DNA of 64,000 bases from Halorubrum lacusprofundi ATCC 49239 (lineage in GTDB: Archaea; Halobacteriota; Halobacteria; Halobacteriales; Haloferacaceae), in the NCBI RefSeq assembly GCF_000022205.1, contig NC_012029.1:2542001-2606000 (forward strand), read 5' to 3'. The notes below the pieces were generated by a model. It ran no database searches. It had not been told where the DNA came from and saw only the letters and a list, made by a program, of their open reading frames with translations. Both the position numbers and the translations under genes were made by a program. This document shows positions 1-64,000 of the stretch, piece by piece. Position 1 is the stretch's first letter. Each line of letters opens with the position of its first letter.

Positions 1-105
1 GAGGTCGACAAGAACGATCTCTCGACCGACGTGGTCGCGGGCGAGACCCGCGTCGTCCTCGTCGTCGAGTCCGGCGTCCGCGACACCGCGGAGGTGAGCG
101 CGTAG
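1..105 (+). CDS. arlF: Archaellar stator protein ArlF (FlaF), C-terminal end
   Basis: Only the last 34 codons are in the window. They read in frame from base 1 to a TAG at 103-105 and end in a hydrophobic beta-strand pattern (TRVVLVVESGVRDTAEV). The stop codon directly abuts the ATG of the arlG-type gene. In haloarchaea ArlF and ArlG are adjacent and form the extracytoplasmic stator that holds the archaellum motor in the envelope. The name rests mainly on this position and the short beta-rich tail, because most of the protein is missing. Confidence 0.7.
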   Translation, partial: EVDKNDLSTDVVAGETRVVLVVESGVRDTAEVSA

Positions 106-603
106 ATGGCCAGCGTTCCCGTCTCGCACCTCATCCTGTTCATCGCAAGTCTCGTGATCGCCGCCGGCGTGGTCGGCACGATCACCACGGGGGTCGATCG
201 CGTGAGCGCGGCGGTCGAGGACGCCGGGCTCGATGCGACCGAACAGCTCCGGACCGACGTGACAATTATCTCCGACGCGAACGCGGGGGTGTACAACGCC
301 AGCGGCCAGCAGAACGTCACGCTCTTGATCAAGAACACCGGCACCTATCGGCTCGCGCCCGACGGCTCGGGACTCGATGTCGTCTTCGACGGCCAGTACA
401 TCCCGCCGAGCGCGGCTGACGGCGAGCTCGTCTCTGCCGACAACGGCGCGGTCTGGAGCCGCGGCGACGTGTTGCGTCTCACGATCAACGTGAACGAGCT
501 CGACGGGACGAACGGCGGGCTCGCCGACGGCGACCACCGGGTGTACGTCACCGCCAACGGCGACGAGGAGCTGTTCCAGTTCCGCGTGGAGGGGGGTAAC
601 TGA
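106..603 (+). CDS. arlG: Archaellar stator protein ArlG (FlaG)
   Basis: 165 residues. It starts with one hydrophobic helix (about residues 7-30, VSHLILFIASLVIAAGVVGTI) that resembles a class III signal or membrane anchor. A soluble beta-sandwich-like domain follows (about 50-165, with VTLLIKNTGTYRL). Family knowledge: ArlG works with ArlF as the stator outside the membrane. The start codon touches the stop of the upstream gene, and the stop lies two bases before the arlH ATG, so all are translated from one operon. The organisation and length match haloarchaeal ArlG. Confidence 0.88.
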   Translation: MASVPVSHLILFIASLVIAAGVVGTITTGVDRVSAAVEDAGLDATEQLRTDVTIISDANAGVYNASGQQNVTLLIKNTGTYRLAPDGSGLDVVFDGQYIPPSAADGELVSADNGAVWSRGDVLRLTINVNELDGTNGGLADGDHRVYVTANGDEELFQFRVEGGN

Positions 604-605
604 CC

Positions 606-1355
606 ATGCCGCACGACAACCTGCTCTCGCTCGGCCTCGGCGAGCGCGACCGGCTGAACAAGGAGCTTGGCGGGGGGATCCCCCGCGGGAGCATCGTCCT
701 CATGGAGGGCGACTACGGCGCCGGCAAAAGCGCCATCTCCCAGCGGTTCGCCTACGGACTCGTCGAAGAGGGCGCGTCGGTGACGGTAATGTCGACGGAG
801 CTCACCGTCCGCGGGTTCATCGACCAGATGCACTCGCTGGAGTACGACATGGTGAAGCCACTCCTTCAGGAGGAGCTGCTCTTCCTCCACGCCGACTTCG
901 ACTCCGGCGGAGCGTTCTCCGACGACGACGGGGAGCGCAAGGAGCTGCTCAAGCGGCTGATGAACGCAGAGGCGATGTGGAACTCCGATGTCATCTTCCT
1001 CGACACGTTCGACGCAATCTTCCGGAACGACCCAACCTTCGAGGCGCTGGTTCGGAAAAACGAGGAACGACAGGCCGCCCTTGAGATCATCTCCTTTTTC
1101 CGGGAGATAATCTCACAGGGGAAGGTGGTGGTGCTCACCGTCGATCCCTCGGCCGTCGACGACGACGCGATCGGCCCGTTCCGGTCGATCGCCGACGTGT
1201 TCCTCCAGTTGGAGATGATCGAGGTCGGCAACGACATCCGCCGGCAGATCAACGTGAAACGCTTCGCGGGGATGGGTGAACAGGTCGGCGACACGATCGG
1301 CTTTTCGGTCCGCTCGGGGACCGGAATCGTCATCGAGAGCCGCAGCGTCGCGTGA
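606..1355 (+). CDS. arlH: Archaellum RecA-like ATPase ArlH (FlaH)
   Basis: 249 residues with a RecA/KaiC-like fold. The Walker A motif GDYGAGKS is at about residues 35-42 and a Walker B-like strand VIFLDTFDAIF at about 128-138. Family knowledge: ArlH is a cytoplasmic ATP-binding regulator that sits on the ArlI motor and couples assembly or switching to the chemotaxis-linked proteins. It starts two bases after the arlG stop. A 76-base gap separates it from arlI, the largest gap in this part of the operon, and shows no obvious strong promoter. Length is usual for the family. Confidence 0.93.
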   Translation: MPHDNLLSLGLGERDRLNKELGGGIPRGSIVLMEGDYGAGKSAISQRFAYGLVEEGASVTVMSTELTVRGFIDQMHSLEYDMVKPLLQEELLFLHADFDSGGAFSDDDGERKELLKRLMNAEAMWNSDVIFLDTFDAIFRNDPTFEALVRKNEERQAALEIISFFREIISQGKVVVLTVDPSAVDDDAIGPFRSIADVFLQLEMIEVGNDIRRQINVKRFAGMGEQVGDTIGFSVRSGTGIVIESRSVA

Positions 1356-1431
1356 ACGCATGCCCGAGTCGACGCACAGCCGTCCCGGCCGCCGGGACGC
1401 GACCGATCGGACAGGAGACACGGAGTAAGAC

Positions 1432-3105
1432 ATGACCGAACACGGAACAGCGAAACCGTCAGACGAACTCCGGAAAGCCGCCATGCGGCGGCCGCACCTC
1501 CGCGAGCACCTTCGGGAGTTCAAACAGATAACGGGGGAGTTCCCGCAGTTCATCGAGGAGCCGAAAGACGAGTACGAGTCGAACCGCCCCAACGTCATCT
1601 ACCCCGTCGGCGGACCGATCTACAGCCACATCTACGGCGACCTCGGACAGGACACCAAGTACTACGCCATCGAGCCGGAGGTCTCCGGCCCGCAGGCGGA
1701 GGTCCTCAACGAGGTGAAAAACCGCCTCCTCACGGTGAGCGGCCAGCACAGCGCCCCCGACAGCGAATCCGAGTACGACGACCTCATCGAGGAGCTGTTA
1801 GAGGAGGTCACCCATGTCGACGAGCAGAACGGGGGGTTCCGTGGCAGCCTCTCGAAGGTGCTCAACATGGGGAAGCTGTCGGTCACCGAAGAGACCTACG
1901 AGAACATCCGCTACCGGCTCAACCGCGACATCGTGGGGCTCGGCCCGCTCGAACCGGTGATGCGCGACTCGGCCAACGAGGATATTCACGTCATCGGTCC
2001 CAAGGAGTGTCACGTCGATCACGGCACCTACGGCATGCTGGAGACGACCGTCGACTTCGGCACCCCGAAGGAGTTCGACAACTGGCTGCGCAACATGGGC
2101 GAGCGGATCGGCGACCCGCTCTCCGACTCCGACCCCATCGTCGACTCTACGCTCCCGGACGGGTCGCGTATCAACATCATCTACTCCGACGACGTGTCGC
2201 TGAAGGGCTCCTCGCTCACGATCCGGCAGGGCGAGGAGGTGCCGCTGTCGATCAACCAGATCACCAACTGGGGGACGCTCTCGCCCGAGCTGTCGGCGTA
2301 CCTCTGGCTCTGTCTGGAGAACGAGCAGACGGTGTTCGTCGTCGGTGAGACGGCGTCCGGGAAGACGACGACGCTGAACGCCATCCTCTCGTACATCCCG
2401 AGCGACTCGAAGATCTACACCGCGGAAGACACCGCCGAGGTCATCCCGCCGCACAACACCTGGCAGCAGCTACTGACCCGTGAGGGCGGCGGCGAGGGCT
2501 CCTCCGACGTGGACATGTTCGACCTAGTCGCTGCCGCGCTCCGATCGCGTCCTGACTACATCATCGTGGGCGAGGTCCGGGGCGCCGAGGGGCGCATGGC
2601 GTTCCAGGCGGCCCAGACGGGGCACCCGGTCATGCTGACCTTCCACGCGTCCGACATCGTCTCGATGATCCAGCGGTTCACCTCCGAGCCGATCAACGTC
2701 CCCGAGACGTTCATGGACAACGCCGACGTGGCGCTGTTCCAGAACCGGGTGAAGCAGGGCGATCAGGTGTTGCGCCGGGTGACCAGCGTTCAGGAGATAG
2801 AGGGGTACTCCAAGGAGATGGAGGGCGTCGTCACCCGCGAGGTGTTCAGCTGGGACCCCGTCGAAGACGAGATCGTCTTCCAGGGAATGAACAACTCCTA
2901 CGTGTTAGAAGAGCAGATCGCGACGCTTCTGGGGTACGCCGACACCCGTGACATCTACGACGACTTGGAGTTCCGCGCGGAGCTGATAGAGCGGATGATC
3001 CAAGAGGGGATCTTGGGCTACCACGAGGTGAACAACGCGATCGATTCCTTCCAACGCGACGGCGTCGAGGGGCTCCCCTTCGACATGCACCGGAACGTCA
3101 GATAG
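1432..3105 (+). CDS. arlI: Archaellum motor ATPase ArlI (FlaI)
   Basis: 557 residues. It is a type II/IV secretion-type ATPase that powers both archaellin assembly and rotation. The C-terminal half carries Walker A GETASGKTTT (about 305-314), an Asp box TAEDTAEV, a Walker B region IIVGEVRGAEGR and a His box (GHPVMLTFHASD). The long acidic N-terminal region is typical of haloarchaeal members. The ATG at 1432 follows a purine-rich stretch (agtaagac), and no other start is favoured. It runs to two bases before arlJ. Confidence 0.95.
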   Translation: MTEHGTAKPSDELRKAAMRRPHLREHLREFKQITGEFPQFIEEPKDEYESNRPNVIYPVGGPIYSHIYGDLGQDTKYYAIEPEVSGPQAEVLNEVKNRLLTVSGQHSAPDSESEYDDLIEELLEEVTHVDEQNGGFRGSLSKVLNMGKLSVTEETYENIRYRLNRDIVGLGPLEPVMRDSANEDIHVIGPKECHVDHGTYGMLETTVDFGTPKEFDNWLRNMGERIGDPLSDSDPIVDSTLPDGSRINIIYSDDVSLKGSSLTIRQGEEVPLSINQITNWGTLSPELSAYLWLCLENEQTVFVVGETASGKTTTLNAILSYIPSDSKIYTAEDTAEVIPPHNTWQQLLTREGGGEGSSDVDMFDLVAAALRSRPDYIIVGEVRGAEGRMAFQAAQTGHPVMLTFHASDIVSMIQRFTSEPINVPETFMDNADVALFQNRVKQGDQVLRRVTSVQEIEGYSKEMEGVVTREVFSWDPVEDEIVFQGMNNSYVLEEQIATLLGYADTRDIYDDLEFRAELIERMIQEGILGYHEVNNAIDSFQRDGVEGLPFDMHRNVR

Positions 3106-3107
3106 CC

Positions 3108-4844
3108 ATGGCGGTGAAGGAGGTCGGCAACGGGCTCGCGACCGCGGCCGAGCTAACCTCGGCCGTGATGGAGTCGTACGACAAGCTCGACATCTCGAAG
3201 CGGAAGTACGTTGGGTTCGTGTTGATCCCGGCGATCCTCGTCTTCCTCGCGAGCGTCGTCGGTCTGTTCGTCCTCCCGCTCCCCTTCGCCGCGCGGGTTC
3301 CCGTCCCGATGTTCGGCGGGCTCGTGTTGGTGTCGGCGGTCATCTACCCGAAGATCTACCTCTCCAGTCTGGAGAACAAGATCGACAACCAACTGCATCT
3401 CGTGATGACCCACATGACCGTGCTGTCGACGACGAACATCGACCGCATGGAGGTGTTTAGAACCTTAGCGAAAGAAGAGGAGTACGGCGTCGCCGCCGAG
3501 GAGATCGCCCGCGTCGTCCACCTCGTCGACACGTGGAACCAGAGCCTCGACGACGCGTGTCGGCGGCGGGCTGAGGAGGTCCCCTCCGACGCGATGGCCG
3601 ACTTCTTCGACCGGCTCGGCTACACGATGGGCGCCGGCCAGTCGTTAGAGGAGTTCCTCGTCTCCGAGCAGGACGTCATGCTCGCGAAGTACGAGACGCT
3701 GTACGAGTCCTCGCTGTCGAATCTGGAGGTGATGAAGGACCTGTACATGTCGATGATCCTCTCGATGACGTTCGCCTTGGTGTTCGCGATCGTCCTCCCG
3801 ATCTTGACCGGGAACGACCCGACCGCGACGGTCGCGGCGGTCATCGTCCTCTTCGTCTTCGTCCAGCTCGGGTTCTACGCGATGATCCGGGCGACCTCGC
3901 CGTACGACCCGATCTGGTTTCACCCGGACGAGCGCGCGCCCGGCGACCTGAAGCTGTGGGCGTCGCTCGGGATCGGCGGCGGGCTCTCCTTCCTCATCAT
4001 CGGGATCACGGCCGCCGGGATGTTCGGGTACGGCCCGGGGCTCCCCGGACTGCTCTGGTTCATCGACGACGTGCGGCTCCCGCTGTACCTCGCGGTGCCG
4101 ATCTCACCACTCTTTATCACCGGCGTCGTCCTCCGCAGCGAAGAGCAGGCGATCACGGCCCGCGACGGCGAGTTCCCCTCCTTCATCCGGGCGCTCGGGG
4201 CGACCGAGAGCGCCAAACAGTCGACGACCACCGACGTGTTGACCACGCTGCGCGACAAGAACTTCGGCGACCTCTCGCCGTCGATCGAGCGGCTCTACCG
4301 CCGGCTCAACATGCGGATCAGCACCGAGGGCGCGTGGGAGCAGTTCACGTACGACACACGGTCGTACCTCATCCAGAAGTTCTCCGAGATGTACCTCGTC
4401 GGCCGGCAGATGGGCGGAGATCCGAAGATGCTCGGCGAACTGATCTCGAAGAACATGAACGCCGTGAACCAGCTCCGCGAGCAGCGCCGGCAGGCGGCGA
4501 TGACCTTTATCGGCCTGCTGTACGGGATCACGGCGGCGGCGACGTTCGCCTTCTTCATCGGACTGGAGATCGTCGCCATCCTCGCGGACCTGACGGCCGA
4601 TTTCCAGCTCGATGAGATGGATATCGGTCAGATCGTCTACCCCGGGGCGTACGACATCCCCCTCATCGAGTACCTGCTGCTCACGGTCGTCCTCTTTAAC
4701 GCCTCGCTCTCCTCGCAGATGATCCGACGGATCGACGGCGGCAACCCCGCAAACGGGTACATCCACTTCGTGCTGTTGACGTGGTTGGGTGCGGCGACGG
4801 CGATCGCGACGCGGACGCTGGTCAACGCAATCTTGACGATTTAG
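3108..4844 (+). CDS. arlJ: Archaellum membrane platform protein ArlJ (FlaJ)
   Basis: 578 residues. It is the polytopic platform of the archaellum motor, homologous to TadC/GspF-type proteins. Hydrophobic segments lie near residues 38-80, 210-260, 285-345 and 460-575, with two long cytoplasmic helical regions between them. It is the last gene of the arl operon in this window: after the TAG there are only a mobile-element remnant and an insertion sequence. The length is typical for haloarchaeal ArlJ. Confidence 0.93.
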   Translation: MAVKEVGNGLATAAELTSAVMESYDKLDISKRKYVGFVLIPAILVFLASVVGLFVLPLPFAARVPVPMFGGLVLVSAVIYPKIYLSSLENKIDNQLHLVMTHMTVLSTTNIDRMEVFRTLAKEEEYGVAAEEIARVVHLVDTWNQSLDDACRRRAEEVPSDAMADFFDRLGYTMGAGQSLEEFLVSEQDVMLAKYETLYESSLSNLEVMKDLYMSMILSMTFALVFAIVLPILTGNDPTATVAAVIVLFVFVQLGFYAMIRATSPYDPIWFHPDERAPGDLKLWASLGIGGGLSFLIIGITAAGMFGYGPGLPGLLWFIDDVRLPLYLAVPISPLFITGVVLRSEEQAITARDGEFPSFIRALGATESAKQSTTTDVLTTLRDKNFGDLSPSIERLYRRLNMRISTEGAWEQFTYDTRSYLIQKFSEMYLVGRQMGGDPKMLGELISKNMNAVNQLREQRRQAAMTFIGLLYGITAAATFAFFIGLEIVAILADLTADFQLDEMDIGQIVYPGAYDIPLIEYLLLTVVLFNASLSSQMIRRIDGGNPANGYIHFVLLTWLGAATAIATRTLVNAILTI

Positions 4845-4858
4845 CTGAATTGAGGCGC

Positions 4859-4915
4859 TAAGCCCCCTTCCTCAGCGAGCGGCGACCGAACGGGAGGCGC
4901 GAGCAGGGAGGGGAT
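4859..4915 (+). repeat. Remnant of an IS200/IS605-type right end
   Basis: Fourteen bases after arlJ, a stretch opens with aagcccccttcctcagcgag and closes with gagcagggaggggatac. It shares its order of blocks with the right end of the intact element at 6628-6678: an aagccc start, a gcgagcggcg core, then gagc, a short A/T step and a GGGaGGGG tail. The outer arms (about 4863-4872 and 4904-4913) can pair. I read it as a solitary end left by an older element or a non-autonomous relative. Confidence 0.5.
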
Positions 4916-5004
4916 ACAGCGCCGCACAGTTCTCATATACGATTCGGTGGCAGGCCAACAGATCCTCGTAATCACAATTTTTTTGCAGTAGGGTAGCATA
5001 GTAT

Positions 5005-5421
5005 TTGTCGAACCTAATAGTGTACGACCTCGACTCGGGAGCGCATTCGACGTTTTCCCTGCACTACCACCTGATACTCACCACGAAGTATCGGCGCGGA
5101 GTGCTAACCGAGGAGCGAACCCAATTCATTCACGAGGTCATCGGCGGGTTCACGGACAACTACGGTGTCGAACTGACGAACCTCGACGGCGAGGACGACC
5201 ACGTACACATCCTGTTCCGAGCGAAACCAACCACGGACCTCGTGAAGTTCATCAACACGGTCAAGGGCGCAACCGCTCGCCGTATCCGCAACGAGTACGC
5301 GGACGAACTGAAAACCGAACTGTGGGGCGACTCGTTCTGGAACGACTCGTACTGCCTCATCTCGACGGGGCAGGTGTCGCTGGATGTGTTGAAACAGTAC
5401 GTCGAGGACCAACGCGAGTAG
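5005..5421 (+). CDS. tnpA: IS200/IS605 Y1 transposase TnpA
   Basis: 138 residues from a TTG start; GTG at 5020 is an alternative, and no ATG is available. The HUH metal-binding motif is DDHVHILF with H66 and H68. The single catalytic tyrosine is Y132 in KQYVEDQ. Family knowledge: this enzyme cuts and rejoins single-stranded ends recognised as hairpins. The gene lies one base before tnpB. The N-terminus (LDSGAHSTFSLHYHLILTTKYR) is of the subgroup usually paired with a TnpB in haloarchaea. Confidence 0.93.
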   Translation: MSNLIVYDLDSGAHSTFSLHYHLILTTKYRRGVLTEERTQFIHEVIGGFTDNYGVELTNLDGEDDHVHILFRAKPTTDLVKFINTVKGATARRIRNEYADELKTELWGDSFWNDSYCLISTGQVSLDVLKQYVEDQRE

Positions 5422-5422
5422 A

Positions 5423-6664
5423 ATGTACTACGCCTACAAGTACCGTCTCAAACCGTCCGACGCCCACCGCGAGGCGTTGGACCGCCACCGAGACATTTGT
5501 AGGCAACTGTACAACCACACACTCAACCGCCTCAACGAGTACCAAGACGAGCACGGTGAACTGCCATCCATGACCACGCTTCGGTCGGAGCTACCCGACC
5601 TCAAGAAATGGTGGGACGGCCTCTCGGACGTGTACTCGAAGGTTCTCCAAACCGTCGTGGAACGGCTGTTTGACAACCTCAAAGGCCTCTCTGCGCTCAA
5701 GAAGAACGGCCACGGCGTCGGCCAACTCAAGTGGAAGCCGCCACGGGAGTTCCGCAGTTTCACGTACAGTCAGTCTGGCTTCAAGCTCGACAAGAAGGGC
5801 GGTCAGACTGTGCTGTCACTCTCGAAACTCGCGGACATACCGATTCGGCTTCACCGCGCCATCCCCGACGACGCCACGCTCAAGCAGGTCACGGTCAAGA
5901 AGGAACCGACGGGCGAGTGGTTCGCCACGTTCGGCGTCCAAATGGACCGTGAACCTCCTGAGCCACCTGAGAATCCCGAGAAGTGCGTCGGTATCGACGT
6001 GGGGATTCTCAAGTACGCTCACGACACCGACGGCACAGCAGTCGGGTCGCTCGATCTCACCGACAAACGTGAACGCTTGGAGCGCGAGCAACGGAAACTC
6101 TCGCGGAAGCAACACGGGTCGAACAACTACGAGAAGCAACGGCGACGAGTCGCGGAGTGTCACGCTAATCTCCGGCAGAAGCGCCGTGACTTCTTGCACA
6201 AACTCTCGGCGTATTACGCTCGGGAGTACGATCTCGTGGCGGTCGAAGACCTGAACGTGAAGGGGATGATGGAGTCGCCGGCGAACAGCCGCAACACCGC
6301 CTCCGCCGCGTGGCGGACGTTCCTCTCGTTGCTCGAATACAAGTGCGAACGGGAGGGGGCACACTTCGTGGCGGTTGATCCGAGAGGGACGACCAAGGAG
6401 TGTGCGTCATGTGGCGTCTCGACGGAGAAGCCGTTGTGGGTCCGTGAACACTCCTGTCCCGCCTGCGGGTTTGAGGCGGACAGGGACGCGAACGCGGCGT
6501 GGAACATTCTTTCTCGTGGCCTCGGAGATGTAGGAGTGGGACACTCCGAATCAACGCCTGTGGAGACTGCGCTCCCTGTGGATACAGCAGTATCTGCAAA
6601 GCGCGTCCTGGAAGCAGGAAGCCCTACTCTCAAGGAGCGAGCGGCGTCAGCCGTGAGCGAGTAG
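5423..6664 (+). CDS. tnpB: RNA-guided nuclease TnpB of the IS200/IS605 element
   Basis: 413 residues. The RuvC-like acidic residues are visible: D192 in GIDVGI, E275 in VAVEDLNVKG and D355 in RDANAAW. A four-cysteine zinc ribbon (CASC...CPAC) precedes the last motif. Family knowledge: TnpB is a DNA endonuclease guided by an RNA made from the element's right end, and it helps retain the element after excision. It is not the transposase. The 3' end of the reading frame runs into the probable omega-RNA. There is no frameshift, and all catalytic residues are present. Confidence 0.93.
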   Translation: MYYAYKYRLKPSDAHREALDRHRDICRQLYNHTLNRLNEYQDEHGELPSMTTLRSELPDLKKWWDGLSDVYSKVLQTVVERLFDNLKGLSALKKNGHGVGQLKWKPPREFRSFTYSQSGFKLDKKGGQTVLSLSKLADIPIRLHRAIPDDATLKQVTVKKEPTGEWFATFGVQMDREPPEPPENPEKCVGIDVGILKYAHDTDGTAVGSLDLTDKRERLEREQRKLSRKQHGSNNYEKQRRRVAECHANLRQKRRDFLHKLSAYYAREYDLVAVEDLNVKGMMESPANSRNTASAAWRTFLSLLEYKCEREGAHFVAVDPRGTTKECASCGVSTEKPLWVREHSCPACGFEADRDANAAWNILSRGLGDVGVGHSESTPVETALPVDTAVSAKRVLEAGSPTLKERAASAVSE

Positions 6665-6679
6665 GGGAGGGTAGTTCAC
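6600..6679 (+). ncRNA. Probable omega-RNA / right-end hairpin of the IS
   Basis: The last codons of tnpB and the bases after its stop form a strong hairpin. CCCTACTC (about 6632) pairs with GAGTAGGG (about 6659-6666), and an inner CGGC/GCCG pair lies between them. In this family the right-end transcript, overlapping the tnpB 3' end, acts as the guide RNA, with the guide taken from the DNA just beyond the end. Here that flank is the end of the HU-like gene. Overlapping sense RNAs of this kind are known from haloarchaeal IS elements. The exact ends are not visible. Confidence 0.5.
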
Positions 6680-7416
6680 TTGACGGCCTTGGAGAGCTCG
6701 GCACCCGCCTTGAACTTGACCACGTTCTTCGCCGCGATCTGGATCTCTTTTCCGGTCTGAGGGTTTCGTCCGGTCCGGGCAGACCGCTTTGAGATGCTGA
6801 ACGTGCCGAACCCCTTATTCTCGTCCTCTTCCTCACCCAACGACAGCCGATCACCTTTCTTCAGGGCCTTCGTCGTCGCGTTGATGAACGCCTCGAGCGC
6901 CCACTTCGCGTCGTCCTCCGATAACCCCTCGTGCGAGTTGCGTCTCGTTTCACTCGCGATGTACTTCGCGTCGATCACCACGTCGGCGTCCCGGCACTTG
7001 GCGCTGGCCTCGTCACCCTTGCCGGGGTTGAGATCGAGGGCGGCCGCGAACTCCGGGCAGGCGTCGAACGTCACCGGCGAGTCGTCTACAGGTCCGTTTC
7101 GGGAGCTCGGATTTCGCCCCGTCCGGGCGGAGCGCTTCGAGATACTGAACGATCCGAATCCGACCAGTACGGCGCTGTCGCCCTTCTCCAAGGCTTTCGT
7201 CGTCGCGTCGGTGAACGTGTCGAGCGCCCGCTTCGCGTCCGACTTGCTCAGTCCGGATTCACTCGCCATCGACTCGATCAGTTCCGCTTTGTTCATCGCC
7301 GCTGCCTGACCGGTCGTCGCTAACAGGGCTAGTCCGAGGGACGTCGAGAGGATAGCACCCCTCCGCAGTACGGTTCGCCGCGAGAGCTCGATTTGAGACC
7401 TGATATTTTTACTCAC
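6676..7416 (-). CDS. Tat-exported protein with two HU-type DNA-binding domains
   Basis: 246 residues from a GTG start at the leaderless distance below a TATA box. Residues 1-40 are a classic Tat signal (SRRTVLRRG, a hydrophobic stretch, then TGQAAA). Residue 41 is Met and begins a complete HU domain (about 41-128, GFGSFSISKRSARTGRNP). A linker with C120 and C141 follows. A second HU domain (about 148-246) has the full signature GFGTFSISKRSARTGRNPQT and the usual HU tail (VVKFKAGAELSKAVK). HU proteins are mainly bacterial and cytoplasmic. Export of a double HU by an archaeon is unusual, and a role with extracellular DNA is inference only. An internal start at M41 (7296) would give a cytoplasmic form. 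The IS ends exactly at its stop codon. Confidence 0.85.
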   Translation of the reverse strand: MSKNIRSQIELSRRTVLRRGAILSTSLGLALLATTGQAAAMNKAELIESMASESGLSKSDAKRALDTFTDATTKALEKGDSAVLVGFGSFSISKRSARTGRNPSSRNGPVDDSPVTFDACPEFAAALDLNPGKGDEASAKCRDADVVIDAKYIASETRRNSHEGLSEDDAKWALEAFINATTKALKKGDRLSLGEEEDENKGFGTFSISKRSARTGRNPQTGKEIQIAAKNVVKFKAGAELSKAVK

Positions 7417-7432
7417 GGTACTCTATCGCTGG

Positions 7433-7442
7433 ATTAATATAT
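7433..7442 (-). promoter_or_regulatory. TATA box of the HU-like gene
   Basis: The minus strand reads ATATATTAAT, centred about 22 bases above the GTG start at 7416. This is the spacing expected for a leaderless archaeal transcript and supports the GTG start that includes the Tat signal. The wider region 7420-7500 is strongly AT-rich compared with the rest of the window. Confidence 0.6.
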
Positions 7443-7510
7443 GAACCTATTGTTAATTTCATTTTTAATATATTCTCGTATGATAATTTTGATTAAAAGC
7501 GGATCCCGAC

Positions 7511-7545
7511 CGCGAGAGGGTTGGAACCCGCGAGAGGGTTGGAAC
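7511..7545. repeat. Short tandem duplication, 17-bp unit
   Basis: CGCGAGAGGGTTGGAAC occurs at 7511-7527 and again at 7529-7545, a period of 18. It lies between the HU-like gene promoter and the end of the epimerase-like gene. No function is visible. Confidence 0.7.
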
Positions 7546-7594
7546 GTGTCTCCTGCTGCTGATAGGAACGGAGCCGAGGCGCATCCCCCGCGGC

Positions 7595-8533
7595 CTACCG
7601 CTCGAACAGCGTCGGCTCAGAAACGTCCTCGTTGGCCGCCTCGCGCCACGAGCGCGAGGGCGTCCACCCGAACAGTCGCTCGGCCTTCGCGATCGCGTAC
7701 GCGCCGCGATCGTCGCCCTCGGCGAGCGCGCTCCCGTCGACCGCGCAGTCGTCGGGGACCTCGCCGTACGCCTCCCGCAACAGGTCGAGCAGGGGGCGAC
7801 CGAGCGCGTTGTCGGCGGCGACGCAGTTGACCGCCTCGTGGGTTCCGGGCGCTACCGTCGGGTCCGATCCCGCCGTGTCCGCGAGCGCAGCGGCGACGAG
7901 GTCGGCCACGTCGCGGGCGTCGATGTACGACCAGAAGTTACCTGCGCCGGCGTCGAGGTCGTTCACGTACCCGTCGCTTCGGCAGGCGTACTCGCCCGGG
8001 AACTGGATCCACGAGGGGCGGATCGAGACGGCTGGGACGCCCTCGCGGCGCGCGACCGCGCCCGCGGCCGCCTCCGCGGTCACCTTCGAGAGGCCGTACG
8101 GGTCTTCTGGTTGGAGGGGATGGTCCTCGGTGATCGGCAGCTCGTCGGGGAACGGCGTCGGATCGGCGAAGAAGAACCCGTAGGCGCCGTCGCTCGACGC
8201 CTGTACGATCCGGGCGTCGGCGCGTCCGGCGGCGTCGAGGACGTTCTTCGCCGCGTGGACGTTCGTCTCGAACACGCGACCGTCGGGGTGGGTGCCCGCG
8301 ACCGGGATCGCTGCCCAGTGGACGACCACGTCGGGGTCGACGGCGTGGACCACGTCGAGCGCCTCGCCGCGGTCGGCGAGGTCGGCTGCGCGGAACGAGA
8401 CGTGGGAGGTCGGGTCGACTCCCGGACCGGGATGTTCGTAGTCAACGACGACGACCTCGTAGTCGCCCGCGAGTCGGTCGACGATCCAACGCCCGGAGGC
8501 GCCGCGACCGCCGGTGACGAGAACGGTTTCCAT
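7595..8533 (-). CDS. NAD(P)-dependent epimerase/dehydratase (extended SDR)
   Basis: 312 residues. The N-terminal nucleotide-binding motif is VTGGRGASGRWIV. The catalytic pair Y-x-x-x-K is in DPYGLSKVTAEA (about residue 140). The C-terminal part resembles UDP-sugar epimerase-like extended SDRs (SIRPSWI, then FGWTPSRSW near the end). The substrate is probably a nucleotide sugar or a related sugar, but this cannot be fixed. It stands alone: convergent with the AT-rich region on one side and divergent from htpX on the other (start codons 84 bases apart). Confidence 0.85.
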   Translation of the reverse strand: METVLVTGGRGASGRWIVDRLAGDYEVVVVDYEHPGPGVDPTSHVSFRAADLADRGEALDVVHAVDPDVVVHWAAIPVAGTHPDGRVFETNVHAAKNVLDAAGRADARIVQASSDGAYGFFFADPTPFPDELPITEDHPLQPEDPYGLSKVTAEAAAGAVARREGVPAVSIRPSWIQFPGEYACRSDGYVNDLDAGAGNFWSYIDARDVADLVAAALADTAGSDPTVAPGTHEAVNCVAADNALGRPLLDLLREAYGEVPDDCAVDGSALAEGDDRGAYAIAKAERLFGWTPSRSWREAANEDVSEPTLFER

Positions 8534-8617
8534 GCGTGCGGGTCGCCCGGGCGAGGGAAAAGCGCTACCGTCGCCGTCTCCGGCAGTCTTTAACCGACTG
8601 AGGGGTACAATACAGGT

Positions 8618-9490
8618 ATGGAATGGAAGACGGATTGGGGATTACGTGGACGGATGGGGTTCACGATGTTCCTGCTCTTCGCCCTCTACGTCGTGTTCAT
8701 CGGTGTCCTGATCGAGGTATTCAACGTCGAGATCATCTTCACCCTCGCGATGTTCGGCGCGTTCTCGTTCGCCCAGTACTTCTTCAGCGACAAGCTCGCC
8801 CTGCGGAGCATGGGCGCTCGCAAGGTGAGCCCCGAGGAGTATCCGGATCTGCACCGACGGGTCGAGCGCCTGAGCCAGCAGGCCGATCTCCCGAAGCCGA
8901 CCGTCGCCGTCGCCGACACGCAGGTGCCGAACGCGTTCGCGACCGGCCGGAACAAGAAGAACGCGACCGTCGCCGTGACCACCGGCCTGCTCCGAGCGCT
9001 CGACGACGACGAGCTCGACGGCGTGCTCGCCCACGAGCTCGCGCACGTGAAGAACCGCGACGTGATGGTGATGACCATCGCGTCGTTCCTCTCGACGATC
9101 GCCTTCTTCATCGTGCGGTGGGGATGGCTGTTCAGCGGCGACAACCGGCAGGGCGCGCCCGTCATCGTCGCAATCGTCGTGTCGATCCTCGTCTGGATCG
9201 TCTCGTTCCTGCTCATTCGCGCGCTGTCGCGGTACCGCGAGTACTCGGCCGACCGTGGCGCGGCGCTCATCACGGGGAAGCCCGGCGCGCTCGCCTCGGC
9301 GCTGATGACGATCGACGGCCGGATGGACCGCGTACCCAAGGAGGACCTCCGCGAGGAGGCGGAGATGAACGCGTTCTTCATCATCCCGATCAAGGCGGGG
9401 TTCGTCGGCAAGATCGCCTCGACGCACCCCCCGACGGAGAGCCGGATCGAGCGGCTCCGCGACCTCGAACGGGAGATGGAGACGGCCTGA
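8618..9490 (+). CDS. htpX: Membrane zinc metalloprotease HtpX (M48)
   Basis: 290 residues. The zinc motif HELAH is at residues 139-143, and the third ligand region YREYSADRGAA (Glu in REYSAD) is near 205-215. Hydrophobic helices flank it: two near residues 10-55 and two near 145-200. The C-terminal motif STHPPTESRIERL is typical of HtpX. Family knowledge: it is a membrane-protein quality-control protease with its active site in the cytoplasm. The ATG at 8618 follows GGTACAATACAGGT. It is not in an operon. Haloarchaea often carry several paralogues. Confidence 0.92.
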   Translation: MEWKTDWGLRGRMGFTMFLLFALYVVFIGVLIEVFNVEIIFTLAMFGAFSFAQYFFSDKLALRSMGARKVSPEEYPDLHRRVERLSQQADLPKPTVAVADTQVPNAFATGRNKKNATVAVTTGLLRALDDDELDGVLAHELAHVKNRDVMVMTIASFLSTIAFFIVRWGWLFSGDNRQGAPVIVAIVVSILVWIVSFLLIRALSRYREYSADRGAALITGKPGALASALMTIDGRMDRVPKEDLREEAEMNAFFIIPIKAGFVGKIASTHPPTESRIERLRDLEREMETA

Positions 9491-9902
9491 GCCGGAACCG
9501 TCGCGACGACCGCCCGCCGGACAGACCGCACCTCCCGAGTCCCTTTTTGCGAGCTGAAGGCGAAACACGCCGAAGCATCGCCCGCATCGACCCCCGTCTC
9601 GTATTCGACTCCGTCGAACGAAGTCGATCGACGCGGTCGGCACCGGAGCCCGATCGATCACGGACGGAGTACCGGTGGTGAGCGCGGAAGCCGCGCGTTC
9701 CCCATTCGGCGTCGGTAACGCTGTCGTATCAGAAATACATACAGATATGGAATAATATAAGACTCATATAGAATCTCACATTGCACGCCGAGCGTCAGGG
9801 GGAGGACTTCGAGCAGACCGATGAGCAATACGAGACGATCCGCGAGATCCTTTTAAAACCACAGTCGTACGACGGTTTATAAGCTAAGATGTCGTTTTAT
9901 CC
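9491..9902. other. Gene-poor AT-rich stretch with a gene remnant
   Basis: After htpX there is a C/T-rich stretch with a T5 run near 9543 that could end its transcript. From about 9720 the sequence turns AT-rich. Bases 9781-9882 read as an acidic coding tail (HAERQGEDFEQTDEQYETIREILL...) ending in TAA, but the same frame has a TAG just upstream at 9769-9771 and no good start. It therefore looks like the C-terminal debris of a lost gene. I could not assign a family. Confidence 0.45.
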
Positions 9903-10298
9903 GTGAATTATCACGATCGGAGAGTCACGGTCGGGTCACTCACAACTCGGTGTCCGGAGATGGATCGTCGAGTGACGGTCCGAGAGCGACCGAAACGGCC
10001 GAGCGAATATCAGTTAAAATATCAACTAGAAATCGAGAGTGTTCGAGAATTTTATATGAGTAGGTCGGAGCGGACAACGCCGGACAGAGAGTCCGAACCG
10101 CTCGGCAGGGATGACTCGCCGTCTGAACGACGATTCTCTCGGCCGATTCAAATAACAACAGTACTCGTGTTATTTGAATCGACGACACCGACTTCCCTTC
10201 GAGCCAGTGACGGCGTCTCTGTTCGATGTCGTCGAACGAACTGTCGGCGGCGGGGAGGGGTTCGATCGCTCGACGGCGTCAGGAGTGCGCGATGTTGA
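9903..10298 (+). CDS. Doubtful leaderless reading frame, 131 residues
   Basis: A GTG at 9903 lies about 24 bases below a good TATA box (TTTATAA, 9876-9882), so a leaderless transcript could be translated. The product is basic and low in hydrophobic residues, with no recognisable domain. Its codon third positions are not GC-rich like those of neighbouring genes, and the frame crosses the perfect inverted repeat at 10144-10181. I regard it as more likely noncoding or decayed than real, and list it only because the promoter geometry is good. Confidence 0.2.
   Translation: MNYHDRRVTVGSLTTRCPEMDRRVTVRERPKRPSEYQLKYQLEIESVREFYMSRSERTTPDRESEPLGRDDSPSERRFSRPIQITTVLVLFESTTPTSLRASDGVSVRCRRTNCRRRGGVRSLDGVRSARC
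10144..10181. repeat. Perfect 14-bp inverted repeat, 10-base spacer
   Basis: CGATTCAAATAACA (10144-10157) is mirrored by TGTTATTTGAATCG (10168-10181). It sits about 100 bases past the stop codon of the IclR-type gene. It could be that gene's terminator hairpin, a regulator site or the core of a lost mobile element. There is no T-run directly after it on either strand. Confidence 0.7.
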
Positions 10299-11067
10299 GT
10301 TCGAGTTCGTTGGCCGCCCCGAGCAGCAGGTCGGGGAGGTCGGATTCGAGCCGCTCCCCGTTCAGGCGGTGAGAGGGACCGGTCACGCTGATCCCGCCGA
10401 TCACGTCGCCGTCCGGGCCGCAGATCGCGACGCCGACGGCGTGAGTCCCGCGGAGCGACTCCTCCCGGTTGAAGTAGTATCCCCGCTCCCGCCCCGCTTC
10501 GATTTCCGCGCGAAGCTCCTCCGGGTCGGTGATCGTGTGCTCCGTTACCGGATCGAACGACATGCGTTCGAACATATCGGACAGTTCCGGCTCCGGCAGC
10601 TCCGCGAGGATTGCTTTCCCGGCCGACGCCGCGTACAGGGGGATGCGGCTGCCGATGCCGGGGTCGGTGCGAACCGCCTGGTTGCCGACGGCCCGGGAGA
10701 GGTACACCACCTTTCCGTGTTCCTCGACGAAGAACTGCGCGCGCTCGCCGGTCACCTCGGCGATCTCCTCGACTTTCCGTCGCACGAGGTCGTACCCGCG
10801 GTAGCTGCTCCGAGCGGTGACCCCGACCTCGAGGAATCGGAGCCCGACGTGGTAGCCGTCGTCGCGGTGGACGACATAGCCGAGTTCCTCCAAGGTGTGG
10901 AGGTGCCGGTGGACCGTACTCTTCGCGTAATCGAGCTCGCTCGCCAGCTCCGCCAGGGACGCGCCGTCGTCGTCAACGAGGCGTTGCACGATGTCGAACA
11001 TCGTCTCTGCGGTCCGAACCGTGTCGGCTCCGGTCCCGTTCTCGGCGTCGATCGATGGTTCGGTCAT
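10279..11067 (-). CDS. IclR-family transcriptional regulator
   Basis: 262 residues from ATG 11067. A winged helix-turn-helix lies at about residues 20-80 (LAELASELDYAKSTVHRHLHTLEELGYV). The IclR effector-binding domain fills the rest (AASAGKAILAELPE, FNREESLRGTHAVGVAI, ISVTGPSHRL). A TATA box on the minus strand (centre about 11093) lies 26 bases above ATG 11067, so I prefer this start to the ATG at 11091, which is inside the TATA box. IclR-type proteins control sugar-acid and aromatic catabolism, including pentose breakdown in haloarchaea. Here it begins the catabolic island and faces the MFS gene. Confidence 0.9.
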   Translation of the reverse strand: MTEPSIDAENGTGADTVRTAETMFDIVQRLVDDDGASLAELASELDYAKSTVHRHLHTLEELGYVVHRDDGYHVGLRFLEVGVTARSSYRGYDLVRRKVEEIAEVTGERAQFFVEEHGKVVYLSRAVGNQAVRTDPGIGSRIPLYAASAGKAILAELPEPELSDMFERMSFDPVTEHTITDPEELRAEIEAGRERGYYFNREESLRGTHAVGVAICGPDGDVIGGISVTGPSHRLNGERLESDLPDLLLGAANELELNIAHS

Positions 11068-11088
11068 AGTCGATACTTGATGTCCTCG

Positions 11089-11096
11089 CATATAAG
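11089..11096 (-). promoter_or_regulatory. TATA box of the IclR-type regulator
   Basis: The minus strand reads CTTATATG, about 26 bases above ATG 11067. It decides the start codon of the regulator gene and implies a leaderless message. Confidence 0.5.
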
Positions 11097-11156
11097 CGTT
11101 CGAGTATGTCGAACGGTTCTAAACCGGCGATCCGGCCTCGTCTGTCGTAACACGTA

Positions 11157-11166
11157 GGTTTAATTC
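11157..11166 (+). promoter_or_regulatory. TATA-like box of the MFS transporter gene
   Basis: GGTTTAATTC lies about 27 bases above GTG 11189, the leaderless spacing. It favours GTG 11189 over GTG 11177 as the start of the transporter. Confidence 0.45.
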
Positions 11167-11188
11167 GGGAGACCGTGTGCGGACAGGC

Positions 11189-12439
11189 GTGGTATCACTC
11201 TCGTCGATCGCGGGAGCCGACTCGGGGATCGTTCGGGAACGACCCTTCCAGTTGCTGCTGCTCATCAACGTGCTCCCGCCGCTCGGCACCGCTCTCCTGT
11301 CGCCGGTGCTCGGCTCGTTGGTCGAGCCGCTCGGCGCGTCGACGGCGAACATCGGCCTCATGATGTCGGCGTTCACCGCGCCCTCTATCTTCGTCATCCC
11401 GATCGCGGGCGTCATCTCCGATCGGTACGGGCGGCGGCCGGTGCTGATCTTCGGACTGTGCTGGTTCGGACTCACCGGCACCGCGATCGCGTTCGTCTCC
11501 ACGTTCGGCGCAGCGCTCGCGTTGCGCGCGCTCCAGGGAATCGGGTTCGCCGCGCTCACGCCGATCATCATCACCAGCCTCGGCGACCTGTACGCGGGGA
11601 CGAAGGAGGCGACCGCGCAGGGGCTCCGATTCACCGGCTCCGGGCTCTCGCAGACGGCGTTCCCGCTGGCCGCAGGCGTCCTCGTCGGGGTGGCGTGGCA
11701 GTACCCGTTCCTGCTGTACGCCGTCGCGTTCCCGATCGCGGCCGTCGTCTACGTCTACTTCGAGGAGCCACTCGACGAGGCGCCTGACGAGGAGTCCGAG
11801 GCAGGGATCCGAGAGCAGTTAGACGACATGCGGACGCTCGTCGCGCATCGCCGCGCGTGGGCGATGGTCGCCGCCCGCGGAACGGCGAACATCGCGTGGT
11901 TCGGCTTTCTCACTTACAATTCGATCCTCGTCGTCAACGTCCTCGGCTACACGCCGACGGAGGCGGGGATCCTCGCGGCGCTCGCGAGCCTCACGTACGC
12001 GCTCGCGGCGTCGCAGGCGGGCCGCATCGCCGACCTCTTCGACGACCGGCTCTACCCGCTCGTCGCGACGAACCTGTCGATGGGCGCCGGTCTCGCGCTC
12101 ACTTTCCTCGCCCCGTCGCTCGCGGTCGCCGCCGTCGGCGTCGTGTTCATGGGAGCCGGGTTCGGGCTCGTGCTCTCCATCTACCGGAGCGTCATCACGA
12201 CGCTCCCGCCCGCGGACCTGCGCGGCGGACTCGTCAGCCTCGGCGAGGGCAGCGGGCGCGCGGCGGCGACGGCAACTCCGGTTGTCATGGGTGTTGCCGT
12301 CGCGGTCGCGACCTCCGCACTCGGGTTCGAGACCGCGGTTCGCGCGGTGGGAGTGGGAACCGGTGTCGTCAGCGCCGGCGTCGGAATCGCCTGTCTCCTC
12401 CTGATGAGCACGTCGCCGCCGATCCGGATGGGCGAGTGA
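11189..12439 (+). CDS. Major facilitator superfamily transporter
   Basis: 416 residues from GTG 11189. It has about twelve hydrophobic helices and the MFS loop motif between helices 2 and 3 (GVISDRYGRRPV). A second, related sequence lies mid-protein (AGRIADLFDDRLYPL). Substrate is unknown. The gene is divergent from the IclR regulator with about 120 bases between starts, a classic arrangement for a regulator and its target carrier. The next gene, a hydroxyacid dehydrogenase, runs in the same direction. Confidence 0.88.
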   Translation: MVSLSSIAGADSGIVRERPFQLLLLINVLPPLGTALLSPVLGSLVEPLGASTANIGLMMSAFTAPSIFVIPIAGVISDRYGRRPVLIFGLCWFGLTGTAIAFVSTFGAALALRALQGIGFAALTPIIITSLGDLYAGTKEATAQGLRFTGSGLSQTAFPLAAGVLVGVAWQYPFLLYAVAFPIAAVVYVYFEEPLDEAPDEESEAGIREQLDDMRTLVAHRRAWAMVAARGTANIAWFGFLTYNSILVVNVLGYTPTEAGILAALASLTYALAASQAGRIADLFDDRLYPLVATNLSMGAGLALTFLAPSLAVAAVGVVFMGAGFGLVLSIYRSVITTLPPADLRGGLVSLGEGSGRAAATATPVVMGVAVAVATSALGFETAVRAVGVGTGVVSAGVGIACLLLMSTSPPIRMGE

Positions 12440-12529
12440 GTCGATAACGCGCCGTCCGCTCGACGCGGCTCGCCCGCGCCGGCTACCGCCACCCCGAGAA
12501 CTTTGTCGGCCGGCCGCGTCGCGAGGATC

Positions 12530-13489
12530 ATGTCCACCATCGATATCGCGGTACTCGATCACGATGCACACGGTATTCCGGCGGCCGACTACGCGGAGAT
12601 ACTCACCCGACGACTCCCCGACCGCGAAGTCCGTCTCGCCGCGACGCCCGACGAACACCGACGCTACCTGCGGGAGGCGACCGTCGTCGCCGGGAAGTAT
12701 ATCGACGCGGAGGAGGCGGCGACCGCCGAGAACCTGCGGCTGTTCGCGTGCAACGCCGCCGGCGTCGACCACCTCCCGCTGGACGCGCTCGCCGAGCGCG
12801 GCGTCGCGGTGACGAACGCGTCAGGCGTCCACGGCCCGAACATCGCCGAGCACGTGCTCGGTTGGGTGCTGACGTTCGCGCGGCGGCTCGACGAGGGGCG
12901 ACGCCGACAGCGGCGCCGAGAGTGGCGCCGCTTCCAGTCGTTCACCGAACTCGCCGGCAGCACCGTCACCGTCGTCGGGCTCGGGTCCATCGGCGAGACG
13001 CTCGTCGAGCGGTTCGAGGGATTCGACGTCGACACGGTCGGCGTCCGCTACTCGCCGGAGAAGGGCGGGCCGACGGACGAGGTGGTCGGCTACGACGACC
13101 TCCCTGAGGTGTTGCCGGGGACGGACGTGCTCGTCCTCGCATGCCCGCTGACGGAGACGACGGAGGGATTGATCGGCGAGGGCGAACTCGACGCGCTGCC
13201 GACGGACGCGATCGTCGTCAACGCCGCGCGCGGCGGCGTGATCGACACGCCGGCGCTCGTGGACGCGCTGCGGTCGAACGCGCTCCACGGGGCCGCCCTC
13301 GACGTCACCGACCCGGAGCCGCTCCCGAGCGACCACGACCTGTGGGGGTTCGAGAACGTCTTCCTGACTCCCCACGTCGCGGGCCACACGCCGAAGTACT
13401 GGGAGCGGCGCGCGGACATTCTCGTCGAGAACCTTGAGCGGGTCGACGAGACCGGCGAGTACGACGGGCTGCGAAATCAGGTGGCCTGA
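12530..13489 (+). CDS. D-isomer-specific 2-hydroxyacid dehydrogenase
   Basis: 319 residues from ATG 12530, preceded by gcgagga; an upstream TTG at 12503 is in frame but less likely. The NAD-binding motif GLGSIGETLVERF is at about residues 150-165. The catalytic Arg (NAARGGVIDT), Glu (DVTDPEPLP) and His (LTPHVAGHTPKYWERR) are all present. Family knowledge: it interconverts 2-keto acids and D-2-hydroxy acids in the cytoplasm. It lies in the catabolic island after the MFS carrier and probably acts on the same class of substrate. Confidence 0.9.
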   Translation: MSTIDIAVLDHDAHGIPAADYAEILTRRLPDREVRLAATPDEHRRYLREATVVAGKYIDAEEAATAENLRLFACNAAGVDHLPLDALAERGVAVTNASGVHGPNIAEHVLGWVLTFARRLDEGRRRQRRREWRRFQSFTELAGSTVTVVGLGSIGETLVERFEGFDVDTVGVRYSPEKGGPTDEVVGYDDLPEVLPGTDVLVLACPLTETTEGLIGEGELDALPTDAIVVNAARGGVIDTPALVDALRSNALHGAALDVTDPEPLPSDHDLWGFENVFLTPHVAGHTPKYWERRADILVENLERVDETGEYDGLRNQVA

Positions 13490-13523
13490 CAGAGCGGTCG
13501 AAAAGTGAAACGAGCCGTCGGTG

Positions 13524-14684
13524 CTACTGGTACGCCGGGATCCCGGTGAGGTCCTCACCGATGATCAGGGTGTGGATGTCGTGGGTGCCCTCGTAGGTGT
13601 ACACCGTCTCCATGTTCGTCATGTGACGCATCGGCGAGTAGTCGGCGGTGATCCCGTTACCGCCGAGCATCTCGCGGGCGATCCGCGACTGGTCGCGGGC
13701 GGTGCGAACGTTGTTGCGCTTGGCCATCGAGACGTGTTGCGGCCGCATCTCGCCCGCCTCCTTGAGGTCGGCGAGCCGGTGGGCGAGCAGTTGCGCGAGC
13801 GTGATCTGCGTCGCCATCTCCGCGAGTTTCTGCTGTTGCATCTGGAAGCCGCCGATCGGCTTGCCGAACTGCTCGCGGTCGGTGGCGTACTCGCGGGCGA
13901 CCTCGAAGCAGTCCATGGCGGCGCCGACCGCGCCCCACGCGATGCCGTAGCGGGCCTGGGTCAGACACGACAGCGGCCCCTTCATCCCTGTCACCTCGGG
14001 GAGGACGTTCTCGGCGGGGACGTGCACGTCCTGAAGGCTGATCTCGCCCGTGATCGACGCACGGAGGCTGAGCTTCTCGTCGATCTTGTTCGTCGTGACC
14101 CCGTCGCGGTCGGTCTCGACGAGGAACCCGCGAACCGGCGTCCCCTCCTCGGTGTGGTCTTTCGCCCAGACGACGGCGACGTCCGCGATCGGGGAGTTCG
14201 TGATCCACGTCTTCGAGCCGTTCAGCACGTAGTCGTCGCCGTCGGCCTCGGCGCGCGTCTCCATCGCGGAGGGGTTCGAGCCGTGCTCCGGCTCGGTGAG
14301 TCCGAAGCAGCCGACGGCCTCGCCGGTGCCGAGCTTCGGTAACCACTCCTCCTTCTGCGCGTCGCTGCCGAACGCGTGGATGGGGTACATCACCAGCGCC
14401 CCCTGCACGCTCGCCATCGAGCGGAGCCCGGAGTCGCACGCCTCCAGTTCGCGCATCAGCAGGCCGTAGGCCGTCTCGCTGACGCCCGGCAGGCCGTAGC
14501 CTTCGAGGTTCGGCGCGTAAAAGCCCATCTCGCCCATCTTCGGGATGAGATCCATGGGGAACGTGCCGTCGATCCAGTGTTGACCGATGTCCTCGACCTC
14601 GCCGTCGATGAACGACCGGGCAGAGTCGACGAGCATCCGCTCCTCCTCGGACAGGGTCGACTCCATGTCGAAGTAATCGAGCAT
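13524..14684 (-). CDS. Acyl-CoA dehydrogenase, glutaryl-CoA dehydrogenase type
   Basis: 386 residues with the usual acyl-CoA dehydrogenase fold. The FAD-binding GCFGLTEPEHGSNP motif is near residue 130. The C-terminal catalytic Glu lies in VYTYEGTHDIHTLIIGEDLTGI (about residue 370), the form seen in glutaryl-CoA dehydrogenases. That family oxidises and decarboxylates glutaryl-CoA to crotonyl-CoA, but close relatives act on other acyl-CoAs, so the substrate is tentative. It is convergent with the hydroxyacid dehydrogenase (34-base gap). Confidence 0.88.
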   Translation of the reverse strand: MLDYFDMESTLSEEERMLVDSARSFIDGEVEDIGQHWIDGTFPMDLIPKMGEMGFYAPNLEGYGLPGVSETAYGLLMRELEACDSGLRSMASVQGALVMYPIHAFGSDAQKEEWLPKLGTGEAVGCFGLTEPEHGSNPSAMETRAEADGDDYVLNGSKTWITNSPIADVAVVWAKDHTEEGTPVRGFLVETDRDGVTTNKIDEKLSLRASITGEISLQDVHVPAENVLPEVTGMKGPLSCLTQARYGIAWGAVGAAMDCFEVAREYATDREQFGKPIGGFQMQQQKLAEMATQITLAQLLAHRLADLKEAGEMRPQHVSMAKRNNVRTARDQSRIAREMLGGNGITADYSPMRHMTNMETVYTYEGTHDIHTLIIGEDLTGIPAYQ

Positions 14685-14798
14685 ACGATCGCTAGCGATC
14701 GCAGAGATAAATAACCATAGTCTCCGGCGGTCGGGACGCCGGGGTCGCGAGTCGGTGCGAGTTCCGGCGGCCCGGTCCGGGACCTCCGGCGGCCCGCC

Positions 14799-16016
14799 TC
14801 AGAACCCGTCGGTTCCCTCGAGCAGGTGCTCTTCGACGACGGCCTCGTCGAGTTCGATCCCGAGCCCGGGCGCCTCCGGCACCGCGATTCGACCGTCCTC
14901 GATCAGCGGCTCGTCGCGCACCAGCAGGTCGTCCCACCAGTCGACCTCCAGGGCGTGGTACTCCAAGAGGTCGAAGTTCGGGGTGGCCGCGCCGAGGTGG
15001 ACGCAGGCCATCGTCCCCACCGGGCTGCAGACGTTGTGCGGGGACATCGGCATGTAGTTCTCCTCGGCGCGGTCGGCGATCCGCATCGTCTCCGTGAGCC
15101 CGCCGACCGTCGCCGGGTCGGGGGTGACGATGTCGACGCCGTGGTCGTAGATCAGGTCCGACAGCTCGAACACGCGGAACCGGTTCTCGCCGGTCGCGAC
15201 AGGCGTCCGCGTCGCCTTCGTCACCTCCTTCTGGGCGTCCATGTTCTCCGGCGGGATCAGGTCCTCAAGCCACATCAGGTCGAACTCCTCTAGCTCGTGG
15301 GCGAGCCGCTTCGCACTCTCGACGGAGTAGTCCCAGTGGCAGTCGAAGGCGAGGTCGATGTCGTAGCCGATCTCCTCGCGGACGGCCGCGACGATCTCCT
15401 TCTTTTCCCGGATCGCGGCGTTGTTCAGGCGCCCGTTGTACGGGTCGTTCTCGTTGTCGGCCGGGAGGTCGAGGTCGAACTTTAGCGCCGAAAAGCCCAT
15501 GTCGGTGACGCGGGCGGCCTCGGCGGCGTACGCCTCGGGAGAGTACGCCTCGGCCCCGGCGTAGGCGGTCGCGCCGTCCTCGACCGCGTACGCTTCGCCG
15601 GCGTGGCAGTCGCAGTAGAGCCGGACCTCGTCGCGGTACTTCGAGCCGAGCAGTTGGTAGACGGGGAGCCCGAGGATCTTCCCGGCGGCGTCCAACAGCG
15701 CGATTTCGATGCCGGACGCCGCGGTGACGACCTTCCCGGTCGTGCCGCCGTGACCCGACATCTCCTGGAAGATGTAGCGAACGAGCCGCTCGACGTCGAG
15801 CGGGTTCTCGCCGACGAGGAACCGGTTCGTGTACTCGACGAGTTCCGGGACGCCGCCGCCCCGGTACGCCTCGCCGATGCCGGTGACGCCGGCGTCCGTC
15901 TCCACTTTGATCAGGTTCCACTCGAAGTTCCCCTCGACGACGCAGGCGTCGAGGCTGGTGATCTGTACGTCTCGGTCCGGGTCGCGGGTGTCGATCTGGT
16001 CTGAGTAGTCTCTCAT
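14799..16016 (-). CDS. Enolase-superfamily enzyme (acid sugar dehydratase or racemase)
   Basis: 405 residues. It has an N-terminal capping domain and a C-terminal barrel of the mandelate racemase/muconate lactonizing type. Metal-ligand candidates are D in AFDCHWD, E in MWLEDL and E in ATGENRF, with a catalytic His in MSPHNVCSP. The usual KxK acid-base motif is here KFD (ALKFDLD), so the lysine pair is incomplete. Haloarchaeal pentonate and gluconate dehydratases belong to this superfamily, which makes a sugar-acid dehydratase plausible. It lies 27 bases downstream of a second member in the same direction. Confidence 0.88.
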   Translation of the reverse strand: MRDYSDQIDTRDPDRDVQITSLDACVVEGNFEWNLIKVETDAGVTGIGEAYRGGGVPELVEYTNRFLVGENPLDVERLVRYIFQEMSGHGGTTGKVVTAASGIEIALLDAAGKILGLPVYQLLGSKYRDEVRLYCDCHAGEAYAVEDGATAYAGAEAYSPEAYAAEAARVTDMGFSALKFDLDLPADNENDPYNGRLNNAAIREKKEIVAAVREEIGYDIDLAFDCHWDYSVESAKRLAHELEEFDLMWLEDLIPPENMDAQKEVTKATRTPVATGENRFRVFELSDLIYDHGVDIVTPDPATVGGLTETMRIADRAEENYMPMSPHNVCSPVGTMACVHLGAATPNFDLLEYHALEVDWWDDLLVRDEPLIEDGRIAVPEAPGLGIELDEAVVEEHLLEGTDGF

Positions 16017-16043
16017 GTGTGTCTAAATTGTGTCTGTCGGGGA

Positions 16044-17153
16044 TCAGTCGTCGGCGAATTTCGCGAGCGCGTCTTTATCGAGCGGGACGCCGTGACCGGG
16101 GCGGTCTGGTAGCTCGATACTGCCGTCGTTGCCCGGCTTCACCGGATCGGCGACGACGTCGTCGAACGCCTTCACGTCCATGTCGCGGTAGAAGTACTCC
16201 ACCCAGAGGCCGTTCTCGATGGCGCCTAACAGCGACGCGTGGATGTTCCAGTTGTAGTGGGGCGCGATCTGCACGTCGTACGCCGACGCGTAGTGAGCGA
16301 TCTTCAGCCACTCCGTGATCCCGCCGCAGACGGTGACGTCGGGCTGGAGGATCGTCGCCGCGCCGGAGTCGACGAGCCGCGCGAAGTTGTGTCGGGTCCC
16401 CTCCAGTTCGCCGGTGGCGACGGGGTAGTCGATCCCGTCGTTCACCTCGGCCATCGTGTCGACGCGGTCGATCATCACGGGCTCCTCGATGAAGTACGGG
16501 TCGTAGGGCTCGAACGCCCGACAGTTGCGGAGCGCCTCCGTGGAGGACCCCCAGACGCCGTTGGCATCAAGCAGGAGGGTGCGCTCGTCACCGATCTCGT
16601 CGCGCACCGCGGCGACGCGCTCGACCTCCTCGGCGGCCGACAGGCGACCGACCTTCATCTTCACGATGTCGTGGCCCTCGTCGAGGTACCGTCGCATCTC
16701 GCCGCGAAGCGCTTCGTGGCCCTTCTCGTCGCGGTAGTAGCCGCCGCTGGCGTACGACGGCACCGACTCCGAGTGGCCGCCGAGCAGCTTGTGGAGCGGC
16801 ATCTCCGCGGCCTTCGCCTTCACGTCCCAGAGCGCGATGTCGACGGTCGAAATCGCGCGCAAGAAGAGGCCGGTGCGGCCGATCTGGACGTTGCCGTCGT
16901 ACATCTTGTGCCACAATCGCTCGGTGTCGCGGGGGTCCTCACCGACGAGCAGCGGTTCGAGCATCGACTCGACCGCGTCGGCGATGAGGCCGGCTCCCTC
17001 GTACCCGAGCGAGTAGCCGACCCCCTCGTGGCCGGTGTCAGTCCTGACGTACGTGATCGCGTGATCCCGATAGGTGAGCGTCCGGTTGGAGAACGACACC
17101 GGCGACTCCAGCGGGAGCTTGATCGGAAATGACTCGACTTCGGTTATTTCCAT
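16044..17153 (-). CDS. Enolase-superfamily enzyme (mandelate racemase subgroup)
   Basis: 369 residues from ATG 17153; a longer frame to 17180 would add nine unconvincing residues. The acid-base pair KMK is in IVKMKVGR. Metal ligands are D in LLLDANGVW, E in YFIEEPV and E in ATGELEG, and the His is in IAPHYNWNIHASL. All expected catalytic positions are therefore present. It forms an operon with the other enolase-type enzyme and is divergent from the LarA-like gene. The substrate is probably an acid sugar or similar hydroxyacid; the exact reaction cannot be given. Confidence 0.88.
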   Translation of the reverse strand: MEITEVESFPIKLPLESPVSFSNRTLTYRDHAITYVRTDTGHEGVGYSLGYEGAGLIADAVESMLEPLLVGEDPRDTERLWHKMYDGNVQIGRTGLFLRAISTVDIALWDVKAKAAEMPLHKLLGGHSESVPSYASGGYYRDEKGHEALRGEMRRYLDEGHDIVKMKVGRLSAAEEVERVAAVRDEIGDERTLLLDANGVWGSSTEALRNCRAFEPYDPYFIEEPVMIDRVDTMAEVNDGIDYPVATGELEGTRHNFARLVDSGAATILQPDVTVCGGITEWLKIAHYASAYDVQIAPHYNWNIHASLLGAIENGLWVEYFYRDMDVKAFDDVVADPVKPGNDGSIELPDRPGHGVPLDKDALAKFADD

Positions 17154-17287
17154 GTGTGCAGCGGCGTCACACGGGTACAAGTAGACCCCTGTATCGGCAA
17201 GCCTCTCACCGGCTGTCGTCGCGACAGCATGCTTACAACTGGCAGTCTCACCCGCAGCTTTTGTACTGGCGCCGCGAGGGACCCCAC

Positions 17288-18607
17288 ATGGAGTTCCCCG
17301 ACCGACGTGACGTCGACCACCTCATCGATCCGCAGCCGCTCCCGGAGTTCGCGCGGGTGCGGTACGAGCCGCGGACGGAGCGCCTCGACGACCCGGTCGC
17401 GGCGACCCGCGACGAACTCGACGCGCTCGACCTCGACGCCCTCCCCGAGGGCGCGACGGTGGCGGTCGGCGTCGGCAGCCGTGGGATCGACCGCATCGAC
17501 GAAGTCGCGGCGGCGGTCGTCGCCCGGCTCGCCGAGCGCGGCTTCGACCCGGTCGTCGTGCCGGCGATGGGGAGCCACGGCGGCGCGACGCCCGAAGGGC
17601 AGCGCGAGGTGCTGGCGGCGCTCGGGGTCACCGAGGAGACCGTAGGCGCGCCGATCGACGCGCGAATGACGGCCAGAGCGTTAGCGACGGTGTCCGTCGG
17701 CGACGCGGAGACGCCCGTGTACTTCTCCGAGGCGGCGCTGGAAGCCGACACCGTGCTCGTGATAAACCGCGTGAAGGCCCACACCAACTTTACCGGGCCG
17801 ATCGAGAGCGGGCTCGCGAAGATGACCGTCGTCGGCCTCGGCAAGCAGCGCGGCGCGAAGTCGTTCCACTCGACGGCGATCGCCGAGGGATACGTCGAGA
17901 CGCTGACGGCAGCTCTCGACGTCATCGAGCGCGAGACACCGCTGATCGGCGGGATCGCGCTGGTCGAGAACTTCGAGGAGGAGATCGGCCACCTAGAGGC
18001 GGTGCCCGCCGGCTCGTTCCTCGACCGCGAGCCGGAGCTACTGGAGCGCGCGTACGAGGAGATGCCGACGCTCCCGGTCGACGACATCGATCTGCTGGTC
18101 ATCGACGAGATCGGTAAGGAGATTTCGGGCGCCGGGATGGACACGAACGTCATCGGCCGCTACCGCGTCCTCAACGCGCCCGATCCCGAAACGCCGGCCA
18201 TCGACCTCATCTACGTCCGGGGACTGACAGAGGCGACGAAGGGGAACGGAAACGGGATCGGGCTCGCCGACCTCACCCGGCAGGCCGCGGTCGATCAGCT
18301 CGACATGAAGAAGACGTACGCGAACGCGCTCACCAGCGGGTCGCTCTCGAAGTCGAAGCTCCCCGTCGTGGCGCCCGACGACGAGTTCGCGCTCCGGACC
18401 GGGGCGGCGGCGCTCGGCGGCTACGACTCCGAGACGGTTCGGATCGTCTGGATCCGGAACACGGAGGACCTCGGCGAGCTTCGCGTCTCCGATGCCGTCG
18501 TCGACGACCTCCCCGAAGCGGCGCGGGTAGTGGGACGCGAGACGGTGGCGTTCGACGACGGAACGGCGCGCTTCGAGGCGGCGACGGACGACGATCCGGA
18601 CGCGTAG
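17288..18607 (+). CDS. LarA-family (nickel-pincer lactate racemase-like) protein
   Basis: 439 residues from ATG 17288; longer in-frame extensions overlap the divergent gene and look noncoding. It is DUF2088/lactate-racemase-like. H97 (GSHGG), H165 (KAHTNFTG), K178 (GLAKMTV) and H194 (SFHST) match the spacing of the LarA residues I recall: two catalytic histidines, the lysine that carries the nickel-pincer cofactor and the nickel-binding histidine. K to H is 16 in both. Many homologues act on hydroxyacids other than lactate, and the neighbours here (two enolase-type enzymes, a 2-hydroxyacid dehydrogenase) suggest that. A LarE gene for cofactor synthesis is at 38445-39368. Confidence 0.82.
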   Translation: MEFPDRRDVDHLIDPQPLPEFARVRYEPRTERLDDPVAATRDELDALDLDALPEGATVAVGVGSRGIDRIDEVAAAVVARLAERGFDPVVVPAMGSHGGATPEGQREVLAALGVTEETVGAPIDARMTARALATVSVGDAETPVYFSEAALEADTVLVINRVKAHTNFTGPIESGLAKMTVVGLGKQRGAKSFHSTAIAEGYVETLTAALDVIERETPLIGGIALVENFEEEIGHLEAVPAGSFLDREPELLERAYEEMPTLPVDDIDLLVIDEIGKEISGAGMDTNVIGRYRVLNAPDPETPAIDLIYVRGLTEATKGNGNGIGLADLTRQAAVDQLDMKKTYANALTSGSLSKSKLPVVAPDDEFALRTGAAALGGYDSETVRIVWIRNTEDLGELRVSDAVVDDLPEAARVVGRETVAFDDGTARFEAATDDDPDA

Positions 18608-18751
18608 CGGTCCGACACGGCTCGGGCGCGTAGCGGTCCAATTTCCGCCCGGCGCGGGCGCCGCGCAGTCGGGGGGTCGCGTCTCCAGTGCGAGATCAGT
18701 TGCCTTGCCTATAGGGAAACGTTTTCACGGACCACTCGGAATGAGTGAGAC

Positions 18752-19540
18752 ATGGACCTACAGATCGACGGGAACGCGGCCCTCGTCACGGCATCGTCCA
18801 GCGGACTCGGAAAGGCATCGGCGAAAGCGCTGGCCCGCGAGGGCGTCAACGTCGTCATTAACGGCCGCGACGAGGAGCGGCTGGCGGCCGCCAAGGAGGA
18901 GATCGAGGCGGTCGCGACCGGCGAGGTCGTCGCACAGCCCGCCGACCTGACCGACGCGGACGAGGTCGCGGCGCTCGTGGAAGCGACCGTCGACGAGTTC
19001 GGCACGATCGACCACCTCGTGACGAGCGCGGGCGGACCGCCCTCGGGCGCGTTCCTCGACACCGACGACGAGGACTGGCAGCACGCCTTCGACCTGCTCG
19101 TGATGAGCGTCGTCCGGCTGGCGCGGGAGGCGTATCCGCACCTCAAGGAGGGCGACGGCGGCACCATCGTCAACATCACCTCCCGCAGCGTGAAGGAGGC
19201 CATCGACAGCCTCGTGCTGTCGAACTCCGTCCGGATGGGCGTCATCGGGCTGGAGAAGACCCTCTCGAAGGAGTTCGCTCCGGAGATCCGCGCGAACGCC
19301 GTCCTGCCGGGCCCCCACGAGACGAGCCGGATCCGTGACCTCGTCGAGGCCGCCGTCGAGCGCGGCGACTACGACTCCTACGAGGAAGGGCTCGACGACT
19401 GGGCGCAGAACCCGCTCGGCCGCATCGGTGACCCGATGGAGCTCGGCAACACCGTCGCGTTCCTCTCGTCGCCGAAGTCGGGGTACATCAACGGCACCGC
19501 ACTCCCGATCGACGGCGGCTCGACCGGAGCGAACCTATGA
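18752..19540 (+). CDS. SDR-family protein lacking the canonical Tyr/Lys pair
   Basis: 262 residues with an SDR fold. The N-terminal part (ALVTASSSGLGKASA) is close to the glycine motif TGxxxGxG. The catalytic Ser is visible (NITSRS), but 13 residues on, where Tyr is expected, there is Ser, and four later Arg replaces Lys (LVLSNSVRMG). The end is normal (SGYINGTALPIDGGST). This LVLSN form recurs in a FabG-like subgroup described as departing from the tetrad, so it may be a divergent reductase or non-catalytic. The stop overlaps the cupin start (ATGA). Confidence 0.85.
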   Translation: MDLQIDGNAALVTASSSGLGKASAKALAREGVNVVINGRDEERLAAAKEEIEAVATGEVVAQPADLTDADEVAALVEATVDEFGTIDHLVTSAGGPPSGAFLDTDDEDWQHAFDLLVMSVVRLAREAYPHLKEGDGGTIVNITSRSVKEAIDSLVLSNSVRMGVIGLEKTLSKEFAPEIRANAVLPGPHETSRIRDLVEAAVERGDYDSYEEGLDDWAQNPLGRIGDPMELGNTVAFLSSPKSGYINGTALPIDGGSTGANL

Positions 19541-19884
19541 AGCCGGTCGCGTTCGACGACGCCGAGACGTACGAGCCCGAGGACGGCTGGCGGCGCGTGT
19601 CGATGGCGGGCAGCGACCAGTTCTCCTTCGAGTGGTTCGAGAAGCCGCCGGGCCACAGCTCGCCGATGCACGACCACGAGAACGAGCAGGTGTGCCTCTG
19701 CTTAGAGGGCGAGCTCACGGTCGCCACCGAGGACGACTCGGTCACGCTCCAGAAGAACGATTCCGTCCTCTTAGAGTCCAACGAGACCCATAGAGTGGAA
19801 AACACCGGCGACGAGCTCGCGGTCGGGCTCGACGTGTTCGCGCCCGGGCGCTCGTTCGACTTCTGGACGGACCGCGAAGAGTGA
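19537..19884 (+). CDS. Small cupin-domain protein
   Basis: 115 residues, one cupin barrel. The metal-binding motif HDHENEQVCLCLEGELTV (HxHx3-4E) is present, and the second half has NETHRVEN with the later histidine. Small cupins of this type are isomerases, sugar-binding proteins or metal-dependent enzymes; the role here is unknown. It overlaps the SDR stop by four bases and is followed seven bases later by the FAH-family gene, so all three are one transcription unit. Confidence 0.85.
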   Translation: MKPVAFDDAETYEPEDGWRRVSMAGSDQFSFEWFEKPPGHSSPMHDHENEQVCLCLEGELTVATEDDSVTLQKNDSVLLESNETHRVENTGDELAVGLDVFAPGRSFDFWTDREE

Positions 19885-19891
19885 GCGAACG

Positions 19892-20713
19892 ATGAAGTAC
19901 CTCGCACGCACGGCGACCGGCGACCCGCTGCTCGGCGACGACGAGGGGTACGTCCCCCTCGGCGCCGTCGAACCCGATCTGGGGAGCGTCCGGGAAGCAC
20001 TCCCGCGCGCCGCCGCAGGCACGCTCGGCGATGTCGCCGACGCGACCGCCGACCCCGTCCCGGCGGCCGACATCTCGTTCGGCGCGCCGCTCGAATCGTT
20101 CGGGAAGCTCTGGGGAATCGGACTGAACTACGCGGAACACGCCGGAGACCTCGACGAGCAGCGCCCGGACGAGCCGGCGAGCTTCATGAAGCCGTCGTCG
20201 GTGCTGACGGGACCGAGCGGGCCGATCCGTCTGCCGCCGGAGTCACAGAGCGAGCGGGTGACCGCCGAGGCGGAGCTGGCCGTCGTGATGGGGCGCACGT
20301 GCCGGAACGTCGAAGAAGCCGCGTTCGAGGACGTGGTGGCCGGCTTCCTCCCCGTCATCGACATGACCGCCGAGGACGTTCTCCAGCGGAATCCCCGGTT
20401 CCTCACGCGGTCGAAGAGCTACGACACCTTCCTCGTACCCGGTGCCGCGCTCGCGGTCCCGGAGGAGCCGCTCGACCTCGACGCCCTCTCCGTGCAGACG
20501 GAGGTCAACGGCGAGATCGAGGCCGAAAACGAGATCCGGAACATGCTGTTTCCCCCGTCGGAGATCGTCTCGTTCCACTCCGACGTGATGACGCTGGAGC
20601 CCGGCGACCTGTTCAGCACGGGGACGCCCGGCGCCGCGCACATCGAGCCCGGCGACGAGGTGCGGGCGGTCGTCGAGTCGATCGGGACCGTCGAGGCGCC
20701 GGTCACGCGATAA
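19892..20713 (+). CDS. Fumarylacetoacetate hydrolase-family protein
   Basis: 273 residues. The FAH-fold core is recognisable: WGIGLNYAEHAGD, FMKPSSVLTGPSG, AEAELAVVMGR (acidic metal ligands), then FLTRSKSYDTF and FSTGTPGA. Family members hydrolyse, decarboxylate or dehydrate keto acids. In haloarchaeal pentose catabolism an FAH-family protein acts as a 2-keto-3-deoxy-acid dehydratase, a good but unproven model here. It is third in the SDR-cupin-FAH operon. Confidence 0.88.
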   Translation: MKYLARTATGDPLLGDDEGYVPLGAVEPDLGSVREALPRAAAGTLGDVADATADPVPAADISFGAPLESFGKLWGIGLNYAEHAGDLDEQRPDEPASFMKPSSVLTGPSGPIRLPPESQSERVTAEAELAVVMGRTCRNVEEAAFEDVVAGFLPVIDMTAEDVLQRNPRFLTRSKSYDTFLVPGAALAVPEEPLDLDALSVQTEVNGEIEAENEIRNMLFPPSEIVSFHSDVMTLEPGDLFSTGTPGAAHIEPGDEVRAVVESIGTVEAPVTR

Positions 20714-20741
20714 GGGATCGACAGCCCCACCGGCAGGCACA

Positions 20742-20748
20742 TTTATTA
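20742..20748 (+). promoter_or_regulatory. TATA box of the UspA gene
   Basis: TTTATTA lies about 27 bases above ATG 20773. It fits a leaderless transcript and supports that short start rather than longer upstream frames. Confidence 0.5.
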
Positions 20749-20772
20749 CCCGCTGTTCAGTTAGGGTCTCGC

Positions 20773-21201
20773 ATGTACCGCGTACTGCTCCCCGTCGGCG
20801 GGGACGTCGAGCACGTATTGTCCGCAGCCGACGCCGTAATATCGCTACCGAACGCCACGACCGAGGTCGAAGCAGAGATACTCAACGTCTACGAGGGGTT
20901 CGAGGCCAGCGGCGAGGGCGGTCGAGTCGACTCCGAGGACGTGTGGAACGAGGAGAACTACCCCGACAGCGTCGGCGTCGTCGAGGACCGGCTCACGGAG
21001 GCCGGCGTCTCCGTGTCTAAGCGGCGCGAGCACGGCGACCCGGCGGAAACGATCATCAGCGTCGCCGAGGAACTCGATGTCGACAACATCACCATGAGCG
21101 GGCGGCGACGGAGTCCAACCGGGAAGATGCTGTTCGGGAGCACGACCCAGTCGGTGTTGCTCGCGGCCGACCGGCCGGTGACGGTGATCCTCGACGATTA
21201 A
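20773..21201 (+). CDS. Universal stress protein (UspA family)
   Basis: 142 residues from ATG 20773. It has the UspA pattern: a first strand MYRVLLPVG, a middle helix region and the C-terminal nucleotide-binding stretch SGRRRSPTGKMLFGSTTQSVLLAADRPVTVI (G-2x-G-9x-G-S/T). Proteins of this family bind ATP or AMP and often accompany transporters, including TRAP systems. It lies between the catabolic enzymes and the TRAP genes, so a modulatory role in uptake is plausible but inferred. Confidence 0.9.
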   Translation: MYRVLLPVGGDVEHVLSAADAVISLPNATTEVEAEILNVYEGFEASGEGGRVDSEDVWNEENYPDSVGVVEDRLTEAGVSVSKRREHGDPAETIISVAEELDVDNITMSGRRRSPTGKMLFGSTTQSVLLAADRPVTVILDD

Positions 21202-21364
21202 ATTGCGGTCGGAGCCCGTGAGATGGCTCGATCGGCATAGTATAGAATATCCGTCACAATCGGAAAACGTGTGAGGCGGCCGTCACGACAAGGAATATTC
21301 TCTGCGTTTAAACCGGAATAAACAGATACATTGTTAACGGTAGGCCGATTGGTCACGGTTGAGC

Positions 21365-22474
21365 ATGACAGACGACTCAGTCAATCGACGGAAGTTCCTG
21401 TACGGTACCGGCGCGGTCGGCATCACCGGACTCGCTGGCTGTAGCGGCGGCGGCGACGGCGGCGACGGATCGGACGGCTCCGATGGTTCTGATGGATCGG
21501 ATGGGTCGGACGGCTCCGACGGCGGCAGCGGGGATCTCTCGCTGCGCGTCGGGACGTCGGCCGGTGGGACGCAGGACGTTGGGCTCGCCGTCGAGCGCGC
21601 GGTGAGCCAGGAGAGCGACACCCTGAGCTACTCGACGATCGAGAGTCCGGGCTACGTCGGAACGATCCGCCGGATGGCCAACAACCAGTTCAACGCCGGC
21701 ATCACCGACAACAACTCGCTGTCGAAGGCGATCGACGGCACCGGCGCGTTCGAGGAACAGGGCGTCGATCGCATCCCGCAGTACGGCTTCTACGCGTTCC
21801 CGTACAGCATCTACATCATCGCCCGCGACGGCACGGGGATCGAGACGTTCGACGACCTCGCCGGGAAGAACGTCTACCCCGCTGAGCCGGGGTACTCGAC
21901 CCGCGCGACGACGCTCGACGTCTGGTCGCAGGAGCCGACGGCGGACATCTACGACCAGATGAACATCCAGAACATGGGTGTCGACTCCGCGCCCGGCGCG
22001 ATGGAGGAGGGCAACATCGACGCCTGCATCGCGTACGGCACGCCCGGCGTGCGGTACACCGGCTTCGTCCAAGAGATCGCCTCCCGCATCGACATCCACT
22101 ACGTCGAGCCGACGGACGCGCTCCGTCAGTCCGCCGAGTCGTACCCGGGTGCCGGGAGCGGCACGACGAGCTACGCCGACTGGCCCATCGCCGACGCCGA
22201 CATCGGCACGGACGAGCTGTTCCACTGGAACCTCGAAGTGAACTACACGTTCAACCCCGAGGCGAACCCGGATGCCGTCTACGAGCTGTGCCGCGTCGTC
22301 GACGAGCACAACGACACGGTCAACGAGGGCGAAGCCCAGTTCAACGACTTCGAGTCCACCGAGGACATGCTCGGTTCGGCCCGTGAGAACATCCCGGTCC
22401 ACCGCGGTGCCGTGCAGTACTACAAGGACAACGACGCGTGGGACGACAACCTGACCGAAGGCGACAGCGCCTGA
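21365..22474 (+). CDS. TAXI-family TRAP transporter substrate-binding lipoprotein
   Basis: 369 residues from ATG 21365. The N-terminus is a Tat lipoprotein signal (NRRKFLYGTGAVGITGLAGC), with the lipobox Cys near residue 23. A flexible linker of Gly-Asp-Gly-Ser repeats follows (about residues 25-50, encoded by a gatggntcng-like simple repeat). The TAXI domain follows (LRVGTSAGGTQDVGLAVERAV). Export would use the TatC proteins encoded near 46-50 kb. It binds the substrate outside the cell and delivers it to the fused permease next door; ligands of this family are mostly carboxylates. Confidence 0.9.
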   Translation: MTDDSVNRRKFLYGTGAVGITGLAGCSGGGDGGDGSDGSDGSDGSDGSDGSDGGSGDLSLRVGTSAGGTQDVGLAVERAVSQESDTLSYSTIESPGYVGTIRRMANNQFNAGITDNNSLSKAIDGTGAFEEQGVDRIPQYGFYAFPYSIYIIARDGTGIETFDDLAGKNVYPAEPGYSTRATTLDVWSQEPTADIYDQMNIQNMGVDSAPGAMEEGNIDACIAYGTPGVRYTGFVQEIASRIDIHYVEPTDALRQSAESYPGAGSGTTSYADWPIADADIGTDELFHWNLEVNYTFNPEANPDAVYELCRVVDEHNDTVNEGEAQFNDFESTEDMLGSARENIPVHRGAVQYYKDNDAWDDNLTEGDSA

Positions 22475-22628
22475 TCGCCCGGTAACCCGCTTTCCTCCCC
22501 GCTCTTCGGGACGTTCCGATCAGTAATTTAAAATCATCGAATGCGTAACCGACAACCCAGACACCAACCATGATACGACAAAACACGCCCGGGCGGACGA
22601 ACATCCAATCTAACGTACGCTGGCGCCA

Positions 22629-24620
22629 ATGAGCACAGAAACGGCCGCGACGGAACACGAATCCGGACTGCTGCGGGGGCTCGACGTGACCGTCACGGCG
22701 GCGGCGCTGCTGTTCTGGGCCGGCGTCCTCGGTTGGGCACACACGCAGGCGATCTCGCAGGTGCGGTTCGCCACCGCGTTCGTGGGCGGCATCCTGACCG
22801 TGTACGCGCTCAACGAGACGCGGCTCGCCATCTCGGACGGCGACTGGATCGACGGCGCCGTGTTGATCGCCTCGTCGGTGGCGCTGATGACCGCGTCGGC
22901 GTTCTTCGCGATCAACTTCCAGGACGTGTATCTCCAACGGCAGGGGTACGCGCTCGAACACGAGTACATGCTCGCGCGCCTCGTCATCATCTCGCTGATG
23001 TACCTCACGTGGCGCGAGTTCGGGAACGTATTCCTCGGACTCATCTTCGCCGTGTTCGGGTACGCGATGTACGGGAACCTCGTCCCGGGCGTGTTGGGTC
23101 ACGCGGGAATGCAACAGGCGACGCTGCTGCAGGCGACGGTCACCGACCTGTACGGGTTTTACGGGAGCCTCACGCAGATCACGGCCTCGTGGATCGCACC
23201 GTTCCTGCTGTACGCCGGCCTGCTGTTCGCGTACGGCGCGTTCGACCTCATCCTGCGGGTCGCCATCGTGGCGGGGAAGTACATCGAGTCGGGAATCGCC
23301 CAGACCGCCGTGCTCTCCTCAGCGATCATCGGCTCGATCAACGGCTCGTACACCGCCAACGCGGCGATGACGGGCTCGTTCACCATCCCGACGATGCAGG
23401 AAGCCGGGATGAAAGGCCACCGCGCGGCTGGCATCGAAGCCGTCGCCTCGACCTCCGGACAGGTGCTCCCGCCCGTGATGGGGGCGTCCGCGTTCGTGAT
23501 GGCGTCGTACCTCGGTGTTCCGTACCTCGACATCGTCGTCGCCGGCCTCGTACCGGCCGCGATCTTGGTCGTGTCCATCTCTGTCGCCGTCCACTACCTC
23601 GCCATCTCCGACACCAGTAGCCAGGAGATGGAGTTCTCCGAGTTCTTCGACGAAGAGCTCTCGACGGAAAAGAAGGTGTTCGAGGCGCTCCGCTTCGGCA
23701 TCCCGTTCGCGCTACTCATCTACCTCCTCGGGATCGCCCAGTACACGGTGATGACGTCCGCGCTGTACACGGTAGTCGCGATGATGATCACCGGCGTACT
23801 CATGCCGCCGCTCCAGCGGATCGTGGACAACTCCGGGATCGGACCGGGAGGAGAGTTCGTCACGCAGGTGAAAAACACCGTCCACGGGATCCGGCGTGGT
23901 GCCGTCATCCTGGCACCGATCGCGATCATCCTGGTCGTCATCAGCGGCGTCGTGAATCTGTTCAGCACGACCGGCATCCCGGCGAAACTCGCACTGCTGC
24001 TCATCAGCATCTCGGGCGGCGTGCTGCTGTTCGCGGTGCTGCTCGGGATGGCCGTCGCCATCCTGATGGGCGTCGGCATGCCGACGGTCGCTGCGTACGT
24101 CATCGTGGCCATCCTGATCGTGCCGACCTTCGTCTCCGACTTCGGCGTCGAACCCATCACGGCCCACTACACGATGTTCTACGCGGCTATCCTCGCGGGG
24201 ATCACGCCACCCGTGGCGACCGCAGCAGTGATAGCGGCGGGGATTGCGGAGGCGAACTTCTGGCGGACCTGTGGCGCTGCGATTCGGATCGCGGCGCCGC
24301 TTTTCGTCCTCCCGGTTGCGTTCGTCTACAACCCCGGTCTGATCTCGATGGATCCCGGACTCACCACGCTGTACGTCGGGCTGCTCGTGCTGCTCGGCGC
24401 GGTGGCGATCATCTACGGGCTGAACTACCCGTTCAAGATGCGCCCCGGGCGGAAGATCGGCACGCGCGCCCTGCTCGCGACGCTCGGTATCCTCATCATG
24501 GCGTACCCGAGCAACGTCGCGAAGATTGCGGGGATCGCCGTCTTCGCCGCCGTCTTCATCGCTGAGAAGGTGATGATCCGCGGTCTCTCACTGCCGTTCA
24601 GCAAGGGGGCAAGCCAATGA
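22629..24620 (+). CDS. TRAP transporter fused permease (DctQ-DctM type)
   Basis: 663 residues with about 16-18 hydrophobic helices. The small-subunit (DctQ-like) part is fused to the large DctM-like channel, as usual for TAXI systems. Typical DctM stretches include AVLSSAIIGSINGSYTANAAMTGSFTIPTMQEAG and GVGMPTVAAYVIVA, then HYTMFYAAILAGITPPVATAA. It uses an ion gradient to import the ligand captured by the binding protein 154 bases upstream. Its stop overlaps the next small gene by four bases. Confidence 0.93.
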   Translation: MSTETAATEHESGLLRGLDVTVTAAALLFWAGVLGWAHTQAISQVRFATAFVGGILTVYALNETRLAISDGDWIDGAVLIASSVALMTASAFFAINFQDVYLQRQGYALEHEYMLARLVIISLMYLTWREFGNVFLGLIFAVFGYAMYGNLVPGVLGHAGMQQATLLQATVTDLYGFYGSLTQITASWIAPFLLYAGLLFAYGAFDLILRVAIVAGKYIESGIAQTAVLSSAIIGSINGSYTANAAMTGSFTIPTMQEAGMKGHRAAGIEAVASTSGQVLPPVMGASAFVMASYLGVPYLDIVVAGLVPAAILVVSISVAVHYLAISDTSSQEMEFSEFFDEELSTEKKVFEALRFGIPFALLIYLLGIAQYTVMTSALYTVVAMMITGVLMPPLQRIVDNSGIGPGGEFVTQVKNTVHGIRRGAVILAPIAIILVVISGVVNLFSTTGIPAKLALLLISISGGVLLFAVLLGMAVAILMGVGMPTVAAYVIVAILIVPTFVSDFGVEPITAHYTMFYAAILAGITPPVATAAVIAAGIAEANFWRTCGAAIRIAAPLFVLPVAFVYNPGLISMDPGLTTLYVGLLVLLGAVAIIYGLNYPFKMRPGRKIGTRALLATLGILIMAYPSNVAKIAGIAVFAAVFIAEKVMIRGLSLPFSKGASQ

Positions 24621-24850
24621 GCGACGACAGCTCTCCCGAGTCGATCGCAGAAGAGTCCATGCAGCAGGCGGGCGGCCTCGGCGAAATCGTGCCAGAACCG
24701 CTGCTGCCGGTGTGGAACCAGATCGAGAAAGTCCAAGCGTTCCGCCGGACGCACGGCGAGAAGTACGTCAGCGTTCTCGAGCTGCTCACCGCGCTCACGC
24801 TCACCGTCGGCTACGTCTGGTGGCTACTCCTCTTCCTCGAAGTGCTGTGA
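24617..24850 (+). CDS. Small one-helix membrane protein coupled to the TRAP permease
   Basis: 77 residues. The first 50 are acidic and polar (SDDSSPESIAEESMQQAGGLGEIVPEPLLPVWNQIEKVQAF). One hydrophobic helix closes the protein (about 53-77, VLELLTALTLTVGYVWWLLLFLEVL). It overlaps the permease stop (ATGA), so translation is coupled. I do not recognise a named family. Its position suggests an accessory TRAP subunit or stabiliser, but that is inference. Confidence 0.7.
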   Translation: MSDDSSPESIAEESMQQAGGLGEIVPEPLLPVWNQIEKVQAFRRTHGEKYVSVLELLTALTLTVGYVWWLLLFLEVL

Positions 24851-24914
24851 GGCCGTAGTCGGCATCGGACCGCCGTTTCTTTTTAAACCGCAGCGAGCGA
24901 CTCGCCGAAGCTTG

Positions 24915-26387
24915 TCACTCGAACCACTCCGCCGCACGCTTGATGTCCTGCGGGATGTGATACTCTCGCTCGGAGACATCGTCGAGGTACGAGCGCAGCT
25001 CGGGCGCATACTCAGGATGCGCACAGCGCTCGACGACCAGCTCGGCGCGCTCGACCGGCGACAGTCCGCGCACGTCGGCGACGCCCTGCTCGGTGACGAA
25101 GATGTCGACGTCGTGTTCGGTGTGATCGACGTGGAAGGTCTGCGGGACGATCCGCGAGACTGCACCGTCGTTCAGCGTGGAGGGGAGCGCACAGACGGTG
25201 ACGAGCGCGTTCCGGTTGTAGTCGGCCGAGCCGCCGACGCCGTTTATCATGCGCTCGCCATGGACGTGTGTGGAGTTGACGTTGCCGTAGATGTCGACCT
25301 CAATGGCGCTGTTGACGCCGACGACGCCGAATTGGTTGATAAGGCTGGGGTGGTTGGAGATATCGGCCGGCCGGAGCACCACGTCCTCGGCGTACCGCTC
25401 GACATCATCGAAGAGTCGCTGTTGCCCTTCGTCGGTAAGCGCGAGCGACGTGGCGCTGGCGGACTCCAGCCGTCCGGCATCGAGCATGTCGAAGAGCCCG
25501 TCTTGGATGAGCTCGCCGAAGTACACCACGTCGCGGCCGCCGAAGTCCATCTCCTTCAGCTCGCCCATCAGGGCGTTACCGAGCGATCCGACGCCGAACT
25601 GGAGGTGGATCGCGTCGTCGAACACCGGGGATCGGTCCATCTCGCGGCGGAGGAACGACCCGAGGTTGGCGGCGATGGCGAGGTCGTCGTCGGTCGGGTC
25701 GCGGAACGTGTACGTCGAATCGGCGAGATCCGTCTCGACGACGCCCGCGAGCTTCTCGGAGTCGAACTCGACGTGCGGGGTGCCGATGCGCTCGCCGGGG
25801 TCCGACAGCGGGATCGGCCCGCGGTTCGGGGGCGCATCGGGCCGGTACACGTCGTGGAGCGTCTGGAGTTCGAGCGGCTGGTGGCGGTTCAGCTCCACGA
25901 ACAGCGTGTCGGCGGCCTCGACGAACGCGGGGACCTGCCCGAGCGACGTGGAGGGAATGAACCAGTCCTCGCCGACGGCGACTGCCTCGACGACGGCGAC
26001 ATCGGGATCGACGAGCCCTCCGTACTGGACCTCGTCGCCGATCGAGGAGGCGTTTCGGTCGCTGAAGGCGATCTCGCGGGTGTCGGTCTTCTCGCGGGCG
26101 ACCCGCGAGGATTGGTAGGAAAAGCGCCGCTCGACCTGACCGGAGCCGACGAGCTCGACGTCGATCTTATCGCCGACCTTCCCACTGGCGACGAGGGTGA
26201 GCGACAGATCGCGGGGCGACGACGCCAGCGCGAGCGGGATCGCCTTCGGGTAGCCGACGCTGCCGAAGCCGCTCGTGAGCACCGTCGCTCCGGGATCGAT
26301 CGCAGCGGCCGCCGACTCCGCGTCGACGATCGGCACGTCGTCGTGGAGACGGCTCTCGACGGGGCCGGGACTGGGACCGGGACTCAT
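24915..26387 (-). CDS. Acetyl-CoA hydrolase/transferase-family CoA-transferase
   Basis: 490 residues of the Cat1/AarC-like type. The N-terminal half has TSGFGSVGYPKAIPLALA. The catalytic region reads GSLGNALMGELKEMDF and VVYFGELIQDGLFDML, the latter containing the glutamate expected to form the CoA thioester. The end reads VTEQGVADVRGLSP. It moves CoA between carboxylic acids such as acetate and succinate; with a glutaryl-CoA-type dehydrogenase and L-2-hydroxyglutarate oxidase nearby, a dicarboxylate substrate is possible. It is convergent with the TRAP operon. Confidence 0.88.
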   Translation of the reverse strand: MSPGPSPGPVESRLHDDVPIVDAESAAAAIDPGATVLTSGFGSVGYPKAIPLALASSPRDLSLTLVASGKVGDKIDVELVGSGQVERRFSYQSSRVAREKTDTREIAFSDRNASSIGDEVQYGGLVDPDVAVVEAVAVGEDWFIPSTSLGQVPAFVEAADTLFVELNRHQPLELQTLHDVYRPDAPPNRGPIPLSDPGERIGTPHVEFDSEKLAGVVETDLADSTYTFRDPTDDDLAIAANLGSFLRREMDRSPVFDDAIHLQFGVGSLGNALMGELKEMDFGGRDVVYFGELIQDGLFDMLDAGRLESASATSLALTDEGQQRLFDDVERYAEDVVLRPADISNHPSLINQFGVVGVNSAIEVDIYGNVNSTHVHGERMINGVGGSADYNRNALVTVCALPSTLNDGAVSRIVPQTFHVDHTEHDVDIFVTEQGVADVRGLSPVERAELVVERCAHPEYAPELRSYLDDVSEREYHIPQDIKRAAEWFE

Positions 26388-26645
26388 TGCGGTCCTCGGT
26401 CCGGCCGGCAGGAGCGTTCGCGAGTCGTGGTGCGATCTCGGGCGGCGAGAGGCACGCGGCCGCCGCGCGTCGGGGAGGACGTATGAGGTGACATGGTTGT
26501 GATGACGGAGCGAGTCGCACAGCGGAAGCGCGGGCGCTCCCCCGACTCGGCCCCGCGAGTGGTGGTCAAACCCTCGGACGGTCGGGACTTAAACCATGAG
26601 ATTCGGCGGGGCGACCGGGAGGGAGTGGGACGGACGTGGCGGCGC
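26388..26645. other. Intergenic region between CoA-transferase and lhgO
   Basis: 258 GC-rich bases. A candidate TATA (acttaaac, about 26588) is the only promoter-like signal. I see no small gene, hairpin or repeat that I can support. Confidence 0.4.
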
Positions 26646-27848
26646 TTACACCTTTGCCGCGAGCCGCTCCGCGATGTGGTCGCCGAACGGCAGCGAGGAG
26701 GTGAGCCCGGGGGAGACGGCGTTGAGGATGTGAACGGCGTCCTCGCGCTCGACGAACAGCGGGTCCTTGACCAGTTCGCCGTCCTCGCTGACGAGTTGGG
26801 CGCGGATCCCCGCGTAGCTCTTCTGGAGGTCCTCGGCGCGCACCTCGGGCACCAGCTTCTGGGAGGCGGCCGCGAACTTCTCCTTGCGGTAGGACTTGTT
26901 CAGCTCCGACCACGCGACTGCGAGCATCAGCGGCGAGGCGAGCAGCCGCTGGAACCCGCCGTAGGTGAGCGTCTCCAGCAGCTCTCGTGGGTTCACGTCC
27001 GTGTTGTCGTACGCCTCGCGGCCGAACGCGAGGACGGCGTTCGGGCCGACGATGACCTTCCCGTCGGTGCGGCGCGTGTAGTGGACGCCGAGGAACGGCA
27101 GTTCGGGATTCGGCGTCGGATAGATCATCGTTTCACAGAGTTCGGCGCGCTCGGGGCGCACCTCGTAGTACTCCCCCCGGAACGGGACCACCTGATACTC
27201 CTCGCCGACGCCGACCTGGTGGGCCAAGGTGTCGGCGTGGAGCCCCGCGGCGTTGACGAGATACGAGACCTCGAACCGACCGTTGCTCGTGTCGAGTCGG
27301 TACCCCTCGGCCGCCGCCTCGATCTGCGAGACCTCGTATCCCGTGTACACCGTGACACCCGCCTCTCGAACCTCTCTCGCGAGCGCGTAGACGTATTGCT
27401 CGGCGTCGACGGAGGCGGCCTCCGGAGCGTGGAGGGCGGCCTGCCCCTCCGCGTGAGGTTCGTGTTGACGGATCGCCTTGCGGGAGTCGAGCAGCTCGTA
27501 GGCGACGCCGTTGGCCTCGGCCTGCTCGGCGAGATCGTCGAGCCGCGCCTCCTCCTCGTCGTCCGTTGCCACGACGAGGACGCCGAGTTCCTCGCAGGGA
27601 ACGTCGTGCTCCTCGCAGTACGCCTTCATCCGGGCGGTGCCCTCGGTGGCGAACCGCGCCTTCTTCGAGTCCGGCGGGTAGTTGAACCCCGGGTGGAGCA
27701 CGCCGGAGTTCCGGCCGCTCTGGTGGGACGCGAGGTGGTGTTCTTTCTCCAAGACGGCGACGTCGAGGTCGGTGCGCTCGGTGAGGTGTTTGGCGACCGA
27801 CAACCCGACGCAGCCGCCGCCGACGATGGCGACGTCGTGACGCATCAT
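26646..27848 (-). CDS. lhgO: L-2-hydroxyglutarate oxidase (LhgO-type FAD enzyme)
   Basis: 400 residues. The dinucleotide-binding motif VAIVGGGCVGLSVAKHL is at the N-terminus, and the DAO-family fold follows, with features of LhgO: HQSGRNSGVLHPGF, NAAGLHADTLAH, VPFRGEYYEV and VSPGLTSSLPFGDHIAERL at the end. It oxidises L-2-hydroxyglutarate to 2-oxoglutarate with electrons to the respiratory chain. Two in-frame ATG codons lie at 27848 and 27845; the choice changes one residue. Confidence 0.88.
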   Translation of the reverse strand: MMRHDVAIVGGGCVGLSVAKHLTERTDLDVAVLEKEHHLASHQSGRNSGVLHPGFNYPPDSKKARFATEGTARMKAYCEEHDVPCEELGVLVVATDDEEEARLDDLAEQAEANGVAYELLDSRKAIRQHEPHAEGQAALHAPEAASVDAEQYVYALAREVREAGVTVYTGYEVSQIEAAAEGYRLDTSNGRFEVSYLVNAAGLHADTLAHQVGVGEEYQVVPFRGEYYEVRPERAELCETMIYPTPNPELPFLGVHYTRRTDGKVIVGPNAVLAFGREAYDNTDVNPRELLETLTYGGFQRLLASPLMLAVAWSELNKSYRKEKFAAASQKLVPEVRAEDLQKSYAGIRAQLVSEDGELVKDPLFVEREDAVHILNAVSPGLTSSLPFGDHIAERLAAKV

Positions 27849-27966
27849 TGCTCGTCCATCGGATCCGAGGGTGGGGGCTTATAGGTGCTGTTCGGCGCAG
27901 ACCGGCTGTGCCGCGGTCGGACCCCACGGCAACGCCTATGTCACTGCTCGACGGTGGTTGGGACGA

Positions 27967-28617
27967 ATGACCGACACGGACGACGGGAGCGGTCGCCGAA
28001 ACAAGGTGGCCCGCCTCGTCGACGAGTACGATCTAAGCGGCGTCAGCGACGAACTGGAGGCGCGGTGGACGGCGACCGGCGACGACCACTGGAGCCTGCG
28101 CGACCTCGCGGCGACATTCAACCGCGAGCTGATCGAGGCGCGGCTCGACGAGGTGGACGTGCGGCTGTCGGAACGAGAGATCGACGCAGTGGCGCGGTCG
28201 CTGACGGGCGACGAGGTGAGCGCGGCCGACCGGACGCAGCTCCATCGGCGGCTCGAACGCGACGGGGTCGACGTCGATGCGCTTGATCGCGACGTGGTCA
28301 CCTACCAAGCCGTCCGCAGCTACCTCCGGGACCACCGCGGCGTCGAATACGAACGCGAGAGCGGCGATCGGACGACCACCGCCACCAAGGCGATCCAGAA
28401 GCTTCGCGGGCGGCTGGTCTCGGTGACCGAGACGAAACTGGAGGGACTCCGAAACACTGCGAACCTCACGCTCGGGGAGTTCCGCGTGACGATCGACGTA
28501 CGGGTGCTCTGTACGGAGTGCGACTCGCGGTACGGCGTCGCAGAGCTGCTCTCGTCGGGCGGATGTGACTGCCCGGAGACGAGCGACGCGAAGGCGGATT
28601 CCGAGCCGGGAGAGTAA
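27967..28617 (+). CDS. RdfA-family (rod-determining factor-like) protein
   Basis: 216 residues from ATG 27967. The pattern KVARLVDEYDLSGVSDELEARW, SLRDLAATFNRELIEARL, LERDGVDVDALDRDVVTYQAVRSYL, then LRNTANLTLGEFRVTIDVRVLC and a Cys-containing tail (CTEC...GGCDC) matches what I recall of the haloarchaeal RdfA family, whose founding member affects cell shape. The spaced cysteines suggest a metal site. Haloarchaea have several paralogues and only one is tied to rod shape, so the role of this copy is open. Confidence 0.72.
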   Translation: MTDTDDGSGRRNKVARLVDEYDLSGVSDELEARWTATGDDHWSLRDLAATFNRELIEARLDEVDVRLSEREIDAVARSLTGDEVSAADRTQLHRRLERDGVDVDALDRDVVTYQAVRSYLRDHRGVEYERESGDRTTTATKAIQKLRGRLVSVTETKLEGLRNTANLTLGEFRVTIDVRVLCTECDSRYGVAELLSSGGCDCPETSDAKADSEPGE

Positions 28618-28986
28618 GGTCACGCGGGCCGTGCCGGTGTCGAGGGCATCAATATGACGTGATAAATATGTTTTTTGAGTCATGACTGATTCTATATAGT
28701 TCTAGCGAAGAGACGGACATCGATCGCATCAGCGGCGAGAACACCCTCAGATCACACAGAGACGGCTTATAAAGAAGATCGGTACAACAAGACACAGACA
28801 GCGATCGAAATAAAAATCCATTCATCAAATACCGGAAAATACTATGTAAGCGGGTTTGGCGGGTGTTTATATCATTTTCGACGAAACTCGATGCGATCCG
28901 GAGCGACGCAGAACTACATGCCCTACAGAATATATTTGAATTTGATATAAATAGACTCCTCCGGCCAACCGAGCACGCCGACGTTC
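28618..28986. other. AT-rich intergenic region without a supported gene
   Basis: 369 bases. A T6 run at 28671-28676 soon after the RdfA-like gene may be its terminator. Several TATA-like strings (ttataaag near 28769, tttatatc near 28867, tataaatag near 28949) are scattered through it. A frame on the + strand from 28863 crosses into the antisense of DUF7126 and has poor codon use. I see no convincing gene; it may be a decayed insertion. Confidence 0.5.
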
Positions 28987-29343
28987 CTACGCCGCGCGGT
29001 CGTCGGCGCCGTCGACCAGCTCTTCTGCGACCGTCTCGGGCCCCATTAGGGCCGGGTCGATCGCGAGGTCGGCGACACCGGCGACGAACTCCGGCAGCGA
29101 CCGCTCCGCGTACGTCACCGCGAGCACGTCCGGATTCAGTTCCTTGGCGATCGGGATGCCGGTCGCCTCCTCCACGTCCGTGAGGACGAAGTAGGCGGCC
29201 TCGGCGATCCCGACCTCGGAGAGCGCGTCGGCGGTGACGAGCCCCTCGATCCGGCGGATTTCGACGCCGAGCGCTTCGAGTTCCTCGCCGAGCCCGTGCT
29301 CGTCGGGGCCGGCGACGACGGCGATAGGCTGGTCTGTCATCAC
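28987..29343 (-). CDS. DUF7126-type small protein, guaAB partner
   Basis: 118 residues. It reads like a TrkA-N-type half-Rossmann protein ([55 protein letters not shown]). It starts four bases inside the guaAB stop, so it is co-translated. This small family is, as far as I recall, typical of haloarchaea next to the GMP synthase gene. Its biochemical role is unknown to me; nucleotide binding is inferred from the fold pattern. Confidence 0.75.
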
Positions 29344-30257
29344 TCGTACTCGATCGTCGCGGGCGGTTTATGCGTCACGTCGTAGACGACGCGCGCCACG
29401 TTCTCGTTCTCACCGGTGATCCGGCTCTGGATCCGCTGGAGCGTGCTCCAGTCGAGCTCCTGAGCACGCGCGGTCATCCCGTCGCGGCTCTCGACCGAGC
29501 GCACGGCGACGACCCAACCGTGGACGCGGTTGTCGCCCTTGACGCCGGTCGCTTTGCCGAGGACGGCGGCGAACGCCTGCCACGGGTCGTACTCTTCCAG
29601 TTCCTCTTCGACGACGTGGGTCGCCTCGCGGGCGACCGCGGCCTTCTCCGGGGTGACCTCGCCGACGATCCGGACGGCGAGTCCGGGGCCGGGGAACGGC
29701 ATCCGCTCGGAGATGACCTCCTCTAAGCCGAGCGCGCGGGCGACCTCGCGGACCTCGTCCTTGTAGAGGTCCCGGACGGGTTCGACGATCCCCTCGAAGT
29801 CGACGATATCGGGAAGGCCACCGACGTTGTGATGCGATTTGATGTTCCCTTCCGACTCGATGCGGTCGGGGTAGATCGTCCCCTGTACGAGGTAGTCGGC
29901 GCCGACGTCGTTGGCGACCGTCTCGAACTCGTCGATGAACCCCTCGCCGATGACGTGGCGCTTCTCCTCGGGGTCGGTGACGCCCGCGAGGCGGTCGAAG
30001 AAGCGCTCCTGCGCCTCGATCACCCGCAGCGACTCCATGAAGGAGAACGTCTCGCGGATCTCTTCCGTCTCGCCTTTCCGCATCAGCCCCGTGTCGACGT
30101 ACACCGGGGTGAGCTGATCGCCGACCGCCTCGTACGCGAGCGTCGCCGCCACCGAGGAGTCGACGCCTCCGGATAAGGCGATCACGGCGTTCGCGTCGCC
30201 GATCGCCTCCCGGATCTCCGCTTTCGCCTCCGCGATGAATTCCTCCGTCTCGACCAT
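29340..30257 (-). CDS. guaAB: GMP synthase ATP-pyrophosphatase subunit
   Basis: 305 residues. The PP-loop SGGVDSS is near residue 30, and the C-terminal dimer domain contains [15 protein letters not shown] and ends KPPATIEYE. This is the amination half of GMP synthase (XMP to GMP). Archaea encode the glutaminase subunit separately, and it is not in this window. It starts directly after pyrG and overlaps DUF7126: a three-gene nucleotide operon. Confidence 0.95.
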
Positions 30258-31913
30258 CTATAGCCTCACGTCCGCGTTCCGTTCGGTTGTGTCCGTCGAT
30301 CCCAGCGCCGCCTCGACGAGGGCGACGAACGGCGGGCTCGCGCGGTCCGGCCGCGAGCGGAACTCGGGGTGCGCCTGCGTGCCGAGGAAGAACGGGTGGT
30401 CCGCGCGTTCGAGGATCTCCATCCGGTTGTCGGCGCGGCCCGAGAAGGTGAGCCCACCGGCCTCTAGCCGGTCGATATACTCGGGGTTCACCTCGTAGCG
30501 GTGGCGGTGGCGTTCGGTACACGAGTCGGCGTCGTACACCCGCGCCGCGAGCGTGCCGGGCTCGATATCGGTCTTGTGGGCGCCGAGCCGCATCGTCCCG
30601 CCCATGTCTTCCGTCTCGTACTGGTCGGGAAGGAGATCGATGACAGGGTGTGGGGTGTCCGGGTCGATCTCGGCTGAGTGCGCGCCCTCCAGCCCGAGCA
30701 CGTTGCGCGCGTGCTCGACGACCGCCATCTGGAAGCCCAAGCAGAGCCCGAGGAAGGGCACGTCGTTCTCGCGGGCGTACCGAATCGCCTCGATCTTCCC
30801 GTCCGTTCCGCGGGAGCCGAACCCGCCGGGGACGACGACGGCGTCGGCCGACGCGAGCCGCTCCTCGTGGCGATCCGTGGTCTCGTCGGCGTCGACCCAC
30901 AGCACGTTCACCTCCGTCTCGGTGTGGATTCCGGCGTGTTTCAGCGCCTCGTGAATCGACATGTACGCGTCCTCTAAGGCGTATTTTCCGACGAGCGCTA
31001 CGTCGATCTCCTTGTCGCGGTCACGGGTGACCAGCTCGCGCCACTCGGTCGACCGCTCCGCCTTCGGGAGCGCCTCGTCAGCGAGTCCGAGCCGCTCCAT
31101 CACGTACTCGTCTAACCCCTCGTCTTCGACCATCAGCGGGACGTGGTAGATGTCCTTGACGTCGGGGTTCGAGAAGACGGCGTCCGTCGGCACGTCACAG
31201 AACAGGGCGATTTTCTCTTTCGTCTCCGGGTCCAGCCGGTCCTCGGAGCGCCCGACCAGAATGTCGGGCTGGAGCCCGATCGAGCGCAGCTCCTTCACCG
31301 AGTGCTGGGTCGGCTTCGTCTTCTGCTCGCCGTTCTTCGAGTAGGGGACGAGCGTGACGTGGGTAAAGAGGATATCCTCGTCGTCCTCCTCGTGGGCGAA
31401 CTGGCGGAGGGCTTCGAGGAAGGGCATCGACTCGATGTCGCCGACCGTCCCACCGATCTCGATCAGACAGACGTCGGAGCCCTCGGCGGCCTCCCGGATG
31501 CGCCGCTTGATGTCGTCGGTGACGTGCGGGATGATCTGGACGGTCTTGCCGAGGTAGTCGCCGGCGCGCTCGCGCTCGATGACGTGCTGGTAGGTCTTCC
31601 CCGTGGTGACGTTGTGGTCGAACGTCATGTCGGTGCCGAGGAAGCGCTCGTAGTTGCCCAAGTCGAGGTCGACCTCGCCGCCGTCCTTGAGGACGTACAC
31701 CTCGCCGTGTTCGTACGGGTTCATCGTTCCGGCGTCGACGTTGAGATAGGGGTCCACCTTGACGGCGGTGACGTCGAAGCCCGCGTTCGCGAGAAGACGC
31801 CCGGTGCTGGCGGCGGTGATGCCCTTACCCAGTCCGGACATCACCCCGCCTGTGACGAACACGAACTTCCGACCCAGCGACGGGTCGTACCCTGTGTCGG
31901 GATCCGTTGGCAT
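30258..31913 (-). CDS. pyrG: CTP synthase
   Basis: 551 residues. The synthetase domain begins [21 protein letters not shown] and contains [14 protein letters not shown] and [18 protein letters not shown]. The class I glutaminase domain has the nucleophile in [12 protein letters not shown] and the late His-Pro-Glu (AHPEFRSRP). It makes CTP from UTP, glutamine and ATP. It is the first gene of the pyrG-guaAB-DUF7126 operon. Length is normal. Confidence 0.96.
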
Positions 31914-32020
31914 ATCGACCGTCCGTCAGGGGTCGGCAAAACCGTTTCGGACCCTCCGTTTCGGGTGGACGTTCGTGATGTTTCGACGGCGACGCGCTCG
32001 GTACCGGAGCGACGGCGCCG

Positions 32021-32203
32021 GTGGCCAGCGCCGTCGGCGGGGTCGTGTACCTTGTTGTCACCGGCGCGGTGCTGCTGTGGGCGGGTCCCGAGCAGGGTTC
32101 GGTCGCCGCCGTCGGCGCGATCGGATCCGCAGTCGGCGTCGAACTGGCGGTCGTCGCGTTCGCCGGGCTCGCGCTGGGTCGATCGCTTATAAATGGTCGC
32201 TGA
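32021..32203 (+). CDS. Possible small two-helix membrane protein
   Basis: 60 residues from GTG 32021. Two hydrophobic helices (ASAVGGVVYLVVTGAVLLWAG and AVGAIGSAVGVELAVVAFAGLALG) are joined by a short polar turn. The frame is open back to a TGA at 31976 with no ATG, so the start is uncertain. It is divergent from pyrG, with GC-rich third positions like a real haloarchaeal gene. It ends exactly in the TATA box of the dispersed repeat. No family recognised. Confidence 0.4.
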   Translation: MASAVGGVVYLVVTGAVLLWAGPEQGSVAAVGAIGSAVGVELAVVAFAGLALGRSLINGR

Positions 32204-32375
32204 CTATGGAACGGCGGTGAACACCGCCAAAGCCCCAACCGCGAGGGCGACGCCGCACAACACCGCACCTCTCACCTCCCCAGCCTCGTCGGTGCGGCGC
32301 TTATAAGCGCCGCACCGACTCCCTCGCACGCGCTCCTCGCGGGCCGATGGCCCGCTCGGAGGCGCGCGCCACCGC
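32187..32375 (+). repeat. Dispersed TATA/mini-ORF/hairpin element, copy 1
   Basis: A TATA box (TTATAAAT, 32187-32194) is followed 23-30 bases on by GGTGAACACCGCCAAAGCC (32216-32234), shared with copies at 49989-50120 and 60412-60556. GTG 32217 opens a frame of 29 codons (MNTAKAPTARATPHN...) ending at TAA 32306 inside a perfect 32-bp palindrome. The 3' end is a two-part hairpin: CGCGC-TCC-TC-GCGGGCC, loop GAT, GGCCCGC-TC-GGA-G-GCGCG (32329-32366), then GCGCCACCGC. It could be a small RNA gene, a mini-protein gene or a mobile repeat; the conserved order argues it is one unit. Confidence 0.6.
32288..32319. repeat. Perfect 32-bp palindrome centred on TTATAA
   Basis: GTCGGTGCGGCGCTTA (32288-32303) is followed directly by its exact reverse complement (32304-32319), with no spacer. 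It lies inside copy 1 of the dispersed element. The central TTATAA could act as a TATA box in both directions, or the whole could form a cruciform or RNA hairpin. Confidence 0.8.
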
Positions 32376-32524
32376 GTTAGATGGTGTAGCTCAGCAATCG
32401 AGGTGAGATATCGCTACCATCGATCACAGTTATAAATAGCCGACACTCGGTGAGTTCGAGTGAAGTTTTGCGAGGGAAGAGCGCTCCGAGAGCGTCTTCC
32501 GCATCACGGGGGTGTGCCCCGACG

Positions 32525-32547
32525 ATGCGAGGGGAGGGATTTGAACC
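32525..32547 (-). repeat. Partial duplicate of the tRNA-Leu 3' end
   Basis: 23 bases at 32525-32547 are identical to 32621-32643, which cover the acceptor and T-arm end of the tRNA-Leu gene; the two are 96 bases apart. Another T-arm-like piece (gattcaaatcctcccc, 32572-32587) lies between them in the opposite sense. Duplicated tRNA 3' ends are the usual scar of an element that integrates by tRNA-specific recombination. No integrase gene is present here. Confidence 0.7.
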
Positions 32548-32621
32548 ACGGTCGCGCCAGAGGCGCTCCCTGATTCAAATCCTCCCCCCTGGTGTGCATT
32601 CGCGCGTTGTGGACGCGCTCA

Positions 32622-32705
32622 TGCGAGGGGAGGGATTTGAACCCACGGACCTCTACAGGAGCGGATCTTGAGTCCGCCGCCGTTTCCGGGCTTGGCTACC
32701 CTCGC
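32622..32705 (-). tRNA. tRNA-Leu (anticodon CAA)
   Basis: 84 bases with a full cloverleaf. The acceptor GCGAGGG (5' end at 32705) pairs with CCCTCGC, with discriminator A at 32622. The anticodon stem is GCGGA/TCCGC around loop CTCAAGA, with the anticodon at 32668-32670. A class II long variable arm is present, and the T-loop is TTCAAAT. The T-stem has one U-U mismatch at its second pair. CCA is not encoded, and no intron is seen. It decodes UUG. Confidence 0.93.
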
Positions 32706-32735
32706 ACGCGGCCGAGAGTTCGGCGCCGCACCCCT

Positions 32736-33812
32736 TTATCCCGTCGGTTCCGCGCCGACGAGCCGCGCCTCGAAGCCGCCGTCGGCCGACTCGCCGATCT
32801 CCAGCGTCCAGCCGTGCGCGGCCGCGACGCGCTCGACGATGGCGAGCCCGATTCCCGTCCCGCCGTCGTTCGAGACGCCGAACTCGGTCACATCGCCGTG
32901 CTCGCTGCGCTCGTCGGCGGCGAGTCCCGGCCCGTCGTCAGCGACGTAGATCCCGCGGTCGTCGACGCCGACCCGAACCGCGGGCGCGTCGCCGGCGTGG
33001 TCGAACGCGTTCCCGAGCAGGTTCCCGATCGCCCGCCGGAGCAGGTCGCGGTCCGCCGCGATCGGACCGACCTCCTCGACGACGAGCGTCGCGTCAGCCG
33101 GCGGATCGCCGAAGTCACCGGACTCCCAGCAGTCGGTCGCGAGCGCGTCGAGGTCGATCGGAGCGAGATCGACCTCGATCACCGCGGGCTCTCTGGCCAT
33201 CACGAGCGCCTCGTCGATCAGCGTCTCGATCCGGTCGAGCGCGTCATCTGCGGGGTCGAGACGGTCGAGGTCCCCGGTATCACGGGCCACATCCAGATAC
33301 CCGCGCGCGACGGCGAGGGGGTTCTTGAGGTCGTGCGAGAGGAACCCGGAAAGGCGTTCGAGTCGCTCGTTGAGCCGTGCGAGTTCGTTTTCTCGCTCGA
33401 CGCGCTCTGTCACGTCGCGGATCACACCGACGAGGCCGACCACCTCGGTGGGACCTTCCGAACCGCCGGCGGCCTCTTCGGTCAGCGGCGTGAGCCGCGT
33501 CTCGGTCGTGACCGTCGACCCGTCGCTGAGCGTCGTCGTCAACTGAACGCGCTCGTCGTCGGACTCGCCCGCGAGCACGCGCTCCGTGGCGACGCGGAAG
33601 CGCTCGCCGGTCGCTTCGTCCCAGTACCCCTCGGCGACGATACGCTCCGGGTGTTTCCCGTGGAGCACCTCGTCGGAGAACCCCGTCACCTCCCGGAGCC
33701 GGTCGTTGACGAACACGCGGTTCCGGTCCGCGTCGAGGACGTACGCGCCGTCGCCGAGCGCGGCGACGATCGACTCGGCGTATCCCGATCCGGATCCCTC
33801 GTCGCGGTTCAT
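32736..33812 (-). CDS. PAS-domain sensor histidine kinase
   Basis: 358 residues. A PAS sensor domain (about 15-135, GAYVLDADRNRVFVNDRLREVTG...VIRDVTERVERE) is followed by a HisKA phospho-acceptor (FLSHDLKNPLAVARGYLD, His near 166) and a HATPase domain with N box (NLLGNAFDHA), G1 (DDGPGL) and G2 (GTGIGLAIVERV). No membrane helix is seen, so it is a cytoplasmic sensor. No response regulator gene is adjacent. Its stop is about 30 bases from the tRNA-Leu gene. The signal is unknown. Confidence 0.9.
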   Translation of the reverse strand: MNRDEGSGSGYAESIVAALGDGAYVLDADRNRVFVNDRLREVTGFSDEVLHGKHPERIVAEGYWDEATGERFRVATERVLAGESDDERVQLTTTLSDGSTVTTETRLTPLTEEAAGGSEGPTEVVGLVGVIRDVTERVERENELARLNERLERLSGFLSHDLKNPLAVARGYLDVARDTGDLDRLDPADDALDRIETLIDEALVMAREPAVIEVDLAPIDLDALATDCWESGDFGDPPADATLVVEEVGPIAADRDLLRRAIGNLLGNAFDHAGDAPAVRVGVDDRGIYVADDGPGLAADERSEHGDVTEFGVSNDGGTGIGLAIVERVAAAHGWTLEIGESADGGFEARLVGAEPTG

Positions 33813-33916
33813 ATGTTGCCTTCGAGCCCCGGCGTGACGTGTTTTGCGGGTCGCGTGTCACGGACCGTCACTCGTAGCGACATCTCTCGCAGCAGCGTCA
33901 CTCGCAGCGGCCACCC

Positions 33917-34810
33917 TCACAACGCGATCATCCCGACGCCGACGACGGCGAGGAGGGCAGCGACGAGTCGGATGCGAAAGTAGCGCTCGCCGAGGACGAT
34001 CCCACCGAGCACGACGGCGATGATCGCCTGCGTGTTGATCACCGGGGAGGCGACGCTCGCGGGCAGCGCCGCGAACGCGACCGTGGTCAGGTGCTCACCG
34101 AGCGCGACGAGGGCACCGCCAGCGAGGAACTTCGGCGCGTCACGGCGCGTCACGCTCGGCGGATTCCGGATCGCGCTCGGGAGCAACACGAGCCCGGCGC
34201 CCGCGAGCAGTAGCGGCACCCACAGCGTCCCCGGGATCGCGAGCTCCTGAAGCCCCACCCGCTTCCCGAGGTCGGCGACCGCGTAACACGCCGCGCTCAC
34301 TAACGCGAGCTGGGCCGGCCGTGAGTGGACCGCACTCGCGATCGGGGCGAGCAGGTCCCCCGGCTCGTAGTTCGCGACGTACACGGCCGCCGTGGCGACG
34401 ACGACCCCGGCCACCTGCACCGGCGCGAGAACCTCGCCGAGCAGCAGCACCTCCATCGGCAGCACGAACATCGGGACGACCTTGTTGATCGGAGTCACGT
34501 ACGAGACGTCGCCGTCCTCGATCGCCCGGAGAAACAGCACGAACGCGGCCGCCGTCGCCGTCGCGGTTCCGGCAACGACGGCGACGGCAGCGGGGTCCAC
34601 GCCGGCCACCGCCCGGAGAACTCCCCCCGTCCCGTCGACAGCGAGGTCGGTCGTCGCGACGGTGACCGGGAGGAACCACGCGATCGCCGAGGCGTTGATC
34701 AGCACCGTGAGCCCGGCGGGCGGATATCCCGAGAAGAAGCGCTTGAGCACGAGGATGTACGTCCCCCAGACGACCGCGGCGCCGATCGCGGAGAGGAGGC
34801 CGGCGTCCAT
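33917..34810 (-). CDS. EamA/DMT-family transporter
   Basis: 297 residues with ten hydrophobic helices in two similar halves, the drug/metabolite transporter layout. It begins [22 protein letters not shown], and the second half ends [41 protein letters not shown]. Substrate unknown. It is divergent from the DUF309 gene, with about 100 bases between start codons. Confidence 0.87.
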
Positions 34811-34908
34811 TGCCCGACTCGACGCTTGGCGGGGGAAAGAACCGTTCGATCCGGTGGGGGGTCGAATTCCGCGAAACGGTTAGGTCGCTGCGGACGCGAC
34901 GCGTCTCC

Positions 34909-35481
34909 ATGGACGAGCACACCCGCGATCCCGGCGTCGCCCCGCCGCTCGGGAACCCGACCGGGTGGCACGCGGCTGGCGAGGGCGGCGCAGACGAGGG
35001 CGGCGCGGGCGACGGCGGCGCGGACGGTGGTGACCCGGACGCCGACGCGCGACTCGCCGGCGGCCACTGGGAGCACGCTACCCTCCGGCGGGCGACCGAG
35101 CACGGCGTCCGGCTGTTCAACGCCGGGGCGTACCACGAGTCGCACGACTGCTTCGAGGACGAGTGGTACAACTACGGCAGCGGCACCGCCGAGAGCGCCT
35201 TCCTTCACGGGATGGTGCAGGTCGCGGCGGGCGCGTACAAGCGCGTCGACTTCGAGAACGACGACGGGATGCGGTCGCTGTTCGAGACCGCACTGGAGTA
35301 CCTCCGCGGGATCCCGGGCGACTTCTACGGCGTCGACCTCGACGAGGTCCGGGCGACGCTCCGGGCCGCGCTCGACGACCCGACCGCGATCGACGGGTGG
35401 AAGATTACCATCGACGGCGCCCGCCCGGAGGCGTACCCGGCCGACTACGAGTACGCGGAGCGGCTCGACGAGGGGCACTGA
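34909..35481 (+). CDS. DUF309 family protein
   Basis: 190 residues from ATG 34909; an upstream in-frame ATG at 34810 would overlap the divergent gene's start. Residues 1-55 are a low-complexity acidic Gly/Ala-rich region. The DUF309 helical domain follows with its signature pieces [19 protein letters not shown] and [15 protein letters not shown]. Function is unknown; the His/Glu-rich motif suggests a metal site. It runs toward the AstE/AspA-type gene 86 bases on. Confidence 0.85.
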
Positions 35482-35566
35482 GTCGGCGAGAGGAACTGCG
35501 TCGAGAGGGATCTAAGCCCCGCCCGCGATCCGAACATCACTTATCAGCGGGCCTCTTCTCGGAGGT

Positions 35567-36370
35567 ATGGACGTACACGATCTGGGCGAGGGGGAGCCGG
35601 AGGTCGCGGTCGTCGGCGCGATCCACGGCGACGAGCCCTGCGGCGCCCGCGCGGTCCGACGGCTCCTCGACGCCGACCTCGACCTCGAGCGCCCCGTGCG
35701 GCTGATCGTCGCCAACGAGGCGGCGCTCGACGCCGGGGTCCGCTACCTCGATGCCGACCTGAACCGGTCGTTCCCCGGCGACCCGGACGCGGAGTCACAC
35801 GAAGCGCGACTCGCCGACGAACTGCTCGACGCGCTCGACGGCTGTTCGACGCTCGCGATCCACTCGACGCAGTCGTACGCCGAACCCTTCGCCGTCGTCG
35901 ATTCGATGGATGAGGTTGCCCGCGCGGTCGCCCCGCACCTCCCGGTCGACGTGGTGATCCAGACCGACGCGTTCACCGAGGGGCGACTCATCGAACACCC
36001 GCACACCCTCGAAGTGGAGGCCGGTCTGCAGGGCTCCGACGGCGCCGCCGACAACGCCTACTGGCTCGCGCGGGCGTTCCTGGCTGCGACTGGCGTCGTT
36101 CCGGCGCCCGGCGCCGAGGACGTAGTCGACGCCGGCGGACGCGAGGACGTGGAGGTGTTCCGGCTCCGCGACCGGATCCCCAAGCCGGACGCCGAGGCGT
36201 ACGAGGTGTTCGCGCGCAACTTCGAGCGCGTCGAGGTCGGCGAGGCCTTCGCGGCCGCCGACGACGAGCAGCTCCGCGCCGACGAGCCCTTCTACCCCGT
36301 GTTGCTGTCGCCGTACGGCTACCGCGACCAGTTCGGCTACGTCGCGGACCGCGTCGGGACGATCGAGTGA
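35567..36370 (+). CDS. Succinylglutamate desuccinylase/aspartoacylase-family protein
   Basis: 267 residues of the M14-like AstE/AspA family. Zinc ligands H and E are in VGAIHGDEPCGARAV and the later His in LAIHSTQSYAEPF, and the conserved RYLDADLNRSFPG carries the Asn-Arg substrate-binding pair. It hydrolyses an N-acyl amino acid or similar amide; the substrate is not fixed by sequence. A promoter-like ACTTATCAGC lies about 25 bases above ATG 35567. It is convergent with the cupin gene. Confidence 0.88.
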   Translation: MDVHDLGEGEPEVAVVGAIHGDEPCGARAVRRLLDADLDLERPVRLIVANEAALDAGVRYLDADLNRSFPGDPDAESHEARLADELLDALDGCSTLAIHSTQSYAEPFAVVDSMDEVARAVAPHLPVDVVIQTDAFTEGRLIEHPHTLEVEAGLQGSDGAADNAYWLARAFLAATGVVPAPGAEDVVDAGGREDVEVFRLRDRIPKPDAEAYEVFARNFERVEVGEAFAAADDEQLRADEPFYPVLLSPYGYRDQFGYVADRVGTIE

Positions 36371-36388
36371 GGGGCCGAGTCGTCCCCG

Positions 36389-36790
36389 TTACTCGACCAG
36401 TTCGATCTCGTCGTCCCCGTTCGGCACCACGCAGATGAACGCTCCCGGCTCCTCGCTCTCGTTCCGGTACCAGTGCTCGACGCCCGCCGGAATCAGGAGG
36501 GCGTCACCGGGCTCGACAGCGTGCTCTTCCTCGCCGATACCGACGACGTACTCGCCCGCGAGCACGTACTGCTCGTGTTCGACCGCGTTCGTGTGACGCG
36601 GGACCGCGGCGCCGGCCGCGAGCTCGAACCGCCGCATCGCGAAGTTCGGGGCGCCGTCCGACTCGTCGAGGAGGACGCCCTTCCGGAGCCCCTCGGCGGC
36701 GTCGACCGCTTCGTAGCTGATCTCGCCGCTGCGCTTCACGACAGGAGCCGGCTCGCCAGCCGCCGGCACGTCGTCAGTGGTGTTGCTCAT
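36389..36790 (-). CDS. Cupin-domain protein
   Basis: 133 residues. The cupin motif 1 is PRHTNAVEHEQYVLAGEYVVG and motif 2 is PGDALLIPAGVEHWYRNES, so a metal-binding barrel is likely. The N-terminal 30 residues are polar. Function is unknown. It is divergent from the site-2 protease gene and convergent with the AspA-type gene; no operon partner. Confidence 0.85.
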   Translation of the reverse strand: MSNTTDDVPAAGEPAPVVKRSGEISYEAVDAAEGLRKGVLLDESDGAPNFAMRRFELAAGAAVPRHTNAVEHEQYVLAGEYVVGIGEEEHAVEPGDALLIPAGVEHWYRNESEEPGAFICVVPNGDDEIELVE

Positions 36791-36911
36791 ACCCGCCGAT
36801 CGGCGGCTAGCGGCTTATAAACGACGGCGTCCGGTCGCGGGTCCGTCGCCGCCCTGCTGCTTCCCCGCTGTCGCCCAGACGTTTAACCACCCACCCGCCC
36901 AACTCGCGGGT

Positions 36912-38096
36912 ATGCGTGGAATCAAGATCGGGACGGTGCTGGGGATCCCGGTCAGGCTCAACTGGACGTTTCTGATCGTACTGCCGCTTTTCGCCTACCT
37001 CATCGGCTCGCAGGTCGGGATGATCGCCGAGGTGATGAACGAGGCGTTCAGCGCCGGCATCGACCCCGCCGCGCTCGGTGCGGGGCTCACGCCGTGGGCA
37101 CTCGGGTTGGCGGCCGCACTCGGGCTGTTCGGCGGCGTCCTCCTCCACGAGTTCGGCCACTCGATCGTCGCCATGCGGTACGGGTACGAGATCGAGTCGA
37201 TCACCCTGTGGCTGCTCGGCGGGATCGCCAGCTTCACCGAGTTCCCCGAGGACTGGAAACACGAGTTCTGGATCGCGATCGCGGGACCGGTCGTCAGCGT
37301 CGCCGTCGGGCTCGTCTGTTACGGCGTGTTCGTGCTCGCGCCGCTCGGCTCGAACGCCGTGTTGTTCGTCTTCGGCTACCTCGCGCTGTTGAACATCGTG
37401 CTCGCGGTGTTCAACATGCTTCCCGCCTTCCCGATGGACGGCGGGCGCGTCCTTCGGGCGCTCCTCGCGCGGAACCAGCCGCACGCGCAGGCGACCCAGC
37501 GCGCAGCCGCGATCGGGAAGGTGTTCGCCTTCTTCATGGGACTGATCGGACTGTTCACCTTCCAGCTCCTGCTGATCGTGTTGGCCTTCTTCATCTACAT
37601 CGCCGCCTCCGGCGAGGCCCAGCAGACGACGCTGAAGGCCGCCTTCGAGGACGTCACCGTCGCCGACGTGATGACCCGCCGCGAGGACCTCCACACCGTC
37701 ACCGGAGACACCTCTGTCGCGGATCTGATGAGCCGGATGTTCGAGGAGCGCCACACCGGCTACCCCGTGCTCCACGGCGGCAACCTCGTCGGGATGGTGA
37801 CCTTAGAGGACGCCCGATCGGTCCGGGATGTCGAGCGGGACGCCTACCAGGTCGCAGACGTGATGGAGACCGAAGTGGTCGGCGTCGGTCCCGAGGCCGA
37901 CGCGATGACCGCGCTCCAGACGATGCAGGAGAACGGCGTCGGCCGGCTCCCGGTCGTCGATCGGAGCGACGAGCTGGTCGGACTCATCTCCCGTTCGGAC
38001 CTGATGACCGCGTTCAACATCATCCAGACGGGTGGCACTCCGAGCCTCATCAGCGGACGCCGACAGGGGGCCGAAGGCGGCCCCGGCGTGTTCTGA
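36912..38096 (+). CDS. Site-2-type membrane protease (M50) with CBS pair
   Basis: 394 residues from ATG 36912; the frame extends upstream but overlaps the divergent gene's promoter. Several membrane helices carry the zinc motif HEFGH (residues 79-83) and the second motif NMLPAFPMDGGRVLR. Two CBS domains fill the C-terminus (VADVMTRREDLHTV..., then VADVMETEVVGV...SDLMTAF). Family knowledge: it cuts substrates inside the membrane, and the CBS pair may sense nucleotides. Length and order match haloarchaeal members. Confidence 0.92.
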   Translation: MRGIKIGTVLGIPVRLNWTFLIVLPLFAYLIGSQVGMIAEVMNEAFSAGIDPAALGAGLTPWALGLAAALGLFGGVLLHEFGHSIVAMRYGYEIESITLWLLGGIASFTEFPEDWKHEFWIAIAGPVVSVAVGLVCYGVFVLAPLGSNAVLFVFGYLALLNIVLAVFNMLPAFPMDGGRVLRALLARNQPHAQATQRAAAIGKVFAFFMGLIGLFTFQLLLIVLAFFIYIAASGEAQQTTLKAAFEDVTVADVMTRREDLHTVTGDTSVADLMSRMFEERHTGYPVLHGGNLVGMVTLEDARSVRDVERDAYQVADVMETEVVGVGPEADAMTALQTMQENGVGRLPVVDRSDELVGLISRSDLMTAFNIIQTGGTPSLISGRRQGAEGGPGVF

Positions 38097-38137
38097 GAGC
38101 GTCCGTCGCGTTTTAAACCAGTAACAGTTCGCGGAAC

Positions 38138-38341
38138 TCACTCACCCTCGGCGCTCGCGAAGAACGCCACGTCACCAGCGATGACGGCGCTCGCGATCAC
38201 CGCCGCCCCGACGAGCACCGCGACGACGAGCGTCGTCAGCATCACGCCGAGGGTGGTCCCACCGACGGCGACGCCGACGAACGCGCCGACGGACCCGCCC
38301 ACGCCGCCCGCGATGATCGCGAGCGTCTTCGCTTCGCTCAT
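38138..38341 (-). CDS. Small two-helix membrane protein
   Basis: 67 residues: a short polar start (MSEAK), a glycine-rich hydrophobic helix (TLAIIAGGVGGSVGAFVGVAVGG), a second helix (VMLTTLVVAVLVGAAVIASAVIAG) and an acidic tail. Glycine spacing suggests close helix packing. No family recognised. It is convergent with the site-2 protease gene (41-base gap). Confidence 0.65.
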   Translation of the reverse strand: MSEAKTLAIIAGGVGGSVGAFVGVAVGGTTLGVMLTTLVVAVLVGAAVIASAVIAGDVAFFASAEGE

Positions 38342-38444
38342 AGGTGTCGCTTTCCAGATAGGCCCAATAAACGTTCGCGTCGGGTTCTCTCGGGTGATAA
38401 CGGGTCGTCACGGCCGGCCGTGTCGCGCCTGACCCGCGACCGCC

Positions 38445-39368
38445 TCAACGAGGGTACTGCCGACCGAGATCAATATCCGTCCCGTCGCTGTCCGTGTCAT
38501 CATCCTTCTCTTCGCCCCCGTTACCGCCCGGGCTCACGCTCCCGGTGCGGTAGCCCGCCATGTCGAGGGTGACGTACTCGAACCCGACATCGGTGAGGTG
38601 TTCGTGGACCGCGTCGGCGAACGCCGGGTCAAGCGCGCGCTCAAGTTCGTCGGGCGCGATCTCGACGCGCGCGAGCCCGTCGTGGTCGCGGACGCGAAAC
38701 CCTTCGAATCCCCACTCGCGGAGCACCCGCTCGGCCTTCTCGACGCGGGTCAGCCGCTCCTCGGTCACCTCCAGTCCGGTCGGGATCCGCGAGGAGAGAC
38801 ACGCCATCGAGGGCTTGTCGGCGACCGACAGATCGTACGCCTCGGCGATTTCGCGGACCTCGTCTTTCGTAATCTCGGCGTCCAAAAGCGGCGAGAACAC
38901 GTCCAGCTCCTCGACTGCACGCAGGCCGGGACGGTGGCCCTCGCCGGGGTCGTCGGCGTTCGTCCCGTCGCAAACAGTGCCGATACCGAGATCTTGGGCC
39001 GTTTCGTACATCTGCCCGAGCCGCATCGTTCGGCAGTGGTAACAGCGGTCGCCGTCGTTGGCGACGAAGTTCGGATCGTCGAGTTCGGAGAAGGTGACCG
39101 TCTCGTGGCGGATTCCGATCTCGCCGGCGACTCGCTCGGCGTCGTCGAGCTCCGCGGCCGGCAGCGTCTCGCTCCGTGCGGTGCACGCGACCGCGTCGTC
39201 GCCGAGCGCGTCGCACGCGAGCGCCGCGACGACCGAGGAGTCGACGCCGCCGGAAAAGGCGACGAGAACATCGTCGCGCTCGGCGAGCGCGTCGCGGGCA
39301 GTCGCCGCTTTCGCCGCCGTCTCCGGGGCGAGATCGCTCCCGTCGGCGGCGAGGGTGTGGTGGCTCAT
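38445..39368 (-). CDS. larE: ATP-dependent sacrificial sulfur transferase LarE
   Basis: 307 residues from ATG 39368; a longer frame runs antisense into the MutS-like gene. The PP-loop SGGVDSS is at residues 39-45. Three cysteines stand out: C109 and C112 (CYHC) and C190 (SMACLSSRIPTG), the last at the place of the sacrificial Cys of LarE. The three-cysteine form resembles LarE proteins reported to hold a [4Fe-4S] cluster (from memory). LarE builds the nickel-pincer cofactor for LarA-type enzymes, and one is at 17288-18607. LarB and LarC are not in this window. Confidence 0.85.
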   Translation of the reverse strand: MSHHTLAADGSDLAPETAAKAATARDALAERDDVLVAFSGGVDSSVVAALACDALGDDAVACTARSETLPAAELDDAERVAGEIGIRHETVTFSELDDPNFVANDGDRCYHCRTMRLGQMYETAQDLGIGTVCDGTNADDPGEGHRPGLRAVEELDVFSPLLDAEITKDEVREIAEAYDLSVADKPSMACLSSRIPTGLEVTEERLTRVEKAERVLREWGFEGFRVRDHDGLARVEIAPDELERALDPAFADAVHEHLTDVGFEYVTLDMAGYRTGSVSPGGNGGEEKDDDTDSDGTDIDLGRQYPR

Positions 39369-39498
39369 GCCCTTGGGTTCGCGGTCGCCGGGAAAAAGCG
39401 CATCGTCCGCGGCGAGACGGTCGAGTGCGGGCGAGAGAGTCGGGCTCACGGATCGGGACCCCCTATCCTTTTGCGCGTTGCCGCGATACTCGGAGTGA

Positions 39499-41496
39499 AT
39501 GGAGTTGGAGGCGATCCCCGGCGTCGGCGCGAAGACGGCCGCGGCGTTGCACGAGCTCGACGACCCGGTCGCGACCGTCGAGTCCGGCGACGTCGCCGCG
39601 ATCGCCCGCGCGCCCGGTGTCAACGAGGCGCGCGCGGCCCGCATCGCTCGCGGAGCGATCCGTCGCCGACACGACGACGACGGGCGCGTGCTGGCGACCG
39701 ACCGCGCCCGCGAGGTGTACCGCTCGGCGATCGACCTGCTGCGCGAGCGCACCGTCACCGACTACGCCGCCAAGCGGCTGGAGACGTTCTACCCGAGCGA
39801 ATCGACCTCGCGGATCGCGGAGGCGCAGGCGTTCGTCGAGGGGGCGATGGAGCGCGAGCCCGATCCCGCCGTCCACGAGGCGCTCGCCGGGGTCAAACCC
39901 CTGATCGACCCGCCGACGGTTCGAGTGCGCGACCGCTGTCTCGCGACGGCCGACGCCGAGGCGCTCGCCCGCGCCGAGTCGGCGGTGCCGGAGCTGTCGG
40001 TCGAGACCGTCGAGAACGCCCGTGACATCTCGGAACTCGCGCGGTCGTACGCGACCGTGATCGTCTTAGACGAATCGTTCGCCGGACTCGACGTCGAGGG
40101 TGACGTACACGTCCGCCCGGATGCGTTGGACAAGCCCGCGGAGACCGTCCCCGAGCGTCTGCTCGCCTTCTTCGCGGCGAACCGCGAGCGACTGGAAGCG
40201 GCCGCGGCGGTCCACGAGACGGCGAACCTCTCCCCCGCGGCCGACCTCGACCGCCTCCGCGACGCCCTCGCGCGGCTCGACGACGACGGGACGGTCGTCG
40301 GCGACGGGGAGCTCGAACGACTGACCGCCGCCGTCGACGACCTCGATGCCGCGGTGTCGACGGCGGAGTCAGTGGCCGACGACCGGCTCAGAGAGGCGAT
40401 CCGCGAGCGCGACGTGACCATCGAGGGGACCGACTTCCTCTCGCTGGTCGAGCAGGGCGCCCGGGTCGACTCGCTCTTAGACCGCGAGCTGGCCGACGAG
40501 TACGACGCGGCGATGGCCCGCGCTCGCGAGCACCTCGCGGACGCGCTCCGCTTGGAGCCCGAGGAGGCGGAACTCGCCGACCGGGTGTTCGGCGACGACC
40601 CCTCTTTCCCGGTCGAGCACGATGAGAGCGCGGTCTCGCGGCTCCGCACCGAGCTTGCGGCGGCGCGCGACCGCCGGGCTGCCCGCCTGAAGGCGGAACT
40701 CGCGAGCGACCTCGGCGACCTGCGGGAGCCCGTGGAGGAACTCGTCCGGGACGCCCTCGAACTCGACGTGGAACTGGCGATCGCGCGATTCGCGCGCGAC
40801 TTCGACTGCGTCATGCCCGAGGTGGTTGATTCGGACGGGGACGGCTCTCCCGGACCCTCCGGCTTTCGGATTGTGGGCGGCCGCTCCTCACTTCTCGACG
40901 TTGATTTCGAGAACGTGGAGCCGATCGACTACGCGGTGTCGGGCGCGACGCTCCTCTCGGGAGTCAACTCCGGCGGGAAGACCTCGACCCTCGATCTCGT
41001 GGCGCTCGTCGTCGTCCTCGCGCAGATGGGGATGCCCGTCCCCGCCGAGTCCGCCACCGTCGAGCGCTTCGAGGAGATCCACTACTACGCCAAATCGCAG
41101 GGAACCCTCGACGCGGGCGCGTTCGAGGCGACCCTGCGGGACTTCGGCGACCTCGTCGAGGGCGCGGACGGGCGGCTCGTCTTGGTCGACGAGCTTGAGT
41201 CGATCACGGAGCCGGGCGCCTCCGCGAAGATCATCGCGGGCATCCTCGAAGCGCTCGACGAGCAGGACGCCACCGCCGTCTTCGTCTCCCACCTGGCCCG
41301 CGAGATCCGGGACGCGGCCGACTTCGAAGTCGCCGTCGACGGAATCGAGGCCGCCGGGCTCGTCGACGGCGAGCTACGGGTGAATCGCTCACCGCGGAAG
41401 GGTCACCTCGCGCGGTCGACCCCGGAGCTCATCGTCGAGAAGCTCGCGGGCGACCGCGACACCGACTTCTACGGGGACTTACTGGAGAAGTTCTGA
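39499..41496 (+). CDS. MutS-like ATPase with N-terminal helix-hairpin-helix
   Basis: 665 residues. A helix-hairpin-helix DNA-binding motif (about 1-50, AIPGVGAKTAAAL...APGVNEARAARIARG) is followed by a long helical core and clamp region. The MutS ATPase domain has Walker A SGVNSGGKTST (about 490-500), Walker B RLVLVDELESI and the downstream signature FVSHLAREI. The N-terminal mismatch-binding domain of MutS1 is absent, so it belongs with MutS-related non-canonical types. A role in recombination or repair is inferred. It is divergent from larE. Confidence 0.85.
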   Translation: MELEAIPGVGAKTAAALHELDDPVATVESGDVAAIARAPGVNEARAARIARGAIRRRHDDDGRVLATDRAREVYRSAIDLLRERTVTDYAAKRLETFYPSESTSRIAEAQAFVEGAMEREPDPAVHEALAGVKPLIDPPTVRVRDRCLATADAEALARAESAVPELSVETVENARDISELARSYATVIVLDESFAGLDVEGDVHVRPDALDKPAETVPERLLAFFAANRERLEAAAAVHETANLSPAADLDRLRDALARLDDDGTVVGDGELERLTAAVDDLDAAVSTAESVADDRLREAIRERDVTIEGTDFLSLVEQGARVDSLLDRELADEYDAAMARAREHLADALRLEPEEAELADRVFGDDPSFPVEHDESAVSRLRTELAAARDRRAARLKAELASDLGDLREPVEELVRDALELDVELAIARFARDFDCVMPEVVDSDGDGSPGPSGFRIVGGRSSLLDVDFENVEPIDYAVSGATLLSGVNSGGKTSTLDLVALVVVLAQMGMPVPAESATVERFEEIHYYAKSQGTLDAGAFEATLRDFGDLVEGADGRLVLVDELESITEPGASAKIIAGILEALDEQDATAVFVSHLAREIRDAADFEVAVDGIEAAGLVDGELRVNRSPRKGHLARSTPELIVEKLAGDRDTDFYGDLLEKF

Positions 41497-41531
41497 GCCG
41501 GGAGCATTCCCGCCCGGTGGCTCGTTCGGCC

Positions 41532-41912
41532 TCAGTCGTCGTTGAGCTCGGCTGTGACCGTGATCTCGACGTCGAGCGGTGCGGGGAGCCGGGACACCTC
41601 GACGCACGTCCTGGCCGGGTACGGCTCCGAGAGAAACGACCGGTACGCCTCGTTCACCGCGTCGTAGTCGTCCATGTCGGTGATATAGACGGTCGCCGTC
41701 ACGATCGCGTTCGCGGTCGTACCGGCCGCCTTCAGTACCGTGGCGACGTTCGCGAGCGTCTGTGTCGTCTGTTCGGCCACCGACTCCGGGGCCTCGCCGG
41801 TGTCGGGATCCACACCCGTCTTCCCCGAGACGTGGACCGTGTCACCAGAGACGATCCCCTGCGAGTACGGCCCGAGGGCCTCCGGCACGTCGTCGGTCGT
41901 GATCTCTTGCAT
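41532..41912 (-). CDS. RidA-family (Rid/YjgF) protein
   Basis: 126 residues with the Rid pattern: ALGPYSQGIVSGDTVHVSGKTGVDPDTGE, TLANVATVLKAAG, then YPARTCVEVSRLPAPLDVEITVTAEL with the active-site Arg in ART. Family knowledge: members hydrolyse reactive enamines or imines formed by PLP enzymes. It is convergent with the MutS-like gene. Confidence 0.93.
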   Translation of the reverse strand: MQEITTDDVPEALGPYSQGIVSGDTVHVSGKTGVDPDTGEAPESVAEQTTQTLANVATVLKAAGTTANAIVTATVYITDMDDYDAVNEAYRSFLSEPYPARTCVEVSRLPAPLDVEITVTAELNDD

Positions 41913-42010
41913 CGGTCTGAGCGACGGCGCGTCACGGCATCAAGATGCGGGTCGCGAGGGGACCCGTCGGTCGGGTTCCTGCCCTGGCTGCAGCGATCCG
42001 CCGAGAACGC

Positions 42011-43270
42011 TCAGATCAACACCGCCCGGGCCAGTCCGAGGAAGACGACGAAGCCCAACACGTCGGTCGCGGTCGTGATGAAGATGGTCGCTGAGGTCGC
42101 CGGATCGTACCCGAGCTTGTCGAGGATGAGGGGTGTGAGGGCGCCGAAGAACCCCGCGATGACGAGGTTCGCGACCATCGAGACGCCGATAACGGCGCCG
42201 AGGAGGATCCCGAACGCGCCGTACGAGAAGGCGGTCGCGATGACCGCGACGAGCGCCCCGGTGATGAGTCCGTTCGCCGCGCCGGCGATCGCCTCGTTCG
42301 CGATGACGCGTTTCCCGGTCGACAGCGACACCTGTCCGAGCGAGATGCCCCGGACGGTGACCGCCATCGACTGCGTGCCCGCGTTCCCCCCCATCCCGGC
42401 CACGACCGGCATGTAGGCGGCGAGGATGGCGACGGCAGCGATCGTCGACTCGAACAGTCCGACGACCGCCGCAGCCATGAACGCGGTGGCGAGGTTGAGG
42501 ATGAGCCACTTGTACCGCCGTCGGATCTTCACGACGGCCCCGTCGAGGACGCTCTCCTCTTCGGCGACGCCCGTGAACTCATAGAGCGTCTCCCCGGCGG
42601 CTTCGTCGATCAGTTGCAGGAGGTCTCTCGCGTGAATCACACCGAGGATGTCGCCGTCCTCGTCGAGCACCGCGACGGTCCGCTCGCTGTTCTGACGGAA
42701 CACCGCGAGCACCTCCTCGTCGGCGCGGTCGTACCGGACCGACGGCGTCTCCCGGAGGTGGTCCGTGATCCGTTCGGTCTCCGGGTCCGCCACCGAGAGC
42801 GCCGTGCCGGGAAGCTCGCCGAGGAACTCCTCGCGGTCGGTGACGAAGATGGTCGGGACGCGCCCCGTTCGCTCCTCGAAGCGGCGGACGCGCTCGGCCA
42901 CCTCGTCGAACCCCCGGCTTCGGTCGACGGTGACGTAATCGAGGTTCATCAGCCCGGCCGCGCTCTCGGGATCGAACGACAGCAGGAAGTCGATCTTCTC
43001 GCGCCGCTCGGCGTCGAGGGTTCCGAGCACCGCTTCGCGGGTTTCCGCGTTGGCGTACCCGAGCACGTCGGTCACCTCGTCCGGGTCGAGCCGGTCGGTG
43101 AACCGCTCCAGCTGCGACCGGCTCATGTCCGCGACGAGCGCCCCCCGGGCGGGCTCCGAGAGCCCGAAGAACACGTCGCGCCGCTCGTCTCGCGGCAACT
43201 CCGCGAACGGTACCGACGGCTCCGACGACATCGAGATGGTCTCCCCCACGTCCTCCGCCTGAATAGCCAT
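42011..43270 (-). CDS. mgtE: Magnesium transporter MgtE
   Basis: 419 residues in the MgtE order: the N-domain (about 20-115, DPDEVTDVLGYANAETREAVLGTLD), two CBS domains (about 125-240), a plug helix and a five-helix membrane domain (about 260-419) with GGNAGTQSMAVTVRGI, the conserved pore segment. It is a magnesium-gated channel, and the cytoplasmic CBS part senses Mg2+. It is divided from uvrA by about 90 bases. Confidence 0.93.
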   Translation of the reverse strand: MAIQAEDVGETISMSSEPSVPFAELPRDERRDVFFGLSEPARGALVADMSRSQLERFTDRLDPDEVTDVLGYANAETREAVLGTLDAERREKIDFLLSFDPESAAGLMNLDYVTVDRSRGFDEVAERVRRFEERTGRVPTIFVTDREEFLGELPGTALSVADPETERITDHLRETPSVRYDRADEEVLAVFRQNSERTVAVLDEDGDILGVIHARDLLQLIDEAAGETLYEFTGVAEEESVLDGAVVKIRRRYKWLILNLATAFMAAAVVGLFESTIAAVAILAAYMPVVAGMGGNAGTQSMAVTVRGISLGQVSLSTGKRVIANEAIAGAANGLITGALVAVIATAFSYGAFGILLGAVIGVSMVANLVIAGFFGALTPLILDKLGYDPATSATIFITTATDVLGFVVFLGLARAVLI

Positions 43271-43363
43271 ACGCGCAACGGACGGACCGTCCGGTGAATT
43301 ACTTTCCCCTGCTCGGTATCGTTCGCTTTTAAAACTGAACGCGAGGCCGCAGAACCCGAGGCC

Positions 43364-46315
43364 TCAGTCGTCGTCCGCGACCGCGGGCTTCCGCCGGTCG
43401 TCGCGCGGTCCCGCGATGTCGACAGCCGGGAGCATGTCCCGCAGGTATCGCCCGGTGTGGGAGTCCTCCTCGCGAGCCACGTCCTCCGGAGTCCCGTTCG
43501 CGACCAGTTCGCCGCCGCCGTCGCCGCCCTCGGGGCCCAGATCGATCACGCGGTCGGCGTTTTTCACTAAGTCCAGTTCGTGTTCGATGACGACGACCGT
43601 GTTGCCGGCGTCGACGAGCCGGTGGAGCACGTCGATCAGCTTGCGCTCGTCCTCCTTGTGAAGCCCCGTTGTCGGCTCGTCGAGCAGGTAGAGGGTGTCG
43701 CCCGTCGCCTTCTTCCCCAGTTCCTCGGCGAGCTTCACGCGCTGGGCCTCGCCGCCGGAGAGCGTGGTAGAGGGCTGACCCAGCTCCATGTAGCCGAGCC
43801 CCACGTCTTTTAAGAGCTTCAGGCGGCGCTGGAGCCCCTGGTGGCTCTCGAAGAAGTCGTACGCCTCGTCGACGCTCATGTCGAGCACGTCCGAGATGGT
43901 CGCGTCCTTGTACGTGACTTCGAGCGTCTCGTCGTTGTAGCGCGCGCCGCCGCACTCCTCACAGGGGACGTACACGTCCGAGAGGAAGTTCATCTCGATT
44001 TTTACCGTTCCCTGACCGCCGCACTCCTCGCAGCGTCCGCCCTTCACGTTGAAGGAGAACCGGCCCTTCTCGTAGCCGCGACGCTTGGAGAGCTTGGTCT
44101 CTGCGAACAGCTCACGGACGTAGTCGAACACGTCGGTGTACGTCGCGGGGTTCGAACGCGGCGTCCGACCGATCGGTGACTGGTCGATGAGCCGCACCGT
44201 CTCGATTTGGTCCATTCCGTCGATCGCGTCGTGCTCGCCGGGGTCGACCGAGGTGTTGTCGTTCATCTCGCGGACGATTCCCTTATAAAGAACGTCGTGG
44301 ATCAGCGTCGACTTCCCGGATCCGGAGACGCCGGTGACGGTCGTCAAGGTGCCGAGCGGGAGCGACACGTCGAGATTTTTGAGGTTGTGCTGGCGGGCGC
44401 CTCGGACCGTCAACTCGCCGTCCGGGTCGCGACGCTCCTCGGGTACCGGAATATCCTTGCGTCCGGAGAGGTAGTCGGCGGTGATCGAGTCGTCGGCCGC
44501 GACGATGTCGTCGAAGTCGCCCTGTGCGACCACTTCGCCGCCGCGCTTGCCGGGACCCGGCCCCATGTCGATGATTTCGTCGGCGCGGCGCATCGTCTCC
44601 TCGTCGTGCTCGACGACGACGAGGGTGTTGCCGAGGTCGCGGAGCCCCGCCAAGGTGTTCAGCAGGCGGTCGTTGTCGCGCTGGTGGAGCCCGATCGACG
44701 GCTCGTCGAGGACGTAGAGCACGCCGACGAGCCCGGAGCCGACCTGCGTCGCGAGCCGGATGCGCTGGCTCTCACCGCCCGAGAGCGTCGAGGCCTCGCG
44801 GTCGAGCGTGATGTACTCCAAGCCGACCTCCTCCATGAAGCCGAGCCGCGAGCGGATCTCTTTGAAGATTTCCGTCGCGATCGTCGTCTCGCGCTCGTTC
44901 AGCGCACCTTCCATCCCCTCGAAGTGCTCGCGCGCCTCGGCGATCGACATCTCGTTCACCTCGGTGATCGCGGTGTCCGCCACGAGGACGTGTCGCGACT
45001 GCTCTTTGAGCCGGGTTCCCTCGCACTCGGGGCAGGTCGTCACGGCCATGTACTCCTCGATGTGGTCGCGGGCGCGCTCGGAGTCGGTCTCGACGTGGCG
45101 GCGCTCCAAGTTCGGGATGACGCCCTCGAAGCGCTCGGTCTTCTCGCGGGTGCCGTTTTTCGTGGTCCACTCGAAGTGAACCAGATCGTCGGTGCCGTAG
45201 AGGAACTGCCGCTGAATCGTCTCGTCCAGCTCCTCGAAGGGGGTCGAAAGCGAGACGCCGAAGTGGTCGGCGACGTTGTCGAGCTGGCGGGAGTAGTAGG
45301 TGCGGTCGTAGCTCCACGGTTCGAAGACGTGTTTCAGGGGCTTCGAGGAGTCGTCGATCACGAGCCCCTCGTCGACTTCCTTCGTCGAGCCGATCCCTTC
45401 ACACTCCGGACAGGCACCGTACGGGCTGTTGAAGGAGAACGAGCGCGTCTCGATCGCAGAGAACTGCACGTCGGAGTTGGGGTTGCCGAGCTCCTCGGAG
45501 AACTCGACGACGAGCCGGTCGTCGCCGTCGGCGTCCTCGGCCAGCGATCCGGTCGAACGCGCGTTCGAGGCGAAGGGCACGTCCGCGGGCGGGTCCGGGA
45601 CGATCAGCTTGAGGGCGCCGTCTGCTTCTTCTAAGGCGGTCTCCACAGAGTCTGTGATCCGCGAGCGGGCGTCGGGGGAGACGGTCACCCGGTCGACGAT
45701 CACGTCGATCGTGTGGTCGTAGTTCTGGTCGAGTTCGGGGTCGTCCAAAGTCAGATCGATCGGTTCACCGTCGACCTCGACGCGGGCGTACCCGTCGCTT
45801 ACAAGCTCCTCGAACAGGTCCTCGAACGCGCCCTTCTGGTCGCGGATGACCGGCGCGGCGATCTTCGCGCGGGTCCCCTCGGGCAGTTCGAGGATCTGGT
45901 TCACCATGTCCTGTGCGGACTGTTCGCCGACCTCCTCGCCGGTGACGGGGTCGTACTGGGTCCCGATCCGGGCGTACAGCAGTCGGAGGTAGTCGTGCAG
46001 TTCGGTGACAGTCCCTACGGTCGATCGGGGGTTGTTCGCGGCGTTCTTCTGGTCGATGGAGATCGCGGGCGAGAGCCCCTCGACCGACTCCACCTGCGGT
46101 TTGTCCATCTGTCCGAGGAAGTTGCGGGCGTACGCCGACAGCGACTCAATGTACCGGCGCTGTCCCTCGGCGTAGACGGTGTCGAACGCGAGCGACGACT
46201 TACCCGACCCGGAGAGCCCGGTGACGACGGTGAACTCTTCGCGCGGGATCCGGACGTCGAGGTCCTTGAGGTTGTGCTCCTCGGCGCCGCGGACCTCGAT
46301 GTAGTCCTTGCTCAT
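43364..46315 (-). CDS. uvrA: Excinuclease ABC subunit A
   Basis: 983 residues. Two ABC ATPase modules are visible: Walker [15 protein letters not shown] near the start and [14 protein letters not shown] near 640. The signature [12 protein letters not shown] and later [16 protein letters not shown] are present. Zinc-finger cysteines occur in ACPECEGIG and [14 protein letters not shown]. UvrA recognises bulky DNA damage and loads UvrB; haloarchaea acquired the Uvr system from bacteria. No uvrB or uvrC is in the window. Length is normal. Confidence 0.96.
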
Positions 46316-46434
46316 CTTGTCCGCTCATAACGTACGAGCGCGGGAATACCCGTCGGTCTCGGCGGTCTGACGCGCTATCAGTGATGTAAGTGGATGGCAA
46401 GCGGGCCAAGAATGGACGAGGTGCGGTGACCCTC

Positions 46435-48693
46435 TCAGCGCCCGACGAACTCCGAGGGCGGCGAGAGGTCCCGCCGGCCGCCGAGCGTGACGAGGAACAG
46501 GACGCCGATGCCGACGCCGTACGCCGCCATCAGCGGGAGCGTCGCGAGGAACATCGTGATCACGTCGGCAGGGGTGAACACCGCCGCGAACAGCATGATC
46601 CCGACGGTGACCTCGCGCCAGCGGTTCCGGAAGACATCGTACGGGATCCCGGCGTTGTTCAGCAGGATCATCGCGATCGGGATGTCCGCGAGGAAGCCGA
46701 TCCCGACGGTGGTGTAGACGACGAGCCAGAGGAAGTCGCTCACCTGATAGGTGATGATCATGTTCGCCAGCTCGGCGTCGGTGACGAGCCACCCGATGAT
46801 ACCGGGTGCGATGTAGGCGTACCCGAGCGCGAAGCCGCCGAGCAGCCCGCCGAGCAGCGCGCCCGCCCAGAGATACACCTTGTAGATCCGCCCGGCGACG
46901 AAGCCACGCTCGCGGAGGGCGGGCCACGCGTAGTAGAGCGCGACCGGGAACACGGCCACGATCCCGAGCAGCACCGAGAACTTCACCATGAAGATCAGCG
47001 CCTCGACCGGGTGGAGCGTGATGATGTTGATCCCGCCCTCGATCTCGGCCGGAACGCGCGACTCCAAGTCGTTGCGCACCGTCGCGAGTCCGCCGAGGTA
47101 CAGCCACGTGAACACGGCCGCCATCACACCGCCGAAGACGGCGACGAGCCGGAACGACCGTGACCGCAACGAGTCGAAGATGAACTTGAGGTCCTTGTAG
47201 TAGCCGCCGATGTCGTCTTCGGCCTCCTCTTCGTCGCCGTCAGTGAGCTCGGAGAGGAACGTGGAGCTGGCTCGGGACGTGCGGTCCTGAACGGTTCCCA
47301 TCAGGCCGTCGTCGCCGCCGGAGCCGCCCGAGCCGCCAGAGCCGCCCGAGCCGCCGGAACGACCCGCCCCGTCTCCGCTCCCCGTCGCAGAGCCGTCCGC
47401 TCCATCGTCGCCGTCGCCCTCGCCGTGTACCGCGTCGAACCGGTCGAGGATCGCCTGCGCCTTCTCAGGGTCGTCGTCGTCGATCGCGGCCTGCGCGAGC
47501 GCGAGCGACTCTTCCTCGTCCATCTCCGCGAAGGCGTTGTCCGGGGCGGCACGGACGCCGGCCGCGTCGAGTTCGCCCACGTCGATGGCGGCCGGGTCGC
47601 CGTACTGGTAGCCCGCGCTCGTCGTGTCGAGGTCGGCGAACACGGCCCACAGCGTCGCGACAGCGACGAATGCGAGCGCCCATCCGGCGGCGTAGATCGC
47701 GGTCGCAGTCGCTGGGTTGACGCCGAGACTCGCACCGGGTTCGAGGAAGCGCCAGTCGCTGTTGGCGAGTCGGAGGAGATCGTTGAAGCCGGTCCGTCCG
47801 CCGTACTCGTAGAAGGCGTACACGAGCCCGCTGCCGAGGACGGCCGCGCCGCCCACGATGTTCCAGTGGTTGCGGGCCGCGCCGAGCACGTCGATGCGGT
47901 CGGAGCTCCGCTGGGCCGTGACGACGAGCTTCGCGAGGTAGAGGCTGAATCCGTACAGGACGATGAGCGGGAATGCCCACATCAGCTGGGTGAACGGGTC
48001 CGGCGGGGAGAACACGGCGCCGAAGACGAAGATGGCGACGACCGCGTAGCGCCACTTGTCGCGGAACGTCTCGTACTGGACGATGCCCGAGTAGGAGAGC
48101 CCGGTGATGAGAAGCGGCATCTGTCCGGCAAGTCCGAACGAAAGCGAGAGGAAGACGATGAACTCCGTCCACATCACGATCCCGTAGGTGGGCTGGAGCC
48201 CGGCCTCCAGCCCGAAGCCGGCCAGGAAGGAGAACATGATCGGGAAGAAGGCGTAGACCCCGTAGGCGACGCCGACCACGAACAGGCCGACACCGAGGAG
48301 CCCCATTCCCGCGAGCTTCCAGCGCGCAACCGGTGACTGCGGCCATGCCCCGCGAGCGCGAAGCTCGTCGCGGGCGACGTAGATGAAGGGCGGAATTGCG
48401 AAGATCACACCGACGATTAGCCCGATCTTCGCCTGCAGGAGGATCACCTCGAACGGGGTGGTGGCGATTACGTCGGCCTCAGCGGCGACCTCGGGCGACA
48501 TGTTCGACTGTGTAATGTTGTAGAGGGAGTCCCAGATGAACACGCGGAGCGCCCAGAACGTCGCGAGAAAGCCCAACAGGAAGACGACGAACACCTTCTG
48601 AAGGTCCTTCTGGATCGACCGGAGGAACGCCTTCGCCGACTCGCGTCCTTCCGCGAGCGACTGCTGGGTATCCTCGTCGAGGGCACTCGCCAT
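46435..48693 (-). CDS. tatC2: Double TatC protein, TatCt
   Basis: 752 residues from ATG 48693. Two complete TatC-like domains (each about six hydrophobic helices, the first about 40-320, the second about 510-745) are joined by a long acidic linker containing a Gly-Gly-Ser repeat. The tandem form TatCt is known only from haloarchaea and is essential in the species tested. It recognises twin-arginine signals, such as those on the HU-like protein and the TAXI lipoprotein here. It is divergent from the single tatC gene (121-base gap). Confidence 0.92.
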   Translation of the reverse strand: MASALDEDTQQSLAEGRESAKAFLRSIQKDLQKVFVVFLLGFLATFWALRVFIWDSLYNITQSNMSPEVAAEADVIATTPFEVILLQAKIGLIVGVIFAIPPFIYVARDELRARGAWPQSPVARWKLAGMGLLGVGLFVVGVAYGVYAFFPIMFSFLAGFGLEAGLQPTYGIVMWTEFIVFLSLSFGLAGQMPLLITGLSYSGIVQYETFRDKWRYAVVAIFVFGAVFSPPDPFTQLMWAFPLIVLYGFSLYLAKLVVTAQRSSDRIDVLGAARNHWNIVGGAAVLGSGLVYAFYEYGGRTGFNDLLRLANSDWRFLEPGASLGVNPATATAIYAAGWALAFVAVATLWAVFADLDTTSAGYQYGDPAAIDVGELDAAGVRAAPDNAFAEMDEEESLALAQAAIDDDDPEKAQAILDRFDAVHGEGDGDDGADGSATGSGDGAGRSGGSGGSGGSGGSGGDDGLMGTVQDRTSRASSTFLSELTDGDEEEAEDDIGGYYKDLKFIFDSLRSRSFRLVAVFGGVMAAVFTWLYLGGLATVRNDLESRVPAEIEGGINIITLHPVEALIFMVKFSVLLGIVAVFPVALYYAWPALRERGFVAGRIYKVYLWAGALLGGLLGGFALGYAYIAPGIIGWLVTDAELANMIITYQVSDFLWLVVYTTVGIGFLADIPIAMILLNNAGIPYDVFRNRWREVTVGIMLFAAVFTPADVITMFLATLPLMAAYGVGIGVLFLVTLGGRRDLSPPSEFVGR

Positions 48694-48814
48694 ACGGGCC
48701 CTGAGGCCCGTCGCCGTTATCAACCTTTTCGACCGCGTTCGCATCCGCGCACCGGGGCGCCGCTCGTCGCCATCCGAAAAGGCCTATAGTCACCCGGTTG
48801 CGTAGAAGAAGTGA

Positions 48815-49897
48815 ATGGACGACTCGGACCGGTCGCGTGACGAGCCCTCAGCCCCCGAGGACGACTCGGTCGACGGCGACGGGACGGTCGACAGCGCCGA
48901 TGCTACATCGGACGAAGCGGTCGGAATGCCCGGCGGTACGTCCGAGAATCGCCGATCCGCTGGCGACGAGAACGGTGACGACACCGGACCGGAATCCGTC
49001 GAGCCGGAGGTGTCTCCTGAAGTCACGTCGGAGATCGGCGCGGACGCGGGCGACGCCGACAATTCGGACTCGTCGACCGTCGAGGATGCGCCGACCGTTG
49101 AGGACGGCGGCGTCGCGAGCGAAAGGACCGCGATCGAAGGGACCGCCGAAAGCGACGAGGAGTTCGCGGGCCTCGAGGCGCCCGAGACGGACGAGGAGAT
49201 GCCGCTTGCGGCCCACATCGAGGAGATGATGCGGCGGCTCGCCGTCGTCTTCGTCTTCGGCGGGCTGGCGACGCTGGTCGTCGTCACCGAGTCGACGGAG
49301 CTCATCAACTACTTCTGGGGCTACCACATCCCCGCGCCCTTGGAGAACCGACCGCGGCTGTACGGCCCCCTCGAACTCCCGCTCACGCGGCTGAAGGTCG
49401 CCGGCCTCGCCGGCGTCGTGGTCGGACTGCCGGCGTTCGTCTACCAGACGTACCGGTTCATGAAGCCGGGGTTGTACGAGAACGAGCGACGCTACTACCT
49501 CGCGGCGGTCCCCACGAGTCTCATCCTCGGCGGGATCGGCATCGCGTTCGCGCACTTCCTCGTGTTGCCCGCGATCTTCTCGTACTTCACCACCTACACG
49601 TCCGACGCCGCGACGATCGCGTTCGGCCTCGCAGAGACGTTCAACCTGATCGTCATCATGCTCGCGTTCATGGCGATCGTCTTCCAGATCCCGCTGTTCA
49701 TCATGCTCGCGATCATGATGAACCTCGTCACCCGGCAGTGGCTGGAGGCGAAGCGGCTCATCTTCTGGGGGTCGTTCCTCGGGATCGCGTTCCTCTTCAG
49801 CCCCGACCCGACCGGGATGGCGCCGATTATCGTGACGCTCACCATGATCGTGCTGTACGAGGGAACGTTGGCGGTGCTGCGCTGGACCGGGAACTAG
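48815..49897 (+). CDS. tatC1: Tat translocase subunit TatCo with acidic N-terminal extension
   Basis: 360 residues. Residues 1-125 are a disordered acidic extension (Asp, Glu, Ser rich, no hydrophobic stretch). A normal single TatC domain follows, beginning EMPLAAHIEEMMRRLAVVF and running to the end with six helices (GLPAFVYQTYRFMKPGLYENERR is the signal-binding loop region). It pairs with the double TatC to form the haloarchaeal Tat export system. The extension lies on the cytoplasmic side if topology is standard; its role is unknown. Confidence 0.92.
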   Translation: MDDSDRSRDEPSAPEDDSVDGDGTVDSADATSDEAVGMPGGTSENRRSAGDENGDDTGPESVEPEVSPEVTSEIGADAGDADNSDSSTVEDAPTVEDGGVASERTAIEGTAESDEEFAGLEAPETDEEMPLAAHIEEMMRRLAVVFVFGGLATLVVVTESTELINYFWGYHIPAPLENRPRLYGPLELPLTRLKVAGLAGVVVGLPAFVYQTYRFMKPGLYENERRYYLAAVPTSLILGGIGIAFAHFLVLPAIFSYFTTYTSDAATIAFGLAETFNLIVIMLAFMAIVFQIPLFIMLAIMMNLVTRQWLEAKRLIFWGSFLGIAFLFSPDPTGMAPIIVTLTMIVLYEGTLAVLRWTGN

Positions 49898-49988
49898 ATC
49901 CGGTCGCTGTCGTTTATAAATGATCGTGGGTCAGAGTGAGGTGTTCAGGAGGGATCTTCAGGAAATCCGCATCCGTCACGATCGCCCG

Positions 49989-50120
49989 TTTATAAGTCGT
50001 GGAGAGCAGATCGACGGTGAACACCTCCAAAGCCTCACCGCTCGCGCTTAAAATCGCTCGCGGCATCCCTCGCGCGTGCGACTCGCGCCCTCGGGGCGCT
50101 CGTCGGCACGCGCCACCGCA
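49989..50120 (+). repeat. Dispersed TATA/mini-ORF/hairpin element, copy 2
   Basis: TATA box GTTTATAAG (49989-49997) lies 23-28 bases before GGTGAACACCTCCAAAGCC (50016-50034). GTG 50017 opens a frame of 38 codons (MNTSKASPLALKIARG...) that ends at TAA 50131-50133 within the next TTATAAATAGC box. The 3' hairpin (50074-50111) is GCGTGC-GAC-TC-GCGCCC, loop TCG, GGGCGC-TC-GTC-G-GCACGC, then GCCACCGC. It has the same architecture as copy 1, including the TC/TC internal loop and the bulged G, but with different stem bases. A second TATA-like TTTATAAATGATCG at 49913 resembles that of copy 1. Confidence 0.6.
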
Positions 50121-50167
50121 TATCTACTTATAAATAGCGTCGCTGCTCAACCAATCTCGATCCGCAC

Positions 50168-51067
50168 TCACTCCCCGCCGAGCAACTCGACGAGCAGCGC
50201 GTTCTGCGCGTGCATCCGGTTTTCGGCCTGGTCCCAGACGAGCGCGCGGTCCGACTCCAACACGCCGTCCGTGATCTCCTCGCCGCGGTGCGCGGGCAGA
50301 CAGTGCATCACCTTCGCGTCGGTGCCGGCCAGCAGGTCGGCGTTCACTTGGAACCCCTCGAATGCGGCGAGCTTCTCCGCGCGCTGGTCCTCCTGCCCCA
50401 TCGAGATCCACACGTCGGTGTAGACGACGTCGGCGCCGTCGATCGCCGCTTCGGGGTCCGTCGTCGGCTCCACGTCGGCGCCGAACTCCGCGGCGCGGTC
50501 GAAGACGTGAGGGTCCATTCCGTACTCCGCGGGGGTGGCGACCTGTACGTCGATCCCGGTCATCGCCGCGCCGACGACGAACGACTGCCCGACGTTGTTG
50601 CCGTCGCCGACCCACGCGACCGTGGCGTCCTCGCCGACCGTCTCCCGGATGGTGAGGAGGTCGGCGAGCGTCTGGCAGGGGTGCGCCTCGTCGGTCAGCC
50701 CGTTGATGACCGGGCAGTCGGCGTACTCGGCGAGGACCTCGACGTCTTCGTGATCGAAGAGTCTGGCCATCACGCCGTCGACGTAGCGGCCGAGCACCCG
50801 CGCGGTGTCGCGCAGCGGCTCGCCGTGGCCCAGTTGGATGTCGTCCGGCCCGAGGAACATCGCGTGGCCGCCGAGTCGGGTCATTCCCGTCTCGAAGGAG
50901 ACGCGGGTGCGCGTCGAGGGCTTCTCGAAGATCATCCCGAGCGTCGCGTCCCCGAGTCGGGGGTCGGTCTCGCCCGCCTTCATCGCGGCGGCGCGGTCGA
51001 GCAGGGCGTCCAGTTCGGCTGGCGTTACGTCGTCGATGTCGAGGAAGTCGTCGGTGGCGAGTGGCAT
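50168..51067 (-). CDS. argF: Ornithine carbamoyltransferase
   Basis: 299 residues. The carbamoyl-phosphate motif is FEKPSTRTRVSFE, the HPCQ motif is in DEAHPCQTLADL, and the ornithine loop is KVMHCLPAHRGEE. It makes citrulline from ornithine and carbamoyl phosphate. It is the last gene of the arg cluster on the minus strand, separated from argE by 113 bases with a strong hairpin. Confidence 0.95.
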   Translation of the reverse strand: MPLATDDFLDIDDVTPAELDALLDRAAAMKAGETDPRLGDATLGMIFEKPSTRTRVSFETGMTRLGGHAMFLGPDDIQLGHGEPLRDTARVLGRYVDGVMARLFDHEDVEVLAEYADCPVINGLTDEAHPCQTLADLLTIRETVGEDATVAWVGDGNNVGQSFVVGAAMTGIDVQVATPAEYGMDPHVFDRAAEFGADVEPTTDPEAAIDGADVVYTDVWISMGQEDQRAEKLAAFEGFQVNADLLAGTDAKVMHCLPAHRGEEITDGVLESDRALVWDQAENRMHAQNALLVELLGGE

Positions 51068-51155
51068 GGGTGGATCGTGAGTGTCGGTGGTGGTGATGCT
51101 GTGACAGCGGCGAGGTCAGTCGTCGGAAGCGAAGCGCGACGGTTTAAAAGGAGAC

Positions 51156-51181
51156 GGCGTCACGGTCGGTGCCGTGACGCC
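51156..51181 (-). terminator. Hairpin between argE and argF
   Basis: GGCGTCACGG (51156-51165) pairs perfectly with CCGTGACGCC (51172-51181) around a six-base loop. It overlaps the last base of the argE stop codon and is followed on the minus strand by CTCCTTTTAAA. It could end the argW-E message or act as an attenuator or processing point before argF; the TTTAAA could also be an argF promoter. Confidence 0.5.
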
Positions 51182-52344
51182 TACGGTCGGTCCCGGCAGA
51201 CGTCACTCAACACCGCCGTCGCGCGGTCCAACTCGGAGAGGGGGAGCCGCTCGTCGGGCGCGTGGTCGAGGTCCGAGTTCCCGGGGCCGTAGGTGACCAT
51301 CGGGCAGTCCCACGCGGCCGCAAACAGGTTCATGTCGCTCGTCCCGGTCTTGCGCAGCAGGCGGACGTCGCCGCCGGCGCCGCGGATCGCGACGCGGAAC
51401 GCCCGGGCCAGCTCCGTCCGCGGACTCTCCATCACCGGGGGAATCGGCTCCTTCCAGTGGACCGAGCCGGTCGACAGCTCCGTCTCGGCCAGCTCGTGGA
51501 TCTCGTCGACCGTCCGGTTCGGCGGGACGCGGAGCTGCACGTCCATCGACGCCTCGACGGCGAGCCCGTCGTCGGTGAGTCCGCCGTCGAACGAGACGGG
51601 CTTGGTCGTCACCTGCTCGAAGACGGGCGTGTCCGGATCGGTCGGTTCGAACGTCTCCTCGACCCCGTGCCACCAGTCGATCGCGTGCTGGATCGCGTTC
51701 GGCTCCGGACGCGAGGTGTGGCCGGACTCGCTCGTGTTCACGTACGTCCCCGCGAGGAAGCCGCGGTAGCCGAGGGTAACGCCGTCCCAGCCGGAGGGCT
51801 CGCCGTTCACCACGGCCTCCGGCGCGTCGCGGTCCTCGACGAGGAATCGTGCGCCCCGCGAGTTTGTCTCCTCGCCGGCGACGCCGACGAACGAGACGCC
51901 CGTCTGGACCGCCGCGACTGCCATCGCGACGAGCGGGCCGGTCGCGTCCACAGTCCCGCGCCCCCAGAGGACGGGCTCGCCCGGCTTGCCGACTTCGTCG
52001 TCTTCTGCCGCCGGTTGCACCTCGACCGGGATATCGCCCGGGACGGTGTCGATGTGCGAGGTCAGCAGGACGGCGTCGCTGGCGGGCGCGCGGACGTTCC
52101 CGACCTCGTCGATCCACGCCTCCCGGCCGTTCGCCTCGAAGAAGTCGACGAGGCGCTTCGCGGCCTGCTCCTCCTCGCCCGAGGGAGAGGGGATCGACAC
52201 CATGTCGAACAGCAGCTTCCGGGCCGGCGTGTCGCAGGCCTCGGGGTAGCCGCCGCCAGCGACCACGTCGGTTCCAGCCGCGGACGAGTCGTCAGCCGTC
52301 GACTCGGTCGAATCGTCCGATTCGCACTCCGTCCCGGTGGACAT
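51181..52344 (-). CDS. argE: [LysW]-ornithine/lysine hydrolase (ArgE/LysK, M20)
   Basis: 387 residues from ATG 52344, sharing one base with the argD stop (TGATG). An acidic tail of 30 residues precedes the peptidase domain. Metal and catalytic motifs: LLTSHIDTVPG (H and D), GRGTVDATGP, VGVAGEETNSRGA (Glu pair). The end reads TSDMNLFAAAWDCPMVTYGPGNSDLDHAPDE. It frees ornithine from the LysW carrier at the last carrier-bound step. A longer frame upstream lies antisense-like over argD and is rejected. Confidence 0.92.
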   Translation of the reverse strand: MSTGTECESDDSTESTADDSSAAGTDVVAGGGYPEACDTPARKLLFDMVSIPSPSGEEEQAAKRLVDFFEANGREAWIDEVGNVRAPASDAVLLTSHIDTVPGDIPVEVQPAAEDDEVGKPGEPVLWGRGTVDATGPLVAMAVAAVQTGVSFVGVAGEETNSRGARFLVEDRDAPEAVVNGEPSGWDGVTLGYRGFLAGTYVNTSESGHTSRPEPNAIQHAIDWWHGVEETFEPTDPDTPVFEQVTTKPVSFDGGLTDDGLAVEASMDVQLRVPPNRTVDEIHELAETELSTGSVHWKEPIPPVMESPRTELARAFRVAIRGAGGDVRLLRKTGTSDMNLFAAAWDCPMVTYGPGNSDLDHAPDERLPLSELDRATAVLSDVCRDRP

Positions 52345-53471
52345 CAGCCGATCACCTCCGCGAGCGCGTCGATCACGGCGTCGGCGTGCTCGCGCTCGAT
52401 CGTCAGCGGCGGGAGCAGGCGCAACACGGTGCGGCCCGCCGGCAGCGCGAGCACCTGGTGGTTGATCGCCAAGTCGCGCAGCAGCCGGTTCGAGCCGCGC
52501 TTCACCTCGATGCCGATCATCAGGCCGTCGCCCCGCACGTCGCGAACGCCGTCGCCGAGGCGCTCGTCGATCTGTCCGCGGATGTACGCCCCCATCTCGT
52601 CGGCGTGCGCGGGGAGGTCCTCGTGTTCGATCACGTCGAGGGTCGCTCCTGCGGCCGCGGAGACGACGGGCCCGCCCGAGAACGTCGAACCGTGATTCCC
52701 GGCGTCCTCGGCGACCCAGTCGCGACACAGCGTCGCGCCGATCGGGAGCCCGCTGGCGAGCCCCTTCGCAGTCGTGAGCACGTCCGGGACGATGTCGTGC
52801 TTCTCGGTCGCCCACAGCGATCCGGTACGGCCGAGCCCGGTCTGGATCTCGTCGAGGACCATCGCGGCCCCCGCCTCTTCCGTCGCCTCCCGGACCGCCT
52901 GCAGGTACTCGGTGGCGGCGGGGTTGATCCCGCCTTCGCCCTGGAGGGGTTCCAAGATCACCGCGGCGGTCTCGTCGTCGATCGCCTCGCGCATCGCGTC
53001 GGCGTCGCCGTACTCGACGAACTCGACGCCGCCGGCGAGCGGCTCGAACCCCTGCTTGTACTTCTGCTTCCACGTGGTCGCGAGCGCGCCCATCGTCCGA
53101 CCGTGAAAGCCCTGTGTCGTCGCAACAATCTTCTCGCGACCGGTGGCGTGTCGGGCGAACTTCAGGGCGGCCTCGTTGGCCTCGGTGCCGGAGTTACAGA
53201 GCCAGACGTTGTCGACGTCGCCCGGCCCGGCCTCGGAAAGCTGCTCGTACAGCGCCGTCCGCGCCGCGTGCGGGTACGACGCCTGCACGTACATCAGCTC
53301 CTCAATCTGGCTCGTCGCGGCGTCGACGACTTCGGGGTGACAGTGGCCGACGGGCGTACACGCGTAGCTCGCGCCGAAGTCGAGGTACTCGGTCCCGTTC
53401 GTGTCGGTGAGCGTCACGCCGTCGCCCGAAGCAATCTCGATCGGCTTCTCGGAGAAGACGAAGCCGCTCAT
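52344..53471 (-). CDS. argD: [LysW]-glutamate-semialdehyde/aminoadipate-semialdehyde aminotransferase
   Basis: 375 residues, a class III PLP aminotransferase. It has YLDFGASYACTPVGHCHPEVV, SGTEANEAALKFAR, LDEIQTGLGRTG, and the PLP lysine in LTTAKGLASGLPIGA. It overlaps argB by four bases. It transaminates the carrier-bound semialdehyde. The start at ATG 53471 gives the usual length. Confidence 0.93.
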   Translation of the reverse strand: MSGFVFSEKPIEIASGDGVTLTDTNGTEYLDFGASYACTPVGHCHPEVVDAATSQIEELMYVQASYPHAARTALYEQLSEAGPGDVDNVWLCNSGTEANEAALKFARHATGREKIVATTQGFHGRTMGALATTWKQKYKQGFEPLAGGVEFVEYGDADAMREAIDDETAAVILEPLQGEGGINPAATEYLQAVREATEEAGAAMVLDEIQTGLGRTGSLWATEKHDIVPDVLTTAKGLASGLPIGATLCRDWVAEDAGNHGSTFSGGPVVSAAAGATLDVIEHEDLPAHADEMGAYIRGQIDERLGDGVRDVRGDGLMIGIEVKRGSNRLLRDLAINHQVLALPAGRTVLRLLPPLTIEREHADAVIDALAEVIG

Positions 53472-54364
53472 GCGGTCTCACCCTCCGTTTCGGCCTGTTC
53501 TGCGATCGCCGATCGTTCGATCGTCGTCCCCGCGCCGCCGAGCGCGGCGACGATGGGGTCGTTGACGTTGGCACCGGCGACGATCACGCGCCCGGAGCCG
53601 CCAGAGAGCGCCTCTTTGGCGGCCATCACCTTCTTGCCCATGAACCCCTCGGCGGCGGCTTCGACCGCCGCCAGTTCGTCGGGCGTCGCCGCCGACTCGA
53701 TCAGCGTGTCCGGGTCGTCGGGGTCCGCGTACACGCCGGCCACGTCCGTCAGCAGGACGAGATCCGCGTCTAGCGCGCCGGCGACCGCGGCGGCCGCCCG
53801 GTCCGCGTCGGTGTTGACGGGCGTGACGCCGCCGTCTCCCTCTTTCCCCTCCATCGGGGGCGAGACGACGGGGGTGTACCCGTCGGCGAGGAGCCCGTCC
53901 AGCAGGTCGGCGTTCACCGACTCGATCCGGCCGGAGTGCTCGCCGCGGCGGATCTTCTTTTTGCCGTCTTCAACCACCCGGACCGCCGACTTGCGCGGCC
54001 CCGAGAGGAGCCCGCCGTCGACGCCCGAGAGGCCGACCGCGTCGACGCCGGCCTCGCGGAACAGCGCCGTCAGTTCGGTGTTGAGCTTGCCCGCCATCGC
54101 CATCGTGAACGCCTCCATCGTCTCCGCGTCGGTGAATCGACCGGTGACGCCGGAGGCGGACTCGACGTACTCGGGCTCCATGCCGAGCCGCTCGATGACC
54201 TCGTCGACGACCGTCGAGCCGCCGTGGACGACCACGACCCGCCGCCCGTTGGCGGCGAGGTGGGCCACGTCGCCGACCGCGCCGGCCGGATCGACCGCCT
54301 TCGCGCCGCCGATCTTGACGACGACGGGTGGCTCCTCTGCGGTGGTGGACTGCTCGTCGGTCAT
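53468..54364 (-). CDS. argB: [LysW]-glutamate/aminoadipate kinase
   Basis: 298 residues, amino acid kinase fold: VVVKIGGAKAVDPAGAVGDVAHL, VVVHGGSTVVDEV, then NVNADLLDG-type loops and VLLTDVAGVYADPDDP. It phosphorylates the carrier-bound amino acid. Four-base overlaps with argC and argD show tight coupling. Confidence 0.93.
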   Translation of the reverse strand: MTDEQSTTAEEPPVVVKIGGAKAVDPAGAVGDVAHLAANGRRVVVVHGGSTVVDEVIERLGMEPEYVESASGVTGRFTDAETMEAFTMAMAGKLNTELTALFREAGVDAVGLSGVDGGLLSGPRKSAVRVVEDGKKKIRRGEHSGRIESVNADLLDGLLADGYTPVVSPPMEGKEGDGGVTPVNTDADRAAAAVAGALDADLVLLTDVAGVYADPDDPDTLIESAATPDELAAVEAAAEGFMGKKVMAAKEALSGGSGRVIVAGANVNDPIVAALGGAGTTIERSAIAEQAETEGETA

Positions 54365-55410
54365 GGCGACCCCACGGGATGGAGCCCCTGGAACTCCAGA
54401 CCGGCGTCTTCGGGCAGCCCTAAGGCGATGTTCGCCGCGTGGACCGCCTGCCCGGCGGAGCCTTTCATCATGTTATCGATCGCCGAGAAGACGACGATGC
54501 GCCGGTTACCGGGATCGAGTTCGAAGCCGACCTCGCCGTAGTTCGTGCCGGCGACCGCCTTCGGCTCGGGGTAGCGGTAGACGCCGCCCCCGCCGGAGAC
54601 GATTCGCATGAACGGTTCGTCGGCGTAGGCGCCGCGGTACGCCTGCCACAGGTCCGCCTTCGAGACGGGCTCGTCGGGGAAGACGTGGCAGGTCGCGCTC
54701 GCGCCGCGGATCATCTCGACCGCGTGGACGGTAAAGGAGACGTCGAGCCCGAGGTACGCCTCGATCTCCGCCTCGTGGCGGTGACCGGTGGGCGCGTACG
54801 GGCGGACGACGCCCGAGCGCTCCGGATGTGAGGAGGCCGCGCCGCCGCCGGCGCCGCCCTCCGAGGAGCCCACCTTCACGTCGACGACGACCTCACCGGT
54901 GTCGGGACCGAGCGCGCCCGCGTCGACGAGGGGCTTGAGCCCGAGCATCGTCGCGGTCGCGTTACAGCCGCCGCCGGCGATCAGGTCGGCGCCGGAGAGG
55001 TTCTCGCGGTTGATCTCGGGGAGCGCGTACTCCGCGCGCTCCAAGTACTCGGGCGACGTGTGCCCGTCGTACCACTCGTCGTACAGCGCCGCCTCGGGCA
55101 GGCGGAAGTCCGCCGAGAGGTCGACGACCGTGTCGGCGGCCTCGAAGTACTCGTCGACCTGTCCCATCGAGACGCCGTGCGGCGTCGCCGAGAACAGCAC
55201 GTCGACCGATTCCAGATCGTCGGGGTCCGAGAAGCGCAGGTCGAGCCCGCGCAGATTCGGGTGGGAGCGACCGACGGTCATGTTGTCGGCCGACCGCGAC
55301 GTGGCCTGCACGACCTCGAAGTCGGGATGTCCCGAGAGGATCCGCAACAGCTCGCCGCCGGTGAAGCCCGTGCCGCCGACGATGCTCGCGGTGTAGGTCT
55401 CGTCGGTCAT
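54361..55410 (-). CDS. argC: [LysW]-glutamyl/aminoadipyl-phosphate reductase
   Basis: 349 residues. The NADP-binding start is ASIVGGTGFTGGELLRILSGHPDFEV. The active-site Cys is in IAGGGCNATATML, with the catalytic His region HRHEAEIEAYLG. It reduces the acyl phosphate to the semialdehyde. It overlaps argX and argB by four bases each. Confidence 0.94.
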   Translation of the reverse strand: MTDETYTASIVGGTGFTGGELLRILSGHPDFEVVQATSRSADNMTVGRSHPNLRGLDLRFSDPDDLESVDVLFSATPHGVSMGQVDEYFEAADTVVDLSADFRLPEAALYDEWYDGHTSPEYLERAEYALPEINRENLSGADLIAGGGCNATATMLGLKPLVDAGALGPDTGEVVVDVKVGSSEGGAGGGAASSHPERSGVVRPYAPTGHRHEAEIEAYLGLDVSFTVHAVEMIRGASATCHVFPDEPVSKADLWQAYRGAYADEPFMRIVSGGGGVYRYPEPKAVAGTNYGEVGFELDPGNRRIVVFSAIDNMMKGSAGQAVHAANIALGLPEDAGLEFQGLHPVGSP

Positions 55411-56291
55411 GCCGTGACCTCCTCGCCGTCGGCCGCCGCGACCTTCGCCTCCAGCCAGTCGACGACCTTCGCGGGAACGTCGACGTCGGTGGCAGCGTCG
55501 AGTGCCTTGAACTCAACTGTGTGGTTCACCTCGTGAACGGTGTACTCGCCGGAGCCGGTACCACCGACCTCCATCAGGTCGACGCCGAGCATGCCGCCGC
55601 CGACCGCCTCCGAGGCGCGCTCGACCAGATCCAGCGCGCGGTCGTCGAGATCAAAGGATTTCGTCTCGCCGCCCTTCGCGGCGTTCGTGAGCCAGTGATC
55701 GGACGACCGAGTCATCGCAGCGATCGGCTCGCCGTCGACCGCCAGCGCGCGGATGTCGCGGCCGGGCTTGTCGACGAACTCCTGGATGTAGAACACCTTG
55801 TGCTCGTAGTGGCCGAGCGTCTCCTTGTGCTCTAAGATCGCCTCTGCGGCGTTCCGCGTGTCGATCTTCGCCATCAGCCGGCCCCACGAGCCGACGACGG
55901 GCTTGAGCACGCAGGGGTAGCCGAACTCCTCGATCGACTCCATCGCGGCCTCCTTCGTGAACGTGACCTCCGTCGCCGGGGTGGGAATATCCGCCTCGGC
56001 GAGCGCGAGCGAGTTCTTCGCCTTGTCGGCGCAGATGTCGCCCGTTTCGGGGGAGTTCACCACCGGGACGCCGTAGCTGTCGAGGAACTTGGTCGCGTAC
56101 AGCGACCGACTCGTCGACAGACAGCGGTCGACGACGATATCGAGGTCCTCGACGTTCGCGGTCGTCGATTCGAGTCCGAACCGCTCTTTCCGGACGTCGA
56201 TCTTTTCGACTTCGTGGCCGCGGTCGCGAAGCTCGCCGAGCAGCAGCTTCTCGTCTTTCCGGATCCGCGAGTAGAGGATCCCTATTTGCAT
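55407..56291 (-). CDS. argX: Glutamate/aminoadipate-[LysW] ligase (ArgX/LysX)
   Basis: 294 residues from ATG 56291; longer upstream codons give no conserved residues. ATP-grasp ligase: MQIGILYSRIRKDEKLL at the start, CVLKPVVGSWGRLMAKI for ATP binding, VGVDLMEV and HEVNHTVEFKAL at the metal site. It couples glutamate (or aminoadipate) to the C-terminal Glu of LysW. In this arginine cluster, glutamate is the likely substrate, although haloarchaeal enzymes may also serve lysine synthesis. Confidence 0.93.
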   Translation of the reverse strand: MQIGILYSRIRKDEKLLLGELRDRGHEVEKIDVRKERFGLESTTANVEDLDIVVDRCLSTSRSLYATKFLDSYGVPVVNSPETGDICADKAKNSLALAEADIPTPATEVTFTKEAAMESIEEFGYPCVLKPVVGSWGRLMAKIDTRNAAEAILEHKETLGHYEHKVFYIQEFVDKPGRDIRALAVDGEPIAAMTRSSDHWLTNAAKGGETKSFDLDDRALDLVERASEAVGGGMLGVDLMEVGGTGSGEYTVHEVNHTVEFKALDAATDVDVPAKVVDWLEAKVAAADGEEVTA

Positions 56292-56332
56292 GTCGACCAC
56301 TCGCGTGTCGCGGTCGTGGCGGTCGTCGCCAT

Positions 56333-56521
56333 CTACTCGCCCCAATCCTCCTCAAGTTCGGGGGCCTCTTCCAACACGACGGGGTCCAGCGAGATGACCT
56401 CCAGTTCGGTCCCGGTGACCGGACTGTCGATGATCTCGCCGACTTCCACGTCGGCCGGAAGCTCGATCTCTTCGCCCGTGATCGGGTCCTCTGCCATCAC
56501 TGGATCAGTGTCGCTCGTCAT
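56333..56521 (-). CDS. argW: Amino-group carrier protein LysW/ArgW without zinc cysteines
   Basis: 62 residues from ATG 56521; ATG 56497 (MAEDPITG) is the alternative. The end ELEEDWGE is the LysW signature whose last Glu carries the amino acid. Usual LysW has two CxxC pairs for zinc; here they read DPIT and SPVT, and the protein has no cysteine at all. The overall spacing is kept (EIELPADVEVGEIIDSPVTGTELEV). It sits 41 bases before argX. Fold stability without zinc, perhaps through acidic residues in high salt, is inference. Confidence 0.9.
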   Translation of the reverse strand: MTSDTDPVMAEDPITGEEIELPADVEVGEIIDSPVTGTELEVISLDPVVLEEAPELEEDWGE

Positions 56522-56545
56522 CGTACCACCTACTCGGCCGTGAAC

Positions 56546-56557
56546 CCGCATAAATCC
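56546..56557 (-). promoter_or_regulatory. Probable TATA box of the argW operon
   Basis: The minus strand reads GATTTATGCGGG, about 28-33 bases above ATG 56521. It fits a nearly leaderless transcript for argW-X-C-B-D-E, separate from argGH. Confidence 0.4.
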
Positions 56558-56564
56558 TTCGAAC

Positions 56565-56582
56565 TTGTAATTTAGTTTACAA
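56565..56582. promoter_or_regulatory. Candidate operator upstream of argW (TTGTAA inverted repeat)
   Basis: TTGTAA (56565-56570) and TTACAA (56577-56582) form an inverted repeat with a six-base spacer, immediately upstream of the argW TATA region. The same TTGTAA half-site lies at 59584-59589 above argG at nearly the same distance from the start. This suggests one regulator for both arginine units. Confidence 0.45.
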
Positions 56583-56631
56583 TAAATAGACTACCCGCTA
56601 ACGGATGATAATCGGTCGTACAACCGCCGTG

Positions 56632-56653
56632 TGAAATCTAATATCAGATTTCA
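56632..56653. repeat. Inverted repeat between argH and argW
   Basis: TGAAATCT (56632-56639) and AGATTTCA (56646-56653) are perfect arms around AATATC. It lies about 135 bases past the argH stop and 110 above the argW start. It could be an argH terminator or a second regulator site. Confidence 0.5.
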
Positions 56654-56788
56654 ATGATTAGTGTGTCCCCTCGCGGGGACGGCGGCGTCGTCGGCGGTCG
56701 CGGATCGACCGTCGACGGCGCCGGTCGCGGTCGGGCTCGCGGTCGTCGCAGTCCGGTCGGTTGCTCCGACTCGGCCGCCGGCACGGCG

Positions 56789-58297
56789 TCAGACATGCTC
56801 GGCCACCTCCGTGTCCAACAGCTCCGCTGCCGCCGCGAGCGATTCCCGCTCGTCGGCCAGCGCCGCGGAATCAGTCTCGATCCGTGTCTCGACAGCCGCG
56901 AGTTCGTCGGCGACCGCCTCGGGGGCGGGCCCCCCGGCGGAGTCGCGGCTCGCGACGCTGGCGGCGGGGTCGAGCGCCGATTCCACGTCGTCGCGGCTCA
57001 CGTGCGTCGAGAGGGGCTCGCCCGTCACCTTTCGAGTGGCCTCGTCAACTTTTGCGGCCGCGGCGGCCGACGAGTCGTCGTCCGAGACGGTCTCGGCGGC
57101 GGTCGCGACGATCTCGTGAGCGGTCCGGAAGGGCATCCCGCTCATCGCGAGTAAGTCGGCCACGCCGGTCGCCGTCGAGAAGCCCTCGCCCGCGGCGTCT
57201 GCGAGCGTCACCTCGTCCCAGTCCGCGGTCGCGACCGCGCCCGCGGCGACCTCGGTCGCCTCACGTACGTCGTCCGCGATCTCGAACACGCCCGCGTGGG
57301 CGCGCTGGAGGTCGCGGTTGTACGCGCGCGGGAGCCCCTTGAGGAGGCTCAGCGTGCCCGTCGCCTCGCCGATCGCGTCGCCGGCGACGCCGCGAGTCAG
57401 CTCCAGCGTGTCCGGGTTCTTCTTCTGGGGCATGATCGAGGACGTGGAGGAGTACGCGTCCGACAGCTCCACGAACCCCTTGTTCGAGAAGAGAATCAGA
57501 TCTTCCGCGAGCCCCGACAGCGTCGTCGCGAGCGTCGCGCACGCGGTCGCGCCCTCCGCGAGGAAGTCGCGGGCGGACGCCGCGTCCGTCGAGTTGCGAA
57601 CGGTCCCGTCGAACCCGAGCAGCTCGGCAGTCCGATCGCGGTCGATATCGAACGGCGTCCCCGCGAACGCGGCCGCACCGAGCGGCGACCGGTTGACCCG
57701 GTCGTACGCGTCGAGCAGGCGCTCGGTGTCGCGGGCGACCCCGCCCTCGTACGACAGCAGGTAGTGCGCGACCGTCGTCGGCTGGGCCGGCTGGAGGTGC
57801 GTGTAGCCGGGCATCACCGTCTCCGTGTGCTCGCTCGCGACATCGACGAGCGCCTCGCGGAGCGCGATCGTTGCCTCGGCGGCGGCGAGCAGGTCCTCGC
57901 GCAGGCGGTACCGGATGCAGGTCGCCACCTCGTCGTTGCGCGAGCGGGCGGTGTGCATCCGACCGCCGTCCGAGCCGATTCGGTCGATGACCGCCGTCTC
58001 GATCGCCTCGTGAACGTCCTCGCCGTCCGGGAGCGCGTCGTGGCCCGCCGCCTCCACGTCGTCGAGGGAGGTGAGGATCTCGCCCGCCACCGTGTCGTCG
58101 ACGATCCCCTGCTCGGCGAGCATCACCGTGTGCGCGCGGTCGACCGCGAGGTCGGCCTCGAAGATCGCCGCGTCGGCGGCGAGGCTCGACAGGAACTCGC
58201 GGGCGGGGCCGCCGCTGAAGCGATCGCGGCGGACGGCGGTACCGCTCTCACCCGTCGCGTTTGCGTCTGCCGCCGTGCCGGGATCGTCGTCGGTCAT
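56789..58297 (-). CDS. argH: Argininosuccinate lyase
   Basis: 502 residues. The fumarase/aspartase-type signature is SSIMPQKKNPDTLEL, with GGRMHTARSRNDEVAT and MPGYTHLQPAQPTTVAHYLLS. It splits argininosuccinate into arginine and fumarate. It starts directly after the argG stop. The C-terminal stretch is longer and richer in Ala/Glu than bacterial forms, as is common in haloarchaea. Confidence 0.95.
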   Translation of the reverse strand: MTDDDPGTAADANATGESGTAVRRDRFSGGPAREFLSSLAADAAIFEADLAVDRAHTVMLAEQGIVDDTVAGEILTSLDDVEAAGHDALPDGEDVHEAIETAVIDRIGSDGGRMHTARSRNDEVATCIRYRLREDLLAAAEATIALREALVDVASEHTETVMPGYTHLQPAQPTTVAHYLLSYEGGVARDTERLLDAYDRVNRSPLGAAAFAGTPFDIDRDRTAELLGFDGTVRNSTDAASARDFLAEGATACATLATTLSGLAEDLILFSNKGFVELSDAYSSTSSIMPQKKNPDTLELTRGVAGDAIGEATGTLSLLKGLPRAYNRDLQRAHAGVFEIADDVREATEVAAGAVATADWDEVTLADAAGEGFSTATGVADLLAMSGMPFRTAHEIVATAAETVSDDDSSAAAAAKVDEATRKVTGEPLSTHVSRDDVESALDPAASVASRDSAGGPAPEAVADELAAVETRIETDSAALADERESLAAAAELLDTEVAEHV

Positions 58298-59536
58298 TTA
58301 GTTCTCGTCGTCGATCTCGTCCGCGGCGCCACTCCCGTCCGTCGCGAGCTCGGGCTTTTCCACGCCCGCCTTCACGTCGTTGGCGAGGCGCTCCTGCAGC
58401 CCGTGGTACTTCGCGACGCCCGTGGCGTCCTCCTGCGCGATGCCGGCCACGTCCTCGGTGTTGAACGAGGCCATCTCCTCAGAGTAGACGGCGTACTCGG
58501 AGTCGCGGGCGACGACGCGGCAGTTGCCACCGGAAACCTTCACCGTCGCGGTGCCCGTCACCACGTCCTGCGTCTCGTCGACGAACGCGTCGAGCGCGTC
58601 GACGACGGGGGCAAACACGAGCCCCTGGTACGCCTTCTCGGACCACTCCTGCTCGATCCCCTTCTTGAAGGAGCGCTCGTTCTTGGTGAGGACGAGGTCT
58701 TCGAGGGCCTGGTGGGCCGTGAGCAGGACGGTCGCGGCCGGGTGCTCGTAGTTCTCGCGCACCTTCAGCCCGAGCATGCGGTCCTCCATCACGTCGGTGC
58801 GACCGATGCCGTAGCCGCCGGCGTACTTGTTGAGGTACTGGATGAGCGGGACGGGGTCCATCGCCTCACCGTCGATGGCGACCGGAACGCCCTCCTCGAA
58901 CGTCACCTCGATGGTGGTCTCGCCTTCCGGCCCCGCGGTCCACTCGTAGATGTCCTCCGGCGGCTCGTAGCTCGGGTCCTCCAGCTTGCCGCCCTCGACC
59001 GCACGCGACCAGATGTTCTCGTCGATGGACCAGACGCCGCCGTCGCCGGCCTCGACGGGCAGGTCTTTCTCGGCCGCGTAGTCGATCTCCCACTCACGGG
59101 TGAGTCCGAGTTCGCGGACGGGCGCGATAACTTCCAGATCGGAGCCGCGCCAGACGGCCTCGAACCGGAGCTGGTCGTTCCCCTTCCCCGTGCAGCCGTG
59201 CGCGATGGCGTCACAGCCCTGCTCCTCGGCGACGCCCAGAATCGCCTCGGCGATGACGGGGCGCGCGAGGGCGGTGCCGAGCGGGTAGCCCTGGTACGTC
59301 GCGTTCGTCTTCACCGCATCGTAACACAGGTCCGCGAACTCCTCTTTGGCGTCGACGACGTGGAGGTCGAGCCCCAGCGCGTCGGCGGTCTCCTCTGCCT
59401 CGTCGAACTCCTCGGTCGGCTGCCCGACGTCGACGTTGACGCCGATGACCTCGTCGTAGCCGTACTCTTCTTTCAAAAGCGGTACGCAGACAGTCGTGTC
59501 GAGTCCCCCACTGAACGCGAGTGCAACGGTTGCCAT
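58298..59536 (-). CDS. argG: Argininosuccinate synthase
   Basis: 412 residues. N-terminal ATP motif ALAFSGGLDTTVCVPLLKEEYGYDEVIGVNVDVGQ, with KTNATYQGYPLGTALARP and AHGCTGKGNDQLRFE. It joins citrulline and aspartate. It is the first gene of the argGH unit, with its own promoter-like region upstream. Confidence 0.96.
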   Translation of the reverse strand: MATVALAFSGGLDTTVCVPLLKEEYGYDEVIGVNVDVGQPTEEFDEAEETADALGLDLHVVDAKEEFADLCYDAVKTNATYQGYPLGTALARPVIAEAILGVAEEQGCDAIAHGCTGKGNDQLRFEAVWRGSDLEVIAPVRELGLTREWEIDYAAEKDLPVEAGDGGVWSIDENIWSRAVEGGKLEDPSYEPPEDIYEWTAGPEGETTIEVTFEEGVPVAIDGEAMDPVPLIQYLNKYAGGYGIGRTDVMEDRMLGLKVRENYEHPAATVLLTAHQALEDLVLTKNERSFKKGIEQEWSEKAYQGLVFAPVVDALDAFVDETQDVVTGTATVKVSGGNCRVVARDSEYAVYSEEMASFNTEDVAGIAQEDATGVAKYHGLQERLANDVKAGVEKPELATDGSGAADEIDDEN

Positions 59537-59561
59537 TACCGGAGTAGAATAGACTCTATCC

Positions 59562-59589
59562 CTTAAATTCGTCGCTTTAGATATTGTAA
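59562..59589 (-). promoter_or_regulatory. Promoter region of argG with a TTGTAA half-site
   Basis: The minus strand reads TTTAAG (59562-59567), 26-31 bases above ATG 59536, a fair TATA box. TTGTAA on the + strand (59584-59589) lies just upstream of it, 48 bases from the start. At argW the matching distance is 44 bases. Confidence 0.45.
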
Positions 59590-59924
59590 GAAATTAGTGG
59601 CGGCGACGCTACCCGACGACGTAGCTGTCACTCTACGGAACGAAACGGCGCGAACGCGACGAGGGAGGAAGATTACTGGCCCGAGGGGGCCGGTCGTCGC
59701 GCCGCGCCGGAAGCCGGTCGCGGCGGTCGGACGCCTCGTCGCGGTCGCGGGGCTCGTCGGCCTCGGATAAGGGCGACGTCGAGACGAGCCTCCGCGCGCA
59801 TTAGCTGAATCTATTCCGATTGCAGTATAAAAACATTCCGCAACACCGCCGCGAGCGCACGCTGACACCGCTTCGCCGAACGGACTTCTCACCTGTTCAT
59901 AGGAACCAGAGAGTTCTCGGTTAG
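59590..59924. other. Intergenic region upstream of argG
   Basis: 335 bases. The middle (59650-59770) is GC-rich with GGCC-rich palindromic bits (ggcccgagggggcc). A TATA-like agtataaaaac lies near 59824 with no gene behind it in that direction. A frame on the minus strand here (to 59928) is basic and Arg-rich and not credible. I see no supported gene. Confidence 0.4.
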
Positions 59925-60323
59925 TCACCTCTCAGGCGAACTCTCCGAGCGCCAGTGGACGACCACGTTCCCGATGGCGAACTCATCGTCGCTCTCGCCA
60001 TCCCGGACGATCTGAACGGTGTTCTCGCCCTGTTGTAGCATCGCGCCCGTGATGGTATCCATCCACAGTTGCCAGCCGTCCGAGGGTGGGAGGTCGAACC
60101 CCGTCAGCGGTTCGCCGTTGACATGGACTTCGTGTCCGAACGTCCCCACGTCGTAGACCTGAACCTCAAAGTACGCGTCGAGTGGATCTGTGGTCGTGAC
60201 CTCGAACGTGTGAAGAGTCGAGGCATCGCCAACGAACTCGGCCCACTCTACATTCAGTGCGTCCGGGTCTTCGCCCAGGTGTTCGAGGACGGTGACGAGT
60301 GCGTAGTCGGTGTGTGGTGGCAT
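59925..60323 (-). CDS. DUF7383-type beta-sandwich protein
   Basis: 132 residues. It reads as one beta-rich domain: LNVEWAEFVGDASTLHTFEVTTTDPLDAYFEVQVYDVG, HEVHVNGEPLTGFDLPPSDGWQLWMDTI and NTVQIVRDGESDDEFAIGNVVVHWR. This resembles a haloarchaeal family I recall as DUF7383, with a jelly-roll or carbohydrate-binding-like look. No signal peptide, so probably cytoplasmic. Function unknown. It lies next to a TnpB element and is otherwise isolated. Confidence 0.75.
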   Translation of the reverse strand: MPPHTDYALVTVLEHLGEDPDALNVEWAEFVGDASTLHTFEVTTTDPLDAYFEVQVYDVGTFGHEVHVNGEPLTGFDLPPSDGWQLWMDTITGAMLQQGENTVQIVRDGESDDEFAIGNVVVHWRSESSPER

Positions 60324-60411
60324 ATCATATCTTTCACGGACAGGAACCTTGTACGTACCGTCTGATTAGGTAGCGGGCTACAAGAACGGTTCTCTGACAC
60401 GCTTTCACCGT

Positions 60412-60556
60412 CTATCCAATTCGTGTGAGCGGTTCGTTCGCCCAAAGGCATGGAAACGAACGCTGAGTCGCTGCTGAATACAGCCCCGAAGCGACTCGCT
60501 GCCTTCCGGCTGGGGCTTTGGAAGTGTTCACCGCGAGATTCTCGATCACGTATAAA
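60412..60556 (-). repeat. Dispersed TATA/mini-ORF element, copy 3 (reversed, degenerate)
   Basis: On the minus strand a TATA box (GTTTATACG, about 60549-60557) precedes GGTGAACACTTCCAAAGCC (60514-60532). GTG 60531 opens a frame of 39 codons (MNTSKAPAGRQRVASG...) to a TAG at 60412. The 3' part differs from copies 1 and 2: it has its own hairpin (GAGTCGCT...AGCGACTC) and lacks the GCGCCACCGC tail. Its upstream side abuts the right end of the TnpB element. Confidence 0.5.
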
Positions 60557-60566
60557 CAGCCACCAG

Positions 60567-60634
60567 CAACATCCAAACTCGACTTGTAAGCTACCACGCC
60601 CTGAAGGACGTGGCATTCAGCGTGGACTCTCGTT
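60567..60634 (-). ncRNA. Probable omega-RNA end of the solo-TnpB element
   Basis: After the tnpB stop the minus strand holds a hairpin CCACG-TCCTTCAGGG-CGTGG (about 60593-60612) and then GTAGCTTACAAGTCGAG. In related elements this region is the scaffold of the TnpB guide RNA, and the flanking DNA supplies the guide. Here the flank is the dispersed repeat copy 3. Ends are approximate. Confidence 0.4.
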
Positions 60635-61873
<1,239 letters not shown>

Positions 61874-61974
61874 CTGTACTTCATATGTAACGCTATGTGT
61901 TTATAAAATTTGGATTGGCGTGGGGGAGTCGGCCAGCCATCGAGCGTGGTTTGTGTCCATGTTGTCGGCTTCCT

Positions 61975-61994
61975 CCCGCGCCTAAAGTCGCGGG
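61975..61994 (-). repeat. Left-end hairpin of the solo-TnpB element
   Basis: CCCGCG and CGCGGG form a six-base stem around an eight-base loop (CCTAAAGT), about 100 bases upstream of tnpB. A subterminal hairpin of this form is the recognition structure of Y1 transposases. Confidence 0.55.
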
Positions 61995-62059
61995 TTTCCG
62001 CCTTGTGGTCATTATGAACACCCGATCAACCGCATCGATCGACCCACTCCCGCTATCGA

Positions 62060-63397
62060 TCAGATCGCTTCCCGGTACGCCGCAAGCGTCTCCTCGACGT
62101 CTTCCTCCGTGTGCGCATAAGAGGTGAACTGACACTCGAACTGGTTGGCCGTGAGGAACACGCCCTGCTCTTTCATCTCCTGCCAGAACACGCGCTCCCA
62201 GCGGTCGGTGGCGGCGCGGGCGACGTCGGCGCCGTTCTTCGGACAGGTGTCGTAGCGGTCGCAGTCGGGGTTCTGTCGGCATCCACCGGCACAGCAAGCG
62301 TCCGGGTCGTCGGGCGCGTCTCGGGTGAAAATCGTCTTGAACATCGAATCGGTGCCGACGACGGTGTACTCGGGCGCGCGCTCCGTGCAGATCTCGGTGA
62401 TTCCCTCGCGGAGTTTGCGGCCGAGGCGGTTGACGTGCTCGTACACGTCGTTCTCGGCGGCGTACTCCAACGACGCCTTGCCGGCGGCCATCGTCACGGG
62501 GTGCCCGGAGAACGTGCCGGACTGGAACACGTCGCCCGCGGGCGTGAACTCCTCGATGATCTCCGCTTGCCCCCCGATCGCGCCGACCGGGAATCCGCCG
62601 CCGATGATCTTGCCGAACGTCGTCACGTCGGGGGTGACGCCGAACTTCGACTGCGCGCAGCCGAGGCCGCCGACGCGGAACCCGGTGATCACCTCGTCGA
62701 AGACGAGGAGGGAGTCGTGGTCGTCACAGAGGTCCCGGAGCGTCTCGTGGTAGCCGTCGATCGGTGTGACGATACCCATGTTGGCGAGGATCGGCTCGAC
62801 GAGGACGGCGGCGATGTCATCGCCGTGTTCCGCGAACACCTTCTTCGCCGCCTGCGGGTCGTTAAAGGGGATCGGGAGGGTGTGTTCGGCGAACGATTCC
62901 GGGATCCCCTTCGTTGAGGGATGGGCGTCCCCCGGCGACCCCTCCACGAGCGTCGACTCCTGCGCGCCGTGGTAGCCGCCCTGCATCACGACGATCTTGT
63001 CGCGGCCGGTATGGCCGCGCGCGAGTCGCACCGCCGAGACGGTCGCCTCCGTCCCCGAGTTGACGAACCGGATCGACTCCACGCTCGGGACGTGCCGCGC
63101 CACGAACTCGGCGTGTTCGACCTCGATCTCGGTGGGAGCGCCGTACATCGGGCCCGCGGCGACGTGCGACTGGATCGCCGCTTGGACCGGGTCGGGCAGG
63201 TCGTGGCCGTATAACAGCGGCCCGTACCCCATCACCCAGTCGACGTACCGGTTGCCGTCGGCGTCGATGACGTGGCCGCCGTCTCCGCGCTCGATGAAGA
63301 ATGGGTGCGGCATCGTCGCCCGGACGGAGGAATTGACGCCGCCGGGCATGACCGACAGCGCGCGGTCGTACAGCCCGCGGGAGCGCTCGTGGTTCAT
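62060..63397 (-). CDS. hemL: Glutamate-1-semialdehyde 2,1-aminomutase
   Basis: 445 residues from ATG 63397. Class III aminotransferase: [39 protein letters not shown], and the PLP lysine in [18 protein letters not shown]. It makes 5-aminolevulinate for tetrapyrroles. A Cys-rich insert near residue 370 ([20 protein letters not shown], encoded at about 62235-62310) is absent from typical bacterial forms and might bind metal or a cluster. The gene lies next to the TnpB element, which has not damaged it. Confidence 0.93.
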
Positions 63398-63613
63398 GTC
63401 CGAGGGTTGGATCGGCAGCGTGAAAGTTGTTGCCGAACCGGGCAACGAGGGGCGGACGAATCGCCGAAGCCGCGCGCCGGCGACGCAGGCGACGCCACCG
63501 CTGGGGGTCGTAGCGTCATCGAAAAGCGTCGATTAAAATCCGCGGTCCGCGTCCGCCGTATCTTCGCCGTCGATTCGCCGCCGATTCGTTGTCGCTCCGT
63601 CGTCGGTCCGGCT

Positions 63614-64000
63614 TTATACCGCCCCCGGGCCGGTCGCGCCCGTCCGGACCTGCAGGGCGTCTTCGACGGGCAGGATGAACACCTTGCCGTCACCGGGCTC
63701 GCCGGTCTTGGCGGCCTCGCTGATGGCCTCCGCGACCTCGTCGGCCGGGATATCGGCGACCACGACCTCGATTTTTACCTTCTGGTGGAGGTCGACGGTG
63801 AACTCCTCGCCGCGCCACTGGCCCGTTTTGGCCGGCTGACTGCCGCGGCCCGAGACGTTCGTGACGGTGAGCGAGGGCGCGTTGATCTCCGCGAGCGCCT
63901 GCTTGATGGCCCCGAGCTTGTCGGGACGGACGACCGCGGTGACCATCTTGATCTCCGAGCCGGCCTCCTCGCCGCCGTCGGCGCGCGGAGAGTTCTCGAC
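63614..64000 (-). CDS. glnK: Nitrogen regulatory protein PII (GlnK), start beyond the window
   Basis: The frame is open to the window edge. It reads [35 protein letters not shown], the PII first strand. It has the T-loop region ([32 protein letters not shown]) and the C-terminal signature [26 protein letters not shown]. The Met at 63946 would cut two residues from the usual first strand, so the true start is probably upstream. Family knowledge: it senses 2-oxoglutarate and ATP/ADP and regulates ammonium uptake and assimilation; amtB often precedes it. The T-loop position usually held by Tyr51 appears to read Phe (EEFTV). Confidence 0.9.

Follow-up and report, generated by a model that had tools for sequence, protein, structure and literature searches.

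Covarying three-hairpin elements dispersed through haloarchaeal genomes form an apparently undescribed extragenic repeat family

Haloarchaea of many genera carry a family of dispersed extragenic elements with three different hairpins in a fixed order, the stems of which change in sequence and continue to pair. Two copies lie in the window, a 64-kb stretch of the main chromosome of Halorubrum lacusprofundi. In this species the family is restricted to the main chromosome; its presence differs from species to species and is independent of a resident Y1 transposase. The family is large, and apparently undescribed and unnamed. No description of it was found in the literature searched, and a search of Rfam 15 gave no match above the gathering score apart from the tRNA in the window, the rest being weak chance matches. 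The reading that we put first, if only tentatively, is that of a class-wide haloarchaeal family of REP/BIME-like elements whose folded single strand is recognised.

An earlier note on this DNA had reported two intergenic copies with a common order of parts and a common hairpin plan, and both are present, copy 1 at 32187-32375 and copy 2 at 49990-50119. In each, a TATA box is followed by a GGTGAACACC-CCAAAGCC block, a hairpin and GCGCCACCGC, and the two hairpins share a TC/TC loop, a bulged G and a 3-nt loop. The stems differ yet pair in both copies, as the note had it: the three-pair stem reads TCC/GGA in the 32-kb copy and GAC/GTC in the 50-kb copy, and the inner stem GCGGGCC/GGCCCGC and GCGCCC/GGGCGC, respectively. 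What the note missed is the complete element of about 250-270 bp, which goes beyond this plan with a third and larger hairpin and, frequently, with several leader units. The two copies in the window have each lost internal parts of it.

Copy 1, on the plus strand, is without a full hairpin I. The TTATAA box of its leader unit (32187..32192) stands 23 nt upstream of GGTGAACACC, and its leader core, GGTGAACACCGCCAAAGCCCC (32216..32236), corresponds to the sequence that in complete copies pairs with a downstream CCCCTTTGAG and so closes hairpin I. Only the 5' arm of hairpin I is left (32237..32253), the interior and the CCCCTTTGAG block being deleted relative to complete copies. Next comes the conserved linker GCACAACACCGCACC..CACCTCCCCAGCCTC (32254..32287), which is followed by hairpin II, a perfect 14 bp stem around TTATAA (32288..32319; -31.0 kcal/mol, z -9.2), and by the hairpin III module CCCTCGCACG...CGCGCGCCACCGC with its bulged G and TC/TC loop (32321..32375; 62.2 bits with R1, a covariance model of hairpin III; G000:C2:2574321-2574375). 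In copy 2, also on the plus strand, hairpin I and the linker are deleted and hairpin II is shortened as well. Here the TTATAA box (49990..49995) stands 20 nt upstream of GGTGAACACC, followed by the leader core GGTGAACACCTCCAAAGCC (50016..50034), a short hairpin II read from the sequence as CCGC-TC-GCG ... CGC-TC-GCGG, with a TC/TC loop of its own (50038..50063), and the hairpin III module ending in CGCGCCACCGC (50067..50119; 77.5 bits with R1; G000:C2:2592067-2592119). A 3' flanking TTATAA, with no strand assigned, lies 8 nt past the CACCGC end (50128..50133).

Copy 1 is flanked by the start of a CTP synthase gene on one side and by a tRNA-Leu gene on the other; a gene on the plus strand, still intact in relatives, seems to have left its decayed end just upstream of the copy. 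Copy 2 is located between the ends of a tatC-like gene and the ornithine carbamoyltransferase gene argF. The window also holds, beside the tRNA gene, a partial copy of the tRNA-Leu 3' end together with an inverted piece (TTCAAATCCTCCCC) at 32528-32590, as an old integration scar would. An IS605-type pair, a Y1 transposase (about 5050-5412) and then TnpB, occupies 5005-6664, and a second, lone TnpB gene 60635-61873.

Complete members were read from pattern matches in the H. lacusprofundi genome and in named genomes, almost all of them Halorubrum. One to six leader units are followed, in constant order, by hairpin I, by CCCCTTTGAGTCCC and a C-rich linker ending in CCTCCCCAGCCTCG, by hairpin II, TCCCTCGCGCG and hairpin III, and by the terminal CGCGCCACCGC. 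Bodies are mostly 250-270 nt long if the last leader core is taken as the start. The constant unpaired motifs are a CCC/CCC loop in hairpin I, the TC/TC loop and bulged G in hairpin III, and the flanks CCTCCCCAGCC and CACCGC; the hairpin foot, CTCGCRCG / CGCGCCACCGC, was found in all copies inspected. Leader units are mostly spaced 57 or 54 bp apart. In Halorubrum the spacing is nearly always a multiple of three (57, 54, 51, 60, 48), and no frame is stop-free in all units. A leaderless small protein gene was rejected, the best frame having stops in 12-14 of 74 units and hairpin lengths varying freely.

Several variants were seen. Twin-hairpin inserts with variable perfect stems occur inside some elements (L017, L019, L032, L043, L051 and others; e.g. 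CCAGCGAGGGACCGAAGGTCCCTCTGGCAGCCGGCGGCTTCGCCGCCGGCGACC) and recall the SMR-A elements of Haloquadratum, which target PATE palindromes. Of 112 classified copies, about 3 (L043, L056 and an H. lacusprofundi copy near G000:C2:153451) have the interior of hairpin I in reverse complement, as though this part had been turned round between the two arms. Outside Halorubrum, two elements can stand tail to tail with inverted flanking repeats (L212, L216, L217, L220, L223; e.g. CGAGACAAATGAGTGACCGCAC in L220), and such pairs form larger composite units.

The H. lacusprofundi genome comprises 3,692,576 bases, 2,735,295 of which make up the main replicon. The shared pattern exceeds chance by far: GGTGAACACCNNCAAAGCC with up to three mismatches matched 121 times, compared with 10 times for the reversed control, and R1 matched 58 times. 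All 58 R1 matches fall on the main chromosome, which leaves the remaining 0.96 Mb without any (p 3e-8 if placement were uniform). G+C content is 67%, compared with 55-57% on two small replicons (PMC5018182), and the lower value may contribute to the restriction. Many further copies exist in other haloarchaea, where the earlier note would have been undone by finding none. R1 matches were obtained in 51 of 51 Halorubrum genomes, from 3 to at least 114 in each, and the pattern CCYTCGCRCG-N24-54-CGCGCCACCGC in 127 of 391 genomes of the class Halobacteria, or 29 of 86 genera, with four matches for the reversed control. Other families give weaker R1 matches, which on reading have the linker, hairpin II, hairpin III and the end in common; the leader and hairpin I are also found in several distant genera. 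A restriction to Halorubrum, drawn from a first leader-unit pattern, was refuted by the hairpin III pattern in other genera. The genome G016 has only 10 leader-pattern matches as against 113 hairpin III copies, so that in some species the leader diverges faster than the 3' half. A viral or plasmid element was rejected: two viral contigs were chance matches, and phage and plasmid searches gave no Halorubrum match.

The further copies also pair. In an alignment of 26 equal-length hairpin III sequences, selected partly for foldability (A4), 95.9% of cells pair and 9 of 17 pairs change on both sides. The covariation score, the significance check that the earlier note had called for, was 0.300, compared with 0.092 +/- 0.013 in shuffles and above all 500 of them, and sliding the pairing partner abolished the covariation. 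The test was repeated without bias on 160 copies selected only by the upstream CCTCCCCAGCCTCG. In this set TC/TC flanks the inner stem in 128 of the 160, and of the 131 copies evaluated for the bulge, 126 have a G there; at the middle position of the three-pair stem, CG occurs in 54, GC in 41, AT in 9 and TA in 2. The base stem of hairpin I covaries as well. There the leader core pairs with a CTTTGAG block about 100 nt away, and this long-range pair is CAAAG/CTTTG in Halorubrum (117 of 118 copies) and GAAAG/CTTTC in other genera (9 of 9). Among 65 hairpin III sequences from other genera, with 62 different inner stems, the longest perfect arm averages 7.4, compared with 4.4 in shuffles. Since the stems change sequence yet keep pairing, it is the folded shape that persists and not the sequence, and there is good support for a structure maintained in a folded single strand. 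That the stems change while the loops stay suggests that something reads the fold.

The earlier note had gone further and taken compensatory change as the mark of selection. While the folded single strand stands, compensation is here no proof of selection by itself, and some of it may come from gene conversion or template switching. At the argF end, ten species have a copy whose 3' end lies at equal distance from the gene, and other species have none. These ten orthologous copies are 85.3% alike, compared with 85.8% for paralogs within a genome. A common site thus brings the orthologs no closer together than paralogs are, so that either modules pass between copies, or insertion has occurred repeatedly, or both have happened; an exchange of whole hairpin modules is probable. 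Alternatively, the palindromes could be neutral, their pairing maintained without selection on the fold by a bias of mutation, through template switching or through gene conversion from one copy to another. The ortholog comparison fits this account, as do gene conversion in the polyploid haloarchaea, inner stems that change length on both arms at once, and at least one copy, L026, that has become a perfect palindrome, as template switching would yield. We nevertheless consider it decidedly unlikely, because correction of this kind should erase the TC/TC loop and the bulged G, which are kept at the frequencies given above, and because neither the CCC/CCC loop nor the distant CAAAG/CTTTG pair varies between families. 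The loop, the bulge and the pairing over about 100 nt, be it CAAAG/CTTTG or GAAAG/CTTTC, are harder to explain by module exchange or template switching.

Within H. lacusprofundi the best pair of copies is 83.5% alike over the body, and the copies are mostly old; Halorubrum sp. CSM-61 has a 98% pair. One near-empty site, in a convergent gap (L088 compared with L015), showed neither a clean target duplication nor a defined 5' border; for a PATE or IS605-type element, a 4-6 nt target beside the 5' end and no duplication would be expected.

The earlier note had spoken of RNA or single-stranded DNA. A folded single strand holds; it may be RNA or DNA and may be either strand, folding energies relative to shuffles being equal on both. 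The minus strand folds better in 73 of 73 whole elements and in 137 of 153 hairpin III modules; this argument was dropped because the whole-element z-scores are equal, the advantage being, in the whole element, one of composition. Among stem mismatches on the plus strand, A.C outnumbers G.T, with counts of 22 and 4 in hairpin I and of 23 and 7 in the hairpin III three-pair stem (pooled, 45 and 11, counts that are not phylogenetically independent). A plus-strand A.C is a G.U or G.T wobble on the minus strand, where TC/TC becomes tandem GA. The asymmetry hints at the minus strand, an indication weakened by shared ancestry. A second TTATAA lies 6-9 nt past CACCGC in 73 of 137 Halorubrum copies, and one is found within 40 nt past CACCGC in 60% of copies, compared with 2% of random 40-mers. 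A minus-strand promoter at this 3' TATA box was rejected, as the RNA start would fall inside the outer stem of hairpin III.

On the plus strand, TTATAA is present in 107 of 219 Halorubrum leader units, exactly 20 nt upstream of GGTGAACACC in 83 of those 107, and is plausible as a promoter. The element might then be a multicopy structured noncoding RNA, in which the leader unit is the promoter of a plus-strand three-hairpin RNA with a cellular function. In its favour, half of the leader units have the box about 20-23 nt before GGTGAACACC, the distance that separates TATA box and start in haloarchaea, all three hairpins covary, and the structure is kept in old, diverged copies. However, the other half of the units lack the box, neither of the two leader units read from other genera (L218, L224) showed it, genomes differ in copy number (3 to at least 114) and orthologous sites in whether a copy is present, the wobble asymmetry favours the other strand, and there is no Rfam family. 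On balance we think a functional RNA unlikely.

Gene contexts were taken from a simple codon-based gene finder. Convergent gaps hold 33 of 70 elements, compared with 19 of 193 element-free gaps (p 3e-10), whereas divergent gaps are depleted (10 of 70 elements compared with 61 of 193 element-free gaps, p 0.005). The upstream gene runs in the sense of the element in 34 of 48 cases; between tandem genes, element orientation is 13 to 8, with no significant bias. A hairpin can terminate transcription in Haloferax volcanii (PMC7237163). The convergent enrichment, the upstream gene sense and this precedent are consistent with a cis element acting at gene 3' ends, as a bidirectional terminator, an insulator or an mRNA stabiliser. 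The absence of a clear sense bias in tandem pairs speaks against such a role, and so does the lack, after the hairpin, of a T-run, the main haloarchaeal terminator: directly 3' of the hairpin, T5C was found in 0 of 137 copies and T4 in 11%. A T-stretch terminator was rejected on this count. Moreover, most genes manage without the element, and REP-like elements come to lie in such positions because they do no harm there. A 3'-end function thus seems quite unlikely.

We compared the family with known systems. Like REP/BIME sequences, it consists of imperfect palindromes that occur outside genes in many chromosomal copies, at the 3' ends of genes, and that form clusters or tandem arrays and have constant mismatches or bulges. 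It differs in its length of about 250-270 bp, its three different hairpins and its tandem leader, in having CTCGCRCG / CGCGCCACCGC in place of the GTAG or GGAG foot of RAYT-associated REP/BIME, and in being abundant in genomes without any Y1 gene, whereas REP/BIME have RAYT (Y1) transposases. MITEs are likewise short, non-coding, multicopy and apparently non-autonomous, but here there are no terminal inverted repeats, the ends differ (TTATAA leader and CACCGC), no target duplication was seen (L015/L088), and no related transposon is known. Integron attC sites are recombinogenic as folded single strands with variable stems, an extrahelical G and an unpaired spacer, a likeness in manner of working only. 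Their core RYYYAAC/GTTRRRY (R-box) was absent from the stem base in the aligned stems, and the present elements are scattered singly over the chromosome and are not cassette ends.

The closest published haloarchaeal elements are the PATEs and SMRs of Haloquadratum walsbyi (PMC3119063), which are also transposase-free, palindromic and present in many copies, with nested inserts into palindromes. The family is not described there and, in contrast to those elements, shows a covarying three-hairpin order conserved across many genera and no hairpin III excess near IS605-type genes. PATEs are common in Haloquadratum and have near-terminal palindromes and no target duplication (PMC3119063), which could suggest that the family is a degenerate IS605-type derivative of this kind, but such an origin is very improbable. 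Hairpin III matched 0 times in 101 kb around 30 Y1 genes and only 3 times in 96 kb around TnpB genes, about the expected density; copy number is uncorrelated with Y1 count (rho -0.02), and Y1 (PF01797) is absent from 10 of the 51 Halorubrum genomes, which nonetheless have 19-113 copies. An IS605/PATE or RAYT origin was rejected on these grounds.

We return to the REP-like reading. The elements would be non-autonomous and settled on the chromosome, mostly 3' of genes, with a folded single strand, more likely the minus strand, as the persistent unit. The constant loops would be recognised by a trans-acting factor, an enzyme acting on single-stranded DNA or binding RNA. Because stems would have only to pair, they could drift by paired changes, and gene conversion may also swap them between copies. 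Copies would accumulate in convergent gaps because they are tolerated there. Several points count against this reading: no mobilising enzyme was found for the family, nor a clean target duplication or a defined 5' border; the restriction to the chromosome could partly follow G+C; the argument for the minus strand draws on wobble counts that are not phylogenetically independent; and the fixed positions of TATA boxes in Halorubrum point to transcription. A further proposal, possible if doubtful, is that of a class-wide structured nucleic-acid module, conserved only in its fold and unpaired loops, for which an enzyme system with no relation to Y1/RAYT transposases would process or mobilise the folded single strand.

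A large repeat family in at least 29 genera of the haloarchaea, which are among the best-studied archaea, thus appears to be without a name, an Rfam model or a description that we could find. The covariance model and the list of copies open it to testing in H. lacusprofundi, a species with a gene-knockout system (PMC5052560). Finding the reader of the fold would reveal either a new, large structured RNA or a new means by which archaea move or maintain non-autonomous DNA.
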